NCBI RefSeq assembly: GCF_021531475.1
Contig: NZ_JADYTX010000007.1
Location: 1-64,000 of the forward strand
DNA length: 64,000 nucleotides
Direction of reading: 5' to 3'
Source: Fusobacterium perfoetens
Lineage (GTDB): Bacteria > Fusobacteriota > Fusobacteriia > Fusobacteriales > Fusobacteriaceae
This document shows, one piece after another, positions 1 to 64,000 of this stretch (positions within the stretch are counted from its first letter, which is position 1; every line of letters begins with the position of its first letter). A program made the translations under genes and the position numbers. The notes beneath the pieces were generated by a model. The model saw nothing but the letters and a program-made list of their open reading frames with translations. It had not been told where the DNA came from and made no database searches.

Positions 1-50
1 ACGCTGAAAGTACTTGGGGGGCAGCCCTCTGGGAGGATAGGAACTTGCCA
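1..50 (+). rRNA. rrf: 5S rRNA, 3' end (partial)
   Basis: The first 50 bases read as the last third of a bacterial 5S rRNA: the run AGTACTTGGGGGGCAGCCCT followed by a GGGAGGATAGGAAC block matches the usual helix IV/loop E and closing strand. The 5' part lies outside the window. The exact 3' end is uncertain by a few bases because it merges with the terminator stem. This marks the exit of an rRNA operon transcribed left to right. Confidence 0.85.
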
Positions 51-76
51 ACTTTTTAATTTTTTGTAAAAGTTGG
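48..76 (+). terminator. Hairpin after 5S rRNA
   Basis: CCAACTTTT (48-56) pairs with AAAAGTTGG (68-76) across an 11-base loop. This 9-bp stem directly follows the 5S rRNA and is the likely operon terminator; the downstream T-tract is weak. Confidence 0.6.
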
Positions 77-92
77 AAATTTATAGGAATAA
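53..92 (+). repeat. rRNA-flank repeat, copy 1
   Basis: This contains TTTTTAATTTTTTGTAAA (53-70) and ATTTATAGGAATAA (79-92). Both strings recur exactly at 341-358 and 377-390, in the same order and with slightly wider spacing. The pair looks like a decayed duplication of the rRNA operon 3' flank. Confidence 0.6.
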
Positions 93-446
93 GTTCTAGA
101 GTTATGAGAATTATATAAAATAATTTTTGTGAGTTAGGAATGTAAAAATAAAGTTATTTAAAAGCTGGAATATTTTCCCTAGTATTTCAAGTTGATTTTA
201 TTTTTTTCTTTAAATTTTATCTCAAAATTTAAAATATCGATCATCTTTAAAAAGATGAAATATTTTTTAGAAAAAAGCTGACAAGGATATTAAATATTAT
301 ATGAGTGGAGTTGATTTGAGAGATTAATTTTCAAGTCAATTTTTTAATTTTTTGTAAATATAGGAATTTTAGATACATTTATAGGAATAAAATGAAAAGT
401 TTTAAGAGAAAAATATGTAAAATTTTTTTATATATTTTAAAATAAA
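77..446. other. AT-rich gap after rRNA operon
   Basis: I see no gene here. It holds the second copy of the flank repeat (341-390) and several A/T hairpins such as ATCTTTAAAAAGAT near 243. A promoter-like CTGACA followed by TATTAT-type strings near 278-300 is present but nothing recognisable lies downstream of it. Confidence 0.5.
341..390 (+). repeat. rRNA-flank repeat, copy 2
   Basis: This is the second copy of the 18-bp and 14-bp strings seen at 53-92, here without a 5S sequence in front. It may be the scar of a lost rRNA or tRNA unit. Confidence 0.55.
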
Positions 447-476
447 AAACTAAGTAACACATGTGTTACCTAGTTT
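447..476 (-). terminator. Terminator of the 176-aa gene
   Basis: An almost perfect hairpin, AAACTAAGTAACAC / GTGTTACCTAGTTT. Read on the minus strand it is followed by a T-rich tail. It lies 24 bases beyond the stop codon at 500. Confidence 0.8.
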
Positions 477-499
477 CTAAATAGTTACTAATAATTTTT

Positions 500-1030
500 T
501 TAAAGAGTTTCTAAAAGTAATTTAACTTTTTCAATAATATGTTTTTTATTTTCATAGCTGTTTTCTTGATAAGCTTTTAGCTCAAATTTTTCTAAAATAT
601 TTTTATAAAGAATTTTTCTATCATCTAAAGGTAAAGTTTTTAAAAGCTCAAAAGAAAGATTTTTAAGTTCTGTCTCTAAATCTTCAACATTTACTTCAAT
701 ATCTTTAGATACTTTTTTATCAAATGGAAGTTTGATCAGATTATCTTCTCCAAGTTTTATTTTATTTTGGTAAGTTTCTGTTAACTTATAATATCCAAGA
801 TTAGGTTGTTCAACGACACCTTTTTCCTTTAACTCAGTAAGAGCATTTATGATACTATATTTTTCATTCCCTTCACTTTTTAATCCACCATTTAAAATAT
901 GATAAAGATAAACACTTTCAATTATTTTTTCTCTTTTTAAAGTAGAGTTTTTAAGTAAAATAACAGGGATAATATCTTTGGCAATATTAATATTAAATTC
1001 TATATTTTTATATAAATATTCTGAACTCAT
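500..1030 (-). CDS. Winged-helix-like protein of unknown function
   Basis: This 176-aa protein is not recognised as a named family. Residues about 35-85 look like a small winged helix: two helices, then ALTELKEKGVV and a short hairpin ending in GYYKLTE, which is the usual shape of a DNA-binding wing. The C-terminal half (about 100-176) is charged and helical. It has no signal peptide or membrane segment. The start is supported by AGAGGAGG a few bases upstream. It is monocistronic, with its own terminator at 447-476. A regulatory role is possible from the fold only. It could equally be a replication- or phage-type accessory protein. Confidence 0.6.
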   Translation of the reverse strand: MSSEYLYKNIEFNINIAKDIIPVILLKNSTLKREKIIESVYLYHILNGGLKSEGNEKYSIINALTELKEKGVVEQPNLGYYKLTETYQNKIKLGEDNLIKLPFDKKVSKDIEVNVEDLETELKNLSFELLKTLPLDDRKILYKNILEKFELKAYQENSYENKKHIIEKVKLLLETL

Positions 1031-1132
1031 TAGTCCTCCTCTTTAATTACAATAAAAATAAATATTATAATAATATATTACTCTAAACAACCGAAAGTGT
1101 CAAGTAAAGTAAGGAATTATCAAAAAATAAAA

Positions 1133-1166
1133 AAGAGACTATTAAAAAATTTTTAATAATCTCTTA
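1133..1166 (-). terminator. Terminator of HU gene
   Basis: AAGAGA / TCTCTT arms enclose a long A/T self-complementary core. The hairpin lies just after the stop codon of the minus-strand HU gene. Confidence 0.75.
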
Positions 1167-1175
1167 AAAAATTAA

Positions 1176-1514
1176 TTATTTTGCTTTTTTACAAGATTTT
1201 CTTTTTTTAGGAGTAGCTTCTAAAGCTTTTGTATAGTCATCAATTCTTTTATTAAAAGTAGATGCTGGCTTAAAGTTTACTCTATATTTTGTTTCAGTCA
1301 TTAAAGTGTCCCCAGTTTTTGGATTTCTTCCAACTCTTCCTTTTAATATTCTTTTTTCAAAATTTCCAAATTTTCTTAAGATTACTAAATCATCTTTTTC
1401 CATAGCAACTCTAACGGCTTCCATAAATAGTTCAACTTGTTGAGAAGCTGCTGTAAAGCTTTCAATGTTACCTAACTCCTGATAAAGTGCTACGAAATCC
1501 TTTTTTTTCATCAT
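1176..1514 (-). CDS. HU-family DNA-binding protein with basic tail
   Basis: This is a 112-aa HU/IHF-type nucleoid protein. The dimerisation helices are N-terminal. The DNA-binding arm contains FGNFEKRILKGRVGRNPKTG, the family signature around residues 46-65. It differs from a standard 90-aa HU by a C-terminal extension rich in lysine (KKRKSCKKAK at the end), which should add non-specific DNA contacts. Two ATGs lie together at the start; a GGGGG box lies about nine bases upstream of the first. A second, ordinary-length HU is at 35837-36115, so this organism has at least two HU-type proteins. Confidence 0.9.
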   Translation of the reverse strand: MMKKKDFVALYQELGNIESFTAASQQVELFMEAVRVAMEKDDLVILRKFGNFEKRILKGRVGRNPKTGDTLMTETKYRVNFKPASTFNKRIDDYTKALEATPKKRKSCKKAK

Positions 1515-1726
1515 ATATAATTTCCCCCTGTTAAAATATAATTTTAGAACATTTCAAAAAGTTCTTTTTTTATTAAATAATACCATATTTTTAACAAAAA
1601 TAGAAGAGTAAAAAATAAAATTTATCAAAAAAATTATAAAAAGGCAAAAAAACTTTATTATTATAGGGGGATATGGTAGAATGATAGATGAAATAGAGAA
1701 AAAATTAGTAAAAAGGAGAGTGAAAT

Positions 1727-2446
1727 ATGATTGGAGCATTTTTTGATATTGACGGAACAATTTATAGAAATTCTCTTCTGACAGAACATTTTAAGAAAAT
1801 GATAAAATATGAATTGATAGATCCATTAGCTTATGAAGAAAAAGTAAAAGAAACATTTAAACTTTGGAATGAGAGAAAGGGTGATTATGATAAATATCTT
1901 CTTTCTTTGACTGAAAGTTATGTAAATGCAATGATAGGAATATCTGAAAAAGATAATGATTTTGTTTCAGACCAAGTTTTAAATCTAAGTGGGAATAGAG
2001 TATATAGATACACTAGAGAGAGAATAAAATGGCACAAAGAACAAGGACATAAAGTGATATTTATCTCTGGAAGTCCAGATTTCTTGGTAAAAAGAATGGC
2101 AAATAAATGTGGTGCTGATGATTATCAAGGATCTATTTACCATACAAAAGATGGAAAATTTTCTGGAGAAATCTCGCCAATGTGGGATTCAAGAAATAAG
2201 ATAAAATCTCTTAATAGATTTTGTGAAAAATATAATTTGGATTTAGAAAAAAGTTATGCTTATGGAGATACAAGTGGAGATTATTCAATGTTAAAATCTG
2301 TTGGAAATCCAATAGCTATTAATCCATCTAAAGAATTTTTGGAAAAACTGAGAGAAAATCAAGAGATTTCTAAAAAAGTTCAAATTATTATTGAAAGAAA
2401 AGATGTTATTTATAAAGTTAACTTAGATGTTGAAAATTTGTATTAA
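1727..2446 (+). CDS. HAD-family phosphatase (SerB-like, HAD-IB)
   Basis: This 239-aa protein is a haloacid dehalogenase superfamily phosphatase. Motif I is DIDGT (D7 nucleophile, D9 acid/base), motif II is FISGS with S114, and the metal motif is YGDTSGD (D181, D185). The helical cap between motifs I and II is typical of HAD subfamily IB, which includes phosphoserine phosphatase and related small-molecule phosphatases. The substrate cannot be read from sequence. The start follows AAAAGGAGAG. It is the first gene of a close-set group (HAD, Nudix, YgjP-like, glycerate kinase). Confidence 0.85.
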   Translation: MIGAFFDIDGTIYRNSLLTEHFKKMIKYELIDPLAYEEKVKETFKLWNERKGDYDKYLLSLTESYVNAMIGISEKDNDFVSDQVLNLSGNRVYRYTRERIKWHKEQGHKVIFISGSPDFLVKRMANKCGADDYQGSIYHTKDGKFSGEISPMWDSRNKIKSLNRFCEKYNLDLEKSYAYGDTSGDYSMLKSVGNPIAINPSKEFLEKLRENQEISKKVQIIIERKDVIYKVNLDVENLY

Positions 2447-2461
2447 AGGAGTAGATAGGAT

Positions 2462-2968
2462 ATGGAAGAATTCGTATTTTTAAAACCAAGAAAAATGAAA
2501 CATCCACAAAATGGAATGACATTAGAATATTTAGAAAAACAAAGTGCGATTGCAGCTCTTTTAGTTTCTGCTGATGGGAAAAAGGGATACTTTGTAGAGC
2601 AATTTAGACCGGGAATAAATGGAAACTCAATAGAAGTTATAGCAGGGCTTATAGATGAGGGAGAAATAGATATGGATGCCCTTTATAGAGAAGTATCAGA
2701 GGAAGGGGGATATAATAAAGAGGATTACGATATAATTTACACAGAGAAAAAACCTCTTGCAATCTCTCCAGGATATACTGAGGAGAAATTAAGCCTTTAT
2801 ATATTAAAATTAAAAGATGGAGCTAAGCAAAAATCTTTACATTTAGATGAGGGAGAAGAATTAGAAGGAAGATGGCTAGATTTTGATGAAGTTTTGGAAA
2901 AATCAAATGATTTCAAAACTTTCTATCTAGTAAAAATCTATGAACTTCTAAATTTAAAAAATAGATAA
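2462..2968 (+). CDS. Nudix hydrolase, ADP-ribose pyrophosphatase type
   Basis: This 168-aa enzyme has a complete Nudix box: G62-x5-E68, then REVSEEGG at 76-83, where the glutamates bind Mg2+. An arginine-rich stretch before the box (EQFRPG at 46-51) is as in NudF-type ADP-ribose/ADP-sugar pyrophosphatases. It probably hydrolyses ADP-ribose or similar nucleotide sugars in the cytoplasm. It is 15 bases downstream of the HAD gene with its own GGAG site. Its stop codon overlaps the ATG of the next gene by one base, so the two are translationally coupled. Confidence 0.88.
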   Translation: MEEFVFLKPRKMKHPQNGMTLEYLEKQSAIAALLVSADGKKGYFVEQFRPGINGNSIEVIAGLIDEGEIDMDALYREVSEEGGYNKEDYDIIYTEKKPLAISPGYTEEKLSLYILKLKDGAKQKSLHLDEGEELEGRWLDFDEVLEKSNDFKTFYLVKIYELLNLKNR

Positions 2969-3654
2969 TGTTAAAACTGCCTAAAGAATTAGAAAATATA
3001 TCTATAGAAGTTAAAAGAAAAAGAATAAAAAATATCATATTTAAAATAAAAGATGATGGAATTCTTGCAATTTCTATCCCTTGGAATGTATCTTATGAGT
3101 ATGTTGAAAAACTTTTAGTAATAAGAAAAGATTGGATACTAGAAAATATAAAAAAATTAGAAAATATATCTGATAAAAAAATAAAGTATATCACTGGAGA
3201 TATTTTAAATATTTTTGATAAAAATTTTTTATTAGAAGTGGTAGAAAGTCAAAAAGACAACGTTTTATTTAAAGATGATAGATTATATCTTTTTACTTCT
3301 AGGATAGATGATAGAGATTATAAAAAGAAAATAATAGATTATTGGTATAGGGAGCAAGGAAAAATTATTCTAAAAGAGATGTTGGAAAAATGGCTTTTAA
3401 TAACCGATAAATCTATAAATAAATTTACAATAAAAACTTTAAAGAGAAATTGGGGTTCTTGTGAGGTAGGAAAGAAAAATATAAATCTAAATAGTGAACT
3501 TTTAAAACAAGATAGAAGATTTGTAGAGTATGTTATCTTGCACGAGATAGCTCATTTAGAACACCCAAATCATAGTAAAAATTTTTATAATTATGTGGCA
3601 AGATTTATGCCTGATTGGAAAGAGAGAAAAAAACTAGGGAAGTTAGAAATTTAA
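2968..3654 (+). CDS. YgjP-like (DUF45) zinc metalloprotease
   Basis: This 228-aa protein of the YgjP/DUF45 (M48-like) family has HEIAH at 192-196, two zinc-binding histidines plus catalytic glutamate. A further histidine in HPNH a few residues on is the likely third ligand. The family-typical WGSC at 162-165 is present. It is cytoplasmic, without a signal peptide. Family members are often annotated only as metal-dependent hydrolases and the natural substrate is unknown. The ATG lies inside the TAATG overlap with the Nudix gene. Confidence 0.82.
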   Translation: MLKLPKELENISIEVKRKRIKNIIFKIKDDGILAISIPWNVSYEYVEKLLVIRKDWILENIKKLENISDKKIKYITGDILNIFDKNFLLEVVESQKDNVLFKDDRLYLFTSRIDDRDYKKKIIDYWYREQGKIILKEMLEKWLLITDKSINKFTIKTLKRNWGSCEVGKKNINLNSELLKQDRRFVEYVILHEIAHLEHPNHSKNFYNYVARFMPDWKERKKLGKLEI

Positions 3655-3668
3655 AAGGAGTTGGAAGA

Positions 3669-4805
3669 ATGAAAATAGTTATAGCACCTGACTCTTTTAA
3701 AGAATGTATCAGTGCAAAAGAGGCTTGTATTGCAATACAAAAGGGTTTTGAGAAAATATTTAAAGAGGGCGAATATATTTTAGTTCCTATGGCAGATGGA
3801 GGAGAGGGAACAACAGAAGCTTTAGTTGACGCCACTGATGGGAAAATATATTTTTGTGATACGACTAACCCTATTGGAGAGAAAATAATTTCAAAATTTG
3901 GAATACTTGGAGATGGAAAAACTGCTATTATAGAGATGGCTCAAGCTAGTGGATTAGAATTAATATCAAAAGAAAAAAGAAATCCAATGGTAACTACAAC
4001 TTATGGAACTGGAGAACTTATAAAATCAGCATTAGATAAAAATATTGAAACTATTTTAATAGGAATTGGTGGAAGTGCCACTAATGATGGTGGTGCTGGT
4101 ATGATTCAAGCTCTTGGTGGAAAGTTGTTGGATAAAGATGGAAAAGAGATTGGTTTTGGTGGTGGAGAGCTATCAAAACTTCATAAAATTGATTTGTCAA
4201 ATTTAGATGAGAGATTAAAAAAAGTAAAAATTATAGTGGCTTGTGATGTTGATAATCCGTTAACTGGAGAAAGAGGAGCTTCATATATTTTCGGAAAACA
4301 AAAGGGAGGAAATCCTGAAATATTAAAAATTCTTGATGATAATTTAAAGCATTTTGCTAAAATTATAAAAAAAGATTTGGGAGTTGATATAGAAAATATT
4401 TCTGGCTCTGGTGCTGCTGGTGGTCTTGGTGGAGGATTAATGGGATTTTTATCAGCAGAACTAAAAAAAGGAATAGATATTGTAATAGAATATAGCAAAC
4501 TTGAAGAAAAAATCCAAGGGGCAGATTTGGTAATAACTGGAGAGGGAAGTATAGACAGTCAAACTAGATTTGGAAAAACTCCTTATGGTGTGGCAAAAGT
4601 TGCTAAAAAATATAATATTCCTGTAATTGCACTAGCTGGAAATATTGGAAAAGATGTTGATATTTTATATGATTATGGATTTGATGCTATCTTTTCAATA
4701 CTTCCAAGAGTTGAAACTTTACAAGAGTCTCTTTCTCGAGGAAAGGAAAATTTAGAAAAAACATCTGAAAATATTGCAAGACTTATAAAAAGTATAAAAA
4801 AATAA
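3669..4805 (+). CDS. glxK: Glycerate kinase
   Basis: This 378-aa enzyme is of the GlxK/GarK glycerate 2-kinase family and phosphorylates D-glycerate with ATP. The N-terminus MKIVIAPDSFKECISAKEAC is the family signature. Glycine-rich stretches such as GIGGSATNDGGAGM and GSGAAGGLGGGLMG follow, with a late TGEGSIDSQT motif. The start at 3669 is chosen because AAAGGAG lies eight bases upstream and the protein then begins at the conserved signature; an upstream ATG at 3615 would add 18 residues of unrelated sequence inside the previous gene. It is the last gene of its group, followed by a terminator. Confidence 0.93.
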   Translation: MKIVIAPDSFKECISAKEACIAIQKGFEKIFKEGEYILVPMADGGEGTTEALVDATDGKIYFCDTTNPIGEKIISKFGILGDGKTAIIEMAQASGLELISKEKRNPMVTTTYGTGELIKSALDKNIETILIGIGGSATNDGGAGMIQALGGKLLDKDGKEIGFGGGELSKLHKIDLSNLDERLKKVKIIVACDVDNPLTGERGASYIFGKQKGGNPEILKILDDNLKHFAKIIKKDLGVDIENISGSGAAGGLGGGLMGFLSAELKKGIDIVIEYSKLEEKIQGADLVITGEGSIDSQTRFGKTPYGVAKVAKKYNIPVIALAGNIGKDVDILYDYGFDAIFSILPRVETLQESLSRGKENLEKTSENIARLIKSIKK

Positions 4806-4815
4806 AACTTAAAAT

Positions 4816-4851
4816 AATACTGTTGTATTTTTACAAATTTACAGCAGTATT
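4816..4851 (+). terminator. Terminator after glycerate kinase
   Basis: AATACTGTTGTA pairs with TACAGCAGTATT, followed by TTTT. It lies 10 bases after the stop codon. Confidence 0.8.
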
Positions 4852-4865
4852 TTTAAATTTCTCTA

Positions 4866-4896
4866 TTGACTCTAGAACTATTCTAAGGTTTATAAT
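4866..4896 (+). promoter_or_regulatory. MerR-type promoter of the MATE pump
   Basis: TTGACT (4866-4871) and TATAAT (4891-4896) are separated by 19 bases instead of 17. The long spacer carries an inverted repeat, ACTCTAGAA-cta-TTCTAAGGT, with 7 of 9 positions matching. Long spacing with a dyad centred in the spacer is the hallmark of promoters opened by MerR-family activators. No merR gene is present in the window. Confidence 0.75.
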
Positions 4897-4919
4897 ATCT
4901 ACATAAGGAGGTCGATATT

Positions 4920-4985
4920 ATGAAACTAGAGAGTTCGCAAAAAATATCACTATGGACACTCCTTTTCAGAGACAGAGAAACTTAG
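4920..4985 (+). CDS. Putative 21-aa leader peptide upstream of MATE gene
   Basis: A short ORF, MKLESSQKISLWTLLFRDRE plus one threonine, is preceded by a strong AAGGAGG. It begins about 24 bases after the -10 box and ends four bases before the left arm of a hairpin that reaches the ribosome site of the pump gene. It does not resemble the N-terminus of a MerR protein. The position suggests a regulatory leader whose translation controls hairpin formation; that role is inferred. Confidence 0.5.
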   Translation: MKLESSQKISLWTLLFRDRET

Positions 4986-4989
4986 CAAA

Positions 4990-5030
4990 ATATCATTCTT
5001 AAAATAAAAATAAAAAAAGGAGAATGATAT
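4990..5030 (+). promoter_or_regulatory. Hairpin over the MATE ribosome-binding site
   Basis: ATATCATTCT (4990-4999) is exactly complementary to AGAATGATAT (5021-5030). The right arm covers the end of the GGAG site (5019-5022) and the bases before the ATG at 5033. When formed, it should reduce initiation. Its left arm begins just after the stop codon of the leader ORF. Confidence 0.6.
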
Positions 5031-5032
5031 AT

Positions 5033-6397
5033 ATGGCAAAATTAGATTTAGGTAAAGACAGTCTTACGAAAATTATATTAAAATATGGTATCCCGTCTAT
5101 ATGTACGATGTGGATATACTCACTTTACACAATAGTTGATGGTATTTTTATAGGAAAATATCTAGGAGCAAAGGAGATAGCAGCAGTAAATATTGTAATG
5201 CCTTATGTAAATATCTCTTTTGCCCTTGGAATAATGATAGCTGTAGGTGGAGGAACTCTTATTGCTATACGTCTTGGAGAAGGAGATTCAAAAGAGGCAA
5301 ATAGAATATACAGTCTTTCTGCACAATTATTTTTAGTTCTTGGTGGAATACTTAGTTTTCTTGGAATATTTTTTTCAAAGCAAATGGTTAAAATATTGGG
5401 AGCTAATGAAGTTGTAATTGAATCTGCACAAACTTATCTTTTTACCATTTCATTTTTTACAATCTTTTATCTTTTAGCTTATGGATTTGAAGTATTTATT
5501 AGAATAGATGGAAATCCAGCTTACTCAATGATATGTAATTTGACAGGAGCTGTTTTAAACATTGTTCTTGATTATATATTTATAGTTCATTTTCATTGGG
5601 GAATTAGTGGAGCGGCTCTAGCCACTGGAATGGCACAACTTGGAACAGCTTTTTCACTTGGTTGGTACTTAGCTTTTAAAGCAAAAAAATTAAAGTTTAA
5701 ATTTACAAAATTTGATTTTAAAGCTATTGGAGCGTTGTGTTTTAATGGTTCATCAGAATTTTTAACAGAGATAGCCACTGGAATTGTTATTATGGCATTT
5801 AATATAAATATTATGAGGATGATTGGTGAAAAAGGTGTATCGGCTTTTGGAATTATTGGATATATCTCTACTCTTGTTACAATGACGATGATAGGATTTT
5901 CACAAGGTCTTCAACCAGTTATAAGCTATAATTTTGGTGCTGAAAAATATGAGAGAATAAAAGAGATTTTAAAAATAGGAGTGGCAACTGTTACAGGTCT
6001 TGGAATTTTATTTTACCTTACAATAAATTTCTTTTCTCACGATATTATAGCTATGTTTGTCAAAAATGATGAAAATTTATTTATAATTACAAAAGAGGCT
6101 GTAAGACTTTATAGTTTTACTTATGTGTTAATGGGAATAAATATAATTATAAGTGCTTATTTTACAGCTATTGAAGATGCTCTGACTTCTGCACTTCTAA
6201 GTATTTTAAGAGGAGTAATTTTTATAAATATACTTCTTTATATACTACCATTGGTACTTGATAGCAAGGGAATATGGTTATCAGCTCCAGCGAATGAAGT
6301 TATAACTCTTGTATTTTCTGTAATGATTTTCTTAACTTTTGGAATTAAGAAAATAAAATCTAAAGTTGTAGAGATAAAAATAAAAAAATCAGCATAA
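5033..6397 (+). CDS. MATE-family multidrug efflux transporter
   Basis: This 454-aa inner-membrane protein has about 12 hydrophobic segments and the MATE architecture of two related six-helix halves. The start region (LTKIILKYGIPSICTMWIYS) and the conserved YTIVDGIFIGKYLG are typical. It is predicted to export cationic drugs or toxins using a Na+ or H+ gradient. The ATG at 5033 is preferred over the one at 5024 because GGAG at 5019-5022 is correctly spaced only for the former. Expression appears to be controlled by a MerR-type promoter, a leader ORF and an RBS hairpin, consistent with induction by its substrate. Two hairpins follow. Confidence 0.92.
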   Translation: MAKLDLGKDSLTKIILKYGIPSICTMWIYSLYTIVDGIFIGKYLGAKEIAAVNIVMPYVNISFALGIMIAVGGGTLIAIRLGEGDSKEANRIYSLSAQLFLVLGGILSFLGIFFSKQMVKILGANEVVIESAQTYLFTISFFTIFYLLAYGFEVFIRIDGNPAYSMICNLTGAVLNIVLDYIFIVHFHWGISGAALATGMAQLGTAFSLGWYLAFKAKKLKFKFTKFDFKAIGALCFNGSSEFLTEIATGIVIMAFNINIMRMIGEKGVSAFGIIGYISTLVTMTMIGFSQGLQPVISYNFGAEKYERIKEILKIGVATVTGLGILFYLTINFFSHDIIAMFVKNDENLFIITKEAVRLYSFTYVLMGINIIISAYFTAIEDALTSALLSILRGVIFINILLYILPLVLDSKGIWLSAPANEVITLVFSVMIFLTFGIKKIKSKVVEIKIKKSA

Positions 6398-6403
6398 ATT
6401 AAG

Positions 6404-6450
6404 AAAAAGTACAGACAATTTTTTTAAATAAATTTTGTCTGTACTTTTTT
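6404..6450 (+). terminator. Terminator after MATE gene
   Basis: AAAAAGTACAGACAA pairs with TTTGTCTGTACTTTTTT. It is a long stem with a strong T-tail, seven bases after the stop codon. Confidence 0.9.
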
Positions 6451-6471
6451 ATTTTGGAAAATATAAAAAAT

Positions 6472-6496
6472 TCCCACAAGTAAAATACCTGTGGGA
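6472..6496 (+). terminator. Second hairpin with T-tail
   Basis: TCCCACA pairs with TGTGGGA, then TTTTGTTTT. It lies in tandem with the terminator just upstream; no gene lies between the two. Confidence 0.7.
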
Positions 6497-6683
6497 TTTT
6501 GTTTTGTATTCTTGATAAAATAATTTGTAAAAAATTATCTTTTAGAGAATTTGAAATCGTTGATTTTATTGAGAGAAATCACCATTTTGGGTGCTACGTG
6601 GGTTCTACAAGCATATTTTTAAGGATTTTTTCAATAAGTTATAGAGTTTTTATTATCAAAAGTCAACTTAATTTTATTAGCTT

Positions 6684-7838
6684 TTAAACAAGCTTCATTC
6701 TTTTCAAAAACTCATCAAATTTAGGTACTGTAAAATCTATTTCTCCATATCTTGTTGCATATATTAATCCTTTATTTATTAATCTTGCTCTTATTGGAGA
6801 TATACTCTTTAAATCTTTATTTAGAATATGTGCTACACTTGCAACAGTACAAGGTAATTCACCACAATTTGCCATAGCAAACATAAATTCTTTTTCTCTA
6901 GGTGTACATTTATCAAATCTAACCTTAAAGAAACTTTTGTCTAATTCTTTGAAAAAGATAGATTTCATTTCATTTACAATATTCAAGTCAATATCTTTAT
7001 ATTTTTTGCTTATAAGATAGCAAAACTGTTGTATAAAATAAGGATATCCTTCTGTTATTTGATATATTTCTTTTAATGCTTCTTCTGTATATGTAATATC
7101 AAAAGGTTTTCCTGGATTAACAATCGCATTTTTAGCATCTTTGTATTCTAAAGATGATATTTCTATAAATGCAAACATTCTTTCTGCATATGTTTTAGAT
7201 TCTGTCATATTAACTAATATTTTAGGTAGTCCTGCCGCTATAATAGTAATAGGCAATCTTTCTTGATTTATTCTATGTTGAGCTGTTATTAATGCTTCCA
7301 ATTCATTTTGTTTTGCATATTGAATTTCGTCTATAAAATATATAATAGTATTTTTACTTTCTTTTGCTAATCTTCCTAAATTTAATAATAGCTCTACAAG
7401 ATTGCTTTGAAGCATCATTTCACTTAATTTTTTATTCATTTCAACACTTATAGAGTTTTCTCCTGTTGTATAAGTTAAGGTAAAACTTTGCAAACTATTT
7501 TTAGCCACTTCAAATATATTCTTAATTTTTTCAACTTTGCTAATCTTAGTTAAGGTTTGATTTGCTGATAAAATAATATCGTTTATAAGAGAGACTTTTT
7601 CTTGGATTTCAAAATGAAATGCTAATACTCCTTCTTTAATTGCATATTCTTTTAGAGCAGTAAGTAATACAGTTTTTCCTACTCCTCTCAATCCATAATA
7701 TATTATTGGTTGTCTTGGATAACCATTCATTAAAGAATAGATACTGTCTTTTCCATCTTGAATAATATCATCTCTTCCTGCAAGATATCCAGGCATAACA
7801 CCTGCACCAGGAGTATATGGATTTATTATTTTTTGCAT
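6684..7838 (-). CDS. AAA/archaeal-type ATPase (COG1672-like)
   Basis: This 384-aa P-loop ATPase has Walker A GLRGVGKT at 49-56 and Walker B IIYFIDE at about 165-171. The C-terminal part (about 290-384) resembles a winged helix. The layout, with a short N-terminal GRDDII box, a STAND/Orc-like ATPase and a terminal winged helix, matches the single-gene ATPases often annotated as archaeal ATPase or AAA_16. Cellular role is unknown; relatives appear in mobile or conflict-related gene sets. Nothing functionally related is adjacent. The start follows AGAGAGGTG. A plausible minus-strand promoter (TTTACT, TATAAT) lies about 30-60 bases upstream. Confidence 0.75.
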   Translation of the reverse strand: MQKIINPYTPGAGVMPGYLAGRDDIIQDGKDSIYSLMNGYPRQPIIYYGLRGVGKTVLLTALKEYAIKEGVLAFHFEIQEKVSLINDIILSANQTLTKISKVEKIKNIFEVAKNSLQSFTLTYTTGENSISVEMNKKLSEMMLQSNLVELLLNLGRLAKESKNTIIYFIDEIQYAKQNELEALITAQHRINQERLPITIIAAGLPKILVNMTESKTYAERMFAFIEISSLEYKDAKNAIVNPGKPFDITYTEEALKEIYQITEGYPYFIQQFCYLISKKYKDIDLNIVNEMKSIFFKELDKSFFKVRFDKCTPREKEFMFAMANCGELPCTVASVAHILNKDLKSISPIRARLINKGLIYATRYGEIDFTVPKFDEFLKRMKLV

Positions 7839-8055
7839 ATTTACACCTCTCTTTCTTTACTAGGTATATTATATCATAAATATAAAGTTATAGTAAATAT
7901 CTTGAATTGGTTTTATATTTTTAAAGTCAATATAAAGATTTTGTAATGAATAATTTTTTATCTATATAGAAAAATAACATAAAAAATAGTTCTAAAATTT
8001 TAAAATTATTTTTATATTGAAATAATAATTTTTTTAAATATTTGAATAAAAAAAA

Positions 8056-8079
8056 ACCACACAAAATAATTTGTGTGGT
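8056..8079 (-). terminator. Terminator of rplM-rpsI
   Basis: ACCACACAAA pairs with TTTGTGTGGT. On the minus strand it is followed by nine T residues. It is about 20 bases beyond the rpsI stop codon. Confidence 0.9.
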
Positions 8080-8099
8080 CTGTAAAACGTGATTTTTGA

Positions 8100-8498
8100 C
8101 TAACGTTTTGAGAATTGAGGGCTTCTTCTTGCTTTTCTTCTTCCGAATTTCTTTCTTTCAACCATTCTTGAGTCTCTAGTTAAGAATCCAGCTTCTTTTA
8201 AAGCTCCTCTTAAAGTTTCGTCAGCAAGTATTAAAGCTCTTGCAACACCGTGTCTGATAGCTCCAGCTTGTCCAGAGTTTCCTCCACCGTATACGTTAAC
8301 GATTACTTGGTATTTGTCTAAAGTTTCAGTTAAAACTAAAGGTTGTTCAACTATTTTAGAAAGGATTTCTCTTCCTCCAAAATATTCTTGCATTGCTTTT
8401 CCGTTTATAACGATTCCTTTTTCTCCAGGAATTAATCTTACTCTTGCTACAGAAGTTTTTCTTCTTCCAGTTCCTCTAAATTGATTCATTTCTGCCAC
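8100..8498 (-). CDS. rpsI: 30S ribosomal protein S9
   Basis: This 132-aa S9 has the [13 protein letters not shown]-terminal motif and the basic C-terminus [17 protein letters not shown], whose last residues reach the ribosomal P site. It starts with GTG and lies 13 bases after rplM, the usual L13-S9 pair. A GGGGG box sits eight bases upstream of the GTG. Confidence 0.97.
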
Positions 8499-8511
8499 TG
8501 TTAATACCCCC

Positions 8512-8946
8512 TTACATTTCTACCTTTGTAGGTTTTTGAGCAACGTGTCCGTGTTCAGCACCAACAAATAATCTTAATCTTGTTAATTGTTCTCTTCCTA
8601 ATCTATTTTTTGGAAGCATTCTTTTTACAGCTAGCATTAAAGCATCTTCTGGTTTTCTTGTGATAACTTCTTCAAATGTTCTTTTGCTAATTCCTCCTGG
8701 GAATCCAGAGTGTCTATAGTATAGTTTGTCTTTCATTTTATTTCCAGTAACTACTAATTTTTCTATGTTAGTTACTACAACATAATCTCCACCATCTACG
8801 TGAGGAGTGAAAGAAACTTTTTCTTTTCCCATTAATTTTTTAGCTATTTCTACTGCTAATCTTCCTAAAACTACTCCTTCTGCGTCGTAGTGATACCAAT
8901 CTCTAACTACATCTTCAGTTCTTTGCATTACAGTGTATTTTTTCAC
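8512..8946 (-). CDS. rplM: 50S ribosomal protein L13
   Basis: This is a 144-aa L13. The conserved [28 protein letters not shown] and MLPKNRLGR segments are present. The start is assigned to the GTG at 8946: AGGAGG lies six bases upstream and the protein then begins KKYTV, aligning with the normal L13 start. Longer readings would run into the 5' leader. It is the first gene of the L13-S9 operon, with a good promoter at 9026-9054 and a structured leader. Confidence 0.96.
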
Positions 8947-8949
8947 TTT

Positions 8950-9020
8950 TTTCCTCCTAAAAAATTCAGTTATATAATATATATAACGCAACGGTCCTTT
9001 GTGGGAAAGGTTAAATTACC
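8950..9020 (-). promoter_or_regulatory. rplM 5' leader with alternative hairpins
   Basis: About 70 transcribed bases precede rplM. Read on the minus strand, AAGGT can pair with ACCTT. The second CCTTT can instead pair with AAAGG just downstream; the two hairpins share bases and exclude each other. A further GTTATATA/TATATAAC hairpin stands before the AGGAGG. This could be an autoregulatory L13 site, by analogy with other bacteria. Confidence 0.4.
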
Positions 9021-9025
9021 TTATG

Positions 9026-9054
9026 ATTATACACGAATTGTAAAAAAAAGTCAA
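9026..9054 (-). promoter_or_regulatory. Promoter of rplM-rpsI
   Basis: On the minus strand, TTGACT and TATAAT are separated by 17 bases, an almost perfect vegetative promoter. Confidence 0.88.
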
Positions 9055-9140
9055 CCCTTTTTAATCAAAGAAAGTTCTATTTTTTGAAAAAAATTTTATA
9101 ATTAAACATTTGTTCAAGTTATAGACTGAGAAATAAAAAA

Positions 9141-9167
9141 TTAGCTGTTGTAAAACGCAACAGCTAA
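9141..9167 (-). terminator. Terminator of coiled-coil gene
   Basis: TTAGCTGTTG pairs with CAACAGCTAA. On the minus strand the hairpin is followed by a TTTTTTATTT tail. Confidence 0.9.
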
Positions 9168-9186
9168 CGAAAAATTTAATTATAGA

Positions 9187-10167
9187 TTATTTAAAAAATT
9201 TAGAACCTGCTAAAAATTCAGGAATTTTTATTTCTTTTTCATCTAATTTTATTTTTATAGTTTCTCTGATTAACTCATTTAACATTTGGTCAATCTCAAC
9301 AAGTCTTCTTTTTGATTCTTCTCTTTCTACATAAAGAGCATCTTCTTCATTTTTTCTTCTTGTAACATCAGCGTGTTCTTTTCTTTCCATAAGAACTTCG
9401 ATTATACTATCAGTTAATTTTGAGAAGATAGAATATTCGTCCATATAAATATTAGAATAATTTTTTATCTCTAGCCATTGACCTTCAACAGAAGAAACTT
9501 TATTTTTTACAGCGTCAAAACTTCTTGAGAAAGCATATTTATCCTCAGTTAATATTTTTATTTTTTTGTCATAATTTTTTTCTAAAGAAAGCTCAACAGA
9601 GATTGATGCTAGACTTCTAAGTGACATATGTGCAACATTAGATACAGGGATTCCTGCAGTTTTAAGGTAGTCTTGTTTTTCTCCTTTTAAGTTGTTTTCT
9701 ATTAAAGTTTCACTAGACTCTACAAGGGAAAGAAGAGAGTTTCTATATTTTTCAAGCTTATCTTTAAGTTCAAGAGTTTTTTCTCTTAACTCCTCTTCTT
9801 CTTTTTTTTGTAATTCTTCAATTTCAATAGTTAATTTTTTTATTGAAGTTTCATAAGAAGCTAATTTTAATCTTTGTTTTATTTGAGAGATTTTATCCAT
9901 ATTTTCGTCAGAGATAGATGGAGCATTGTTAAGCTCAGTTTCGATTCTTTGAAGTTCTTCTTTTTTTATTCCAAATTCAGCAGAGTATTTAGAAGCTAAT
10001 TTTTGATTTTCAGCTTGAACATAAAGAGCTATTTTGTTAATAACATTTTCAACTATATCATCAATAGAGTTAAAAGCTATTTGAGAAGCACTGATAAATA
10101 TATTGTCTTCATTTATTACTTGCTCAGTTTCTGGATTAATAATATTTCCATTGTTAAAAATAAACAT
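9187..10167 (-). CDS. Coiled-coil protein of unknown function
   Basis: This 326-aa soluble protein belongs to no family I recognise. Residues about 50-165 are a long charged helix pattern (KKEEEELREKTLELKDKLEK and similar), and another helical stretch rich in R/E covers about 255-310. The N-terminus MFIFNNGNIINPETEQ is short and mixed; there is no signal peptide. The start follows TAGGAGGAAAT. It is transcribed alone, divergently from the helicase gene at 10375, with 207 bases between them. No function is assigned; a structural or scaffold role would fit the coiled coil but is not shown. Confidence 0.7.
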   Translation of the reverse strand: MFIFNNGNIINPETEQVINEDNIFISASQIAFNSIDDIVENVINKIALYVQAENQKLASKYSAEFGIKKEELQRIETELNNAPSISDENMDKISQIKQRLKLASYETSIKKLTIEIEELQKKEEEELREKTLELKDKLEKYRNSLLSLVESSETLIENNLKGEKQDYLKTAGIPVSNVAHMSLRSLASISVELSLEKNYDKKIKILTEDKYAFSRSFDAVKNKVSSVEGQWLEIKNYSNIYMDEYSIFSKLTDSIIEVLMERKEHADVTRRKNEEDALYVEREESKRRLVEIDQMLNELIRETIKIKLDEKEIKIPEFLAGSKFFK

Positions 10168-10312
10168 ATTTCCTCCTAAATTATAATATTTATATGAAAT
10201 TTTTTTATCGAATTTAACATATAAATTGTATCATAAAAAGATTAATGAGTAAAGAGAAAGAATTAAACTAAATTTGTGATTTTATAAATAAAATATAACA
10301 AAGATTTTTAAA

Positions 10313-10341
10313 TTAACATTTTTCAATTTTTTTTGTATAAT
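10313..10341 (+). promoter_or_regulatory. Promoter of the PLD-helicase gene
   Basis: TTAACA and TATAAT are spaced by 17 bases, ending 33 bases before the ATG. Confidence 0.75.
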
Positions 10342-10374
10342 TATGGTGTATAAAAAATATAGGCAGGAGAAAAG

Positions 10375-13110
10375 ATGAATTTTAATTTAATAAATAACAA
10401 TTCAAAATTGATGTTAGAAACTATAAAAAGGTGTTTGTTAGAATGTGAGGAGTTTTTATTTGTAGTTTCTTTTATAAGATTTTCTGGAGTTCAAATCTTA
10501 GTAGATGTCTTAAAAAAATTAGAAGAGAGAGGAATAAAAGGTAAAATTTTAACCTCTAATTATATGAATGTCACTGAGAAAAAAGCTTTAGAAAAAATAT
10601 TGGAGTTTAAAAATATAGAACTTAAATATTTTGATGGAGAAACTCAAGGATTTCACCCTAAAACTTATATTTTTAAAAATAAAGATAATACAAAAATAAT
10701 TTTAGGCTCTTCAAATATATCTTTCGGAGGTTTAAAAAGCAGTATAGAGTGGAATAATGAGATTACCTTTGATAAAGATGATGAAAGTTTGAAAGAGGTT
10801 TTAAATGAATATGATTATTTGTGGGAAAAATCTTTTGAATATGACCCGAATAAATTTTTTGATAATATAAATTCAAAAAAATATTTTTATAGAAATCAAG
10901 ATGAGATTAAACCAAACTATATGCAAAGTCTAGCTCTTGAAAATCTTCAAAAAATAAGAGAGAATGGGGGAGATAAATCCCTTGGAATTTCTGCCACAGG
11001 AACTGGAAAAACATATCTTGCTTGTTTTGATATAAAGAATTTTAGAGCAAAGAAAGTTTTATTCGTGGCTCATAGAGAGGAGATTTTAAATTCTGCTCAA
11101 AGAAGTTTTGAGAAAATTTTTAAAAATAAAACTTTTGGAAAATTTACTGGAACTAAAAAAGAACTAGACAGAGATTTTATATTTTCAAGTATCCAAACTC
11201 TTCATAAAAATTTGGAGAATTTTTCGAGAGAATATTTTGATTATATAGTTATTGATGAGGCACATCACATTGGAAGTGAAACTTATAATAAAGTTATAGA
11301 ATATTTTAAACCAAAATTTCTTTTAGGGCTTACAGCCACTCCAGAAAGATGTGATGGATATAATATATATGAAGTTTTTGGTGGAAATATCTCAATGGAG
11401 ATAAGACTTCGTGAGGCTTTGGATAATAATTTGGTATCCCCTTTTCATTATTTTGGGATAACAGATATAAAAGAGGTAGATTTGTCTGATGTTGACCTAA
11501 ATAAAATAGATGAAGTTGCAAAAAAACTAATGATAAATAAAAGAACTGATTTTATTTTGGAGAAAATAAAACTTTATGGATTTTCAGGTAAAAAAATGAA
11601 AGCTTTGGGATTTTGTGCAAATAGAAATCACGCTAAATTTATGGCTGATGAATTTACAAAAAGGGGAATAAAAAGTGAAGTTTTAACAGGGGAAGACACT
11701 CCAGAAAAAAGAAAAAAAATAATAGAAAGTTTAGAGAATGAAAGTGATGAATTAAAAGTAATTTTTACTGTGGATATTTTTAATGAGGGAGTAGATATTC
11801 CAAGTATAAATATGGTGCTGATGCTTAGACCTACAAATTCTCCAGTGGTTTTTATCCAGCAACTTGGAAGAGGACTTCGTAAAACAGCTGAAAAAGAGTT
11901 TGTTACAGTTTTGGATTTTATAGGAAATCACAAAAAAATATTTTTGGTGGCACTGGCTCTTACAGGAAACGCAACCTATGATAAAGACCATATAAAACAA
12001 CAGATAAAATCAGATTTTTCCAATCTTTCAAAATCAGTTTATATAAATATGGATGAGATTTTAAAAGAGAGAATTTTGGAACAGATAGAAAATGAAAACT
12101 TTAATACTTTGAAATATCTAAAAGAGGAGTATAATAATTTTAAAAGTCTTTTAAAAAGAGTTCCAACATATATGGACTATATTAATTTTGAGGGAGCTCC
12201 AAATATTTATAAATTTATTTTAAAATATAAAAGTTATTATGGATTTTTAAAAGCTATTGGAGAAAATGAGATTTCTTTTACAGATGAAGAAGTAAAAGTT
12301 TTGGAAGAGGTAGAAAGTTATCTGCCTCTTAAGAGAATCCACGAGATTTTAATTTTAAAACTTATCTTAGAAAAAAATAAAATAAACTTAATGGATTTAG
12401 AAAAAGAGATACAAAAATATCAAGAAAGTTTTGATAAAAAAACTTTGGAGCACTCTTTTAGAAATGTATCTTGGGAATTTTTAGACGCTAGTGATAAAAG
12501 ACGTAGGACAAAACTTATAGAAAGTAGTGATTTTATTTTGGAAAAAACAAAAGTTTTTGAAAAAGCCCTAGAAAATAATAAAATAAAATCATATTTAGAA
12601 GAAGTGATAATGTTTGGAATAAGAGAGTATATAAATAAATTTGGGAATAAAAATTATGGAGTACCATTTTTAAAACTTTATGAGGCTTATTCAATGAGAG
12701 AGGTGGCTCTTTTAAGTAATTATGGAAAACTTCATAGCTCTTATAGAAATGGAGTAAATCCAAGTGAGGATAAAAAATCTTTTTATCTTTTTATAAATCT
12801 TGAAAAAGATGATGAGAAAAAATTTAAGTTTAATAATATTATTTTTGATAAAAAACATTTCACTTGGTTTACAAAATCTAGTACAAGCCAAGATTCAGAG
12901 GTTGGACAAAACTTTATAAAAAATAGAGAAAGAGGTGTGAAACTTCATTTCTTTATTAGAAAATTTAATAAAATTGATGGAATTACTCAATCTTTTGTTT
13001 ATGTTGGTCAGGGAGATGTGGTAGAATATACAGGTGAGAAACCTATAAAATGTAAAATAAAATTAGAAAATAAACTTCCCGATAATATTTATGAGGAGTT
13101 TACAAAATAA
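10375..13110 (+). CDS. PLD nuclease-SF2 helicase-DUF3427 fusion protein
   Basis: This 911-aa protein has three parts. Residues 1 to about 165 form a phospholipase-D-type nuclease domain with H94-x-K96 and G111-SSN. Residues about 175-520 form a superfamily 2 helicase: Walker A GISATGTGKT (204-213), DEAH box (294-297), TAT (320-322), motif VI QQLGRGLRK (495-503). The remaining 390 residues match the DUF3427-type C-terminus found in such fusions, with a possible nucleic-acid-binding fold near the end. All motor motifs are intact. Such proteins are predicted to act on DNA and some relatives lie in defence islands; here it stands with only a phosphatase gene downstream. The start follows AGGAGA. 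Confidence 0.85.
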   Translation: MNFNLINNNSKLMLETIKRCLLECEEFLFVVSFIRFSGVQILVDVLKKLEERGIKGKILTSNYMNVTEKKALEKILEFKNIELKYFDGETQGFHPKTYIFKNKDNTKIILGSSNISFGGLKSSIEWNNEITFDKDDESLKEVLNEYDYLWEKSFEYDPNKFFDNINSKKYFYRNQDEIKPNYMQSLALENLQKIRENGGDKSLGISATGTGKTYLACFDIKNFRAKKVLFVAHREEILNSAQRSFEKIFKNKTFGKFTGTKKELDRDFIFSSIQTLHKNLENFSREYFDYIVIDEAHHIGSETYNKVIEYFKPKFLLGLTATPERCDGYNIYEVFGGNISMEIRLREALDNNLVSPFHYFGITDIKEVDLSDVDLNKIDEVAKKLMINKRTDFILEKIKLYGFSGKKMKALGFCANRNHAKFMADEFTKRGIKSEVLTGEDTPEKRKKIIESLENESDELKVIFTVDIFNEGVDIPSINMVLMLRPTNSPVVFIQQLGRGLRKTAEKEFVTVLDFIGNHKKIFLVALALTGNATYDKDHIKQQIKSDFSNLSKSVYINMDEILKERILEQIENENFNTLKYLKEEYNNFKSLLKRVPTYMDYINFEGAPNIYKFILKYKSYYGFLKAIGENEISFTDEEVKVLEEVESYLPLKRIHEILILKLILEKNKINLMDLEKEIQKYQESFDKKTLEHSFRNVSWEFLDASDKRRRTKLIESSDFILEKTKVFEKALENNKIKSYLEEVIMFGIREYINKFGNKNYGVPFLKLYEAYSMREVALLSNYGKLHSSYRNGVNPSEDKKSFYLFINLEKDDEKKFKFNNIIFDKKHFTWFTKSSTSQDSEVGQNFIKNRERGVKLHFFIRKFNKIDGITQSFVYVGQGDVVEYTGEKPIKCKIKLENKLPDNIYEEFTK

Positions 13111-13119
13111 GGAGAAAGT

Positions 13120-13773
13120 ATGAAAATAAAAGCAGTTTTATTTGATTTAGATGGAACATTAATGAATACTTTGGAAGATTTAACAGACAGCACAAATTAT
13201 ATTTTAGAAAAGCATAATTTTCCAAAAAGAACAATAAAAGAGATAAGAAGTTTCGTAGGGAACGGAATAAAAAAACTTATGGAAAGAGCTGTTCCTCAAA
13301 ATACAGATGAGAAAATAATAAATGAATGTTACGAAGAGATGTTAACTTATTATAAAGAATATTCTCTTATAAAAACAGCACCATATGTTGGAACAAGGGA
13401 ACTTGTAGAAAAACTTCATAAAGAAGGGTATAAAATTGCTATTATTACTAATAAAGCTCAAAACTCTGCTGATGTAATAGCTGAGAAATTTTTTGGAAAA
13501 TCAGTTGATTTAGTGATTGGTGATGATAAAAAAATGCCACTTAAACCAAATCCAGCTGGAATAGAGAAAGCTTTGGAATATTTTAAAATTCCAAAAGATG
13601 AGGCGGTTTATGTGGGAGATTCTGAAGTGGACTTACAAACTGGAAATAATGGAGATTTAAAAACTATTCTTGTTCTTTGGGGATTCAGAGATAGAGATTT
13701 CTTAGAGGAAAAAGGTGGAAAAGTTTTTGCTGAAACTGTTGAGGAGTTGGAAAATTTAATAAAAACTATATAA
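13120..13773 (+). CDS. HAD phosphatase, phosphoglycolate phosphatase-like
   Basis: This 217-aa HAD subfamily IA enzyme has nucleophile motif FDLDGTLMNT (D9, D11), an alpha-helical cap (about 17-85), motif II IITNKA, lysine in KPNPAG and metal motif VGDSEVD. It resembles Gph, which removes phosphate from 2-phosphoglycolate formed in DNA repair, or PpaX-type phosphatases; substrate is not certain. It starts nine bases after the helicase gene with GGAG, so both are probably cotranscribed. A shared bidirectional terminator follows. Confidence 0.85.
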   Translation: MKIKAVLFDLDGTLMNTLEDLTDSTNYILEKHNFPKRTIKEIRSFVGNGIKKLMERAVPQNTDEKIINECYEEMLTYYKEYSLIKTAPYVGTRELVEKLHKEGYKIAIITNKAQNSADVIAEKFFGKSVDLVIGDDKKMPLKPNPAGIEKALEYFKIPKDEAVYVGDSEVDLQTGNNGDLKTILVLWGFRDRDFLEEKGGKVFAETVEELENLIKTI

Positions 13774-13779
13774 AAGAAA

Positions 13780-13807
13780 AAAATCCTTGCTAATTAGCAG
13801 GGATTTT
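13780..13807. terminator. Bidirectional terminator
   Basis: AAAATCC and GGATTTT arms enclose TGCTAATTAGCA, with A/T runs on both sides. It serves the plus-strand phosphatase and the minus-strand alr gene. Confidence 0.85.
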
Positions 13808-14852
13808 ATTTTAATATTCTCGGTATTCTTGAAGAGAGGATTGGTAAAAATTCACAGATATTTATTTTTAGATGTTTTTTTGTGGAATTAAAATCAAAAT
13901 AAATTTCTACTTCATTGTCAACATTTATATTTTCATCAACTTCTATAAAAGTATTATCCATAGTAATAAGAAGTATTTTATAAAATTTATCTTTTATTTT
14001 AACAAAAGACCCCTCATTTAATTTTAAAAATCCATCTCCATAACCAATCTTTACAAAACCGATATTTTCAGAAGTAGTTTTTAGTTTTTCTTTTGGAGTA
14101 TAAGCTAAATAATCTATATTTTTTATATTTTTAATAGCAGTGAAATTTCCTTTTAAAGAAAAAACTTTCTTTAAATTTTTTTCGTAAGCTCCGTCTTCAT
14201 AAAATCCATAGATAAACATTCCCGGTCTTAGATGAGTTGTAAAAGGGATAGTTCCATAATTACTAATTCCAAGACTATTTTGAAGATGTATCATAGAAAA
14301 TCTATTTTTTCCAAGAGTATTTAAAATATTTTCAAAAATATTTATAAGCTCAATACCTTTTTTATAAGGAACAGAGAAAAGATGAGAAAATATTCCAGAA
14401 AATTTAGTATTTTCTTTAGAAATAATTTCTTTTAGCAGAGGGATTTCATCAGTCGTTATCCCATTTCTTCCAAATCCTAAATCTATTTTTATTTGAATTT
14501 GGTTTGTAGGGATTTTATTTTCTAAAAGTTTTAAAATATCATCAATAGAATTTGCTGTGGCTAAAATTTGAGGATAATTTAAAATATATCCAAAATTTTC
14601 TTCAGGGATAGACTCCAAAACCAAAATTTTAAAATCTTTTGGAATAGATTGAGAGTTTAAAATCTCCAAAGCCTCAGAAAGACGAGCCACCACACATTGG
14701 TTTATTTTATATTTTAAAAGTAAAGACACGATAAGTTTCAAATCGTGTCCATAACCATTTGCTTTGATAACAGGTAAAATATCTCTGTCATATTTTTTTT
14801 TCAAAAAATTTATATTATGAATAAAATTTTCTTCAGAAATTAAAATTTTCAT
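13806..14852 (-). CDS. alr: Alanine racemase
   Basis: This is a 348-aa PLP enzyme interconverting L- and D-alanine for peptidoglycan. VIKANGYGHD carries the PLP-binding lysine (K30), HLRPGMFIYG and IGYGDGF are family motifs, and a DYLAYT segment probably carries the catalytic tyrosine. The ATG at 14852 is preferred: AAGGAT lies seven bases upstream and the protein then begins MKILISEENF at the conserved barrel; a longer reading to 14918 would overlap the preceding gene. It is slightly shorter than the usual 360-380 residues, with divergent surface loops. It is the last of three overlapping or adjacent minus-strand genes. Confidence 0.88.
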   Translation of the reverse strand: MKILISEENFIHNINFLKKKYDRDILPVIKANGYGHDLKLIVSLLLKYKINQCVVARLSEALEILNSQSIPKDFKILVLESIPEENFGYILNYPQILATANSIDDILKLLENKIPTNQIQIKIDLGFGRNGITTDEIPLLKEIISKENTKFSGIFSHLFSVPYKKGIELINIFENILNTLGKNRFSMIHLQNSLGISNYGTIPFTTHLRPGMFIYGFYEDGAYEKNLKKVFSLKGNFTAIKNIKNIDYLAYTPKEKLKTTSENIGFVKIGYGDGFLKLNEGSFVKIKDKFYKILLITMDNTFIEVDENINVDNEVEIYFDFNSTKKHLKINICEFLPILSSRIPRILK

Positions 14853-14865
14853 AAGTGTATCCTTA

Positions 14866-15639
14866 TTATTTGAATTTATTATCAAGTTCCCTATCTGATT
14901 CAGGTCCAAAATTTTCACTGACAGTTGGTTTAAGATTTTTTATAAATGTACCCATTTCATCAGCACTTCCCACAATTCTATTGAAAATACTTAAATATTC
15001 ATTAAGAATTGGATTATTGACATCATAAGGGTATCTGATAATATGGTCTATCTCACTCCAAGCTTCTTCAAAAACAGTTCTCACCTGCATTTCAGTGTAA
15101 ACTTTTTCATTAGTTTCTTCAAGGGAAACTTCTATAAGATAATGGACAGAACGATAACCGTGTTCCCTTATTATAATATCACAGTTCATAAACTCTTTTG
15201 CTTTTTCTAAAAACTCTTCCGAATAATCTCCAGGTCTAACATTTATTTGAGGAGTTTCAGCAATAGCCCAAGTTTTTAAAATTTCTTTATGAACTTCTAC
15301 CCAGTCCTCTTTAAAAAGATGTAAAACTCTAACTCCAATAAGGTCAGTAATAATCTCTTTATAATTATCTACATTAATATTTCTTTTTTGATATTTTTTC
15401 CCTTTTCTAATAATTTTTTCTATTAGATGAGTAGGTTTTTTTACTCTTCTTCTTACAGAGTGAACAGCCTTTGAGTCTATCAATTTAAAAGTAAACTCGT
15501 CAGCTTTTTTTTCTAAAAGAGGAACTAATTTTACATAATCATCATAAATTTCTTCAAGGGTTTTCCATTTTATACCAGTGGCTTCAAAAGTTTTTTCACT
15601 GATAGAAAATTCCCTAAGAAACTTATCTTTTTCAAGCAT
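14866..15639 (-). CDS. Small alarmone synthetase (RelA/SpoT domain)
   Basis: This 257-aa protein contains a (p)ppGpp synthetase domain and no HD hydrolase, TGS or ACT domain. Conserved parts are LIGVRVLHLF, HGYRSVHYLIEV, TEMQVRTVFEEAWSEIDH. It probably transfers pyrophosphate from ATP to GDP/GTP like RelP/RelQ enzymes, though it is longer than typical ones because of about 65 N-terminal helical residues. The ATG overlaps the stop codon of the 811-aa protein by one base. The full-length RelA/SpoT protein is at 48534-50708, so alarmone synthesis has two inputs. Confidence 0.87.
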   Translation of the reverse strand: MLEKDKFLREFSISEKTFEATGIKWKTLEEIYDDYVKLVPLLEKKADEFTFKLIDSKAVHSVRRRVKKPTHLIEKIIRKGKKYQKRNINVDNYKEIITDLIGVRVLHLFKEDWVEVHKEILKTWAIAETPQINVRPGDYSEEFLEKAKEFMNCDIIIREHGYRSVHYLIEVSLEETNEKVYTEMQVRTVFEEAWSEIDHIIRYPYDVNNPILNEYLSIFNRIVGSADEMGTFIKNLKPTVSENFGPESDRELDNKFK

Positions 15640-18074
15640 TAAAATTCACCTCTTATTTTTCTTAAGTAAACTGTACATACTTTGCTTTTTCCAATGATTT
15701 TATTATCTACTATATCTTTTTCAGATACAGGTTTTTTAAGAACTATAACTTCTTCAATATTTTTCTTATCTATTGAGAAAACTCTTCTAAAAGTAAGTTT
15801 ATCTCCAATATTTATATCTTTTCTATCTGTTTCATAGTTACACCAAGTTGAATAATTTTTATCTTGTAATAAAACTTCAAGATTTAATTTATAGAAAATT
15901 TCTTGAATATTTTCTAATTTATTCATTTGGATTTTTATCCCAGCTGTTTTTGCAAGTCTAAATAAATTTAAAGCAGATTTTATTTTTATTAATTCAGTAG
16001 GATTATTTAAAGATATTTGTCCTGAAAGATTTTTAAATGAAAATTCCATAGGAGTTCCACCAAATAGTGATTCTAACATCTCTAAAACTACGATTGCTCT
16101 TCCGTGAGTTGTGCTAGTAGAGATTTCATAGTGTAGATAATCACTAGTAACTTTAAACATTCCAGGTGTATCATAAATAATGCTAAATCTTAATCTTAAT
16201 TCTCTTGATTTTATTTCAAGAAGAGAAGTTGATTTATCTTTTGTAGATAAAATTCTCATAAAACTGCTGTTTGTATGCTCTCCAATTTTCATTTCAGCAC
16301 TTCCAATAATCTCTACTTCAGAAAGGTCAATATCTTCTGGAATATTGCTAGCAAAGATTGGGAAAGAGTTAAGCCCACTTGAAGAATATTTTTGTTCAAG
16401 AGCTGTTTCTAACTTAAATTCATTTTTTTCAAGAGTTAATTCTTTTGGAATAATTTCTTCAACAGTTTCACAAATATTTTCTTCTTTTTTATCTTCTAAT
16501 ATTTCAATAGGAGTAGTTTCAATTACTTCCTCTTTTACTTCTTCAATTATTTCTTTATTAGATTTATCCTCAACTTCAGAAATATTTTCTTTTATTTCTT
16601 CTATTGGTTCAATAGATAAAGTTTCTTCACAAGAAGTGTTTTCTATATTCTCAACAATTTCTTCATCTTTATTTTCTATAGAAGTTTCAGTTTCAATAAT
16701 TTCTTCAACTATTTTTTCATTAGAAGTATCTTCGATATTTTCTACTTCTTCAATTTTATTTTCCTCTATATTTTCAGTTATATTAGAGATATTTTCAACT
16801 TCCTCTAGTTTAGGATCTTCAATATTTTTAACAACTTCTAAAGTTTCAATATCATTAGAATTATTTTCTATTTCTTCAGTTACTTCCTTATTTTTTTCTT
16901 CTTCACAAGGAGTATCTTCAGATTTAACAGTTTCAACAAACTCAGAAACTTCTTTAAATCCTTCAATAGATTTAGCTATCTTATTTAATTTTTCTTTTAA
17001 CTCAGCAAATCTATCCTCTGTTGATTTAAAAGTATTAACTGTTTCTATTTCTGTTTCATTAGAAGTTTCTTCAATAGTGTTTTCATTATTATTTATTTCT
17101 ATATTTTCTAAAGAACTATCCTCTTTTATCTCTTGGATTTCTTCTTCAGTAGTTTTTTCATCTGCAATATTTTGACTAACTTCTTCAACTTTTTCATCTT
17201 CGTTCTTTTCTTCAGCAACAACATTTTCATTTATTGGTTGTTCAAAAAGAGAGAATTGAACTTCTTCTCTAAGTTCTTCCATAACTTCTTTTTTATTTTC
17301 CTCTAGAATTTCAGGATCAATATTTAGAGAAGTCTCAAGTTTTTCTAAAAACTCTAAAGAATCATATTTTAAAATTTGGATATTATATTTTTTTATAAAG
17401 TTTAAAATTTTATTGTCAGTGATAGTATTTTTAAATACCATATATATATCGTTTAAAGATTCTGGATAATCTCCAAAGATAAAATCAAGAATTTCAAAGA
17501 AATCAGAATCCTCTATATCAAAAGCTAAAATAATATTTTTTCTAAGTTTTAATTCATATCTAATTCCATCAAAATAATTTTTATAGAAAGGTAAAACTTT
17601 TAATTTTCTAAAATCTTGTTTAGTGATAACACAAGTATCAGCAGTAACTAAATCTCCTAAAGGTTTGTAAATTTTAGATTTTCCTACTGTAAAAGAAGTT
17701 TTATCAAATGGAGAGATTTTTATTGCTTTAGGATTTTCACAAAAAGAGTTATCATAGTTAATATTAACAATAGATGAAATTCTATTGTCATCAATTAAAG
17801 AGTTAATATATCCTAAATCAAATTTTTTATTCTCATACAAAAATTGAATCTTTTTGAAAAGCCCAGATTTTGTGCAAACTACTTGGTCTATAAAAGTCTG
17901 ACTCACTTCAAAAAGAGAATCTATTTTTAAATTATTTACATTTGAGTAATTAAAAGATTTTAGAATAAAATCAGATAATTTAACCCTACTTGGGCAAGAA
18001 TCCAATTCTTTGTAAAAGTTTGCCGTAATCAAGTTAAATTTCTTTTCTAGTTTAATATCATCAAAAAAGTTCAT
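15639..18074 (-). CDS. Large acidic repeat-rich protein, unknown function
   Basis: This 811-aa protein has three zones. Residues 1 to about 270 are an ordinary mixed fold. Residues about 275-575 are low-complexity and very acidic, with repeats of the type EEVENI, EEIIET and NIEENK, expected to be disordered. Residues about 585-811 are again folded, with beta-rich sequence. No signal peptide or membrane segment is seen. The start follows GGAGGAG. It is first in an operon with an alarmone synthetase and alanine racemase, overlapping the former by one base. I do not recognise the family. The disordered linker suggests a scaffold or tether between two domains. Confidence 0.75.
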   Translation of the reverse strand: MNFFDDIKLEKKFNLITANFYKELDSCPSRVKLSDFILKSFNYSNVNNLKIDSLFEVSQTFIDQVVCTKSGLFKKIQFLYENKKFDLGYINSLIDDNRISSIVNINYDNSFCENPKAIKISPFDKTSFTVGKSKIYKPLGDLVTADTCVITKQDFRKLKVLPFYKNYFDGIRYELKLRKNIILAFDIEDSDFFEILDFIFGDYPESLNDIYMVFKNTITDNKILNFIKKYNIQILKYDSLEFLEKLETSLNIDPEILEENKKEVMEELREEVQFSLFEQPINENVVAEEKNEDEKVEEVSQNIADEKTTEEEIQEIKEDSSLENIEINNNENTIEETSNETEIETVNTFKSTEDRFAELKEKLNKIAKSIEGFKEVSEFVETVKSEDTPCEEEKNKEVTEEIENNSNDIETLEVVKNIEDPKLEEVENISNITENIEENKIEEVENIEDTSNEKIVEEIIETETSIENKDEEIVENIENTSCEETLSIEPIEEIKENISEVEDKSNKEIIEEVKEEVIETTPIEILEDKKEENICETVEEIIPKELTLEKNEFKLETALEQKYSSSGLNSFPIFASNIPEDIDLSEVEIIGSAEMKIGEHTNSSFMRILSTKDKSTSLLEIKSRELRLRFSIIYDTPGMFKVTSDYLHYEISTSTTHGRAIVVLEMLESLFGGTPMEFSFKNLSGQISLNNPTELIKIKSALNLFRLAKTAGIKIQMNKLENIQEIFYKLNLEVLLQDKNYSTWCNYETDRKDINIGDKLTFRRVFSIDKKNIEEVIVLKKPVSEKDIVDNKIIGKSKVCTVYLRKIRGEF

Positions 18075-18112
18075 ATTCTAATCTCTCCTCCAAAATTGTT
18101 CTTTATATAATA

Positions 18113-18141
18113 AGTATATACCAAATTTGTAAATTTCTCAA
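18113..18141 (-). promoter_or_regulatory. Promoter of the 811-aa protein/SAS/alr operon
   Basis: On the minus strand, TTGAGA and TATACT are separated by 17 bases. Confidence 0.65.
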
Positions 18142-18240
18142 TTACTTTTTTGTATTTTATCCTTTTAAAGTCAACAATATTTATATTATTTGAGGAAAAA
18201 AGGTGGTATAATATATTAAATAAAATGAGGGAGGGAAAAA

Positions 18241-19686
18241 ATGTTAGCTATCTTAAAAGACTCAGTTTTTTTTATAAATATTGTTTTTGCTTTGATTGTA
18301 CTTTTCCTAGAAAGAAAAAGACCGATGTATACTTTATTTTGGATAACGTTACTTCTTCTTACCTCTTATTTAGGATTTTTAGCTTATCTTTTTTTTGGAC
18401 TTAAATTTTACAAAAGAAGAAAGGTTAAAAAGTTTTATTCAAGAACTTTTTTCAAAGAACTTTATAAAAGTGATAATTACAAGGTAAAACTTGTTGAAAA
18501 GAGAAACCAACTTACAAATTATATAAGTACAACCATTGGAAATAAAGTTACATATTATAATACAGTTTGCTTTTTTAAAGAGGGAAACTCATTTTTTGAG
18601 GGAATGTTAAAAGATATTGAAAATGCCAAAGAAACTATCAATATGGAATATTATATTTTTAGTGATGATGAACTTGGTGGAAAATTTTATGACCTTTTAG
18701 AGAAAAAATCTAAAGAGGGAGTAAAAATAAAAATTATAGTTGATGGTATAGGAACTAGAAAATTAAAAAGAGCTAGAAAAAAATCTTTAAAAGAAAGTGG
18801 AGTAGAACTTAAAGTATTTTTCCCATCAAATTTTCCTTTAATAAAAATAGGAAATATTAGAGCAAATTATCGTGATCATAGAAAAATTTGCGTAATTGAT
18901 AGTCTAATAGTATATACAGGTGGATTTAACATTGGAGATGAATATATAGGAAATAGTGATTTTGGTAAATGGAGAGATACTGGAGCGAGAATTGAGGGAG
19001 AAGCATCTGTTGATATAGAAAGAGAATTTTATATAATGTGGAGTTTTTTACAGAAAAAACATTTGGATTATACTGAAACTGATAGAGTTCTTAGAAAAAA
19101 AGTTGATATTATCTATGAAAATTTTAAAAAGTATGATGTTAATGCAGTTCAACTTATTAGTAGTGGACCAAACTATGAAAACAGAACCATAAGAGATTCT
19201 TATATAAAAATGATAATGGAAGCCAAAAGAAGTATATATATAGAAAGTCCATATTTTGTCCCAGATGATTTATTGCTAGATTGTTTAAGGATAGCTCTTG
19301 CATCTGGAATTGAAGTAAAAATAATAATACCTGATAAACCAGACCACCCTTTTGTTTATTGGGCAAACCAAAACTTTTCTATAGAACTTTTTGAAAGAGG
19401 AGCAGAGATCTATAAATATAATGGTGGATTTTTACATAGTAAAATGCTTATTATAGATAATGAGATAGCATCTTTTGGAAGTTCAAACTTTGATTATAGA
19501 AGTCTTTATCAAAATTTTGAAATAAATTATATGATTTATGATATAGAACTTATTGGATATCTAAGACAACTATTTTTTGAAGATTTATCAAATAGTGAAG
19601 CTATAACAAAAATGATGGTAAAAGAGAGAGGTATAGTAGAAAAAGTAAAAGAGTCTGTTTCAAGATTGATGTCTCCTATTATTTAA
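18241..19686 (+). CDS. cls: Cardiolipin synthase
   Basis: This 481-aa membrane enzyme condenses two phosphatidylglycerols into cardiolipin. Two transmembrane segments (about 5-23 and 31-53) are followed by two PLD catalytic motifs: H213-x-K215-x4-D220 and H399-x-K401-x4-D406. Length and layout are those of the bacterial Cls family. The ATG follows GAGGGAGGG. A TATAAT lies at 18207-18212, although a matching -35 is weak. The next gene, a PHP protein, starts 27 bases later and is probably cotranscribed. Confidence 0.92.
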   Translation: MLAILKDSVFFINIVFALIVLFLERKRPMYTLFWITLLLLTSYLGFLAYLFFGLKFYKRRKVKKFYSRTFFKELYKSDNYKVKLVEKRNQLTNYISTTIGNKVTYYNTVCFFKEGNSFFEGMLKDIENAKETINMEYYIFSDDELGGKFYDLLEKKSKEGVKIKIIVDGIGTRKLKRARKKSLKESGVELKVFFPSNFPLIKIGNIRANYRDHRKICVIDSLIVYTGGFNIGDEYIGNSDFGKWRDTGARIEGEASVDIEREFYIMWSFLQKKHLDYTETDRVLRKKVDIIYENFKKYDVNAVQLISSGPNYENRTIRDSYIKMIMEAKRSIYIESPYFVPDDLLLDCLRIALASGIEVKIIIPDKPDHPFVYWANQNFSIELFERGAEIYKYNGGFLHSKMLIIDNEIASFGSSNFDYRSLYQNFEINYMIYDIELIGYLRQLFFEDLSNSEAITKMMVKERGIVEKVKESVSRLMSPII

Positions 19687-19713
19687 TCTATTGAAAAAGT
19701 TAGGAGGAGTACT

Positions 19714-20460
19714 ATGAAAGATCAAAAATTAAATGAATTTTTTCAAGAATTTTATGTTGAAAAAAATAGCGAAGAAAAAGTTATAGATTTACATATTCAT
19801 ACAAACTACTCTGATGGTTTTATAAACTGTCGAGCTTTAGAAAAATATTTGAAAGATAAAAGTTATTTGATAGCTGTCACAGACCACAATGCCATAGCTG
19901 GAAATATTTTACTTAGAAAAATGGGAGTGAATGTAGTTCCGGGGATTGAGCTTGGGTGTGTAGATGGATTTGAAATGTTAGTTTATTTTAAAACTGAAGA
20001 TGATTTGATTTATTTTTATAAATCTTTTATAGAACCAAATAAAAACAAATATAGAATGTCTAAAACTCATCAAGATATTCATTATTATTTGAGAGCTTTG
20101 GAAAATTTTAAATGTTATAAATCGATCCCTCATATAGCAGGACTTGCTCAAAAGAATTTTTTGAAAAATAAAGATTATATTTATAATGTTATTGCTAGAG
20201 TTGATGCAATAGAGATTCATAATCATGCTCTTCCAAATTTTAGAAATAAAATTGCAAAAGATGTACAAGAGAGGTATGATAAAGAGGTAACTTTTGGTAG
20301 TGATGCACATTTTATGGAGGAGTTAATAAAATTTTCTAAGGTTGTAAATCATTTAGAAAAATCAAATCTTTTTGAAGATTATTCTACAAAATTGAAACTC
20401 ATTAGTTGGCTTGGAAAGAAACATTTTTCATATGGATTAAAGGGAATATTGGAAAAATAG
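19714..20460 (+). CDS. PHP-domain metal-dependent phosphoesterase
   Basis: This 248-aa protein has the PHP signature DLHIHTNYSDG (H27, H29) and VTDHNA, with later histidines in EIHNHA and GSDAHF as further metal ligands. PHP proteins hydrolyse phosphoesters, including small nucleotides and histidinol phosphate; this one is of the short, stand-alone type related to YciV/TrpH, and the substrate is not shown. The ATG follows AGGAGGAG. It lies downstream of cls on the same strand. Confidence 0.82.
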   Translation: MKDQKLNEFFQEFYVEKNSEEKVIDLHIHTNYSDGFINCRALEKYLKDKSYLIAVTDHNAIAGNILLRKMGVNVVPGIELGCVDGFEMLVYFKTEDDLIYFYKSFIEPNKNKYRMSKTHQDIHYYLRALENFKCYKSIPHIAGLAQKNFLKNKDYIYNVIARVDAIEIHNHALPNFRNKIAKDVQERYDKEVTFGSDAHFMEELIKFSKVVNHLEKSNLFEDYSTKLKLISWLGKKHFSYGLKGILEK

Positions 20461-20462
20461 GC

Positions 20463-20491
20463 TTGCATTTTTCACAAAATATAGTTATAAT
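20463..20491 (+). promoter_or_regulatory. Promoter of tRNA-Arg
   Basis: TTGCAT and TATAAT are spaced by 17 bases, with the -10 ending 16 bases before the mature tRNA 5' end. It overlaps the stop codon region of the PHP gene. Confidence 0.8.
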
Positions 20492-20507
20492 AAAGAGTAA
20501 TTGGTAC

Positions 20508-20584
20508 GATTCTGTAGCTCAGTTGGATAGAGCGACGCCCTCCTAAGGCGTAGGTCACGCGTTCAATTCGCGTCAGAATCGCCA
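20508..20584 (+). tRNA. tRNA-Arg (anticodon CCU)
   Basis: This 77-nt tRNA has acceptor stem GATTCTG/CAGAATC, D-arm GTAGCTCAGTTGGATAGAGC, anticodon arm ACGCC-CTCCTAA-GGCGT with anticodon CCU reading AGG, T-arm CGCG-TTCAATT-CGCG, discriminator G and encoded CCA. It is a single gene with its own promoter and terminator. Confidence 0.97.
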
Positions 20585-20598
20585 CTCAAAAAATAAAC

Positions 20599-20627
20599 AA
20601 AGATGTTGATTTTGGTCAACATCTTTT
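20599..20627 (+). terminator. Terminator of tRNA-Arg
   Basis: AAAGATGTTGA pairs with TCAACATCTTT, then TTTT. It starts 15 bases after the tRNA CCA. Confidence 0.88.
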
Positions 20628-20696
20628 TTGTGGATTTTTATTGAAAAATATGATATATTAAAGCTTATGAATAAATAAAAATCAGGAGGAAATAAT

Positions 20697-20750
20697 ATGA
20701 ATGAAAAAACTCAAAAAATAATGGGGGGGGGGGGTCGTATAAATCCTTAA
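20697..20750 (+). CDS. Phase-variable leader ORF before acyltransferase (OFF form)
   Basis: An ATG with a strong AGGAGGA site seven bases upstream opens MNEKTQKIM, then runs into a 12-G tract. As sequenced, the frame ends after 17 residues (stop at 20748). If the tract gained one G or lost two, the frame would stay open for 41 codons. It would then end in TAA at 20819-20821, which overlaps the ATG of the acyltransferase (TAATG). The exact overlap suggests translational coupling. The peptide is not recognised and may act only in cis. Confidence 0.5.
   Translation: MNEKTQKIMGGGGRINP
20723..20734 (+). repeat. Poly-G tract, 12 residues
   Basis: Twelve consecutive G residues in a region otherwise under about 25 % G+C. 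It lies ten codons into a short ORF directly before an O-acyltransferase gene. Homopolymeric G tracts of this size are typical slipped-strand contingency loci. Confidence 0.9.
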
Positions 20751-20820
20751 AAAATAATCGCTTAAAGAGAAAAAATATATTAATAAATATATTACCTTTC
20801 CAAGAATGGAGGGGTAATTA

Positions 20821-21867
20821 ATGAAAAGAGAGAATAATATTGATTTTTTAAAAGTTGTATCATCTATTATGGTAATTATGACCCATATTTCAGCTTATTG
20901 GGTAGGAAAATATTTGGAGGTTGATAGTTATAAATTTTCAGTTGGAAATTTTTGGGATACTTTGTCAAGAGTAGCAGTACCAATTTTTGTAATGATAGCT
21001 GGAAGATATGCTCTTTCTGATGATAGAAATGAAAATTTTAAAAATTATTATAAAAAGATTTTTAAAAGAATTTATATTCCTACGATAATTTGGAGTATAT
21101 TATATGTAAGTTATAATTTTTCCCTAAAAATATTAGTAATTTTTATTAAAGGAAAAGAGATAGATTTATTATCTCCTATAAAGGATTTTATTTTAGGAAG
21201 ACCTTTTTATCATATGTGGTACCTTTATATGATGATTGGAGTTTATCTATTAGCTCCATTTTTGATAAAATTTAAGAAAAAATACGGAGAGAATAAATTT
21301 TTTAAATTAGGAATAATTTTTATGTTTATAGGATTTGGAATAATTCTTTTAGAAAAATATTTAGGAAAAATCAATTTTTATGAGAGAGATGATATTTTTA
21401 GATATTTAAAATATTATTGGTATTTTTCGCAGTTTAAATTTATAAATTTTATAGGATATTTTATTCTTGGTTATTCTTTAAGAAATAAAAAAATAGATAC
21501 AAAAAAATCATTATTAATATATTTATTTTCTTTAAGTTCTCTTTTTTTAATGGTAGAGAAAACAAGAATAAGTGAATTTAACTACGATAATAACTTTATT
21601 TTTGTAATTATTGGAGCTGTAAGTTTATACTTGTTTTTTAATAATTTAAAAGTAAATTATGATTTTTCAAAATTAGAGAAACATACTTTTAATATTTATT
21701 TAGTTCATGCAGGAATAATAAGTGTAATTTCTTTATTTTTAGATGAAATATTAAATTATGAACCAAATCCAATTTGGTATATACCTTTTGCTATAATTTT
21801 AGTATTTATTTTATCACTTATTTTTTCCATTGTTTTAGAAAATATTTTAAAGAAGATAAAAAAATAA
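20821..21867 (+). CDS. Acyltransferase 3 family membrane protein
   Basis: This 348-aa integral membrane O-acyltransferase has about ten hydrophobic segments. The N-terminal RENNIDFLKVVSSIMVIMTH, ending with the conserved histidine, is the acyltransferase-3 signature, followed by an arginine-containing second helix region (VAVPIFVMIAGRYAL). Family members acetylate surface polysaccharides, LPS or peptidoglycan. The gene has its own GGAGGGG site six bases before the ATG, so it may be translated at a basal level without the leader ORF. Because the ATG overlaps the stop of the poly-G leader ORF in the ON frame, surface modification could vary between cells. A bidirectional terminator follows. Confidence 0.87.
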   Translation: MKRENNIDFLKVVSSIMVIMTHISAYWVGKYLEVDSYKFSVGNFWDTLSRVAVPIFVMIAGRYALSDDRNENFKNYYKKIFKRIYIPTIIWSILYVSYNFSLKILVIFIKGKEIDLLSPIKDFILGRPFYHMWYLYMMIGVYLLAPFLIKFKKKYGENKFFKLGIIFMFIGFGIILLEKYLGKINFYERDDIFRYLKYYWYFSQFKFINFIGYFILGYSLRNKKIDTKKSLLIYLFSLSSLFLMVEKTRISEFNYDNNFIFVIIGAVSLYLFFNNLKVNYDFSKLEKHTFNIYLVHAGIISVISLFLDEILNYEPNPIWYIPFAIILVFILSLIFSIVLENILKKIKK

Positions 21868-21882
21868 ATATCAAATAAAAGA

Positions 21883-21912
21883 TGAGAGTGTTATATTTTT
21901 GTAACACTCTCA
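21883..21912. terminator. Bidirectional terminator
   Basis: TGAGAGTGTTA pairs with TAACACTCTCA, with T-rich tails on both sides. It is shared by the acyltransferase gene and the nfn fusion gene. Confidence 0.88.
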
Positions 21913-21925
21913 TTTTAATAAATTA

Positions 21926-24214
21926 TTATTTTTTAGATTTTATATATTCGTCAATAGCTTTTGCTGATTTTTTACCAGCTCCCATAGCTAGAATTACAGT
22001 GGCAGCTCCAGAAACTGCGTCTCCCCCTGCAAAAACTCCCTCTCTTGAAGTTTGTCCAAAGTCATCAGCTACAATACATTTCCATCTATTTGTTTCAAGA
22101 TTTTTTGTAGTAGATGAGATTAATGGATTTGGAGAAGTACCAAGTGCCATTATAACTGTATCCACTTCCATTATAAATTCTGATTCAGGAATTTCTATAA
22201 AAGATGCTCTACCAGATGCGTCAGGTTCTCCAAGTTTTGTATGGATACATCTCATACCGATAACCTCACCTTTTTCATTTCCTAAGATTTCTTTTGGTAG
22301 TGTAAGTGGGTCGATTATAACTCCCTCTTCTTTTGCGTGATGTACTTCTTCAAGTCTAGCAGGGAAATCTTTTTCACTTCTTCTGTAAACAATGTGAGCC
22401 TCAGCTCCTAATCTTTTTGCAGTTCTTACAGCGTCCATAGCAACATTTCCACCACCGATAACAGCAACTTTTTTTCCAACTTTTACAGGAGTTTCATAAT
22501 TATCTAAGTAACCTTTCATAAGATTTACTCTTGTTAAAAATTCATTAGCTGATAAAACTCCATTTAGATTTTCTCCCGGAATATTCATAAATTTTGGAAG
22601 TCCAGCACCACTTCCAATAAATACTGCATCAAATCCCTCTTCATCTAAAAGTTTATCAATAAGTTTTGTTTTTCCGATTATCTCATTTGTCTTGAATTTT
22701 ACTCCAAGTTTTTTAATATTTTCTATCTCTTTTTGTACAACTTCATCTTTTGGAAGTCTAAACTCTGGGATTCCATAAGTTAAAACACCACCAGTTTTGT
22801 GAAGTGCCTCAAAAATAGTAACTTCATATCCCATTTTTGCTAAATCTCCTGCCACAGTAAGTCCAGCAGGTCCACTTCCTATAACTCCAACTTTATGTCC
22901 ATTTTTTTCAGGAACTTTTATTTCAATAGGATTTTTTAAAAGATAATCTCCTACAAATTTTTCTAATTTTCCAATAGCAACAGCCTCTCCTTTAATTCCT
23001 AATATACATTTTCCTTCGCATTGAGTTTCTTGTGGACAAACTCTTCCACAAACTGCTGGTAAAGATGTATAAGTCATCAGAATTTTTCCAGCCTCTTCAA
23101 TATTTCCATTTTTTATCTCTTGGATAAATGCAGGAATATTTATTGAAACAGGACAACCTTGCATACAAAGAGGATTTTTACAATTTAAACATCTTGAGGC
23201 TTCACGTTTAGCCTCTTCTAAAGTATATCCAAAAGTAACCTCTTTAAAATTAGTTGCTCTAACTTTTGGGTCTTGTTCTCTTACAGGAACTCTTTTATTT
23301 TTTGGTAAATTTTCTAAATCTTGCTCCTCATGAGAATCTATTGGACAATCTTTTGCAGAGTGAGTAGCTCCGTCAGATTCTCTTAACATTGCTCTTCCCT
23401 CTTCAGTTTTATACATATTTTGTCTTCTCATAGCCTCGTCAAAATCTACTAAGTGTCCGTCAAATTCTGGTCCATCAACACAAGCAAATTTTATCTTATC
23501 TCCAATTCTTACACGACAAGCTCCACACATTCCAGTACCATCAACCATCAATGGATTTAAACTTACAGTAGTTTTTATTCCATATTCTTTTGTTTTTAGA
23601 CAGACAAATTTCATCATTATCATAGGACCAATTGCAACAACATGGTCATAATGTTTATTTTGATTTTTTATCAAATCATCTATCACATCAGTTACAAGTC
23701 CGTGAAAACCATATGAACCGTCATCAGTGGCAATATATAAGTTATCAGCTACATTTTTTAATTCATCTTCTAAGATTAAAAGCTCTTTAGTTTTTGCTCC
23801 AACAATAACATCAGCTTTTAAACCATTTTTTGCAAACCATTTTACTTGAGGATAGATTGGAGCTGTCCCAACTCCCCCACCAACAAATAAAACTTTTTTA
23901 TTTTTTAAACTTTCTAAATCCTCATGTAAAAATTCACTTTCTACTCCTAAAGGTCCAACTACATCTTGGAAATATTCCCCCTCTTCCAAAGTTCCAATAT
24001 CCTTTGTACTTTTTCCAAGAACGAAGAAAACTATTGTAACAGTTCCTTTTTCCACATCGTAGTCACATATAGTAAGTGGTATTCTCTCTCCGAATTCATC
24101 TTTTTTTACAATCAGAAATTGTCCCGGTTTTGCAGAAAGGGAAAGGTCTTTTGTCTCTACTTCCATAAGACAAATATTTTTACTAAGCCATTTTTTCTTT
24201 AAAATTTTATACAT
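21926..24214 (-). CDS. Fused NfnAB-type transhydrogenase (FNR-like + GltD-like)
   Basis: This 762-aa fusion joins an NfnA/PyrK-type flavin-NAD module (about 1-280) to an NfnB/glutamate synthase small-subunit-like module (about 310-762). The first carries a [2Fe-2S] cluster motif with C230, C233 and C245. The second carries two [4Fe-4S] motifs: C342, C345, C350, C354 and C389, C393, C399, C403, plus nucleotide-binding GSGPAG (446-451) and GGGNVAMDA. NfnAB enzymes couple ferredoxin, NADH and NADP+ by electron bifurcation; whether this fusion does so is inferred. It lies 27 bases downstream of a lysR gene on the same strand. Names such as dihydroorotate dehydrogenase/glutamate synthase fusion refer to the same type. 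Confidence 0.85.
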   Translation of the reverse strand: MYKILKKKWLSKNICLMEVETKDLSLSAKPGQFLIVKKDEFGERIPLTICDYDVEKGTVTIVFFVLGKSTKDIGTLEEGEYFQDVVGPLGVESEFLHEDLESLKNKKVLFVGGGVGTAPIYPQVKWFAKNGLKADVIVGAKTKELLILEDELKNVADNLYIATDDGSYGFHGLVTDVIDDLIKNQNKHYDHVVAIGPMIMMKFVCLKTKEYGIKTTVSLNPLMVDGTGMCGACRVRIGDKIKFACVDGPEFDGHLVDFDEAMRRQNMYKTEEGRAMLRESDGATHSAKDCPIDSHEEQDLENLPKNKRVPVREQDPKVRATNFKEVTFGYTLEEAKREASRCLNCKNPLCMQGCPVSINIPAFIQEIKNGNIEEAGKILMTYTSLPAVCGRVCPQETQCEGKCILGIKGEAVAIGKLEKFVGDYLLKNPIEIKVPEKNGHKVGVIGSGPAGLTVAGDLAKMGYEVTIFEALHKTGGVLTYGIPEFRLPKDEVVQKEIENIKKLGVKFKTNEIIGKTKLIDKLLDEEGFDAVFIGSGAGLPKFMNIPGENLNGVLSANEFLTRVNLMKGYLDNYETPVKVGKKVAVIGGGNVAMDAVRTAKRLGAEAHIVYRRSEKDFPARLEEVHHAKEEGVIIDPLTLPKEILGNEKGEVIGMRCIHTKLGEPDASGRASFIEIPESEFIMEVDTVIMALGTSPNPLISSTTKNLETNRWKCIVADDFGQTSREGVFAGGDAVSGAATVILAMGAGKKSAKAIDEYIKSKK

Positions 24215-24241
24215 ATTTTTCCTACCTTTTTAATAAAAAAA

Positions 24242-25129
24242 TTATTTTTTTTCAATAGATGTTAAAGCAATTTTAGTAAACTCAGATATTATATATGGCT
24301 TTTGAGTTGATTTTTTATAGGCTATAAAAAATTCTCTACTGCTATAAGCATTTTTAATTTTATAATATTTTATTCCCTCTAATTTTTCAACAGAGCTTGG
24401 AACAAAACCAACCCCCATATTTTGATCAACAAGAGAGTTAACAGTTTCAAAATCTTTTGTTTCTAAGATACAATGTAAATTAAAACTTAGTGATTCACAG
24501 ATTTTATCAATATTTTTTCTAGCTTTTATACCTTTCATAAGCAGTATAAAACTTTCATTTTTAAAGATAGAAAGGTCAACAATCTCATCTTTTATTTTTT
24601 GATTAAGAGGATTTGATTTTGGTACAGCTAGAAGAATATCCTCTGTGAAAAGTTTTTTATATACAATTTTTGGGTTAAAATCTAAAAATGCCGATATAAC
24701 TAAATCTACTTCATCTTCTAAAAGTATTTTTTCTAAGTTATATTGAGAATCTTCGATTATTTTTATCTGAACATCTGGAAAAAGTTTATTAAATTCTGGA
24801 ATAATTTTTGGGAAAAAATATCTTCCATAGAATTGATAAGCTCCTATACCAAGAGTTCTTTTTTTACAAGAGGAAAGATTTTCTAATTTTTCTTTAAAGA
24901 TTTTAGTTTGAGATATTATTTTTTCACTCTCTTCCAAAAAAATCTCTCCAGCATATGTCAAAAAAACCCCTTTGCTAGTTCTTCTAAAAAGTTGTAATCC
25001 AAGTTCTTCTTCCAATTTTGTTATGGATTGACTAAGTGCTGATTGACTGACAAATAATTTTTCTGCTGCCTTTGAAAAATTATTGAATTCAGCTATACAG
25101 CAAACATATTCCATATCTTTTAATGTCAT
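24242..25129 (-). CDS. LysR-family transcriptional regulator
   Basis: This 295-aa regulator has an N-terminal winged helix (about 1-60, with FSKAAEKLFVSQSALSQSIT) and a C-terminal substrate-binding-like effector domain (about 88-290). It probably controls its operon, because the nfn fusion gene follows 27 bases later; the effector is not known. A promoter on the minus strand (25169-25197) overlaps back-to-back with the plus-strand promoter of the candidate small RNA, which would allow shared regulation. Confidence 0.92.
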   Translation of the reverse strand: MTLKDMEYVCCIAEFNNFSKAAEKLFVSQSALSQSITKLEEELGLQLFRRTSKGVFLTYAGEIFLEESEKIISQTKIFKEKLENLSSCKKRTLGIGAYQFYGRYFFPKIIPEFNKLFPDVQIKIIEDSQYNLEKILLEDEVDLVISAFLDFNPKIVYKKLFTEDILLAVPKSNPLNQKIKDEIVDLSIFKNESFILLMKGIKARKNIDKICESLSFNLHCILETKDFETVNSLVDQNMGVGFVPSSVEKLEGIKYYKIKNAYSSREFFIAYKKSTQKPYIISEFTKIALTSIEKK

Positions 25130-25168
25130 AAATCTTCCACGCCCTTTATAAGTTTTTCTTATAGTAGT

Positions 25169-25197
25169 ATTATAAATTAATATTTCAAAAAAAGCAA
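25169..25197 (-). promoter_or_regulatory. Promoter of lysR-nfn
   Basis: On the minus strand, TTGCTT and TATAAT are spaced by 17 bases. Confidence 0.65.
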
Positions 25198-25212
25198 ATT
25201 TATTGTTATAAT
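25184..25212 (+). promoter_or_regulatory. Promoter of candidate small RNA
   Basis: TTCAAA and TATAAT are spaced by 17 bases on the plus strand, overlapping the lysR promoter. Confidence 0.5.
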
Positions 25213-25218
25213 CTATCC

Positions 25219-25335
25219 ATACAAAGATAGGTATTTCTAAAACATTCCTATAAGATTTTACCGTCTTGTTTCCTTAAACTTATATATGTTAAAAATAAAG
25301 CAGATTGTTAGCCCCTCTCTGTTTTATTTTTATTT
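25219..25335 (+). ncRNA. Candidate intergenic small RNA
   Basis: A plus-strand promoter at 25184-25212 and a strong hairpin with T-rich right arm at 25292-25330 bound a transcript of about 115 nt that encodes no protein. Internal stems include ATAGG/CCTAT (about 25228-25252) and AAGA/TCTT. The loop of the terminal hairpin is TTGTTAGCCCCTC, whose CCCCUC could pair with Shine-Dalgarno sequences. The lgt gene has a separate promoter after the hairpin, so this is probably not the lgt leader. Identity is inferred. Confidence 0.45.
25292..25330 (+). terminator. Terminator with C-rich loop
   Basis: AAAATAAAGCAGA pairs with TCTGTTTTATTTT (13 bp including one G-U), loop TTGTTAGCCCCTC, then TATTTATT. 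Confidence 0.7.
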
Positions 25336-25336
25336 A

Positions 25337-25365
25337 TTGCAAAAATTTTTTTTACGTGATAAACT
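25337..25365 (+). promoter_or_regulatory. Promoter of lgt operon
   Basis: TTGCAA and TAAACT are spaced by 17 bases, 40 bases before the lgt start. Confidence 0.5.
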
Positions 25366-25404
25366 TACTTATAGATAAACAACAAAATTATAGGAGATAG
25401 AAAG

Positions 25405-26280
25405 ATGAATCCAATATTTTTTGCTATAGGAAAAATAAAAATTACCTATTATGGAATGATGTATGCAATATCTTTTTTACTTGGAATAGAGCTTGGAAAA
25501 AAAGCTGCTAAAGATAAAGGTTTTTCTCCAGAGTTGGTGGAAAATTATGCTTTTGTGGCAATGATTTCAGGACTTTTAGGTGGAAGACTTTATTATGTTT
25601 TATTTAATTTAGATTATTATTTAAGATATCCTGCTGATATTATAGCTGTTTGGAAAGGTGGAATGGCTATTCACGGAGGAATAATCGGAGGGATAATCGG
25701 AACTTGTATCTATGGGTATATAAAAAAAATAAATCCATTGCAACTTGGAGATTTTGCAGCAGGTCCACTTATTTTAGGTCAAGGGATAGGAAGAATAGGA
25801 AATCTTATGAATGGAGAGATTTATGGAGTTCCTACTTTTACACCATATAAATATATTTTTTCATTAAAACCAAATTTTTATCAGTGGTTTAATTTTTATC
25901 AAAATTTACCACTAGAAGAAAAAATGAAATATACAGAGAAAGTGCCTTGGGGATTAGTTTTTCCACTTTCTTCACCAGCAGGGGAAGAATTTCCAAATCT
26001 TCCACTTCACCCAGCTATGCTTTATGAACTTGTTTTAAATTTTATTGGATTTATTTTTATTTGGTTTTTCTTAAGAAAAAAAGATTATCCAGTGGGAGTG
26101 GTTTGGTGTTCATATATAATAATTTATAGTCTTATAAGAATTTTTGTAAGTTTTTTTAGAGCTGAGGATTTAATGTTTATGGGTCTTAGAGCTCCTCACC
26201 TTATAAGCCTTATTATGATAATAATATCAGGAATTTTTATAATTTTTTTAAATAAAAAAGACAAAATGGCAAAAAATTAA
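25405..26280 (+). CDS. lgt: Prolipoprotein diacylglyceryl transferase
   Basis: This 291-aa inner-membrane enzyme transfers diacylglycerol from phosphatidylglycerol to the lipobox cysteine of prelipoproteins. The Lgt signature GRIGNLMNGEIYG is present, with YGMMYAISF and MAIHGGIIGG in the N-terminal half and a late HPAMLYEL segment. About seven membrane segments are seen, usual length. The start follows TAGGAGA. It heads a plus-strand set whose next member is itself a lipoprotein. Confidence 0.95.
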   Translation: MNPIFFAIGKIKITYYGMMYAISFLLGIELGKKAAKDKGFSPELVENYAFVAMISGLLGGRLYYVLFNLDYYLRYPADIIAVWKGGMAIHGGIIGGIIGTCIYGYIKKINPLQLGDFAAGPLILGQGIGRIGNLMNGEIYGVPTFTPYKYIFSLKPNFYQWFNFYQNLPLEEKMKYTEKVPWGLVFPLSSPAGEEFPNLPLHPAMLYELVLNFIGFIFIWFFLRKKDYPVGVVWCSYIIIYSLIRIFVSFFRAEDLMFMGLRAPHLISLIMIIISGIFIIFLNKKDKMAKN

Positions 26281-26335
26281 GTCAAACACTGTATCAAGAA
26301 GAAAAATAAAACTAGATTTTTTACAAGGAGGAAGA

Positions 26336-26746
26336 ATGAAAAAAATATTTGTAGGATTAATGTTGGTATTAGGAATGATTGGATGTACTAGTTCAAAGGT
26401 AGGAAAAACAGAATCTTTAGCTGGAAAACAATATGTTTTAGTTCAACAAGGAAAAGACTATCAAATAACTTTAAACTTTGCAGAGGATAATTTATTTGGA
26501 TTTGCTGGAGTAAATCATTACTTTGGTAAATATCAATTAGATGGAAATAAACTTGTAGTAGGTAGTGCTGGTTCTACAATGATGGCAGGACCTCAAGAAG
26601 CTATGACAGCTGAACAAAACTTTTTATCACAATTAGGAAAAGCAAAAACATATGAAGTAACAGAAACTGGATTAATAATTACAACAGAAGCAGGAGAAAA
26701 ATTAGAGTTTAAACTAGTTGAAGCTCCAAAACCAGCACAAAAATAG
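26336..26746 (+). CDS. META-domain lipoprotein (HslJ-like)
   Basis: This is a 136-aa lipoprotein: a short signal peptide ends in a lipobox MIGC (C17), so it should be a substrate of Lgt encoded just upstream. The rest is a small META/HslJ-type domain with the GxxxxxxxxG(V/C)NxxxGxY pattern visible in FGFAGVNHYFGKYQLDGNKL. META proteins are linked to envelope stress and antibiotic tolerance in other bacteria; function here is unknown. The C-terminus ends in a short K/P-rich tail. The start follows CAAGGAGG. Confidence 0.83.
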   Translation: MKKIFVGLMLVLGMIGCTSSKVGKTESLAGKQYVLVQQGKDYQITLNFAEDNLFGFAGVNHYFGKYQLDGNKLVVGSAGSTMMAGPQEAMTAEQNFLSQLGKAKTYEVTETGLIITTEAGEKLEFKLVEAPKPAQK

Positions 26747-26767
26747 AGAATTTGGAGATGGAAAAAA

Positions 26768-27205
26768 ATGAGTAATAAATATTTAATAGTTAGCAAGGAA
26801 ATTTTACCAGATTATTTTGATAAAGTTATAGAAGCCAGAGAACTTTTAGAGCAAGGAAAAGTTAAAAATATAAGTGAGGCTGTAAAAAAAGTTGGAATTA
26901 GTAGAAGTACTTATTACAAATACAAAGATTTTGTATTTTCTCCATCAGCAGAATCTCACGGAAAAAGAGCCTTGATTTCTGTTGTATTAGAACATACTCA
27001 AGGTAGCCTTTCTAATGTTTTAAATTATATAAGTTCTATCAATGGAAATATTTTGACAATTAACCAAAATATTCCGATGAATAACTCTGCTACTGTTATT
27101 ATATTTATGGAGATTCTTCATATGGCAATTTCTATTGAAGAGGCAATAGATGAGATAAATAAACTTGCAAATGTAATTAACTGTAAACTTATGTCGATTG
27201 AATAG
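26768..27205 (+). CDS. UPF0735-type HTH-ACT protein
   Basis: This 145-aa protein has a short helix-turn-helix (about 38-60, EAVKKVGISRSTYYKYKD) followed by an ACT domain (about 70-145). This is the UPF0735 family, sometimes called PheB. ACT domains bind amino acids, so it is probably an amino-acid-responsive regulator; targets are unknown. It starts 22 bases after the META lipoprotein gene with GGAG. A longer paralogue is at 54561-55133. Confidence 0.85.
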   Translation: MSNKYLIVSKEILPDYFDKVIEARELLEQGKVKNISEAVKKVGISRSTYYKYKDFVFSPSAESHGKRALISVVLEHTQGSLSNVLNYISSINGNILTINQNIPMNNSATVIIFMEILHMAISIEEAIDEINKLANVINCKLMSIE

Positions 27206-27217
27206 AGGTGAAGTGAA

Positions 27218-27562
27218 ATGAAAAAAATAGGAGTAATGTTTCTATTATTATCATCTTTAGCTCTTGCAAGAGGTGGAGAAGATATAGTAGAAGACAGAAT
27301 GGAGAATCAATTAAAAGTTAGCTTATCAAAAATAATAGATTATAATGTAGATTATGATGTAGACATTTTTGATGATAAAATGAATGTGGAGATAGAGGTT
27401 GAAGGTCTGAAGGAACCAAAATTAGATTATAACAAAATAACTGATGCTGTTCTTTCTAGTGCAAAAGAAAATGCTCCCGAAGTAAAAGATATCAATATAA
27501 CAGTAGTGTATGACCAACCTATTGGAGAAGATAAAATATTATTTAACAAAAGATTTATGTAA
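27218..27562 (+). CDS. Small exported protein of unknown function
   Basis: This 114-aa protein has an N-terminal signal peptide (MKKIGVMFLLLSSLALARG) likely cleaved after ALA. The mature part of about 97 residues is acidic, with alternating V/I and D/E (DYNVDYDVDIFDDKMNVEIE) suggesting a small beta-rich domain. There is no lipobox. It lies 12 bases after the HTH-ACT gene and is last before a strong terminator. I do not recognise a family. Confidence 0.75.
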   Translation: MKKIGVMFLLLSSLALARGGEDIVEDRMENQLKVSLSKIIDYNVDYDVDIFDDKMNVEIEVEGLKEPKLDYNKITDAVLSSAKENAPEVKDINITVVYDQPIGEDKILFNKRFM

Positions 27563-27584
27563 AATAAGCCCTTAGGGGCTTATT
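27563..27584 (+). terminator. Terminator of lgt operon
   Basis: AATAAGCCC pairs with GGGCTTATT, followed by six Ts. Confidence 0.92.
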
Positions 27585-27597
27585 TTTTTGCATAAAA

Positions 27598-27621
27598 ATA
27601 GAGGTTATAAAAAACCTCTAT
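27598..27621 (-). terminator. Terminator of GNAT gene
   Basis: ATAGAGGTT pairs with AACCTCTAT; on the minus strand a TTTTTATG tail follows. Confidence 0.85.
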
Positions 27622-27634
27622 CAATAATTAATAA

Positions 27635-28129
27635 TTAAAGTTCGGCTATCATATCATACCAAACAACTCCACCATGAGTTGATTCTGATACGCCGTAATT
27701 TTTATATCCAAAACTTTCATAAAAACCTATAAGATTTTCTTTACAAGTTAAGACCATTTTTTCTTTTCCAGATTTTTTAGATTTTTCCATAAGGGATCTC
27801 ATAAGAAGAGAGGCAACCCCTTTTCTTTGATACTCTGGTAAAACATCAAGTCCAAAAACAGTTTGATTTTTTCCATTAGGATTATGTCCACCCTCTGGTT
27901 CATAAAGAGAATCTAATATAACATTAGAATCAGTAATACAACCATTTATAAATCCGATTATTTTATTATTATCACTATCGACTGCCACTAAAAAACTTTC
28001 AGGAAAAGTTTTTATTCTATATTCTAATGATTCTTTTGTAGCAGCTTCAGCTTTTGGAAAACAAATTTCTTCAATAGAAGTAACAACATCTAAATCTTCT
28101 AAAGAAACAGTTCTTATAAAAATATTCAT
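27635..28129 (-). CDS. GNAT-family N-acetyltransferase
   Basis: This 164-aa GNAT acetyltransferase has an acetyl-CoA-binding loop in the segment VLPEYQRKGVASLLM (about 106-120; the Q/RxxGxG/A pattern), followed by a C-terminal strand with ENLIGFYESFGYKNYG. Substrate is unknown. It starts after AAGGAGA. It lies 52 bases downstream of the S24 repressor on the same strand with no terminator between, so the two may be cotranscribed. Confidence 0.85.
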   Translation of the reverse strand: MNIFIRTVSLEDLDVVTSIEEICFPKAEAATKESLEYRIKTFPESFLVAVDSDNNKIIGFINGCITDSNVILDSLYEPEGGHNPNGKNQTVFGLDVLPEYQRKGVASLLMRSLMEKSKKSGKEKMVLTCKENLIGFYESFGYKNYGVSESTHGGVVWYDMIAEL

Positions 28130-28181
28130 TATTTAAAATCTCCTTACAAAATTATATGTATTTATAAATATAGATAAGTTG

Positions 28182-28874
28182 TTAAATATCAGATAAAACT
28201 TTTATAACTTTTCCAACTACACTTAGATTTTCTCCAGGTCCAATATAGATAGGAGAATAGTTAGGGTTATCACTTACAAGAGCCACATAATTTTTAGTTA
28301 TCTTAAGTCTTTTTACATAGGCTTGTTCATCAACAAAAAATGCTCCAATTTCTCCACTTTTAACATCTAGAGTTTTTTTACAAATTATTATAGAACCATC
28401 TTTTATAGTTGGCTCCATAGAATCTCCAACTACGTTCACGGCAAAAATATTTTCATTGGAATTATCAAGTCCAGGTAGCATAATATAATCTTCTATATCA
28501 TTATCTGTAAAAGCTCCAAGTCCTGCAGAAATTCTTTCAAAAAGAGGAATAGTATTATCAGAGGCTTCTGAAATATATTTAGCACTATTTTTAATATTTT
28601 CTTTTAAATCAGATTTTAATTTTTCTATTCTATCAACAATTATCTTTGGTGTTCTCTCAATAGCTGCCAGATATAACATATGCTCTTTTTCTTCTGGTGT
28701 AAGGTTAAGAGAATCAGCTATTCTATAAAGAACCTCTTCACTAGGTGGATTTTTTACTTCACCTCTCTCAATAGAGTTAAAATAAGATTGAGTTATATTT
28801 ATCATCTTAGCAAATTTATTTTGACTTATTCCCAAAGCTTCTCTTTTTTCTTTTAAATATTGTGTAAAAGTCAA
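28182..28874 (-). CDS. XRE-S24 repressor (LexA/CI-like)
   Basis: This 230-aa repressor has an N-terminal XRE helix-turn-helix (about 1-70, LGISQNKFAKMINITQSYFN) and a C-terminal S24 self-cleaving domain with catalytic S152 (GDSMEPT) and K188 (YVKRLK). An Ala-Gly pair in ISAGLG (117-118) is placed as the self-cleavage site of LexA and phage CI repressors. The TTG at 28874 is taken as start because AGGAGG is eight bases upstream and an HTH follows at once. It is divergent from a 74-aa gene; the space holds a dyad overlapping the opposite -35. It is probably an SOS- or stress-relieved repressor. Confidence 0.88.
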   Translation of the reverse strand: MTFTQYLKEKREALGISQNKFAKMINITQSYFNSIERGEVKNPPSEEVLYRIADSLNLTPEEKEHMLYLAAIERTPKIIVDRIEKLKSDLKENIKNSAKYISEASDNTIPLFERISAGLGAFTDNDIEDYIMLPGLDNSNENIFAVNVVGDSMEPTIKDGSIIICKKTLDVKSGEIGAFFVDEQAYVKRLKITKNYVALVSDNPNYSPIYIGPGENLSVVGKVIKVLSDI

Positions 28875-28914
28875 GGCAAGTACCTCCTTTTTAATATATA
28901 TTTTCTTATAAATA

Positions 28915-28943
28915 ATTATACTATATTTTAAAATAGATTGCAA
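28915..28943 (-). promoter_or_regulatory. Promoter of S24 repressor
   Basis: On the minus strand, TTGCAA and TATAAT are separated by 17 bases; the spacer is itself nearly palindromic (CTATTTTAAAATATAG). Confidence 0.75.
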
Positions 28944-28954
28944 CAAAATAAAAA

Positions 28955-28974
28955 AACTATTGACAAAAATAGTT
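28955..28974. promoter_or_regulatory. Candidate operator of the S24 repressor
   Basis: AACTATT-gacaaa-AATAGTT is a perfect 7+7 inverted repeat covering the -35 box of the 74-aa gene. It lies about 12 bases from the -35 of the repressor gene, so one protein could block both. Confidence 0.6.
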
Positions 28975-28988
28975 AGTTAATATATAAT
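28960..28988 (+). promoter_or_regulatory. Strong promoter of the 74-aa gene
   Basis: TTGACA and TATAAT are spaced by 17 bases, full consensus. The transcript has a leader of about 45 bases with repeats of TTATAGAT. Confidence 0.85.
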
Positions 28989-29041
28989 TATGTTATAGAT
29001 GATTATAGATATATATTTAACATAAAAAAGGGGGAGTTTTT

Positions 29042-29266
29042 ATGAAAATACTTATAAAAAATAAAAAATGGAATATTTTTTTAGGAGATACATTATTAGT
29101 GTGTGATGTTAATCAAAAAGAGGGAGTATTTTTTATAAAATTTGAATACGGGAATAAAATAGTTAATATAAAAAGTAAAAATATAGATAATACTTTAAAG
29201 AATTTAGAAGATATGTTTGTAGAATTAGAAGTTAAAAAATCTCTTAGAAAGAAAATCGCAGGATAA
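29042..29266 (+). CDS. Small 74-aa protein under the S24 repressor
   Basis: This 74-aa basic cytoplasmic protein has no recognised domain. The first half is beta-like (WNIFLGDTLLVCDVNQKEGV), the second helical and lysine-rich. It has a consensus promoter and a GGGGGAG ribosome site, so when derepressed it should be made strongly. It is divergent from the S24 repressor with an operator between. This layout, repressor plus tightly controlled small protein, resembles phage or stress switches, but its action is unknown. A bidirectional terminator follows. Confidence 0.7.
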   Translation: MKILIKNKKWNIFLGDTLLVCDVNQKEGVFFIKFEYGNKIVNIKSKNIDNTLKNLEDMFVELEVKKSLRKKIAG

Positions 29267-29305
29267 AGATAAAATGAAAATAGTTTTTAATATAGAAATA
29301 GGCTG

Positions 29306-29339
29306 AAAGGGTTATTGTAAAGATTAGCAATAACCCTTT
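29306..29339. terminator. Bidirectional terminator
   Basis: AAAGGGTTATTG pairs with CAATAACCCTTT, with T or A runs on each side. It serves the 74-aa gene and cobQ. Confidence 0.88.
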
Positions 29340-29343
29340 TAAA

Positions 29344-30843
29344 TTATTTTAAAATTTTATAGATTTTTTTCATATCAAGATTAGTTTTCATAAGTTTAGC
29401 TAGTTTTTTTAACTCTGTTTCTTGATAGGTGTCCATATTCACATAATCCAAAATTGGTGGAAGTCCTTTTCTTTCTCTTAATTTATTAAGAAATTTTCTT
29501 GTAAATTTAGAGGAATTAAAAAGTCCGTGGATATAAGTTCCAATAATATTATCTTTACAGATAAGAGCAAAATCATCTTCTCCAGTTACAGAATATTTAG
29601 AGTCCTCTCCAGTTGTAAGTCCTTGGTGAATTTCACAACCACTGACAGTTATTCCATCAAATCCCTCCAAAAATCCTGTACAGTTAGTAAGAGTTTTAGT
29701 AACTTGTTTAGTGTATTTTTTTTCTTTCATATTTGTTGACATATTAAGAACACCTAAAGTTTCAGCTTTCAAGAAACTACTTTCCACTTGTTTTAAATCT
29801 TTTATAGATTTTCCAAGCATCTGGAATCCACTGTGAATACCAAGTACAAGAGTACCTTTCTTGATATATTCCAAAACTCCTTGAGTGATTTTTCTAGCCT
29901 CAATAAGAGTATAGTCATATATTGCATTTTTACTTCCAGGAAGAATTATAAGATCAAAATCTCCAGTAAGTTGTTCTTTTGAAGAAATATATACCAGATT
30001 AACATCTTCATAAACAAGTAGTGATGTAAAATCTGTTGAGTTTGATAATTTTTCAAAATTTATAACAGCGATATTTAGATCTTTTTTAGATTTTTCATCT
30101 TTTGGAGAAAAATTATAGCTATCTTCATTTTCTAATTTTAGATCAATATACGGTAAAACTCCAAGACAAGGAACTTTCAAATTTTGCTTTGCAAGTTTTT
30201 CCTCTAAAAGTTTTATACCCTCATCAAGTAAAGCTCTATCTCCTCTAAATTTATTTATAATATAACCTTTGATACGATCTCTATCAGGTTTATCTAAGAT
30301 CATAAGAGTTCCATAGATAGAGGCAAAAACTCCACCTCTTTCAATATCGGCGATTAAAATTACATTTGAATCAGCAATCTCAGCCATTCCCATATTAACA
30401 ATATCATTTTTTCTAAAATTAATTTCAGCTGGACTTCCAGCTCCCTCAATGACACCAATTTCAAAATTTTCTTTTAATATATTATAATTTCTAGTTACAA
30501 TTTTTTTAAAAAGCTCAAAATTTTCATAATATTCTTTAGCCTGCATATTTTTAAAAGGGATTCCTTCTAAAATTACTTGAGAGGAATTATCATCTCCTGT
30601 AGGCTTAAGAAGAATAGGGTTCATAAAGGCTTTAGGGGTTGTATTAGCCCCTTCTGCTTGTATCACTTGAGCTCTACTCATCTCTTTTCCATCTTCGTCT
30701 ACAAATGAGTTTAGAGCCATATTTTGAGATTTAAAAGGTGCAACTTTATATCCATCTTGAGAAAAAACTCTACAAAGCCCAGCGGTTAAAACAGATTTTC
30801 CCACAGAAGAGCCAGTACCTTGTAACATAATTTTTTTGTGCAT
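29344..30843 (-). CDS. cobQ: Cobyric acid synthase with altered glutaminase site
   Basis: This 499-aa protein matches CobQ/CbiP, which amidates four side chains of adenosylcobyrinic diamide in B12 synthesis. The N-terminal ATPase has GTGSSVGKS (9-17) and KSQNMALNSFV; the C-terminal half is a class I glutaminase-like domain. The nucleophile elbow, usually GICGGxQMLG, reads GIHSGFQMLG here, so the catalytic cysteine is replaced by H336 (codon CAC). The partner histidine in GTYIHGLF (H439) and EIHQG (406) remain. It may use free ammonia, or the activity may differ. No other cobalamin gene is in the window. The start precedes GTAGG-type sites and is not contested. Confidence 0.88.
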   Translation of the reverse strand: MHKKIMLQGTGSSVGKSVLTAGLCRVFSQDGYKVAPFKSQNMALNSFVDEDGKEMSRAQVIQAEGANTTPKAFMNPILLKPTGDDNSSQVILEGIPFKNMQAKEYYENFELFKKIVTRNYNILKENFEIGVIEGAGSPAEINFRKNDIVNMGMAEIADSNVILIADIERGGVFASIYGTLMILDKPDRDRIKGYIINKFRGDRALLDEGIKLLEEKLAKQNLKVPCLGVLPYIDLKLENEDSYNFSPKDEKSKKDLNIAVINFEKLSNSTDFTSLLVYEDVNLVYISSKEQLTGDFDLIILPGSKNAIYDYTLIEARKITQGVLEYIKKGTLVLGIHSGFQMLGKSIKDLKQVESSFLKAETLGVLNMSTNMKEKKYTKQVTKTLTNCTGFLEGFDGITVSGCEIHQGLTTGEDSKYSVTGEDDFALICKDNIIGTYIHGLFNSSKFTRKFLNKLRERKGLPPILDYVNMDTYQETELKKLAKLMKTNLDMKKIYKILK

Positions 30844-30929
30844 ATTATCCTACCTCTTGTATTTTGTTTATCAATTATAGTATATTATAAAATCTCAAAA
30901 AAAGAAATAGTTTTATTTAAAATAAAAAA

Positions 30930-30957
30930 AGCTGTACAAAAATTAATTTGTACAGCT
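30930..30957 (-). terminator. Terminator of purC
   Basis: AGCTGTACAAA pairs with TTTGTACAGCT; the minus-strand tail is TTTTTTT. Confidence 0.9.
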
Positions 30958-30970
30958 AAAACTTTTAATA

Positions 30971-31651
30971 TTATGCAAAGAACATTTCAGTTAAATCCAT
31001 AGGATTAACTATTACACCGTCTTTGTAAACACGCATATTTCCAGATGCGATTTCATCTATTAAGATAACTTCTCCGTTGTTATCAATTCCAAATTCAAAT
31101 TTTATGTCGTAAAGATCTAAACCTTTTTTAGCTAATTCATCTTTAACTATTGTAGATATTTTTTGAGTTCTATCTTTCATAGAATCATATTGCTCAGCAG
31201 TCATAACACCTAATACTACTAAACCATCTTTAGTTACTAATGGATCACCAAGGGCGTCATTTTTAAATGTAGTTTCTACATATGCAGGAAGATCTTGAGC
31301 TTCTTTAGCATATTCGTTATAACGACGGTAAAAGCTTCCAACAGCTTTGAAACGGCAAATTACTTCTAATCCTTTTCCAAATGGTTTAGCTGGTACTACT
31401 TCCATAGTTCCTTTATCTAAGTCAGCTGAAATATAGTGAGTTTTTACTCCAGCGTTGTTAAGAATTTCAAAGAAATATTCAGACATTTTTAAGTTAGCTT
31501 TTCCAATACCTTCAATTGTTAAACCAACAGCATTTTCACCTGGATCGAATACTCCATCTTTACCAGTACAATCATCTTTGAATTCTAATAAGAAGTTTCC
31601 ATTTTCTAATTTGTAAACATTCTTTGTTTTTCCTTGATAAACTTTTTCCAT
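30971..31651 (-). CDS. purC: SAICAR synthetase
   Basis: This 226-aa phosphoribosylaminoimidazole-succinocarboxamide synthase joins aspartate to CAIR in purine synthesis. It opens [13 protein letters not shown], the family start, with later [22 protein letters not shown] and [11 protein letters not shown] motifs. The ATG at 31651 is chosen because GGAGG lies five bases before it; an ATG 12 bases earlier would place that site inside the gene. It stands alone, without other pur genes nearby. A 100-base leader with a stable stem lies upstream. Confidence 0.95.
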
Positions 31652-31760
31652 TTTTTCCTCCATATATTTAATATAAAATTAGTGGCGAATCTTAAATAAA
31701 ACCTTTGGAAAATCACATTTTTCTATATCTTTTAAGTTTTCCAAAAAAACTATATGCTGT

Positions 31761-31788
31761 ATTATATCACTTTTTATTTTTTTTTCAA
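31761..31788 (-). promoter_or_regulatory. Promoter of purC
   Basis: On the minus strand, TTGAAA and TATAAT are spaced by 16 bases, giving a leader of roughly 100 nt. Confidence 0.6.
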
Positions 31789-32011
31789 ATTTTTTCTTTA
31801 AAAATTTTAAAAAATATAAATCTTTACTTTTTTTAGGTAAAAAAATGAGCAATATTTAATATTTAAGAAAAACTCCTTAAAATAAAACTTATGTTATTTA
31901 ATAATTTTTTTAAAGATTTTTTATAGAACTTAGAATTAATAAGGATAATAGCTATTTAAAAATCTATTGTTTTATTATTTTAGAAATTTTGTTTTATCTT
32001 TTAAAATAAAG

Positions 32012-32027
32012 TAACATATGTTATAAT
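32012..32027 (+). promoter_or_regulatory. Palindrome abutting -10 box
   Basis: TAACATATGTTA, a perfect 12-bp palindrome (32012-32023), overlaps TATAAT (32022-32027) upstream of the nitronate monooxygenase-like gene. It is a likely repressor operator; the regulator is unknown. The -35 is weak. Confidence 0.5.
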
Positions 32028-32061
32028 ACTTCTGTTATTAAAAAATGAGGGAGGAATTATT

Positions 32062-33000
32062 TTGATAAATATAAATGGTTTAGAGATAGAAGTACCTATT
32101 ATACAAGGTGGAATGGCAATTAGATGTTCTATGTCAAAGCTAGCTTCTGCAGTTGCTAATGAGGGGGGAATCGGAGTAATAGCAGGTTCAGCTCTTCCTC
32201 TTGAAGAATTAAGAGAAGAAATAAGAAAAGCTAGAAAAATGATAACAAATAAAAAAGGAGCCTTAGGAGTAAATATAATGTTTGCTGTATCATCTTTTGC
32301 TGAGGCAGTAAAAACTTGTATAGAAGAAAAAGTAGATGTTATAATCTGTGGTGCAGGATTTTCGAGAGATGTATTTTCAATGGTAAAAGGAACAGGAATA
32401 AAATTATTTCCTATAGTTTCATCTTTAAAACTTGCTAAAATTTCTGAAAAACTTGGAGCAGATGCTATAATAGTTGAGGGAGGAAATGCTGGGGGGCATT
32501 TAGGAACTGAACTAGATTCATGGGATATTATGGAAGAGATAACTAAAAATGTTTCATTGCCAGTTTTTGGAGCAGGTGGAGTAATAACTCCAGAAGATGG
32601 AGCTAGAATGTTATCACTTGGGACTGTAGGAGTTCAAATGGGAACTCGTTTTGTGGCCACTAATGAGTGTGATGTTGATGAATCTTTTAAAAAGATGTAC
32701 GTGGACACTCAAAAAGGTGATGTTATAAAAATAATGAGTTCAGTTGGATTGCCAGCTAATGCTATAAAATCTAAATGCTCTGAAAAAATATTAGAAGATA
32801 CAATAGAAAGACCAAAAACTTGTTCAGGTTGTTTAAAACATTGTAAGAGAAATTTCTGTGTAAGTCAAAGATTAATCTCTGGGCATAGTGGGGATTTAGA
32901 AAATGGATTATTTTTCGCAGGAAGAGATGTTTGGAAAATAAAGGAGATTTTATCAGTTCATCAAATTTTTGAAAATTTTAAAGGAATTTTTAATAAATAA
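32062..33000 (+). CDS. Nitronate monooxygenase/FabK-like flavoprotein
   Basis: This 312-aa FMN-dependent TIM-barrel protein is of the nitronate monooxygenase/FabK superfamily. It has IQGGMAIRCS at the start, EGGNAGGHLG (about 137-146) and GAGGVITPEDG for phosphate binding. The C-terminus carries a cysteine cluster, CSGCLKHCKRNFC, found in clostridial and fusobacterial relatives and possibly binding metal. It could oxidise nitronates or act in fatty-acid synthesis; sequence alone does not decide. It begins with TTG after GGGAGGA and ends at a terminator. Confidence 0.82.
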   Translation: MININGLEIEVPIIQGGMAIRCSMSKLASAVANEGGIGVIAGSALPLEELREEIRKARKMITNKKGALGVNIMFAVSSFAEAVKTCIEEKVDVIICGAGFSRDVFSMVKGTGIKLFPIVSSLKLAKISEKLGADAIIVEGGNAGGHLGTELDSWDIMEEITKNVSLPVFGAGGVITPEDGARMLSLGTVGVQMGTRFVATNECDVDESFKKMYVDTQKGDVIKIMSSVGLPANAIKSKCSEKILEDTIERPKTCSGCLKHCKRNFCVSQRLISGHSGDLENGLFFAGRDVWKIKEILSVHQIFENFKGIFNK

Positions 33001-33009
33001 TTAAAATTT

Positions 33010-33034
33010 AAACTGTCAATATTATTTGGCAGTT
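33010..33034 (+). terminator. Terminator
   Basis: AACTGTCAA pairs with TTGGCAGTT (one G-U), then TTTTTT. Confidence 0.82.
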
Positions 33035-33050
33035 TTTTTTAAAAAACATA

Positions 33051-33079
33051 TTGACAAGTATCGAAGTGTAAGATATAAT
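33051..33079 (+). promoter_or_regulatory. Promoter of the ars operon
   Basis: TTGACA and TATAAT are spaced by 17 bases; the spacer contains TATC-9-GATA, a possible ArsR site. Confidence 0.82.
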
Positions 33080-33103
33080 TATTTTATAAACGGAGGATAA
33101 GTT

Positions 33104-33373
33104 ATGGATAAAAATATGAGAAATGCTAAAATTTTTAAAGCTTTTTGTGATTCTAATAGACTTAGAATAATAGAGTTTTTGAAAAATGGAGAAGAGTGTG
33201 CTTGCAAACTTCTTGAACAATTAGATATAGAACAATCAACATTATCTCATCATATGAGAATACTTTGTGATTCAGAGATTGTTAAAGGTAGAAAATATGG
33301 AAAATGGATTCATTATTCATTAAATAAAGAAAAATTAGAGGAGATAAAAAAAATCATAGGAGATATGATGTAA
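33104..33373 (+). CDS. arsR: ArsR/SmtB-family repressor
   Basis: This 89-aa winged-helix metalloregulator has ANSNRLRIIEFL-like helix (FCDSNRLRIIEFLKNG) and a cysteine pair in EECACKLLEQLD, as in arsenite-sensing ArsR where the ECxCxL cysteines bind As(III). The recognition helix is QSTLSHHMRILCD. It begins after CGGAGG and heads the operon. It likely represses its own promoter and releases on metalloid binding. Confidence 0.92.
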   Translation: MDKNMRNAKIFKAFCDSNRLRIIEFLKNGEECACKLLEQLDIEQSTLSHHMRILCDSEIVKGRKYGKWIHYSLNKEKLEEIKKIIGDMM

Positions 33374-33388
33374 TTTTTTTAGACAATA

Positions 33389-33414
33389 CATTGATATATA
33401 TAAATATATCAATG
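33389..33414 (+). promoter_or_regulatory. Palindrome downstream of arsR
   Basis: CATTGATATAT and ATATATCAATG form an inverted repeat over 26 bases between arsR and the thioredoxin-like gene. A related motif recurs at 33879-33896. It lacks a T-tail, so an operator is more likely than a terminator. Confidence 0.55.
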
Positions 33415-33494
33415 AGAAAGGGAGTGGTAAAAATGAGAAATTTTAATTAATAATTAAAAATATATAAGAATAAGAAAATTAGGAGGAAAAGAGA

Positions 33495-33842
33495 ATGGGA
33501 ATATTTGATAAAATATTTGGAGAGAAAAAATGTAGCTGTTCTTGCGAGAAAAAAACAGAAAAATTAGTAGAGGAAAATATTTTAGAAAAAGACGAGTTAG
33601 AGATTAGAGTTTTAGATTCAGGTTGTAAATGTTGTCAAAACTTGGAGAAAAATACATTGGAAGCTACCAAAGAACTAGGAATAAAAACTAAAGTAAAACA
33701 TATTACAGATTTTTCAGAAATTGCTAAATATGGAATAATGTCTACTCCAGGACTATGGATAGATGGAAAAGTAGTTTCATATGGTAAAGTTTTATCAAAA
33801 GATGAAATAAAAATAATTTTAAAAAAAATAACAGAAAAGTAA
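33495..33842 (+). CDS. Thioredoxin-like protein with CxxC
   Basis: This 115-aa protein has a cysteine-rich N-terminus (KKCSCSCEKK, about 11-20), then a small thioredoxin fold of the redox-active disulfide protein 2 type: DSGCKCCQNL supplies the CxxC and TPGLWIDGK the cis-proline segment. Proteins of this type are commonly encoded beside ArsP-like permeases. It probably supplies or accepts electrons, or carries metalloid thiols, for that system. It starts after AGGAGG. Confidence 0.82.
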   Translation: MGIFDKIFGEKKCSCSCEKKTEKLVEENILEKDELEIRVLDSGCKCCQNLEKNTLEATKELGIKTKVKHITDFSEIAKYGIMSTPGLWIDGKVVSYGKVLSKDEIKIILKKITEK

Positions 33843-33878
33843 GAATGCTCCAAAAAGGAGTTTTTATTAAAAATAATA

Positions 33879-33896
33879 CATAGATAATTATCAATG
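33879..33896 (+). promoter_or_regulatory. Palindrome upstream of permease
   Basis: CATAGATAATTATCAATG is near-palindromic and shares ATTGATA with the site at 33389-33414. It lies 16 bases before the permease ATG and may be a second operator. Confidence 0.45.
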
Positions 33897-33911
33897 TGAG
33901 GGAGAAGAAAT

Positions 33912-34934
33912 ATGAATTTTTTATTTTCAATATTGGAATTTATACAAAATCAAATCTTGGGGATGAAATGGTTAAATTTATTGGTGGGAAATATATTAGA
34001 AAAATTAGGACTACATAGAACGAGCAATTTATTTAGTGGAGTGCAATTTTTCTTTTATGATACTATAAAAATAACTATATTACTTTGTACTTTAATATTT
34101 TTTATTAGCTATATTCAAAGTTACTTTCCACCTGAAAAAAGTAAAAAAATCTTGGGAAAATTTCATGGAATAAATGCTAACATAATAGGGGCACTTCTTG
34201 GAACAGTTACTCCATTTTGTTCTTGTTCGTCAATTCCATTATTCATAGGATTTACTTCAGCAGGACTTCCTTTAGGAGTGACTTTTTCTTTTCTAATATC
34301 CTCTCCTATGGTAGATTTAGGTTCTCTTTTATTATTGATAGGGATATTTGGAAGCAAAGTGGCTCTTTTATATGTTGCATTAGGATTAATAATAGCTGTA
34401 ATTGGTGGAACTGTAATAGAAAAATTAAATTTAGAAAATGAAATAGAAGATTTTATACTAAAAGCTAAAGTATCTGAAAATATAGATTTAGATATTCCAC
34501 AATTAAAGGTAAAAGACAGAATTTTATATGCTAAAAGTCAGACATTTGAAACTTTTAGAAAAGTTTTCCCCTATATATTAATCGGTGTTGGAATAGGAGC
34601 ATTTATTCATAACTGGATTCCTGAAAACTGGATAATAAATATATTAGGAGGTAAAAATCCATTTGGTGTTGTACTTGCTACTTTATTAGGAGTTCCTATT
34701 TATGCTGATATATTTGGTACAATCCCTATAGCTGAAGCGTTACTTTTTAAAGGAGCAAATTTGGGAAGTATTTTAGCTTTTATGATGGCTGTTACAACTT
34801 TATCTTTGCCTTCTTTAATAATGCTTAGAAAAGCAATAAAACCAAAATTATTAAAAATATTTGTATTTATCTGTATTATTGGTATAATAATCGTGGGATA
34901 TATATTTAATATTTTTCAACATATTATAGTATAA
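33912..34934 (+). CDS. ArsP/DUF318-type permease
   Basis: This 340-aa inner-membrane permease has about eight to ten helices. The motif TPFCSCSSIPLFIG (about 101-114) with repeated cysteines is the family hallmark; ArsP members export trivalent organoarsenicals, others are uncharacterised YraQ-type permeases. A second conserved half contains GVPIYADIFGTIP. Position between a CxxC thioredoxin-like protein and ArsC supports a metalloid export role. It starts after GTGAGGGAG. Confidence 0.85.
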   Translation: MNFLFSILEFIQNQILGMKWLNLLVGNILEKLGLHRTSNLFSGVQFFFYDTIKITILLCTLIFFISYIQSYFPPEKSKKILGKFHGINANIIGALLGTVTPFCSCSSIPLFIGFTSAGLPLGVTFSFLISSPMVDLGSLLLLIGIFGSKVALLYVALGLIIAVIGGTVIEKLNLENEIEDFILKAKVSENIDLDIPQLKVKDRILYAKSQTFETFRKVFPYILIGVGIGAFIHNWIPENWIINILGGKNPFGVVLATLLGVPIYADIFGTIPIAEALLFKGANLGSILAFMMAVTTLSLPSLIMLRKAIKPKLLKIFVFICIIGIIIVGYIFNIFQHIIV

Positions 34935-34947
34935 AAAGGAGAGAAAA

Positions 34948-35334
34948 TTGAAAAAAGTTGCTTTTATATGTGTACATAACTCTTGTAGAAGTCAGATAGC
35001 AGAGGCTTTAGGAAAATATTATGGAAAGGATATTTTTGAAAGTTACAGTGCTGGTACAGAAACAAAACCACAAATTAATCAAGATGCAGTGAGACTTATG
35101 AAAAAAATCTATGGAATAAATATGGAAGAAAGTCAAAAGTCAAAACTTTTAGAGAATATTCCAACTGTAGATATAGTTATAACTATGGGATGTAATGTAA
35201 ATTGTCCAAATCTTCCTTGTGAATGGCGTGAGGATTGGGGATTAGAAGACCCAAGTGGGAAATCTGATGAGGAATTTATAAAAGTAATAAAAGAGATAGA
35301 TTTAAAAATAAAAGAATTAATAGAGAGGATTTAA
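34948..35334 (+). CDS. arsC: Arsenate reductase, thioredoxin-coupled type
   Basis: This 128-aa low-molecular-weight phosphatase-fold reductase has CVHNSCRSQ as the P-loop (first catalytic cysteine, CX5R), and the later MGCNVNCPNLPC supplies the relay cysteines of thioredoxin-type ArsC. It reduces arsenate to arsenite. It begins with TTG after AAAGGAGAG. It is last in the operon, with a bidirectional terminator after it. Confidence 0.93.
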   Translation: MKKVAFICVHNSCRSQIAEALGKYYGKDIFESYSAGTETKPQINQDAVRLMKKIYGINMEESQKSKLLENIPTVDIVITMGCNVNCPNLPCEWREDWGLEDPSGKSDEEFIKVIKEIDLKIKELIERI

Positions 35335-35344
35335 AATAAAAAAT

Positions 35345-35371
35345 GGAGCTGTTGCAAAATGCAATAACTCC
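35345..35371. terminator. Bidirectional terminator
   Basis: GGAGCTGTTGC pairs imperfectly with GCAATAACTCC, followed by TATTTTT. It is shared by arsC and mgsA. Confidence 0.75.
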
Positions 35372-35378
35372 TATTTTT

Positions 35379-35765
35379 CTATAAAGTATTGGCTTCTTCT
35401 TTTAAACCAACGATTAGAAGTTCGGCTGTTCTTGCGTTAGTGGCAACAGGAACTTTATGAACGTCACAAAGACGAATAAGAGCTTGAACATCTGGTTCAT
35501 GTGGCATAGCAGAAAGTGGATCTCTAAAGAAAAATACAGCTAGTATTTTATCAGAAGCAATATCAGCACCTATTTGTTGGTCTCCACCAAGAGGACCAGA
35601 AAGGTATCTAGTAACATCTAAATCAGTAGCTTGAACAATTCTACCTCCAGTAGTACCAGTTCCCACTAAATCATAGTTAGCAAAAAAATCTTTATGCTTT
35701 TTTACAAAATCAACTAATTCATCTTTTTTCTTATCGTGGGCGATAAGAGCAATTCTTTTTTTCAA
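35379..35765 (-). CDS. mgsA: Methylglyoxal synthase
   Basis: This 128-aa enzyme converts dihydroxyacetone phosphate to methylglyoxal and phosphate, a bypass relieving sugar-phosphate stress. GTGTTGG binds the phosphate, and [13 protein letters not shown] carries the catalytic aspartate. The TTG at 35765 is the likely start (GGAGG seven bases upstream; protein begins [10 protein letters not shown]). A longer reading to 35813 adds residues unlike the family. Confidence 0.94.
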
Positions 35766-35800
35766 AATAATACCTCCAAAATAACGGATATGATTTTTAA

Positions 35801-35829
35801 AAATAGCTATCAAATTATGATAGCTATTT
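35801..35829 (-). terminator. Terminator of HU gene
   Basis: AAATAGCTATCA pairs with TGATAGCTATTT; on the minus strand a TTTTAAAAA tail follows. It lies 36 bases before mgsA. Confidence 0.8.
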
Positions 35830-35836
35830 AAAAATA

Positions 35837-36115
35837 CTATTTATTTAATTTGTCGTTTAAAGATTTTCCAGCTTTGAATTTAACAACTTTTTTTGCAGGT
35901 ATTTCCATTTCTTCACCAGTTTGAGGGTTTCTTCCAGTTCTTGCTGATCTTTCTCCAACACAGAATTTACCAAAACCTAAGAAAGAAATTTCATCTCCAG
36001 CTAGAACCACTTCTTCGATACATTCTAAGAAAGCAGCGATTTTTCTTTCAGCTTCAGCTTTTGATGCAAATTCACCTTTAACATAATATTTTTCAACAAA
36101 GTCTTTTTTTAGCAT
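35837..36115 (-). CDS. HU-family DNA-binding protein
   Basis: This 92-aa HU-type nucleoid protein of standard length has [20 protein letters not shown] as the DNA-binding arm signature. The N-terminus is unusual in having [14 protein letters not shown] where HU proteins normally show a shorter helix. The start follows CAAGGAGGG. It is monocistronic with its own terminator. Confidence 0.93.
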
Positions 36116-36211
36116 ATTTATTCCCTCCTTGATATATATAAAACTCTTAACAGTAATATATCATATTTTTATATAATATTAAATAAAAATTTAAAAAAAA
36201 TTCTATTTTTT

Positions 36212-36241
36212 TTGCTATAAAAAATAGAAATGAGATATAAT
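36212..36241 (+). promoter_or_regulatory. Distal promoter of FAH gene
   Basis: TTGCTA and TATAAT are separated by 18 bases. Confidence 0.5.
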
Positions 36242-36425
36242 TCCTTTAAAATAAAGGATTAAGAAAACAAAAACAAAAAAACGAATAACAAAAATAAAAA
36301 TAATAATTATTTTATTAAGAATAGTAATTTTAGAGAAAAGCCTTTATTTAAAAGGGTAGGATTGATTTTTGAAATATTTTTTTCGGTTTTAGTCATAAAA
36401 ATATTATTAAAATAAGATAATTTTT

Positions 36426-36454
36426 TTGATATTTCGCAAAAGTTGTATTATAAT
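36426..36454 (+). promoter_or_regulatory. Proximal promoter of FAH gene
   Basis: TTGATA and TATAAT are separated by 17 bases, 40 bases before the ATG. Confidence 0.75.
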
Positions 36455-36493
36455 ATAAATAGAGATTTTTTTATTCAAAAAGGAAGTGATGCA

Positions 36494-37384
36494 ATGAGAT
36501 TTTTAAGATTTACTCCTAAAGGTACAACAGAAGAGTTAATTGGTATTCTTTCAAAAGATGAAAAAAAGGTTTTTGATTTAAATTTCTTTGAATTAGGTAA
36601 GATGTATTCATCTATTCAAGAGATAATAGAGCATTTTAATGATGTTGAATTAAAAGAGATAAAAAATTTATTAGCTGGTGAATTAGACGGTCTTGGAAAA
36701 TATGATATAGAAGATGTAAAGATTTTACCTCCATTAAAAAGAACAATTCATGATATTATCTGTGCTGGTTTTAACTATGCTGATCATTTAAAAGAGATAA
36801 AAAAAGATAGTTCTAATAAGGTTGTAAACAGTGTATATTTTTCTAAAAGATCTACTAAGATGATAGGACAAGATGGAGAGATAGATGGACATTTAGATTT
36901 AGATCCAGCTCTTGATTATGAAGTAGAGCTTGCTGTTATAATCGGTAAAGAGGGAACAAATATAGATCCAGAAGATGTTGAAAAATATATTTTTGGTTAT
37001 ACAATTATGAATGATATATCAGCTAGAGGAATTCAAGGTAAACATCGTCAATGGTATAAAGGAAAAAGTTTAGATACTTTTACATCTTTAGGACCAGTTA
37101 TAGTTACAAAAGATGAGTTACCTCTTCCACTTAATTTAGATATTGAAAGTATTTTAAATGGTGAAACAAGACAAAAATCAAATACAAAACTTATGATAAG
37201 AGGTATCAAAGAATTAATTTCTGAAATCTCTCAAGGAATTACATTAGAACCAGGAGATATTATTGCCACAGGAACTTGTTCTGGTGTAGGTGTAGGATTT
37301 GATCCACCTAGATATATGAAATCTGGAGATATAATCGAATGTAAAATTGAGAAGATAGGAACTTTAAGAAATAAAGTTAAATAG
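36494..37384 (+). CDS. Fumarylacetoacetate hydrolase-family protein
   Basis: This 296-aa FAH-superfamily enzyme hydrolyses, decarboxylates or isomerises acylpyruvate-like compounds. DYEVELAVIIGKEG supplies metal-binding acids, followed by NDISARGIQ and the phosphate-like GDIIATGTCSGVG segment near the end. The exact substrate is unknown; relatives are annotated as acylpyruvase or 2-hydroxyhepta-diene-dioate isomerase. The start at 36494 follows AGGAAGTGA by four bases and begins MRFLRF, as in the family; a longer reading from 36443 runs through the promoter. Confidence 0.88.
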   Translation: MRFLRFTPKGTTEELIGILSKDEKKVFDLNFFELGKMYSSIQEIIEHFNDVELKEIKNLLAGELDGLGKYDIEDVKILPPLKRTIHDIICAGFNYADHLKEIKKDSSNKVVNSVYFSKRSTKMIGQDGEIDGHLDLDPALDYEVELAVIIGKEGTNIDPEDVEKYIFGYTIMNDISARGIQGKHRQWYKGKSLDTFTSLGPVIVTKDELPLPLNLDIESILNGETRQKSNTKLMIRGIKELISEISQGITLEPGDIIATGTCSGVGVGFDPPRYMKSGDIIECKIEKIGTLRNKVK

Positions 37385-37390
37385 AAAAAT

Positions 37391-37445
37391 AAAAAGGGTA
37401 TTATGAACTAGAGCTTTAAAACTATTAGTTTATAATCCCTTTTTC
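37391..37445 (+). terminator. Terminator of FAH gene
   Basis: AAAAAGGGTATTATGAACTA pairs with the downstream TAGTTTATAATCCCTTTTT. Confidence 0.85.
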
Positions 37446-37467
37446 TATTGTAAAAATTTATATAAAA

Positions 37468-37497
37468 AAGTAGAACCGTCATTTGACGATTCTACTT
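37468..37497 (-). terminator. Terminator downstream of nagB
   Basis: AAGTAGAA-c-CGTCA pairs with TGACG-a-TTCTACTT; on the minus strand TTTTTTATA follows. It is about 130 bases beyond the nagB stop, leaving a long 3' untranslated stretch with no ORF. Confidence 0.7.
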
Positions 37498-37625
37498 GGT
37501 GGGAAAATAAATTATAAAAAAAGTAACAAATAAAAGATATTGTTTGAAGATAACAAAAGAATAATTGTATGTGATTTTGTATAATTTAAAATGACTTGTA
37601 TTTGTTAAAGTGAGCTAAAAGTTTT

Positions 37626-38444
37626 TTACTTATAAAATTTATTTATTAAGTCTAAAGAATTTAAATTATCTTTTTCAATATCTTTGAAGTATCTGTAAGT
37701 AGAAACTTTAATTTCCCCACAAGCACTTTCATCAGCAACAATAATTCCTTTTCTGTGTAGTTGTAAAGCTGAAACAGTACACATATGGTTAACTCCTTCT
37801 TCAATAGCTTTGTGAAGAGCTAAAGCTTTGCTACTAGAATCTACCATAACTAAAACTTCTTCTGCTTCAAGAACAGTTTGAACTCCAACAGTAAGAGCAT
37901 TTTTTGGTACTTTATTTATATCGTTATCGAAAAATCTTGAGTTAGCAATTATAGTTTCTGTTGTAAGACTTTTTACTCTAGTTCTAGAACTTAAAGATGA
38001 ACCTGGTTCGTTAAAAGCAAGATGTCCATCAGAACCAATTCCTCCAACAAAAAGTTTAATTCCTCCTAGAGCTTTAATTCTTTTTTCATAGTTAGCACAT
38101 TCTTCTTCTAAATTTTCAGCTAAACCATTTAATATATTTACATTTTCTTTTTTTATGTCAACGTGCTTGAAGAAAGTTTCGTACATATAAGTATGATAAC
38201 TTTGAGGATCGTTTTCTCCTAATCCAACATACTCGTCCATATTAAAAGTGATAACATTTTCAAATGAGATTACTTTATCTTGGTATAATTTAATAAGTCT
38301 TTTATACATATCAGTAGGTGTACTTCCAGTAGGTAGACCAAGAACAAAAGGTCTTTCTTTAGTTGGTTTAAATTCTAATATTTTTTTTGCCACATAGTAA
38401 GCAGCCCAATCTCCAATTTTTCCCTCAGGAATAATAACTCTCAT
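37626..38444 (-). CDS. nagB: Glucosamine-6-phosphate deaminase
   Basis: This 272-aa enzyme converts glucosamine 6-phosphate to fructose 6-phosphate and ammonia. [11 protein letters not shown] binds phosphate, NMDEYVGL carries the catalytic aspartate, [14 protein letters not shown] the histidine. Usual length. The start follows AGGAGG. Its product enters glycolysis at the same point as that of the nearby mannitol pathway. Confidence 0.96.
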
Positions 38445-38484
38445 AAAATCCTCCTAAAAATTATTTTATTAATTGTATGGATAT

Positions 38485-38513
38485 ATGTTACATTTTTTCT
38501 GTTGAAACTTCAA
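38485..38513 (-). promoter_or_regulatory. Promoter of nagB
   Basis: On the minus strand, TTGAAG and TAACAT are separated by 17 bases. It is divergent from the mannitol locus. Confidence 0.45.
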
Positions 38514-38558
38514 AGTTAATCTTTTTCCCTTTTTTTTGAAAAAAATAATTTGAACTAA

Positions 38559-38587
38559 TTGATAAAAGTGTAGTAAAATAATACTAA
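38559..38587 (+). promoter_or_regulatory. Promoter of PTS paralogue/mtlR
   Basis: TTGATA and TACTAA are separated by 17 bases, 49 bases before the ATG at 38637. Confidence 0.5.
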
Positions 38588-38636
38588 ATATATTTATATA
38601 GTGAAAAAAACAAAAAATAAAAATAGCGGTGATGTA

Positions 38637-40298
38637 ATGAAAGAAAAACTTTATAAATTAACTAATTTTCTTCAAATAATAATAACAAAAAATATGAGTT
38701 TTTTTATAGCTTTAGGAATTTTTAGAATATTAAATTTAAAATGGGAGAAATCTTTTGAGATAGTGGAACTTTTAGTAAAATATATTATTCCTATAACCAT
38801 TGCTTATACAACGGGAAATCTAATAGAAAAAAAATATGGGTCAATTACAAGTGTATTAGCTAGTGTTATATATTTGGTTAGTTTTCAAAATAATAATATC
38901 TTAACTATAATTTTACTTTCGACTTTTTCAAGCTTGATGATAAAAAAAATAAAAAGTAGATTAATCTTAAAATATTTTCCCAGCTTGGAGATGTTAGGAG
39001 TTAATATTTTTATTCCAATAATAGCAATTATAAGTGGAGTTTCTATGAGTATCATTAATAAAAATATAGGAGAGGAGTTTGGAAAAATAATAAACTTGAT
39101 ATTAGAAATGGGTGAAAATGCTTGGTTTATTTTTTTTATTACGCCAATAATAGAGGTTTCAAAAGTATTTTTTTTAAATAATATAGTAAATCGTGGAGTA
39201 TTGTTTTTCTTGGGGTATGAAGAGATGTTACAAAAGGGGAGTTCTTTATTTTTTTTACTTGAAACAAATCCAGGTCCTGGTCTCGGAATTTTACTTTCAT
39301 ATTATTGTTTTGAAAAAAATAAAAAACAGATGTTAAATACTGTAACTTTAGAGTTTTTTGGTGGAATTCATGAATTTTATTTTTCATATGTTATAAAAAA
39401 TTTAAAATTATTATTTCCATTGGTAATTGGTGGAATCGTAGGAAATTTATTTTTTTATATTTTTGGAGTAGCTCTTTATGGGCTGCCTTCTCCTGGAAGT
39501 ATTATTCTAATCTCACTTTTTTCAAATTCAAAATTTATATTTTTAATATTAGGGATATTTTTATCAATAGTTGTTACTTTTTTTGGAGCATACTTAATAT
39601 TAAAAAATGAAAATACAGATTTTAAAGAAAATATAAAGAAAATAAACAAAATTTATTTGAAAAAAGATATAAAAAAAATAGGAATTGTGTGTATTAGTGG
39701 TGCTGGAACAAGTACAATCGGAAGGAATTTTTTAGCTAATGAGTTAGAAAAAAATGGGTATGGAGATATAAGAATAGAAAATTATAGTTCAGAAGAGGTT
39801 GAAAATGATGTTGATATTATAATAACCCATAAAAACTTGAAAAATAGTGTTGAGAAAATATATAAAGATAAAGATATAATAGTTTTGGAAAACTATTTGG
39901 ATAAAGAGTTTTATAAAGAGTTTATAAAAAATTATTTGAGAGAAAATAAAAATCAGAAAAGACAGGATATTATAATAGAGGTAAATCAGAAAGACATTTC
40001 ATTGTCAAAGGAAGATGAGGAAAAACTTTTAATAATAAATGAGAAAATAGGAATAGTAGAGAAAGAAAATGATAAAATTTTAATAAAACACTATCCATAT
40101 GGAGTGAATATTCAAGAGAATGAACTATTTATGGTTGTATATCTACCTAAAAATTTTAAAGAAAGTAGTGAGATAGCGGAAAAAATAAATTCTTTAACAA
40201 ATAAAGAGATAGAAAATCTCGAAATTATAGATGATGAAAAAGAGATAGTAGAGTTACTTGAATTAGAAAAAATTTTGGAGGTGAAGAAAGAGTGTTAA
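38637..40298 (+). CDS. Mannitol-type PTS EIICB paralogue with EIIA remnant
   Basis: This 553-aa membrane protein is related to MtlA downstream. The EIIC part (about 1-340) keeps ETNPGPGLGILLSY and GGIHEFYFSY. The EIIB part keeps its phosphorylated cysteine (C352, IVCISGAGTS). The last 110 residues align loosely with the MtlA EIIA domain (HYPYGVNI against QYPNGIDF) but lack the active IPHG histidine and the NNEHID segment. It therefore cannot be phosphorylated there. The start at 38637 follows GGTGATG; a GTG at 38601 has no site. The stop overlaps mtlR by seven bases. It may be a transporter depending on MtlA, or a sensor for MtlR. Confidence 0.8.
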   Translation: MKEKLYKLTNFLQIIITKNMSFFIALGIFRILNLKWEKSFEIVELLVKYIIPITIAYTTGNLIEKKYGSITSVLASVIYLVSFQNNNILTIILLSTFSSLMIKKIKSRLILKYFPSLEMLGVNIFIPIIAIISGVSMSIINKNIGEEFGKIINLILEMGENAWFIFFITPIIEVSKVFFLNNIVNRGVLFFLGYEEMLQKGSSLFFLLETNPGPGLGILLSYYCFEKNKKQMLNTVTLEFFGGIHEFYFSYVIKNLKLLFPLVIGGIVGNLFFYIFGVALYGLPSPGSIILISLFSNSKFIFLILGIFLSIVVTFFGAYLILKNENTDFKENIKKINKIYLKKDIKKIGIVCISGAGTSTIGRNFLANELEKNGYGDIRIENYSSEEVENDVDIIITHKNLKNSVEKIYKDKDIIVLENYLDKEFYKEFIKNYLRENKNQKRQDIIIEVNQKDISLSKEDEEKLLIINEKIGIVEKENDKILIKHYPYGVNIQENELFMVVYLPKNFKESSEIAEKINSLTNKEIENLEIIDDEKEIVELLELEKILEVKKEC

Positions 40299-42391
40299 AT
40301 AAAAGATGTATTGAAATTATTGAAGAGTTAAGAAAAAATAATTATACTATTTTTATTAAGGAAATGGCAGAAAAATTCGGTGTAACAGAGAGAAGTATCA
40401 GATACGATATAGAAAATATAAATTATTATTTTAGCAAATTTAACTTAAATGAAATAGAAAAACAATCAAAAGGGATTTATACATTAGAAGAAGAGGATAA
40501 GAAAATAGAAGAACTATTGAAAAATATGTCTCAAAGATTTTATGTTTTTACCAGTTACGAAAGAAAAGAATTTATAGAGGAGAAGTTTTTATTTTTTGAA
40601 GAAAATAGACTTATAGATTTAGCTGAAACTTTAGATATAAGTATGAGTACAATAAAAATAGATCTGAAAGAGGTAAAAATATTTTTTATAGAAAATGGAT
40701 TAAACTTAAATTTTTATTCGAAACAGGGAATTTTATTAGAGGGGAATGAGGAAAAAATAAGAATGTTACAACTTAGGTTTTTGAATAAATATTTAGAAAT
40801 AAATAGTGAAAATATATTATCCCTGAAAAAGAAAGAAACAAAAACCTATTTGGACGATATTATATATGAAGATTTAAAAGAAATATTTGAAAAAATAAAC
40901 TTAAAAAATATTTATCGTTTTGTAAAAAGAATAGAGAAAAAATTAGATGCAACTATATCTGATGAAGCTTTTACGATTTTAAGATTTTATATAGTTATTA
41001 TGTTAAATAGAATAAAAAATAATAAAATAATTCTTCAAAGAGAAATGAATAAAAAATTTTTAATGGAAACAAAAGAATTTGAAATAATTAATAAAGAAAA
41101 AGAATTTTTGGAAGAACAATCCAAAATTAAGATAGAAGAAAATGAAGTTCTTTTATTAACAGAGTTATTTTTGGGGTCTCATTCGTATAATTTTAACTCA
41201 TCGTTCTTTGAAAACTGGATAGAGTTGGAGATTTTAGTCAATAAACTTATAAAAGATGTTAGTGATATTTTAAATATAAATCTTACTCAGGATAAAGCTT
41301 TGATAGACGGACTTTTAAATCATTTAAAACCAGCTTACTATAGAATTAGAAATAATATTAAATTTGAAAATAAAATTTATGAAGATGTAAAACTTTTATA
41401 TGAAGAACTTTATGAAAAAGTAAAAATAGTAAGTAAAAAATATTTAGAGAAATATATAGGAAAAGATATACCTGAAGAGGAAATAGCTTTTTTAACAATT
41501 CATTTTAAGACAGCTATAGATAGAAAAGTCAATTCCCAAAGAAAAACTAAAAATATAATAATAGTTTGTGGATTGGGATATGGTAGTTCAAAACTTATAG
41601 CTCAAAAACTTTTGGAGAAGTATGATGTAAATATTATTGCTACTCTTCCATATCATAAGTTTTTAGAAATAGAAGATTATGAAGATATAGATTTTATAAT
41701 CACCACTTTGGAAATAGAAGATAAACTTGAATATACTTTTCCGATAATAAAAGTTCATCCAATTTTAACAAAAGAGGATAAAATTTTATTAGAAAGTTAT
41801 GGTTTGAGTGAAAACCAAAGAAAAATCTCTCTAAATCAGTTGATGAATATAATAAAAGAAGAAACAAATATATTAAACGAAAAAGAACTAATAAAAAAAT
41901 TAAAAAATATTCTAAAATATAAATATATAGATGATATTGAAAAACAAAAAATATACTCTCTTTCAGAATTACTACCGTTAGAAAATATAAAAGTAATTGA
42001 TAAAGTAAAGGATTGGAAAGAAGCGATAAAAGTTTCTAGTATGCCTTTACAAATTGGAAATTATATAAAAGATGAATATATAGATGAGATGATAAAAAAT
42101 GTAGAACAAAATGGAAGTTACATGGTTGTAAATGATGTAGTTGCCCTTCCTCATGCAAGAACAAATGGACTTGTAAATAAAACTGGAATGAGCCTCTTAG
42201 TTTTAAAAGATGAAGTTACTTTTCCAGGAGAAAAAAGAGTGAAAATTCTTTTAACTTTTTCAAGTTATGATCAAAAAGAGCATATTGACGCTTTAAGTAA
42301 ATTTGTAACTATTTTGGAAGAGGGAGATTTTATAAATAAAATAAAAAAATTAGGTGATGTAGAAATAAAAAGAATTATAGATAATGAATAA
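40292..42391 (+). CDS. mtlR: MtlR-type PRD transcriptional activator
   Basis: This 699-aa regulator has an N-terminal HTH (about 5-60, MAEKFGVTERSIRYDIENIN), a second HTH-like region (about 100-160), two PTS-regulation domains with histidines in LLNHLKPAYYRIR and FLTIHFKTA, an EIIB-like domain with C426 (IIVCGLGYGSS) and a C-terminal EIIA-like domain with H621 (ALPHART). All phosphorylatable residues seem present. It probably activates the mtlA promoter at 42543-42571 depending on PTS state. The GTG start overlaps the previous gene, preceded by GGAGGTGAAG. Confidence 0.92.
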   Translation: MLNKRCIEIIEELRKNNYTIFIKEMAEKFGVTERSIRYDIENINYYFSKFNLNEIEKQSKGIYTLEEEDKKIEELLKNMSQRFYVFTSYERKEFIEEKFLFFEENRLIDLAETLDISMSTIKIDLKEVKIFFIENGLNLNFYSKQGILLEGNEEKIRMLQLRFLNKYLEINSENILSLKKKETKTYLDDIIYEDLKEIFEKINLKNIYRFVKRIEKKLDATISDEAFTILRFYIVIMLNRIKNNKIILQREMNKKFLMETKEFEIINKEKEFLEEQSKIKIEENEVLLLTELFLGSHSYNFNSSFFENWIELEILVNKLIKDVSDILNINLTQDKALIDGLLNHLKPAYYRIRNNIKFENKIYEDVKLLYEELYEKVKIVSKKYLEKYIGKDIPEEEIAFLTIHFKTAIDRKVNSQRKTKNIIIVCGLGYGSSKLIAQKLLEKYDVNIIATLPYHKFLEIEDYEDIDFIITTLEIEDKLEYTFPIIKVHPILTKEDKILLESYGLSENQRKISLNQLMNIIKEETNILNEKELIKKLKNILKYKYIDDIEKQKIYSLSELLPLENIKVIDKVKDWKEAIKVSSMPLQIGNYIKDEYIDEMIKNVEQNGSYMVVNDVVALPHARTNGLVNKTGMSLLVLKDEVTFPGEKRVKILLTFSSYDQKEHIDALSKFVTILEEGDFINKIKKLGDVEIKRIIDNE

Positions 42392-42425
42392 AAATTGAAT
42401 ATTAATCAAAGACCAGGAATTTACC

Positions 42426-42451
42426 AAAGACCAGTAAATTTACTGGTCTTT
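42426..42451 (+). terminator. Terminator between mtlR and mtlA
   Basis: AAAGACCAGTAAA pairs with TTTACTGGTCTTT plus a T-run. The 10 bases CAAAGACCAG also occur just upstream (42407-42416), so an alternative left arm exists. Confidence 0.9.
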
Positions 42452-42542
42452 TTTTGATAATTTTTTTCCAAAATATAAGAAAAAAAATATTTCCATTTTT
42501 AGAGAAATAAAACTTATCACTTTTTATTGAAATGGTTAGACT

Positions 42543-42571
42543 TTGAATAATTCGTTTTAAAAAAGTATAAT
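42543..42571 (+). promoter_or_regulatory. Promoter of mtlA-mtlD
   Basis: TTGAAT and TATAAT are separated by 17 bases, 29 bases before the ATG. It is the probable MtlR target. Confidence 0.75.
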
Positions 42572-42600
42572 TAAAATATAAAAACAAGGAGGTTTTGAAA

Positions 42601-44466
42601 ATGGAAAATAAAAATGATGTTAAAATTTTTGTTCAAAATTTTGGAAGATTTTTAAGTGGAATGGTAATGCCAAATATAGGAGCATTCATTGCTTGGGGGA
42701 TAGCAACAGCATTATTTATTCCAACAGGATGGATACCTAATGAGGAGCTAGCGAAATTAATTTCTCCGATGCTAAATTATCTTCTACCATTATTGATTGG
42801 ATATAGTGGAGGAAAATTAATCGCAGGAGAGCGTGGAGGAGTTATGGGAGCTATCACTACAGCAGGAGTTATAGCAGGAACAACAATTCCAATGTTTATA
42901 GGGGCGATGATAGCTGGACCAATAGGTGGAATTATAATTAAAAAATTTGATAAGACAATAAATGGAAAAGTAAAATCTGGATTTGAAATGCTTATCAATA
43001 ACTTTTCAATAGGGATTTTAGGAATAATTTTAGCAATAATATTTTATGAGGCTGTTGGACCTTTAGTAGAAACAGCAAATGGAGTTTTAGGAAATGGAGT
43101 TAATAAATTAGTTCAACTTGGATTATTACCAATAACTTCTCTACTTGTTGAGCCAGCAAAAATATTATTCTTAAATAATGCAATAAATCATGGAGTATTT
43201 TCACCATTGGGAATACAACAAGTTTCAGAAGTAGGAAAATCAATCTTCTTCTTAATAGAAGCTAATCCAGGACCAGGTTTAGGAGTTTTATTAGCTTATG
43301 TATTCTTTGGTAAGGGAAGTTCAAAGCAATCAGCATCAGGGGCAGCACTTATACATTTCTTTGGTGGAATCCATGAAATATATTTTCCTTACATACTAAT
43401 GAAACCATTTTTAATAGTAGCCGTTATTTTAGGTGGAATATCAGGAGTATTTACAAATGTAGTTTTAGGTTCAGGACTTATTGCTCCACCATCTCCAGGA
43501 AGTGTATTTGCGATAATGGCTCTTGCACCAAAAGGGGGATTAACAAAAGTTTTAATCAGTATATTAGTTGCAACAGTAGTTTCATTTGTAGTTTCATCTG
43601 TCATTATAAAAAATTCAAAAAGCGATTTAGATTTAAAAGATGCTCAAAATAAAGTAAAAGATATGAAGGCAGCATCTAAAAATGAGATGGCTAATGTAAA
43701 ATCTGGAGTTTCAAAAATAGTAGTAGCTTGTGATGCTGGAATGGGTTCAAGTGCAATGGGGGCAAGTGTACTTAGAAAAAAAGTTAAAGAGGCTGGATTA
43801 AATATAGAAGTTACAAATCGTTCAATATCAAACTTAACAGAGGATATAGATATTGTTATAACTCACAAAGATTTAACACCAAGAGCTAAAAAAACAGTTA
43901 AGCAACCTTTACATCTATCAATAAATAATTTTATGGACGGGGAATTTTATGATGAATTGGTAAAAAAATTAAAAGAGGGGGATAGTTCTTATGGGGAAAG
44001 CAAAACATTTGAAGGAGAAATTGAGAAAGATAGTGAAAAATTATTTACTCTGGAGAAAAGGGCAATAGTTTTAAATAAAGAAACTATTCAAAAAGAAGAT
44101 GCTTTAAAAGAAGTTGGAGATTATATGGCAGAGTTAGGTTATGTGAAATCTGGATATAAAGACTACATTTTACAACGTGAAAAAGAATCAACAACTTATA
44201 TAGGAAATTATGTAGCTATACCTCACGGAACTGTTGAAGGAAAAAAAGAAATTTTAAAAACAGGAATAGTTATCTTCCAATATCCAAATGGTATTGATTT
44301 TGGAAATGGAAATATAGCTTATTTCTTGATAGGAATAGCAGCAAGAAATAATGAACATATAGATATTATCTCTCATCTTTCAGATGTTATAGAAGATGAA
44401 GATGAAGTTTTAAAACTAAAAGATGAAAAAAATTCTGAAAAATTATATGAAATATTTTCTTTTTAA
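42601..44466 (+). CDS. mtlA: PTS mannitol transporter EIICBA
   Basis: This 621-aa inner-membrane permease imports mannitol as mannitol 1-phosphate. EIIC (about 1-340) has EANPGPGLGVLLAY and GGIHEIYFPY; EIIB (about 370-465) has phosphorylated C377 (ACDAGMGSS); EIIA (about 480-621) has H542 (IPHGTV). The ATG at 42601 is used because AAGGAGG is eight bases upstream; the TTG at 42595 is too close. mtlD follows 12 bases later. All phosphotransfer residues are present, unlike the upstream paralogue. Confidence 0.95.
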   Translation: MENKNDVKIFVQNFGRFLSGMVMPNIGAFIAWGIATALFIPTGWIPNEELAKLISPMLNYLLPLLIGYSGGKLIAGERGGVMGAITTAGVIAGTTIPMFIGAMIAGPIGGIIIKKFDKTINGKVKSGFEMLINNFSIGILGIILAIIFYEAVGPLVETANGVLGNGVNKLVQLGLLPITSLLVEPAKILFLNNAINHGVFSPLGIQQVSEVGKSIFFLIEANPGPGLGVLLAYVFFGKGSSKQSASGAALIHFFGGIHEIYFPYILMKPFLIVAVILGGISGVFTNVVLGSGLIAPPSPGSVFAIMALAPKGGLTKVLISILVATVVSFVVSSVIIKNSKSDLDLKDAQNKVKDMKAASKNEMANVKSGVSKIVVACDAGMGSSAMGASVLRKKVKEAGLNIEVTNRSISNLTEDIDIVITHKDLTPRAKKTVKQPLHLSINNFMDGEFYDELVKKLKEGDSSYGESKTFEGEIEKDSEKLFTLEKRAIVLNKETIQKEDALKEVGDYMAELGYVKSGYKDYILQREKESTTYIGNYVAIPHGTVEGKKEILKTGIVIFQYPNGIDFGNGNIAYFLIGIAARNNEHIDIISHLSDVIEDEDEVLKLKDEKNSEKLYEIFSF

Positions 44467-44478
44467 GGAGGAGAAAAA

Positions 44479-45660
44479 ATGAAAAAAGCGATACAATTTG
44501 GAGCTGGAAATATTGGAAGAGGATTTATAGGAGCTATTTTATCTGAAAATGGTTATGAAGTTTGTTTTGCTGATATAAATGAAAATGTAATATCAGAATT
44601 AAACAATAAAAAAGAGTATGTGGTTGAAGTTGTAGGACAAAAATGTGAAGAAATAATTATAAAAAATGTTTGTGGTGTATTATCTAATGGAGAAGAAATT
44701 TTTGAAAAAATAAAAGAGGCTGAGATAATAACAACTGCTGTTGGACCTGGAGTTCTTAAAATAATAGCTAAAACAATAGCAAAAGGTATAGAAGAAAGAA
44801 TGAACAGTGGTATAAAAGAAAACTTAAATATAATAGCTTGTGAAAATATGATAAAAGGTTCATCAACACTAAAAGAAGAAACTTTTAAATACCTATCAGA
44901 AGATGCGAAAGAATATGTAAATCAATATGTTGGTTTCCCAGATTCAGCTGTTGATAGAATAGTACCACCAATGGAAAAAACAGAAGATATTTTAAGAGTT
45001 AGAGTTGAAGAATTTAAAGAATGGATAGTAGATGAAACTTTATTTAAAGGAGAAGTTCCTAAAATTGAAGGAATGACTTTAACAAAAAATCTAATGGCTT
45101 TCATAGAAAGAAAACTATTTACTTTAAATACTGGTCATGCAATAACAGCTTACTTAGGAGTTTTAAAAGGATATAAAACAATAAAAGAAAGTATTGAAGA
45201 TCCAGAAATAAAAAACATAGTTTTAGGTGCTATGAAAGAAAGTGGAGAAGTTTTAATCAATAGATATAACTTTGATAGAGAAAGTCACTATAAATATATC
45301 GAAAAGATTTTAGGAAGATTTAAAAATCCTTATTTAGTAGATGAAGTTGTAAGAGTTGGAAGAGAACCACTTAGAAAATTAAGTTATAATGATAGATTGA
45401 TAAAACCATTAAGAGGAACTATTGAATATAATACTAATAATGAAAATTTAATTTTAGGAATAGACGCTGCTCTAAATTATAAAAATAGTAACGACACTCA
45501 AGCAGTTGAATTAGATAGAAAATTAAATGAAAATAATTTTGAAAATGCTTTTTATGAAATAACAGGACTACAAGATAAAAAGTTAGAGAAAAAAATCTAT
45601 GAAAATTATATAAAAATAAAAAATAATCAGCAAATAAAATCTAATAAAATATATTCCTAG
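44479..45660 (+). CDS. mtlD: Mannitol-1-phosphate 5-dehydrogenase
   Basis: This 393-aa enzyme oxidises mannitol 1-phosphate to fructose 6-phosphate with NAD+. FGAGNIGRGFIG is the nucleotide-binding motif; VGFPDSAVDRIVP and TGHAITAYLG (with the conserved lysine/histidine region) match the family. Length is standard apart from a short basic tail. It starts after AAGGAGG and is cotranscribed with mtlA; terminator downstream. Confidence 0.96.
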   Translation: MKKAIQFGAGNIGRGFIGAILSENGYEVCFADINENVISELNNKKEYVVEVVGQKCEEIIIKNVCGVLSNGEEIFEKIKEAEIITTAVGPGVLKIIAKTIAKGIEERMNSGIKENLNIIACENMIKGSSTLKEETFKYLSEDAKEYVNQYVGFPDSAVDRIVPPMEKTEDILRVRVEEFKEWIVDETLFKGEVPKIEGMTLTKNLMAFIERKLFTLNTGHAITAYLGVLKGYKTIKESIEDPEIKNIVLGAMKESGEVLINRYNFDRESHYKYIEKILGRFKNPYLVDEVVRVGREPLRKLSYNDRLIKPLRGTIEYNTNNENLILGIDAALNYKNSNDTQAVELDRKLNENNFENAFYEITGLQDKKLEKKIYENYIKIKNNQQIKSNKIYS

Positions 45661-45677
45661 TATCAAACTGGAAGAAG

Positions 45678-45696
45678 GCTACCAAGTTTAGGTAGC
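45678..45696 (+). terminator. Terminator of mtl operon
   Basis: GCTACC pairs with GGTAGC, followed by TTTTTTCTTTTTTT. Confidence 0.85.
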
Positions 45697-45719
45697 TTTT
45701 TTCTTTTTTTGTAAAAAAA

Positions 45720-45745
45720 TAGAACTGCTAGATTAAACAGTTCTA
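45720..45745 (-). terminator. Terminator of tmRNA
   Basis: TAGAACTG pairs with CAGTTCTA; the minus-strand tail is TTTTTTT. Confidence 0.88.
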
Positions 45746-45759
45746 TAATATTTATTTTT

Positions 45760-46109
45760 TGGTGGAGATGACGGGAATTGAACCCGTGTCCAAAACAATA
45801 AGCACCATAAGCTTCTACAAGTTTAGTCTGTTATTAGATTTCACAATAACCACTCCCACAGACAGGGCTGATTAAAGCTATCCTCTAAAGTGTCCCTAAT
45901 TGCTTAGAGAAATCGCAAAAGGTAATCTGTGTAATTGGTAACACCTCGTAAGTTTTCTCCCACAGAATGAAAAAACGGAGGTGAGCTGACTAATTAAGCA
46001 GCTAAAGCGTATTCGTTGTTTCCATCTAAACGATGAGTTGATCTCTCACAGCGATCATCCTGACCTGCTACCTATGACCTTATGGCCCTGTCGAAACCTT
46101 TGCATCCCC
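45760..46109 (-). ncRNA. ssrA: Transfer-messenger RNA
   Basis: This one-piece tmRNA of about 350 nt is on the minus strand. The 5' end GGGGATGCAAAGGTTTCGAC and 3' end ATTCCCGTCATCTCCACCA form the tRNA-like domain, with CCA encoded. The tag reading frame at 46023-45994 gives GNNEYALAA and a TAA stop, so the added peptide is A-GNNEYALAA. It rescues ribosomes stalled on broken mRNA. Promoter and terminator flank it closely. Confidence 0.97.
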
Positions 46110-46133
46110 AGTATTAAATTTTTCTAGAACAAT

Positions 46134-46162
46134 ATTATACTATTTTTTTTCCAATCTGTCAA
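46134..46162 (-). promoter_or_regulatory. Promoter of ssrA
   Basis: On the minus strand, TTGACA and TATAAT are spaced by 17 bases, full consensus. Confidence 0.92.
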
Positions 46163-46189
46163 TTAAATAGCAAAATAGTTCCATTCTAT

Positions 46190-47293
46190 TTATTTAAAAA
46201 ATTTAGATTTTAGATTTTTTAAATCTCTATATCTTCTATGAAGATGAGCTCCAAAATAAGCTGTAAGTGGAATAGAGACTAAAATTCCAATACTTCCAGC
46301 AAAAGATTTTAAAATCTCAACACCAATAAATTCATAATTTAAAAGTCTTATAAATGGAAGACTTTCTAAATTTTTATTTATAACTATCATATCAAAAAGA
46401 GAACTTCCAATATAGGCCAAAATAAGAGTATTTATCATAGTTCCAACCATATCTTTTCCAATATTTAAACCAGAATTATATATATCTTTTGAACCAAGAC
46501 TTGGATTTTTTTCTCTTATCTCAGTAAGAGCAGAGGAGATAGACATGGAAACGTCCATAATAGCTCCCATACTTCCTAAAATTATCCCAGCAGGTACAAG
46601 TTCTTTTATTTTTATTCCTTGTAACATATCTATATAAGTTATAGAATCAAGAGTTGGATAACCACTAAAATTCATTTTTTTTATCAGTAAATAGGATAAA
46701 ACTCCTGAAAAAATAGTTCCACCAACACTTCCAATTATTGCAACGACTCCTTTATGAGTAAATCCAGCTACAAATAAAATAGTTATAATTGATGATAAAA
46801 GAGCAGTTATAACGGAGATAAGTATTGGAGAATATCCTTTCATAGTGCAAGGAATAAAGAAATAAAAAATAAGCCATACTGTTATTAAAAGAGCAATCAA
46901 TGATTTAGCTCCTTTTTTCTTAGCAAGAGCTAAAGTAAGTAGAGAAAAGATTACTCCCATTAAAATATAATCATCTCTTCTATCTACATCAGTTATATAA
47001 TAGTTACTATTTTCATCTTCTCTACAAAGAACGACTTTATCTCCTTTTTTTAGAGTAAGATTAAAGGCGTCGACAGTGTAGATAGGAAATTCTATTCTAT
47101 GTATTTTATTTTGGATTTCTATATAAAATACTTCAACGTCTTTTATCTCCTCACCATCTGGTTTAATCTCTGTTTTTATAGAATTTTCAACATAACTTCC
47201 AACTTTTTTTATTATTTTTCCAGTGACATATTCCTCTTTTGCAAAAGAAAAAATAGAAAATATAAGAAAAATTCCAAGTATTAATTTTTTCAT
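46190..47293 (-). CDS. YibE/F-family membrane protein
   Basis: This 367-aa protein has a signal-like N-terminus (MKKLILGIFLIFSIFSFA), a periplasmic beta-rich region (about 20-105), then about seven to eight transmembrane segments. The family hallmark GSMGAIMDVSMSISSALTEI is at about 237-256. YibE/F proteins are widespread in Gram-positive bacteria and Fusobacteria; function is unknown. It stands after the tgt terminator and may depend on read-through or a weak promoter; a GGAGC site precedes the ATG. Confidence 0.85.
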   Translation of the reverse strand: MKKLILGIFLIFSIFSFAKEEYVTGKIIKKVGSYVENSIKTEIKPDGEEIKDVEVFYIEIQNKIHRIEFPIYTVDAFNLTLKKGDKVVLCREDENSNYYITDVDRRDDYILMGVIFSLLTLALAKKKGAKSLIALLITVWLIFYFFIPCTMKGYSPILISVITALLSSIITILFVAGFTHKGVVAIIGSVGGTIFSGVLSYLLIKKMNFSGYPTLDSITYIDMLQGIKIKELVPAGIILGSMGAIMDVSMSISSALTEIREKNPSLGSKDIYNSGLNIGKDMVGTMINTLILAYIGSSLFDMIVINKNLESLPFIRLLNYEFIGVEILKSFAGSIGILVSIPLTAYFGAHLHRRYRDLKNLKSKFFK

Positions 47294-47323
47294 AGATGCT
47301 CCTTATTAAAATTAAAAATAAGT

Positions 47324-47351
47324 AAATGGCTGTTATTTTTAACAGCCATTT
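47324..47351 (-). terminator. Terminator of the large housekeeping operon
   Basis: AAATGGCTGTTA pairs with TAACAGCCATTT; on the minus strand a TACTTATTTTT tail follows. It lies seven bases past the tgt stop. Confidence 0.82.
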
Positions 47352-47357
47352 ATAAAA

Positions 47358-48533
<1,176 letters not shown>

Positions 48534-50708
48534 TTACCTTTCTATCTCTATTACATATTTAATTTTTTTGATATTTTCAATAAGTAAACTGTAATCTCTC
48601 TTATTAGAAATTTCAACAGCCACTTTTATTTTTAGATATTTTTTACCATTTTTTGTAATTGTATTTGAGTTGATATCTGTTAAGAAAATTTTATGATTTG
48701 CAATTAAAGCTACAATCTCCATAACAAGACTTTTATTATCTTCAGCGATGATAGAGAATTTAAATTGATATTTATTAAGTTTTTTATTAACAACATCTAA
48801 ATCCCATTTAACATTTATTTGTCTTTCAGGTTCGTGTTCTATCATATTTTGGAAGTTTTTACAATCTTTTCTGTGGATTGCAATCCCTGTAAGTTTTGTA
48901 ATATATCCACCGATTTCATCACCTGGAAGAGGGGTACAACATTTTGCAAATCTTATTAAAGTATTGTCTATTCCTTCAACTATTATTCCATAATCATTTT
49001 TCTTTCTTGAACTTTTTTGAGTAGGAGCTATAACAGTTTTTTGAGGAATATCTTTTTCTCTGATACTTTCTTGATAATCTCTTAGTTTATCAACAATAAT
49101 TTCAACTTTACTTCTTTTTTCACCCATAATAAAATAAAATTCATCTAAAGTAGGAATATGATGTTTTTCCATATGTTTTTTTATTACAGGAGATTCTTCT
49201 AAATCTTTTAAAGTCATTGGGATAGTTAATTTTTCTATCTCTTTTTCAAGAGAATCTTTACCAAGTCTTATATTTTCTTCCCATTTCTTTTCTTTCAACC
49301 ATTTTCTAATTTTACTTTTTGCCCCTTGAGTAACAACTATATCAAGCCAGTCATTACCAGGTCCTTTGGCACTTTTAGAAGTTATAATTTCAACTCTGTC
49401 ACCACTTTTTAATTTATAATCAAGTGGAACAATATCTCCATTTACCTTAGCTCCGATACATTTGCAACCTACTTCAGAGTGGATAGCAAAAGCAAAGTCA
49501 ATAGGAGTGGCTCCAGTTTTTAATTCTAAGATATCTCCTCTTGGAGAAAAGGCAAATATTGTTTCCTCGATTATATCTCCAGTTATAGAGGTAACAAAAT
49601 CTTTTGCACTGTCAGCTTCTTTATTAAGCTCTATAATATCTCTAAGCCAAGAATAAACTTTATCTTTTTTACCAACTTTTACTTTTTCTTTATAACTCCA
49701 GTGAGCTGCAACCCCTTCTTCAGCTATCCTATCCATCTCTTCAGTTCTTATTTGAATTTCTACAAATTTTCCTTCAGGTCCAACTATTGTAGTGTGGATA
49801 GATTGATAGTTATTAGATTTTGGCACAGCGATATAGTCTTTAAATCTTCCAGGAACAGGACTAAATTGTTCGTGGATAACTCCAAGAGTGTGATAACAAG
49901 TTGTCACATCTTTAACAATAATTCTAATTCCCATAAGGTCATAAAGGTCATCATAACTTCTATGTTTTTCATAAACTTTTTTATAAATACTATAATAATG
50001 CTTAAATCTTCCTTTTATATTTCCTTCGATTTCAGCTTTTTTCAAAAGCCCAGATATAATATTTTCTACATCTTTTATATATTCATCTCTTTCTTCTTTT
50101 TTGGAATTGACAAAATCTCTTACTTCAACATATTTTTCTGGATAGATATACATAAAACATAAATCTTCCAATTCAGATTTGATTTTTGCCATTCCAAGTC
50201 TATGAGCAAGAGGAGCGTATATAGCTAAAGTTTCTTTTGAAACTCTAAGTTGTTTTTCTTCTGGTACAAAATTTAGAGTTTTCATATTGTGAAGTCTATC
50301 AGCTAATTTTATTATGATAACTCTTATATCTTTTGACATAGCAAGCATCATTTTTCTAATGCTTTCATCTTGTTGTTTAGTACCATTAGGTAATTTTTTT
50401 AATTTTGTAACCCCATCTACTAAGTTAGCAACAGATTCTCCAAAATTATATTTTATATCAGCAATAGTTATAAAAGTATCTTCAACAATATCATGTAAAA
50501 TCCCAGCTATTATAGAATCAGTATCCATTCCCATATCAATTATTATTTTTGCAACTTGGACTGGATGTAAAATATAATTATCTCCTGATTGTCTAAACTG
50601 ACCAACATGAGCTTCTTCAGCAAAAGAAAAAGCTAGTTTTATTTTTTCTATATCAACATCAAGATTTTTCTTTTTAATTTCCTCTAAAATTCCGTTTAAA
50701 TAATCCAT
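48534..50708 (-). CDS. relA: Bifunctional (p)ppGpp synthetase/hydrolase
   Basis: This 724-aa long RelA/SpoT homologue has an HD hydrolase domain (about 25-175) with HD at 72-73 and HDIVEDT intact; synthetase domain (about 230-345) with LMGIRIIV and YQSIHTTIVG; TGS domain (about 385-450); and C-terminal ACT domain (about 650-724). It should both make and degrade alarmones. A separate small synthetase is at 14866-15639. The start follows GAGGGG, 25 bases after apt. Confidence 0.96.
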   Translation of the reverse strand: MDYLNGILEEIKKKNLDVDIEKIKLAFSFAEEAHVGQFRQSGDNYILHPVQVAKIIIDMGMDTDSIIAGILHDIVEDTFITIADIKYNFGESVANLVDGVTKLKKLPNGTKQQDESIRKMMLAMSKDIRVIIIKLADRLHNMKTLNFVPEEKQLRVSKETLAIYAPLAHRLGMAKIKSELEDLCFMYIYPEKYVEVRDFVNSKKEERDEYIKDVENIISGLLKKAEIEGNIKGRFKHYYSIYKKVYEKHRSYDDLYDLMGIRIIVKDVTTCYHTLGVIHEQFSPVPGRFKDYIAVPKSNNYQSIHTTIVGPEGKFVEIQIRTEEMDRIAEEGVAAHWSYKEKVKVGKKDKVYSWLRDIIELNKEADSAKDFVTSITGDIIEETIFAFSPRGDILELKTGATPIDFAFAIHSEVGCKCIGAKVNGDIVPLDYKLKSGDRVEIITSKSAKGPGNDWLDIVVTQGAKSKIRKWLKEKKWEENIRLGKDSLEKEIEKLTIPMTLKDLEESPVIKKHMEKHHIPTLDEFYFIMGEKRSKVEIIVDKLRDYQESIREKDIPQKTVIAPTQKSSRKKNDYGIIVEGIDNTLIRFAKCCTPLPGDEIGGYITKLTGIAIHRKDCKNFQNMIEHEPERQINVKWDLDVVNKKLNKYQFKFSIIAEDNKSLVMEIVALIANHKIFLTDINSNTITKNGKKYLKIKVAVEISNKRDYSLLIENIKKIKYVIEIER

Positions 50709-50732
50709 ATTTCCCCTCTTTCTAAAAGCTCT

Positions 50733-51257
50733 CTAATACTCCATCAGTGTAAAGATATCATATCCTTCGAATTTTTTAGTGCTATCAAATTCCTCTTTTA
50801 AATCTATTAAGAAACAGATTCCTACAACTTCACCACCAAGTTCTTCTATAAGTTTTATAACAGCTTGAGTAGTTCCTCCAGTAGCTAAAAGGTCATCAAT
50901 GATAACAACTTTTTGTCCAGCTTTTATAGAATCTTTATGTATTTCTAAAGTATTTTTTCCATATTCTAAATCGTAGTCAAAAGATATAACTTCTCTTGGT
51001 AATTTTCCAGGTTTTCTAACTGGAACAAATCCAATTCCTAAGTTATATGCCACAGGACTTCCAAATATAAATCCTCTTGATTCAGGTCCAACTATAACAT
51101 CAGCTCCTTTTTCTTTTGCAAAATTAGAAAATTCATCAATGGCACTTTTAAAAGCCTCTCCATTTTGAATAAATGAAGTGATGTCTCTAAAAGTTACACC
51201 TTCGATTGGAAAATCTTTTATTGAAGTTATATATTTTTTATAATCTATTTTATTCAT
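50733..51257 (-). CDS. apt: Adenine phosphoribosyltransferase
   Basis: This 174-aa purine salvage enzyme makes AMP from adenine and PRPP. The PRPP motif VVIIDDLLATGGT is intact and VGPESRGFIFG follows the family pattern. Neighbouring genes apt and relA are a common pair. The ATG overlaps the end of the TPR lipoprotein gene by eight bases, with GGAG six bases upstream. Confidence 0.96.
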   Translation of the reverse strand: MNKIDYKKYITSIKDFPIEGVTFRDITSFIQNGEAFKSAIDEFSNFAKEKGADVIVGPESRGFIFGSPVAYNLGIGFVPVRKPGKLPREVISFDYDLEYGKNTLEIHKDSIKAGQKVVIIDDLLATGGTTQAVIKLIEELGGEVVGICFLIDLKEEFDSTKKFEGYDIFTLMEY

Positions 51258-52152
51258 CTTTTTCTCCTAATAATTTAATATATTTTTTATCTAGTTTCCC
51301 CTGTGGAGAAACAAATCTTAAAACTGAATCTCTCTCTTTATATTTTTTTAGTTTTTGCTCAAGGGTTGCTAAAAGAATATAAAGTTCATCGTTTCCATTT
51401 TGTGTGACAATATATCTTTTTAATTCTTTTTCAAGACTCTCTAAATCTTTAGATATTTTTTCTTTAAAAGTAAAATATAATGTCATAGCATTGGAATCAC
51501 TATAATATTTATTTGAAATGTTATATAAAACTTTTGATAACTCTTGATAATCTTTTTCTTTTAAAAGAAAATTCAGATATGTTTCGTAGTAAGTTTTATC
51601 AAAAGATTGAATATTGTTTTCTAAATTTTTTAAATAATTTCTAGCTTCTTCTTTTTTGTTAGTTTTTATCAAAAGAAAAACTTTTAATTTTTTAGATTCT
51701 AAATCTAATTCATTATCATAAAGTTTATTTAAGTATTTAAGTGAATTTTTATAATCCCCTTTTAGATAATAGATATAACTTATATTTCTATTTATATCTG
51801 TTGAATATTCTGTTTCTTTAAGGGCTTTTTTATAATATTTAATCCCATTGGAGTAATCTCCAAGTTTTGTGTAGGTTTCTCCAATTTCTTCATAAAGGAT
51901 AGCGGATTTTTTATCTTTTTTTAGAGCTTCCTTATAAAGAGCCAAAGCTTTGGAATATTCTCCAATCTTTTTTAAATTTATTCCCTTTATAATAAGGTAT
52001 TCTGGTTTTATAGTTTCATAACTATTTTTCTCTACACTAGAACACCCTAAAATGAAAAGTGAAAATATAAAAATAAAACTATTTTTTATTGGCTTCAATA
52101 AGTTCTTTTTCTTCAGTAGAGTTATTTTCTTCAAGTTCATCATCTTCATCAT
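51250..52152 (-). CDS. TPR-repeat lipoprotein
   Basis: This protein of up to 300 aa has a lysine-rich n-region, a hydrophobic core and a lipobox FILGC (C37 by this start). The mature part has at least four tetratricopeptide repeats (about 55-200; e.g. KALALYKEALKKDKKSAILY). It is probably an outer- or inner-membrane-anchored scaffold. The start is uncertain: the ATG at 52152 has GGGAG six bases upstream but overlaps the previous gene by 74 bases; a TTG at 52098 gives a compact signal peptide but no clear site. Confidence 0.78.
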   Translation of the reverse strand: MMKMMNLKKITLLKKKNLLKPIKNSFIFIFSLFILGCSSVEKNSYETIKPEYLIIKGINLKKIGEYSKALALYKEALKKDKKSAILYEEIGETYTKLGDYSNGIKYYKKALKETEYSTDINRNISYIYYLKGDYKNSLKYLNKLYDNELDLESKKLKVFLLIKTNKKEEARNYLKNLENNIQSFDKTYYETYLNFLLKEKDYQELSKVLYNISNKYYSDSNAMTLYFTFKEKISKDLESLEKELKRYIVTQNGNDELYILLATLEQKLKKYKERDSVLRFVSPQGKLDKKYIKLLGEKDE

Positions 52153-52789
52153 AATTTACTCCCGGAGTAATAACTCCACCAGAAACAATAAGTTTGATAG
52201 CTTCTTCGATACTCATATCCAACTCTTTGACATCTTCTTTTGGTACACAGATAAACATACCAGAAGTTGGATTTGGAGAAGTAGGTATAAAGATATTATG
52301 AAACTCTTTACCATAAGCATCTTTTAAAATAAAATTGTCTTCTGCAGTTAAAAAACCGATACTATAAATTCCTTTTCTTGGATATTCAACAACGATAACC
52401 TTTTTATATCCAGGATTTTTTTGAGAAGAAATAAGTTTTACTATTTGTTTCATAGTGGTATAGATTTGTTTGATGATTGGTAGTTTACATATAAGGTTAT
52501 CTATACCTTTTCTTATCTTTTTACCAACAATATTTTTTGTTATCACTCCTACAAAAACAATTGAAAGCAAAATAATAAGTAAATATACTCCATATACTAT
52601 ATATACAACTTTTTCATTTTCTTGAAATCCAAAATAATATATAAATTTATTTATAATTTTAACTAAAAATGAATTTGTAGTCAATGAAATAACAAGATTT
52701 ATAATCCAATTCAGTATAAAAATTGTTAAAAAAATTGGTAGAACTACTATCATTCCTGCATAAAAATGATTTCTTATTCCTCTTGGCAT
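52079..52789 (-). CDS. DUF502 membrane protein
   Basis: This 236-aa protein of the DUF502 family has two transmembrane segments (about 10-32 and 60-85) followed by a conserved soluble region with PNPTSGMFICVPKEDV and a C-terminal acidic tail. Function is not established; homologues in plants and bacteria are membrane proteins of unknown role. It overlaps the preceding corC-like gene by 16 bases and the following TPR gene by up to 74. Confidence 0.83.
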   Translation of the reverse strand: MPRGIRNHFYAGMIVVLPIFLTIFILNWIINLVISLTTNSFLVKIINKFIYYFGFQENEKVVYIVYGVYLLIILLSIVFVGVITKNIVGKKIRKGIDNLICKLPIIKQIYTTMKQIVKLISSQKNPGYKKVIVVEYPRKGIYSIGFLTAEDNFILKDAYGKEFHNIFIPTSPNPTSGMFICVPKEDVKELDMSIEEAIKLIVSGGVITPGVNYDEDDELEENNSTEEKELIEANKK

Positions 52790-54075
52790 ATGTCCTCTTC
52801 ACTTTCCTTTTTAGTTAAAAGAACTTTTGACACTCTAATTTTATCAATCTCCAAAACTTTTAATTCTACATTTTCAATATTGATGACGTCTCCTATCTCT
52901 GCCATCTCATTTAACTCATTTAAAATAAGTCCACCTAGACTATCATAATCATCTGATTCTGGTAGATGAATATTAAGAGTTTTGTTAAGTTCTTCTACAT
53001 CTATCATACAATCAACTTCATAAACATTTTCAGATATTTGTTTTATATTATCTTTTTCGTCAGAGTCATATTCATCTCTAATATCTCCAAAAATTTCTTC
53101 GATGACATCTTCAATAGTAACAACTCCAACAGTTCCACCATATTCATCAACAGCTATTGCCATATGAATATGTTCTTTTTTAAAATCTTCTAATATACTA
53201 AGTACAGATTTAGTTTCTGGTATAAAGAAAGCTTTTCTAATAAAATCCTTTACAGGAGAATTTATTTTTCCCTCTTTTACAGCTACTAATAAATCTTTTA
53301 CATATAGTATACCTATAATATCATCAATCCCTTCGTTATAAACTGGTATTCTTGAAAATCCATAAGAGATAACTTGGTCGATAATCTCTCCAACTTTTTC
53401 ATCACCATTTACTGCATAAACAGAAGTTCTAGGAGTCATTACTTCTCTAGCTAGAGTATCTCCAAAAGTAACGATTGATTCAATCATATTTTTTTCTTCA
53501 GCTTCTATTACTCCCTCTGCTTTTCCAACATTTACATAGGAGATAATATCTTGCTCTGTTATTTTCATAACATTATCACTTATATCTATTCCAATTATTC
53601 TACTTATTAATTTTGAAATCATAGTAAGAACAAATATAAATGGTTTAGTTAATTTTGTCAGTAGATATATTGGTAAAATAACTTTTTTAGATATCTCAGT
53701 AGAATGACTTTTAGCTATTATTTTTGGAGTAATTTCACCAAAAATTAAAATGATAACAGTCATAATAAGTGTTGATATTAAAACAGATTGATTTTGTGAT
53801 TCTATTCCTCTTTGAGATAAAAATTTTGTAATAAGAGCAGTAGCAAGTGATGTAGAGAAAATATTAACAATATTATTTCCAAGTAAAAGTCCTGTTAATA
53901 TCTCTGTTGGTTTTTTAAGCCACTGTTTTAATAGCTCTCCCTTTTTAGGACTTTTCTCTGCTATTTCTTCTAAATGAATACTGCTAAAAGCTGTAAGGGC
54001 TGTTTCTGCTGCTGAAAAAAATCCAGATAACAAAATTAAAATTACTAGTAAAATCAAATCCCGATACGTGTCCAA
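52774..54075 (-). CDS. CNNM/CorC-type CBS membrane protein
   Basis: This 433-aa hemolysin-family protein has a CNNM (DUF21) membrane domain with about four helices (1-190), a pair of CBS domains (about 205-325, starting REVMTPRTSVYAVN), and a CorC/HlyC C-terminal domain (about 345-425) with DEYGGTVGVVTIEDV. Members are implicated in Mg2+ or Co2+ efflux. It begins with TTG, preceded by AAGGTG nine bases upstream. Confidence 0.92.
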   Translation of the reverse strand: MDTYRDLILLVILILLSGFFSAAETALTAFSSIHLEEIAEKSPKKGELLKQWLKKPTEILTGLLLGNNIVNIFSTSLATALITKFLSQRGIESQNQSVLISTLIMTVIILIFGEITPKIIAKSHSTEISKKVILPIYLLTKLTKPFIFVLTMISKLISRIIGIDISDNVMKITEQDIISYVNVGKAEGVIEAEEKNMIESIVTFGDTLAREVMTPRTSVYAVNGDEKVGEIIDQVISYGFSRIPVYNEGIDDIIGILYVKDLLVAVKEGKINSPVKDFIRKAFFIPETKSVLSILEDFKKEHIHMAIAVDEYGGTVGVVTIEDVIEEIFGDIRDEYDSDEKDNIKQISENVYEVDCMIDVEELNKTLNIHLPESDDYDSLGGLILNELNEMAEIGDVINIENVELKVLEIDKIRVSKVLLTKKESEEDICQEE

Positions 54076-54098
54076 TTAATAATACACCTTCCCCCTAA

Positions 54099-54548
54099 TT
54101 ATTCAACTATAAAAAGTCTATCTCCCTTTTGCACAATTTCTCCATTTTCAACTAAAATTTTTGTAACAGTTCCAGAAAAATTTGAAACAACATCGTTCAT
54201 CATCTTCATAGCTTCGATGATACAAACAGTATCTCCTTTATTTATCGAATCTCCCTCTTGAACAAAGTGAGGTTCTCCTGGAGCTGGTGATCTGTAGAAA
54301 GTTCCTGCCATAGGAGCTATAATTATATTTCCTTTTATTTTATCCTCTTTTTTAGAAGTAGGAGCAGTTTTTGGAGCTACACTATTAACAGCTTGTGGAA
54401 TGTAAGTAGCTGTATTTATAACTTCTCTTTTTACTTCTTTTTTTAGAGTTATTTTTTCATCACCTTTTTCTAAGGTAATTTCATTTAATGAGTTTTCATT
54501 AATTTTTTTTGCTAGTTCTTCTATTAATTCTAAACTTATATTTTCCAT
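54099..54548 (-). CDS. accB: Biotin carboxyl carrier protein
   Basis: This 149-aa protein has a C-terminal biotinyl domain with IIEAMKMMND, in which the second lysine is biotinylated. An N-terminal region of about 65 residues and a short proline/alanine linker precede it, as in AccB of acetyl-CoA carboxylase; other biotin carriers are possible because accC is not in the window. It begins after AAGGAG. Confidence 0.88.
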   Translation of the reverse strand: MENISLELIEELAKKINENSLNEITLEKGDEKITLKKEVKREVINTATYIPQAVNSVAPKTAPTSKKEDKIKGNIIIAPMAGTFYRSPAPGEPHFVQEGDSINKGDTVCIIEAMKMMNDVVSNFSGTVTKILVENGEIVQKGDRLFIVE

Positions 54549-54560
54549 TATTACTCCTTG

Positions 54561-55133
54561 TTAATTACTTCCTATTATTCTTAATTCTTTTACGCCTTCT
54601 ATTTCACTTATAAGCTCTAGTACTCCTTCAACTTTTCTTAGAGTATTTTGAGTTGTTTGGACAGAAATAGTTGCTCTACCAATACCATCAATTGAAATAT
54701 TTTGAATAATAGTTAAAATATTCATATCGTGGCTAGCTATAACATCTAAAATTCTTGCAAGTATTCCTGGTTCATCTTTTAAAGCCAAATGAATACTAAA
54801 TACTTTTTCTTGTCCTCCTTCAAAGAATGGTTTTATATAATCTTTATATTTGTAATATGTACTTCTACTAAGTCCAACTTTTTTGATAGCTTCATATTTT
54901 GATAATTTTTCATTTTGTACTAAATCATTTACCAAAAGAACATTTTTTATAGAACTTGGAAGTATTCTTTTATCAACGATAAAATACTCTTTTTTTTCAG
55001 AATTTTGAGCTTCTTTTATCTTTGCATCTATACTTTTGTCATCTTTTTTTACTTTTGATTTTTTTGTAACTTTAGTTTCTAAAGAATTTTCTATATTGTC
55101 AGAATTTTTTTTAGGTCTTCCTGGTCTAGCCAT
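54561..55133 (-). CDS. UPF0735-type HTH-ACT protein, longer paralogue
   Basis: This 190-aa paralogue of the protein at 26768-27205 has the same HTH (about 78-105, GLSRSTYYKYKD) and ACT domain (about 115-190), but carries a 45-residue lysine-rich N-terminal extension (RPGRPKKNSDN at the start, AT-hook-like). The extension could add minor-groove DNA contact. It sits between folD and accB in the operon, so a link to C1 or fatty-acid metabolism is possible but unproven. It starts after GGGGAG. Confidence 0.82.
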   Translation of the reverse strand: MARPGRPKKNSDNIENSLETKVTKKSKVKKDDKSIDAKIKEAQNSEKKEYFIVDKRILPSSIKNVLLVNDLVQNEKLSKYEAIKKVGLSRSTYYKYKDYIKPFFEGGQEKVFSIHLALKDEPGILARILDVIASHDMNILTIIQNISIDGIGRATISVQTTQNTLRKVEGVLELISEIEGVKELRIIGSN

Positions 55134-55139
55134 TTTCTA

Positions 55140-55991
55140 TTACTCCCCCCTTTTTTCATAAGCTCTTAAAGTATTATTTAAAAGCATAGCTATTGTCATT
55201 GGTCCTACTCCTCCCGGAACAGGTGTTATGAAAGATGCTAGTTTTGAAACATTTTCAAAATCTACATCTCCACATAATTTTCCATCAACTCTGTTTATCC
55301 CTACATCTATAATTATAGCTCCCTCTTTAACCATACTTTCTTTTAAAAATTTTGGTTTTCCAAGGGCAGCGATAATTATATCAGCATTTTTTAAAATATC
55401 TTCTATATTTTTTGTTCTACTGTTACAAACTGTAGTAGTAACTCCTCTATTTATTAAAAGTGAAGAGATTGGTTTTCCAACAATATTACTTCTACCTATA
55501 ACCACACCGTTCATTCCATACAAATCTAAATCTTTTATAGAATCTAAAAGATACATTATCCCTTGTGGAGTACAAGGCACCATTCCATCTTCTTTTCCAA
55601 GCATAACTTTTCCAAGATTTTCAGCTTTAAATCCATCAACATCTTTTGAAGTGTCTATTGTATTACAGATTTCATCTTCATTTAGATGTTTTGGAAGTGG
55701 TAGTTGGACTAAAATTCCATCTATATTTTTATCATTATTTAAAGCTTGTATATTTTCTAAAAGTTCAGCTTGAGAGATATTTTCATCAAGAAAAATTGCC
55801 TTGCTGTAAAATCCAACTTTTTCACAAGCTTTTACTTTTGAATTAACATAGATTTTTGATGCAGGATTATTTCCTACAATGATAACTGCTAATCCTGGAA
55901 CTCTTTTATTAGAGTTTTTTAAGTTATCAACTTTTTCTTTTATTTTATCTAAAATCTCTTGGGAGCATTTTTTTCCGTCTAGTATATTCAT
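55140..55991 (-). CDS. folD: Methylenetetrahydrofolate dehydrogenase/cyclohydrolase
   Basis: This 283-aa bifunctional enzyme interconverts methylene-, methenyl- and formyl-tetrahydrofolate. VQLPLPKHL, VIGRSNIVGKP and PVPGGVGPMT are all present; the catalytic lysine region is YVNSKVKACEKVG. It supplies 10-formyl-THF for Fmt encoded just upstream. The start follows AAAGGGG. Confidence 0.97.
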   Translation of the reverse strand: MNILDGKKCSQEILDKIKEKVDNLKNSNKRVPGLAVIIVGNNPASKIYVNSKVKACEKVGFYSKAIFLDENISQAELLENIQALNNDKNIDGILVQLPLPKHLNEDEICNTIDTSKDVDGFKAENLGKVMLGKEDGMVPCTPQGIMYLLDSIKDLDLYGMNGVVIGRSNIVGKPISSLLINRGVTTTVCNSRTKNIEDILKNADIIIAALGKPKFLKESMVKEGAIIIDVGINRVDGKLCGDVDFENVSKLASFITPVPGGVGPMTIAMLLNNTLRAYEKRGE

Positions 55992-56002
55992 TAGTTACCC
56001 CT

Positions 56003-56935
56003 TTATTTTAAAATATTTCCAACTTTTATGAAGTTTCCATTAAGTAGATCTGCTCCAGAAAGAATTTTTTTACTTTCGGGCTTAGCACTTGTTATGATTA
56101 AAGAACCACCAATAACTTTTACAACAGGACCTTTTCCTTTAATCTTATCAACAATCTCTCCGTTTACTCCATTTTCATAAACTTTATCATATTTTTTAAC
56201 TTCATAAACTTTTAAAAGCTTATCTTCGTCTATTGTCCAAGCACAAGGCACTGGAGAAATACCTCTTACAAAGTTAAAAATTTCCTCTTTAGATTTATTC
56301 CAATCTATTTTTAAATCTTCTTTTTTGAATGGTTTTACGAAGGTAGCAAGAGTTTCATCTTGAGGAATACTTTCATTTTCTCCTTTTTCAATTAAGGTAA
56401 CTGCTTCATCAAGAGCTTCTGCTCCTAAAAATTTAAGTCTATCGTGAAGAGTTTCAAAGTTATCCTCTTCAGTGATAGGAGTTTCTTTTGCTAAAATTAT
56501 ATTTCCAGTATCTAACCCTTCAGCCACATACATTATAGTAACTCCAGATTTTTCATCTCCAGCCATAAGAGCAGCATTTATTGGAGCAGCTCCTCTAAAT
56601 CTTGGTAAAAGAGATGAGTGAACATTTATAATTCCAAATTTTGGCATGTCGATAATATCTTTTGGAATTATTTTTCCATAAGCTACTACAACGATTAAAT
56701 CTGGATTTAATTCTTTTATTATATTTTTTGTTTCTTCATCTTTTAATGAATTAGGTTGATAAATAGGAATATTTTTATCAATAGCATATTGTTTTACTGG
56801 CAAATATTCTATTTTTTTACCTCTTTTATTTATCTTATCTACTTTAGTAAAAACACCGATAATTTCATGTTTTTTATCTAAAATTTCTAAACATGGTACA
56901 GCAAAATCTGGAGTACCCATAAATAGTATTCTCAT
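56003..56935 (-). CDS. fmt: Methionyl-tRNA formyltransferase
   Basis: This 310-aa enzyme formylates initiator Met-tRNA with 10-formyl-THF. It has MRILFMGTPDFAVPCLEIL at the start and NVHSSLLPRFRGAAPI with catalytic Asn and His. The C-terminal beta domain is present. Standard length. It lies 11 bases before folD and shares its cofactor pathway. Confidence 0.97.
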   Translation of the reverse strand: MRILFMGTPDFAVPCLEILDKKHEIIGVFTKVDKINKRGKKIEYLPVKQYAIDKNIPIYQPNSLKDEETKNIIKELNPDLIVVVAYGKIIPKDIIDMPKFGIINVHSSLLPRFRGAAPINAALMAGDEKSGVTIMYVAEGLDTGNIILAKETPITEEDNFETLHDRLKFLGAEALDEAVTLIEKGENESIPQDETLATFVKPFKKEDLKIDWNKSKEEIFNFVRGISPVPCAWTIDEDKLLKVYEVKKYDKVYENGVNGEIVDKIKGKGPVVKVIGGSLIITSAKPESKKILSGADLLNGNFIKVGNILK

Positions 56936-56948
56936 CTAAAATTCTCCC

Positions 56949-57404
56949 TTACTTTTTTCCTTTTATATTTTCAACAATCTCTATAAAATCTTTTATATTG
57001 TTAAACTCTTTGTAAACAGATACAAATCTAACATAGGCTACTTCATCAAGATTTTTTAATTCCTCCATAACAAGCTCCCCTACATATTTTGTACTTATTT
57101 CACTTTCTAAAGAATTTTGTAGTTTTCTTTCGATTTTTAAAACAAACTCTTCTATTGTATCTCTACTGATATTTCTTTTACTAGTTGCAATAGTAAGACC
57201 TCTGATTATTTTATTTCTATCAAATTTTTCTCTACTTTTATCTTTTTTGATTACGTAAAGAGCTCTTTCTTCAATCTTTTCATAAGTAGTAAATCTTTTT
57301 TTACACTCTAAACATTCTCTTCTTCTTTTGATAGAATTTCCATTTACAAACTCTCTACTATCAACAACTTTTGTATCACTACTATTACAAAACGGACATC
57401 TCAT
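56949..57404 (-). CDS. nrdR: Ribonucleotide reductase repressor NrdR
   Basis: This 151-aa repressor has an N-terminal zinc ribbon (CPFC...CLEC, residues 3-34) and an ATP-cone (about 45-135) sensing ATP/dATP. It represses ribonucleotide reductase genes when dATP is high. No nrd gene or NrdR box pair is seen in the window. The start follows AAAAGGAG. Confidence 0.96.
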   Translation of the reverse strand: MRCPFCNSSDTKVVDSREFVNGNSIKRRRECLECKKRFTTYEKIEERALYVIKKDKSREKFDRNKIIRGLTIATSKRNISRDTIEEFVLKIERKLQNSLESEISTKYVGELVMEELKNLDEVAYVRFVSVYKEFNNIKDFIEIVENIKGKK

Positions 57405-57422
57405 ACTATCCTACTCCTTTTT

Positions 57423-57893
57423 TTAACAGCTTTCTTCTTGGGCTATACAATCAATAATGTCTTTAGGAGTTTTGGCATTAAGAAGTTTATTTCTAAATCC
57501 TTCGCTTCTTATAAGTCTTGAAATTCTTGCCAAAACTTTTAAATAAATCTGAGTATCTTTCATAGGTGATGCAAAAACAAAAAATATTTTTACTCCTTCT
57601 CCGTCCATAGAATCGTAATCAATTTTTTCATTACTAATTCCAAAAGCGATTGTTAATCTTAAAGCATTTTCTGTCTTAGCATGTGGGATTGCAATTCCTC
57701 TTCCTATCCCTGTACTTCCTATTTGTTCTCTTTCAAGTAGAGCTTTTTTAATAGTATCTTTGCTTGTTAAATTTGGTGATTTAACCATTAAATCAGCTAA
57801 CTCATCTAGTATAGCTTCCTTTGTTTTTCCTTTTAGATGAAGATCTATTAATTCTTCTGTCATATAGTCCGTGATTTTAACTATATCTACCAT
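57423..57893 (-). CDS. PTS EIIA protein, Ntr/fructose type
   Basis: This 156-aa single-domain EIIA has the phosphorylated histidine in GRGIAIPHAKTE (about 68-79). It is of the PtsN/FruA-like type. No EIIB or EIIC partner is next to it, so a regulatory role, as for PtsN, is likelier than transport. It starts one base after recO ends, with GGGAGG nine bases upstream. Confidence 0.88.
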   Translation of the reverse strand: MVDIVKITDYMTEELIDLHLKGKTKEAILDELADLMVKSPNLTSKDTIKKALLEREQIGSTGIGRGIAIPHAKTENALRLTIAFGISNEKIDYDSMDGEGVKIFFVFASPMKDTQIYLKVLARISRLIRSEGFRNKLLNAKTPKDIIDCIAQEESC

Positions 57894-57894
57894 T

Positions 57895-58605
57895 TCACTC
57901 TGCCTCCCAGATATATTTTTTTAAATTTAAGTTTCCTTCTAAATGATAATTAAAATATTTTTCAAAGATTTTTAAAACACTGAAAATATCTTTTGAAGAT
58001 AATTCCTCACAAAGCAACTCTCTGACATTTCCAGTATAAATCTTTTTAACAATTTTTTCCTCTCTTGGAGTAAGGAAGATAGAATCTTCATATTTTTTTT
58101 CTCCAAGAATAGAGTTTACTATGGAAAAATAACTTCCCTCTTCTACTTTAAAACTAACTCCCTCTTCTATCAAAATTTTGTAGATAAAGAAAAGTAGAAG
58201 AATATAATTTTTTGTTAAATTTTCCTCTTTGGATAAATATCCAAAACTTTTTAAAGATAAATCATAAATTTTGCTATTTCTTTCTCCAAAATTTAAACAC
58301 TCATTCAATATAGAACAAATATATAAACCTATACTTATTTTCTCAATATCCTTTTTTATATTATCAAAGGTATTTATCGAATCAATTGAACTTGCTATAA
58401 AATTTTCACCTTTTTTATATACAATAAATTTAGAATGACTAAAAACATCAGATGCTGTTTTATCTCTTCTTTTACTTTTGTTAATCCCCTTAAAAATTAT
58501 AGATTGTTTACCAAAAGTAGTTGTAAATACTGTGAGTAATCTATCAGAATCATTTATATCTTTTTTCTTGATGATAACTCCTTCAAGTTTTATAATTTCT
58601 GTCAT
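57895..58605 (-). CDS. recO: DNA repair protein RecO
   Basis: This 236-aa RecO has an N-terminal OB fold (about 1-80; EGVIIKKKDINDSDRLLTVF) followed by a helical region. It loads RecA with RecR onto SSB-coated DNA. The C-terminal zinc-binding cysteines of many RecO proteins are not evident. Its ATG overlaps the stop of the LolA-like gene by two bases (TAAATG arrangement). Confidence 0.88.
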   Translation of the reverse strand: MTEIIKLEGVIIKKKDINDSDRLLTVFTTTFGKQSIIFKGINKSKRRDKTASDVFSHSKFIVYKKGENFIASSIDSINTFDNIKKDIEKISIGLYICSILNECLNFGERNSKIYDLSLKSFGYLSKEENLTKNYILLLFFIYKILIEEGVSFKVEEGSYFSIVNSILGEKKYEDSIFLTPREEKIVKKIYTGNVRELLCEELSSKDIFSVLKIFEKYFNYHLEGNLNLKKYIWEAE

Positions 58606-59162
58606 TTAATTTCAAATTCACTTTCTTTTATCTGGCTATTTACTATTACATCAGAGATTTTTAATTCAGCTAATAAAATTTTTCCGTCAAATACTTTAAG
58701 ATGAGTGGGAAGTCTATATCCATCAAACTCTCCCATTTTTAAAATATCAAAGACCAACTTATCTTTTTTTACAGTAAAAGATTTTTCTAAATTATAAATT
58801 TTTCTAAAATTTTCACTTTTTTTATAATTTTCTTGGAAATATTTTATAGTTTCAACTAAAAAGTTTTCTTCATCAATATTATCTTCTTTTATCACTTGAT
58901 CAAATATTGGAAGATAAACAGTTTTTGTATTATCTTTGTAGATAAAAATCTCTCCCTTATGTGATTTTGGTTCAGTCATAACTTTTTTTAAAGTATCTGG
59001 TAGAGAGTAAGTAACCTCGTAAGATTTAGCAGTAGCTTTATTATTAACAAAAGTTTTTTCATTGACTAACAGTTTTAAATTTTTAATTAAAGTTATATTT
59101 TTATCCTCACCAAAAGATACTATTGTCATCAGAAAAAATATAAAAGTTATAATTTTTTTCAT
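58602..59162 (-). CDS. LolA-like periplasmic lipoprotein carrier
   Basis: This 186-aa protein has a signal peptide (MKKIITFIFFLMTIVSFG) and a mature domain with the beta-pattern of the LolA/outer-membrane lipoprotein-sorting family (AKSYEVTYSLPDTLKKVMTE; KGEIFIYKDNTKTVYLPIF; KLVFDILKMGEFDGYRLP). It probably shuttles lipids or lipoproteins across the periplasm, fitting the LptD-like and heptose genes on the other side. It is the first gene of the long operon, with promoter at 59243-59271. Sequence similarity is moderate, so substrate assignment is cautious. Confidence 0.75.
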   Translation of the reverse strand: MKKIITFIFFLMTIVSFGEDKNITLIKNLKLLVNEKTFVNNKATAKSYEVTYSLPDTLKKVMTEPKSHKGEIFIYKDNTKTVYLPIFDQVIKEDNIDEENFLVETIKYFQENYKKSENFRKIYNLEKSFTVKKDKLVFDILKMGEFDGYRLPTHLKVFDGKILLAELKISDVIVNSQIKESEFEIK

Positions 59163-59242
59163 TTAAACTCCCTTAGAATATTTTATTTTTTATAAATTAT
59201 CACTAAATTTTAGTACAAAATAAATTTTTATCTTGATATACA

Positions 59243-59271
59243 ATTATATTATATTTCAATGGATTTGTAAA
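59243..59271 (-). promoter_or_regulatory. Promoter of the long minus-strand operon
   Basis: On the minus strand, TTTACA and TATAAT are separated by 17 bases, about 80 bases before the LolA-like gene. Thirteen tightly packed genes follow without a visible terminator until 47351. Confidence 0.72.
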
Positions 59272-59332
59272 GAATATTGTTGATTTTTTTGATACTAAAT
59301 GAATAAAAAATATTATTTATTTTTCAATAAAA

Positions 59333-59358
59333 AAAGGACTAATATACATAGTCCCTTT
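59333..59358 (-). terminator. Terminator of 271-aa gene
   Basis: AAAGGACTA pairs with TAGTCC(C)TTT; the minus-strand tail is TTTTTTTATTG. Confidence 0.82.
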
Positions 59359-59370
59359 AGTTAGATATAT

Positions 59371-60186
59371 TTATTTAGATACAGCTTCTAATTTAATTCT
59401 TTTTCTATTTATGAATGTGATTTTTATTTCTCCATTAACTTCAGAGTTTTTAGCAAACCAAAGTTTTAAAGGTTTGTTTCCGATAATTCTTGGAGTACCT
59501 GAAGAGTTAGCAGTTCTACTAATTCTACCTTGGATATTTTCTTTTTCTCCAACAACGATTGTGATTTCTTCTTTGTCATCTCCAACACAATCAGAGTAAG
59601 CAGTTTTTAAATTGAAGAAACCTCTGTCCATATAACTTTTTCCAAGAATAAATATATAAGATTGATATTCTTTTTTAGGTTTTTCTACTTTTATAACCTC
59701 TTTTAATTCTGGTTTTTCTTCGATAATCTCCTCTATTTTTGCTTTTTCCTCTTGATCTTTTTTTACTGCAACTCTATCTTTTTGTACTATTTTTTTCATA
59801 CGATCTACAACATTTTCTTCATTCCACTCAGCATTAAATTCTTTTATAAATTTAATAATATCTTGTTTCTCGTATCTAGTTTTAAATCCAAAAAACTTAG
59901 TATTTTTTAGTGCGTAGATATCTACTGGAGAATTATCTAAAGTTTTTAAAATAAGTTCTTTTACTTGTACTTCTTCAGCCTCGAAATCTTTTGGAGAAAC
60001 ATAGCAATTTAGTGCAAATTCTAATACATCATCTGTTGATGCAATAAATTTTACATAAGAATTTACTACAAAAGCATAGACAATTTTATTCTCTTTTTTG
60101 AAATCTCCCACTTCAAAAAATAGATTATTTTCTTGCTTTTTCCATTCTCCAACCTTTTTAAATCCCAACTTAGATAAAATTTCCAT
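59371..60186 (-). CDS. Unknown 271-aa two-domain protein
   Basis: This 271-aa protein has no recognised family. Residues 1 to about 135 form a mixed alpha/beta domain starting EILSKLGFKKVGEWKKQ. Residues about 140-175 are a charged linker (KDQEEKAKIEEIIEEKPELK). The C-terminal domain (about 180-271) has beta-rich sequence with EVNGEIKITFINRKRIKLEA. There is no signal peptide. The start follows GAGGGGG. It is alone between the two divergent regions. Function unknown. Confidence 0.7.
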   Translation of the reverse strand: MEILSKLGFKKVGEWKKQENNLFFEVGDFKKENKIVYAFVVNSYVKFIASTDDVLEFALNCYVSPKDFEAEEVQVKELILKTLDNSPVDIYALKNTKFFGFKTRYEKQDIIKFIKEFNAEWNEENVVDRMKKIVQKDRVAVKKDQEEKAKIEEIIEEKPELKEVIKVEKPKKEYQSYIFILGKSYMDRGFFNLKTAYSDCVGDDKEEITIVVGEKENIQGRISRTANSSGTPRIIGNKPLKLWFAKNSEVNGEIKITFINRKRIKLEAVSK

Positions 60187-60384
60187 AAAGTCCCCCTCAA
60201 ATTATTTTTTTATTTCAATACTATTGTAACTTAAAAACCTAAAAATTAAAAGAAAAATTTTTATTTTTTTGCAATAAATTTTGAAATATTTATAAAAAAA
60301 AATTCTTTAATAAAATTGTTTTAGATTTCATTATAGTATGGTATAATGAAAGGTAAAATATTATTGAAATATTAAGGAGGAAGA

Positions 60385-60846
60385 ATGCTAATAGACAAAC
60401 AGTTTGGAAAACAGTTAGTAGAAATTTTAAAATCTCAAAATAAAAAAGTTGTTTTTACAAATGGTTGCTTTGATATTTTGCACGTTGGACATTTAAGATA
60501 TTTAAATGAGGCAAAAAAACAAGGAGATGTTCTTATAATTGGTGTTAACTCAGACGCCTCTGTAAAAAGATTAAAAGGGGAATCTCGTCCAATCAATAAT
60601 CAATTTGATAGAGCAGAGATGCTTAGCGGATTAAAAGTTGTTGATTATACAGTTATTTTTGAAGAAGATACACCAGAAGAATTAATTGCTACATTAAAAC
60701 CATCTATCCATGTTAAAGGTGGAGATTATAAAAAAGAAGACTTACCAGAAACCAAAATAGTTGAAAGTTATGGCGGAGAAGTTAGAATTTTATCTTTTGT
60801 AGAGGGAAAATCTACAACAAACATTGTAAAGAAAATACAAGGATAG
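60385..60846 (+). CDS. rfaE2: Heptose 1-phosphate adenylyltransferase (HldE-C/RfaE2 type)
   Basis: This 153-aa nucleotidyltransferase has TNGCFDILHVGHLRYLNEAK (HxGH) and KGESRPINNQFDRAEML. It converts D-glycero-D-manno-heptose 1-phosphate to ADP-heptose for LPS core. It is the stand-alone form; the kinase domain fused in E. coli HldE is absent. It heads a plus-strand operon with tsaE and tsaB. The start follows AAGGAGG; an extended -10 (TATGGTATAAT) lies at 60342-60347. Confidence 0.93.
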   Translation: MLIDKQFGKQLVEILKSQNKKVVFTNGCFDILHVGHLRYLNEAKKQGDVLIIGVNSDASVKRLKGESRPINNQFDRAEMLSGLKVVDYTVIFEEDTPEELIATLKPSIHVKGGDYKKEDLPETKIVESYGGEVRILSFVEGKSTTNIVKKIQG

Positions 60847-60853
60847 TGATATA

Positions 60854-61306
60854 ATGGAAAAAGTAATGTCTTTTGATGAGATAAATATTTTTGCGAAAAA
60901 ACTAGCAAACTATGTAAATGCTGGAGATTTAATAGCACTTATTGGAGATTTAGGAACTGGTAAAACAACTTTTAGTCAAAATTTTGCAAAAGAATTGGGA
61001 GTTACAGAAAATTTAAAAAGTCCAACTTTTAACTATGTATTAGAATATTTTTCAGGAAGAATACCTCTTTATCATTTTGATGTGTATAGACTTGGAAGTC
61101 CAGAAGAGATTTATGAAATTGGTTATGAAGATTATCTAAACAGTGACGGAGTTGTATTAGTTGAGTGGGCAAATATAATTGAATCTGAGCTACCAAAAGA
61201 ATATATTGAAATAAAATTAGAATATTTTGATGAAAATTCAAGAAAATTAATAATCTCATTTATTGGAAATAAAGAGAGAGAAAAGGAGTTGTTTGGACTA
61301 TGTTAA
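60854..61306 (+). CDS. tsaE: tRNA t6A ATPase TsaE
   Basis: This 150-aa ATPase is needed for threonylcarbamoylation of A37 in ANN-decoding tRNAs. Walker A is GDLGTGKTT; LKSPTFNYVLEY and VLVEWANIIE match the family. It overlaps the start of tsaB by seven bases, and its partner genes tsaB and tsaD act in the same complex. Confidence 0.96.
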   Translation: MEKVMSFDEINIFAKKLANYVNAGDLIALIGDLGTGKTTFSQNFAKELGVTENLKSPTFNYVLEYFSGRIPLYHFDVYRLGSPEEIYEIGYEDYLNSDGVVLVEWANIIESELPKEYIEIKLEYFDENSRKLIISFIGNKEREKELFGLC

Positions 61307-61977
61307 TTTTAGGAATAGATACTTCTACAAATGTTGGGACAGTGGCAATTTATTCTGATACAAAAGGAACTTTAGGAGAAATTTCAGTAAATATAAATAA
61401 AACTCACTCTGAAAATATTATGGTTATGATAGATGAGCTTTTTAAATTAACTAACACTACAATAAATGATATTGATAAAATTGCAGTGAGCATAGGACCT
61501 GGAAGTTTTACAGGAATAAGAATTGGAGTGGCTGTTGCAAAAGGTCTTGCTTCAGCAACAAATTGTAAAATTGTTGGAGTTAATGAATTAGATGTTATTG
61601 CAGGAAACTCTACTTCAAACGAATGTGAAATATGTTCGATAATAGACGCTAGAAAAGAAAGAGGATATTATTGTACTTTTAAATATGAAAATGGAATTTT
61701 AAAACAGTTAGAAGATTATAAAGTTGGAGAATTAAGAGAATTTTTAGAAACTAGAAAAGAAATAAGAACAGTTTATTTAGGTGATGGTGCAATAAATTAT
61801 AAAAATCTTATTTCAAATATTGTAGGAGAAAATGGAGTGTTTGCTCCAAAATCTTTAAATCTTCCAAGAGCTAGTGTAGTGGCAGAACTTGGAATAAATA
61901 ATGAAGATAATCTTTATACTATGGAACCTATTTATTTAAGCAAATCACAAGCTGAAAGAGAAAAAGAAAAAATATAG
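61300..61977 (+). CDS. tsaB: tRNA t6A protein TsaB
   Basis: This 225-aa protein of the ASKHA fold is a partner of TsaD. LGIDTSTNVGTVAI and VSIGPGSFTGIRIGVAVAKG are diagnostic. It lacks the metal-binding histidines of TsaD, as expected for TsaB. Start ATG preceded by AAAGGAG within tsaE. Confidence 0.96.
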   Translation: MLILGIDTSTNVGTVAIYSDTKGTLGEISVNINKTHSENIMVMIDELFKLTNTTINDIDKIAVSIGPGSFTGIRIGVAVAKGLASATNCKIVGVNELDVIAGNSTSNECEICSIIDARKERGYYCTFKYENGILKQLEDYKVGELREFLETRKEIRTVYLGDGAINYKNLISNIVGENGVFAPKSLNLPRASVVAELGINNEDNLYTMEPIYLSKSQAEREKEKI

Positions 61978-62063
61978 AATATTTTAGGCAAAATTCTATT
62001 AAAAACAGATTAAGTATGATATAATTCTATAAGAAATAAAAAATAACTCAAAAGGGGATTTTT

Positions 62064-64000
62064 ATGAAGAAGAGATATTATTTAATATTGGCTCTTGCCT
62101 TAATCGGTATGAAATCTCTTGGAAATCAAAATACCAACCCTGCTGAAAATGAAGTTGAGATTGACTTAAATTCTGGTCAAATTCAAGCAACTCAAGGTTT
62201 GGATATTAACTATGGAGATGCTACTCTTAAGGTCTTTGATGCTACTAGAGATGAGAAGAAAGAAAAATTCTTTATCAATGATGATTTTGTACTTTCTACA
62301 GATCGTTTCTCTGGTAATTTTAGAATCGAGGCAAAAAGTGCTGAGCTTTCTACTAACTCAAAAGATGGAGTTTTTGGGGAAAGTTTTAGCTGGTTTGAGG
62401 TAGGAGATGTCACGGGAGCTGAAAAACCAAATGATAAAATATATTTTGGTGGAAAGAAAACAATCTACAAAGATGACATAATAAAGGTTGAAGATGCTTG
62501 GCTTACTACTGACCCAAAAGTAAATACAAATAGAGATAGAAAAGATTTAGGATATTATCTAACCCTAGATAGTATTTTAATAGAACCTGATAAACAAATA
62601 ACTTTAAAAGGTGCTGATTTATATATCCAAGATTTTGATGTTATGCCATATAAATTCCCTTGGTTCCGTTTTAATATAAGAAATGGATCAAAAGTTCCTT
62701 TATTCCCAGAATGGGGAACTGATGAAGATTACGGTTGGAATATCTCTTGGGGTACTCTTTATGAATCTACTGATAATAAATTTAGAGGTGGATTTGCTCC
62801 AAAATTTGGAGATACAATGGGTATTCTTGTAGGAAGATGGGAAAACTGGTATAAATTTGATAAAATCGGTGAATCAAAATTAAATGTTACAGATTTTCTT
62901 GTTTGGAAAAAAGATGATGACAACGTAAAAGATGAAGCTGGAAGAGAGGACGAAAGTTTTAACGACAGATGGGACGTTGAATACACTCATAAATATGAGG
63001 GAGAAAAAGGATATTTTGATTTTGGTTTCCAAAGTTTAACTTATAATATGAATGAGGCATTAAAAGATGTACTAGAAGATTATGATGCTGAGAGAAGATT
63101 TGATTATGTAGATGAAAAAGGAAATCTAGTAAAAAAACCTTTAGGGCAACTTCCTGATATGGGTGGACACTCTAATTTCTATACTCTTAACACATCTTTA
63201 AAAGAGCTTGGAAAAAATAAAGATATAACTCTTGATGCAAAAGTAAAACTTACAAGTGATAAAGAGATATATAAATATATAGTTTCTGATGAAATAGATG
63301 GAATGGGATTTACTTCTCAAATAGATAATGATTTATTCTCAAATGTAAAACTAACACAAGATAATGATAAATATAGTTTCTCAAGTTACTATAATTATTT
63401 ATATGATTTGGACAAAGGTTCAAATATAAATGATGATAGAAGTAGAGGAGAAGATTTTGGATTTGGATTTACTGATAAAGAGAGAAAAGTTTCTTTATAC
63501 TTTGATGAAGTAAATGGAGATAAATTTAGAAAGCTTAACTCTTGGGAAAGGAATCCAGATAAAAAATTATCAGATGAGATAATTGAGGGATTAAATATTT
63601 CTTATACTCCTTGGACAGTGGCAGAGTATGATGAATATAACTCACAAAATTATGGAGCAAGTTTTGGAGAGTATGACTTTGTAGGAGATACAGAGATAAA
63701 ACTTTCTTTTAACCACAAATATAGTGAGAAAAAATTAAATACTCAAAATGACCCATTTAGAAGAGAAGTTTTTGGAGATAATAGAGTAAGCCAATACAAT
63801 AGATTTGAAGATACTATTTATGAAGAAGTAGAAGAAAATAAAATTTCTTCAACTATCTATCATGATTGGTTTGATACAACTTTCTTCGGTGGTACTTATA
63901 AAGAAACTATTGAAACTAGAGAGGGAAGTTATAAAGGAGAAAGTCAAATTTATTTGAATGAATCAGATTTCTATGGATTAGGACTTTCTAAAAATGATAT
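62064..64000 (+). CDS. LptD/OstA-like outer-membrane protein, 5' part
   Basis: The gene is open from an ATG at 62064 (AAAGGGGA upstream) to the window edge: at least 645 residues, no stop. A signal-peptide-like start (KKRYYLILALALIGMKSLG) is followed by an OstA/LptD-type beta-jellyroll region (about 35-190; DLNSGQIQATQGLDINYGDA, with internal repeats) and then alternating aromatic/charged strands expected of a large beta-barrel (WENWYKFDKI, YEGEKGYFDFGF). It most resembles LptD, which inserts LPS in the outer membrane. The C-terminal barrel is missing, so the assignment is not final. A TATAAT at 62020-62025 is a likely -10. Confidence 0.65.
   Translation, partial: MKKRYYLILALALIGMKSLGNQNTNPAENEVEIDLNSGQIQATQGLDINYGDATLKVFDATRDEKKEKFFINDDFVLSTDRFSGNFRIEAKSAELSTNSKDGVFGESFSWFEVGDVTGAEKPNDKIYFGGKKTIYKDDIIKVEDAWLTTDPKVNTNRDRKDLGYYLTLDSILIEPDKQITLKGADLYIQDFDVMPYKFPWFRFNIRNGSKVPLFPEWGTDEDYGWNISWGTLYESTDNKFRGGFAPKFGDTMGILVGRWENWYKFDKIGESKLNVTDFLVWKKDDDNVKDEAGREDESFNDRWDVEYTHKYEGEKGYFDFGFQSLTYNMNEALKDVLEDYDAERRFDYVDEKGNLVKKPLGQLPDMGGHSNFYTLNTSLKELGKNKDITLDAKVKLTSDKEIYKYIVSDEIDGMGFTSQIDNDLFSNVKLTQDNDKYSFSSYYNYLYDLDKGSNINDDRSRGEDFGFGFTDKERKVSLYFDEVNGDKFRKLNSWERNPDKKLSDEIIEGLNISYTPWTVAEYDEYNSQNYGASFGEYDFVGDTEIKLSFNHKYSEKKLNTQNDPFRREVFGDNRVSQYNRFEDTIYEEVEENKISSTIYHDWFDTTFFGGTYKETIETREGSYKGESQIYLNESDFYGLGLSKND

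Follow-up and report, generated by a model that had tools for sequence, protein, structure and literature searches.

The window, i.e., the whole 64,000-nt stretch of Fusobacterium perfoetens DNA analyzed here, is part of contig C7 of an AT-rich 2.0-Mb genome. A membrane acyltransferase gene is found in it directly downstream of a short leader ORF that contains a run of 12 G (Table 1). The Acyl_transf_3 profile match of the acyltransferase scored 112.8 bits (curated cut-off 31) and covers residues 5-336, corresponding to profile positions 2-325 of 326; no solved structure was matched by sequence. The tRNA gene 5' of the leader is followed by an inverted repeat (20596-20629), which reads as its terminator. 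The original prediction had described the 12 G, the leader frames, the TAATG overlap and the Shine-Dalgarno (SD) sequences. These observations held base for base, and the adjoining tRNA gene that it had named was also confirmed.

Table 1. Features of the leader and acyltransferase region (positions in the window).
Feature	Position	Strand	Remarks
tRNA-Arg(CCT)	20508..20584	+	confirmed
Possible extended -10 element TGaTATATT	20651..20659	+	by eye, weak; transcript start expected at about 20666
SD of leader ORF, AGGAGG	20684..20689	+	7 nt 5' of leader ATG
Leader ORF start codon ATG	20697-20699	+	read from sequence
12-G tract, putative slipped-strand site	20723..20734	+	8 full leader codons precede
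Leader ORF, sequenced state (12 G)	20697..20750	+	17 codons; TAA at 20748-20750, 73 nt before acyltransferase ATG
Leader ORF span, coupled length class (+1 G or -2 G)	20697..20821	+	41 codons
Predicted RNA hairpin AUUACCUUUCCA-AGAA-UGGAGGGGUAAU	20791..20818	+	28 nt, 12 bp, -14.0 kcal/mol
SD of acyltransferase, GGAGGGG	20808..20814	+	within 3' arm of the hairpin
TAATG stop-start overlap	20819..20823	+	in one length class; sequenced class uncoupled
Membrane acyltransferase, PF01757 Acyl_transf_3	20821..21867	+	348 aa; profile match E 2.3e-32

The tract begins (20723) with the third base of an in-frame ATG codon in the leader. With 12 G the leader peptide is MNEKTQKIMGGGGRINP followed by the stop codon. 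With 13 or 10 G the peptide becomes MNEKTQKIMGGGGSYKSLKNNRLKRKNILINILPFQEWRGN and the frame ends at the TAA (20819-20821) that overlaps the acyltransferase ATG at 20821. In the third length class the frame closes 81 nt 5' of that ATG. Tract length thus alters the reading frame of the leader and not that of the acyltransferase, 86 nt further downstream, and control of the gene would be via the predicted coupling. Runs of nine or more G are expected 0.02 times per window, and all four overlapping matches belong to the single tract at 20723-20734. When the 86 nt between tract and ATG were shuffled with dinucleotides preserved, an exact stop-start overlap in any length class had p = 0.028 and loose coupling in any length class had p = 0.092. 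Taken alone, the TAATG coincidence is therefore modest evidence: it hints at coupling and does not decide the matter. A promoter consensus scan listed no plus-strand promoter at 20651-20659, and the leader RNA did not match any known RNA family in Rfam. Transcription attenuation by the leader peptide was considered and rejected, as no plus-strand terminator-like site lies in 20735-20821 and the hairpin is followed by UAAUGAAA, without a U run.

The predicted hairpin ends three bases before the acyltransferase start codon. Its stability exceeds that of shuffled sequences with z -3.25 and z -3.6 in two computations. The background was a sample of 320 gene starts in 449 kb of the same genome (the window plus 20 stretches, about 385 kb). 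Among these, the acyltransferase SD ranks second in pairing (0.998) and the start region ranks third in folding energy. All folding energies in this work are predictions for naked RNA. The hairpin falls in the last codons of the 41-codon coupled frame, so only a ribosome of the coupled class would cross it. A hairpin that hides the SD is the anatomy expected of translational coupling; the hairpin is a model prediction, and the dependence of expression on leader translation is inferred. The original prediction had also held that the effect may be graded because the gene has its own GGAGGGG. That site is real, but it is predicted to be buried in the hairpin, which had been missed. With the SD almost fully paired and the anatomy described above, a graded effect is less likely than was proposed, and the switch would be nearer to on/off. 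In the same genome, two short genes (locus L117 near 17093 and locus L121 near 7505, minus strand) share a common start region, CCCCTCTCCTTTAAGGAGGAAC, the fold of which is more stable than that of the acyltransferase.

The acyltransferase gene is absent from six genus-mates and, among the genus genomes examined, is present only in this one. All six retain the neighboring PHP gene, with the tRNA beside it wherever the far side was read, and the acyltransferase gene therefore looks like cargo acquired beyond the tRNA. Homologs with 50% sequence identity carry no leader ORF; one of them (in G018) comes after a galU-like gene, as judged by eye. The comparison with close relatives suggested in the original prediction could thus not be made at the level of this locus. 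Acylation of a surface glycan is a possible function, inferred from the enzyme family and the neighbors only.

Five tracts of 10 to 12 G were found in this genome, including the leader tract. One (G000:C3:28404-28414, locus L117) places 11 G inside the ORF of an N6_N4 DNA methylase, which is one base out of frame. In another (G000:C11:28519-28528, locus L127), 10 G lie precisely in the spacer that separates TTGACA from TATAAT, and the operon downstream is chaperone-usher-like, with genes that resemble a chaperone, a pilin and an usher; from sequence alone the tract is inferred to be a textbook promoter-spacer phase switch. The remaining two (G000:C14:3149-3160 and G000:C62:865-874, both on the minus strand; loci L128 and L129) lie in paralogous small-RNA-like loci. 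A TTGACA/TATAAT promoter and a GGGTCTTTTT terminator end are conserved between them, and the tract, of 12 G or 10 G, falls within the RNA that each is expected to yield. No Rfam match was found for these two tracts, which may belong to length-variable regulatory RNAs. In the genus-mates, a 10-G tract is found in an MBOAT acyltransferase ORF (G002) and another in a hexapeptide acyltransferase ORF (G001), both out of frame, and the G005 assembly is broken by long G runs at a methylase-like gene. Family-wide, G tracts are located at TonB-receptor-like proteins, methylases, acyltransferases and promoters (gene families assigned partly by eye). From these positions we infer that G tracts in the genus and family usually serve to make surface and methylase genes phase-variable, although variation itself was not observed.

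The layout of the leader was then used as a search pattern: a strong SD, about nine codons, a G tract, about 20 codons, a stop-start overlap in one of three length classes, and a structured start. In the family scan, 69 tracts of at least nine G were listed across 61 genomes and all were examined; the layout is present at two of them, the acyltransferase locus and a prophage late region (L137, in G078). In the prophage cassette nine codons lead into 11 G, and the coupled frame, of 26 codons, ends in TAATG. It precedes a 117-aa gene located between tail-fiber-like and endolysin genes, and the downstream SD and AUG lie inside a predicted 12-bp hairpin (-14.9 kcal/mol). Further cassettes were found in viral contigs, in tandem in L382 (four), L202 (three) and L359, L420 and L425 (two each), and singly in L389, L450, L385, L416 and L242. 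L202, L382, L359, L420, L425 and L389 are IMG/VR contigs. The phage scans were limited samples, and the tally of cassettes is an "at least" figure. One length class brings the leader stop to -4 to +7 of the next ATG in all 20 tabulated cassettes. The remaining classes close at least 25 nt short in 19 of the 20; the exception is L385, in which two length classes end near the start (+7 and +14). The cassette products include tail collar proteins (L382, L389 and L425) and a lectin-like LamG protein (L359). The tract-to-gene distance is 40 to 62 nt in the phage cassettes and longer, 86 nt, at the acyltransferase.

Start regions of the cassette genes are predicted to fold more stably than those of other genes in the same contigs (median -17.1 vs. 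-8.9 kcal/mol, p = 6e-5, at equal GC). An individually significant hairpin is found in only about half of the phage cassettes, and L382 and L416 have none by shuffling. Coupled leaders were counted at 11 of 107 G tracts and at 0 of 98 matched C tracts (p = 8e-4). These 11 represent only about seven lineages, which makes the effective p weaker than this value. Under a looser selection (SD and G tract only), 12 of 55 usable leaders were loosely coupled. The shuffled expectation is high for some of them (0.10 to 0.79), and this count is therefore not used as proof. When viral contigs were searched for exact copies of the leader start, just two unrelated matches were returned, and no relatives of the prophage (L137) gene or the L202 genes were found elsewhere. 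L308, which first resembled a cassette, reads better as an intragenic tract and was excluded. The SD-hiding hairpin and the independent recurrence of the layout in a family prophage and in unrelated phage contigs, together with its absence from the C-tract control, were not foreseen in the original prediction.

In L202, L382, L359, L420, L425 and L389, G-tract cassette arrays lie before paralogous tail collar or lectin-like genes, and such arrays might constitute a tail-tip phase-variation system. In L382, L202 and others a CCTCC or CTCC motif directly follows the tract, with a stop codon close behind; the motif may help to close the leader or may pair with the SD in the off states.

Comparison of phage contigs indicated that the tracts differ in length. 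L359 and L420 are 90% identical over the array. Cassette 2 carries 12 G in L359 and 10 G in L420, the two contigs differ at cassette 1 by an indel beside the tract, and the predicted states are opposite at both cassettes. L675 carries 10 G at an L359-type leader for which L359 and L420 have 9 G. In L675 a leader of the L359 cassette type is also joined to the downstream gene of the other type. On this comparative evidence, which concerns phage cassettes only, it is likely that the tracts change length and that cassettes within arrays recombine.

We consider it likely, with a probability of about 0.75, that the acyltransferase is governed by a translational contingency switch acting through the leader ORF. 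In the proposed mechanism, ribosomes load at the strong leader SD, and the poly-G tract would gain or lose G by slipped-strand mispairing during replication. Ribosomes would halt 73 to 81 nt before the acyltransferase in two length classes out of three (the sequenced 12 G belongs to one of them), leaving its SD closed in the 12-bp hairpin and the enzyme off or low. With 13 or 10 G, ribosomes would cross and melt the hairpin and finish at TAATG, where the same or a new ribosome may start the acyltransferase. The outcome, as inferred from the enzyme family, would be random and heritable variation in the acylation of a cell-surface glycan. If the assembly count of 12 G is right, the model predicts that the acyltransferase is off or low in the sequenced state. 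The tract, the frames, the overlap, the predicted hairpin, the placement of G tracts at variable-type loci of the genus and the recurrence of the layout in phages are established here. Every testable sequence-level prediction of the original contingency-switch reading was met and the reading is supported; tract variation at this locus and its effect on expression remain inferred. Several points speak against the switch: the strong GGAGGGG might be used each time the hairpin opens transiently, the 50% homologs of the gene lack the leader, the overlap taken alone has only the p value given above, and the spacing of 86 nt is long.

The best-surviving alternatives, both considered unlikely, leave the leader frame without a role. 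In the first, the tract acts as an RNA element: a length-dependent small-RNA target, a ribosome standby site, or a competitor that frees the SD by pairing with CCUUUCC. In its favor, length-dependent regulation by a G repeat in an mRNA leader is known from H. pylori, as with RepG on tlpB (PMC8295292); poly-G is able to pair with the anti-SD arm (duplex -10.4 kcal/mol); and two G-tract small-RNA-like loci are present in the genome. However, the local hairpin is stronger (duplex -14.7 kcal/mol) and the predicted leader fold keeps it closed, and pairing of poly-G with the anti-SD arm was rejected as the main mechanism on these energies. The absence of an Rfam match for the leader also counts against this explanation, which leaves the stop-on-start placement in 20 of 20 cassettes unexplained.

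In the second, the tract is unstable yet without function: translation of the acyltransferase starts from the gene's own SD at all tract lengths, and TAATG is a coincidence in an AT-rich leader. The strength of GGAGGGG, the modest overlap statistics (0.028 exact, about 0.09 loose) and the homologs without a leader are consistent with it. Against it, the SD is predicted to be almost fully paired, the layout recurs in other lineages and does not do so with C tracts, and the other tracts of the genus sit at classic kinds of phase-variable gene.

It is very unlikely that the leader is an intragenic relic, left over from an older phase-variable gene of which only the 5' end survived when the acyltransferase took the place of its body, with coupling as a by-product. 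Several family members do have a G tract near the 5' end of long ORFs, and similar peptides follow such tracts (NGGGGSYLKRKSLLIL in the G002 MBOAT gene). Yet nothing homologous to such a gene body turned up near the tract, this origin would not account for the hairpin and the overlap, and short leaders are a stable design in the phage cassettes. An assembly artefact or miscounted homopolymer is likewise a very unlikely explanation. Illumina two-colour chemistry can yield false poly-G, and in one genus-mate 77 G stand at the end of a contig, but the tract of the leader lies in the interior of a 70-kb contig, its flanks are coherent, and the genome has four similar internal tracts. A miscount by one G is still possible and would alter the predicted state.

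The translational switch through the leader ORF may be compared with known systems. Homopolymer switches within genes and in promoters are classic, and coupling with a hidden SD is textbook. In Neisseria pilC and the poly-G genes of Campylobacter, a homopolymer likewise lies near the 5' end of a translated frame and its length decides whether translation continues; pilC poly-G phase variation is a case of homopolymer-length control of a surface-exposed product (PMC13190605). Unlike these intragenic switches, the acyltransferase tract is in a separate short leader ORF, so that the product sequence never changes, and a second step, coupling with hairpin opening, would be added. In coupling with a hairpin-hidden SD that is opened by an upstream ribosome (criteria from PMC3711429), the stop-start overlap and the sequestered SD are the same as at the acyltransferase. 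Known cases of such coupling link a pair of functional genes or rely on a regulatory leader peptide, whereas the upstream frame of the acyltransferase would be a hypermutable switch. In Helicobacter pylori, a variable G repeat is likewise found 5' of a surface-glycan enzyme gene (tlpB-hp0102) and its length tunes expression. That repeat is bound by the small RNA RepG, and direct translational coupling was judged unlikely (PMC8295292). The acyltransferase repeat differs in lying inside a leader ORF with a strong SD rather than in an untranslated leader, and its predicted coupling depends on frame. Promoter-spacer homopolymer switches such as that of porA also give length-dependent expression, and a predicted one occurs in this genome at C11:28519. 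These act on transcription, in contrast to the tract at 20723, which is in a predicted translated leader and not between promoter hexamers. The open-access literature searched, which leaves out most subscription papers and all preprints, gave no description of a structured start gated by a hypermutable leader ORF. Within this limit, the novelty probably lies in the combination of a hypermutable leader ORF and a structured start, homopolymer switching and hidden-SD coupling being already known.

A bolder reading, to which we incline by a small margin, is that leader-ORF cassettes make up a class of translational switch that is general, modular and transferable, and in which a hypermutable G tract in a leader of about 30 codons gates a structured start by stop-start coupling. 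Alternative receptor-binding genes of phages would stand behind arrays of such cassettes, and a surface acyltransferase of a Fusobacteriaceae bacterium behind a single one. If this is true, phase variation can do without a repeat in either gene or promoter: any gene could be switched by a small leader cassette placed ahead of it, and could thereby be made phase-variable with its protein unaltered. Searches for tracts in genes and promoters would list such cassettes under intergenic sequence or short hypothetical ORFs. Placed before tail collar or lectin-like genes, arrays would provide phages with a simple mutational route to change the tail tip, and would stand beside inversion systems and diversity-generating retroelements.

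For the Fusobacteriaceae, the switch, if true, would be further evidence of widespread G-tract phase variation at surface-modification, methylase and pilus loci. No paper on G-tract phase variation in this family was found in the open-access literature searched. In the Leptotrichiaceae-like genomes G052, G096 and G044 (L330-L348), many G tracts abut TATAAT-like hexamers 20 to 50 nt before a TAATG. They are inferred, again from sequence alone, to be G-tract switches of the promoter type, at several loci in one genome.
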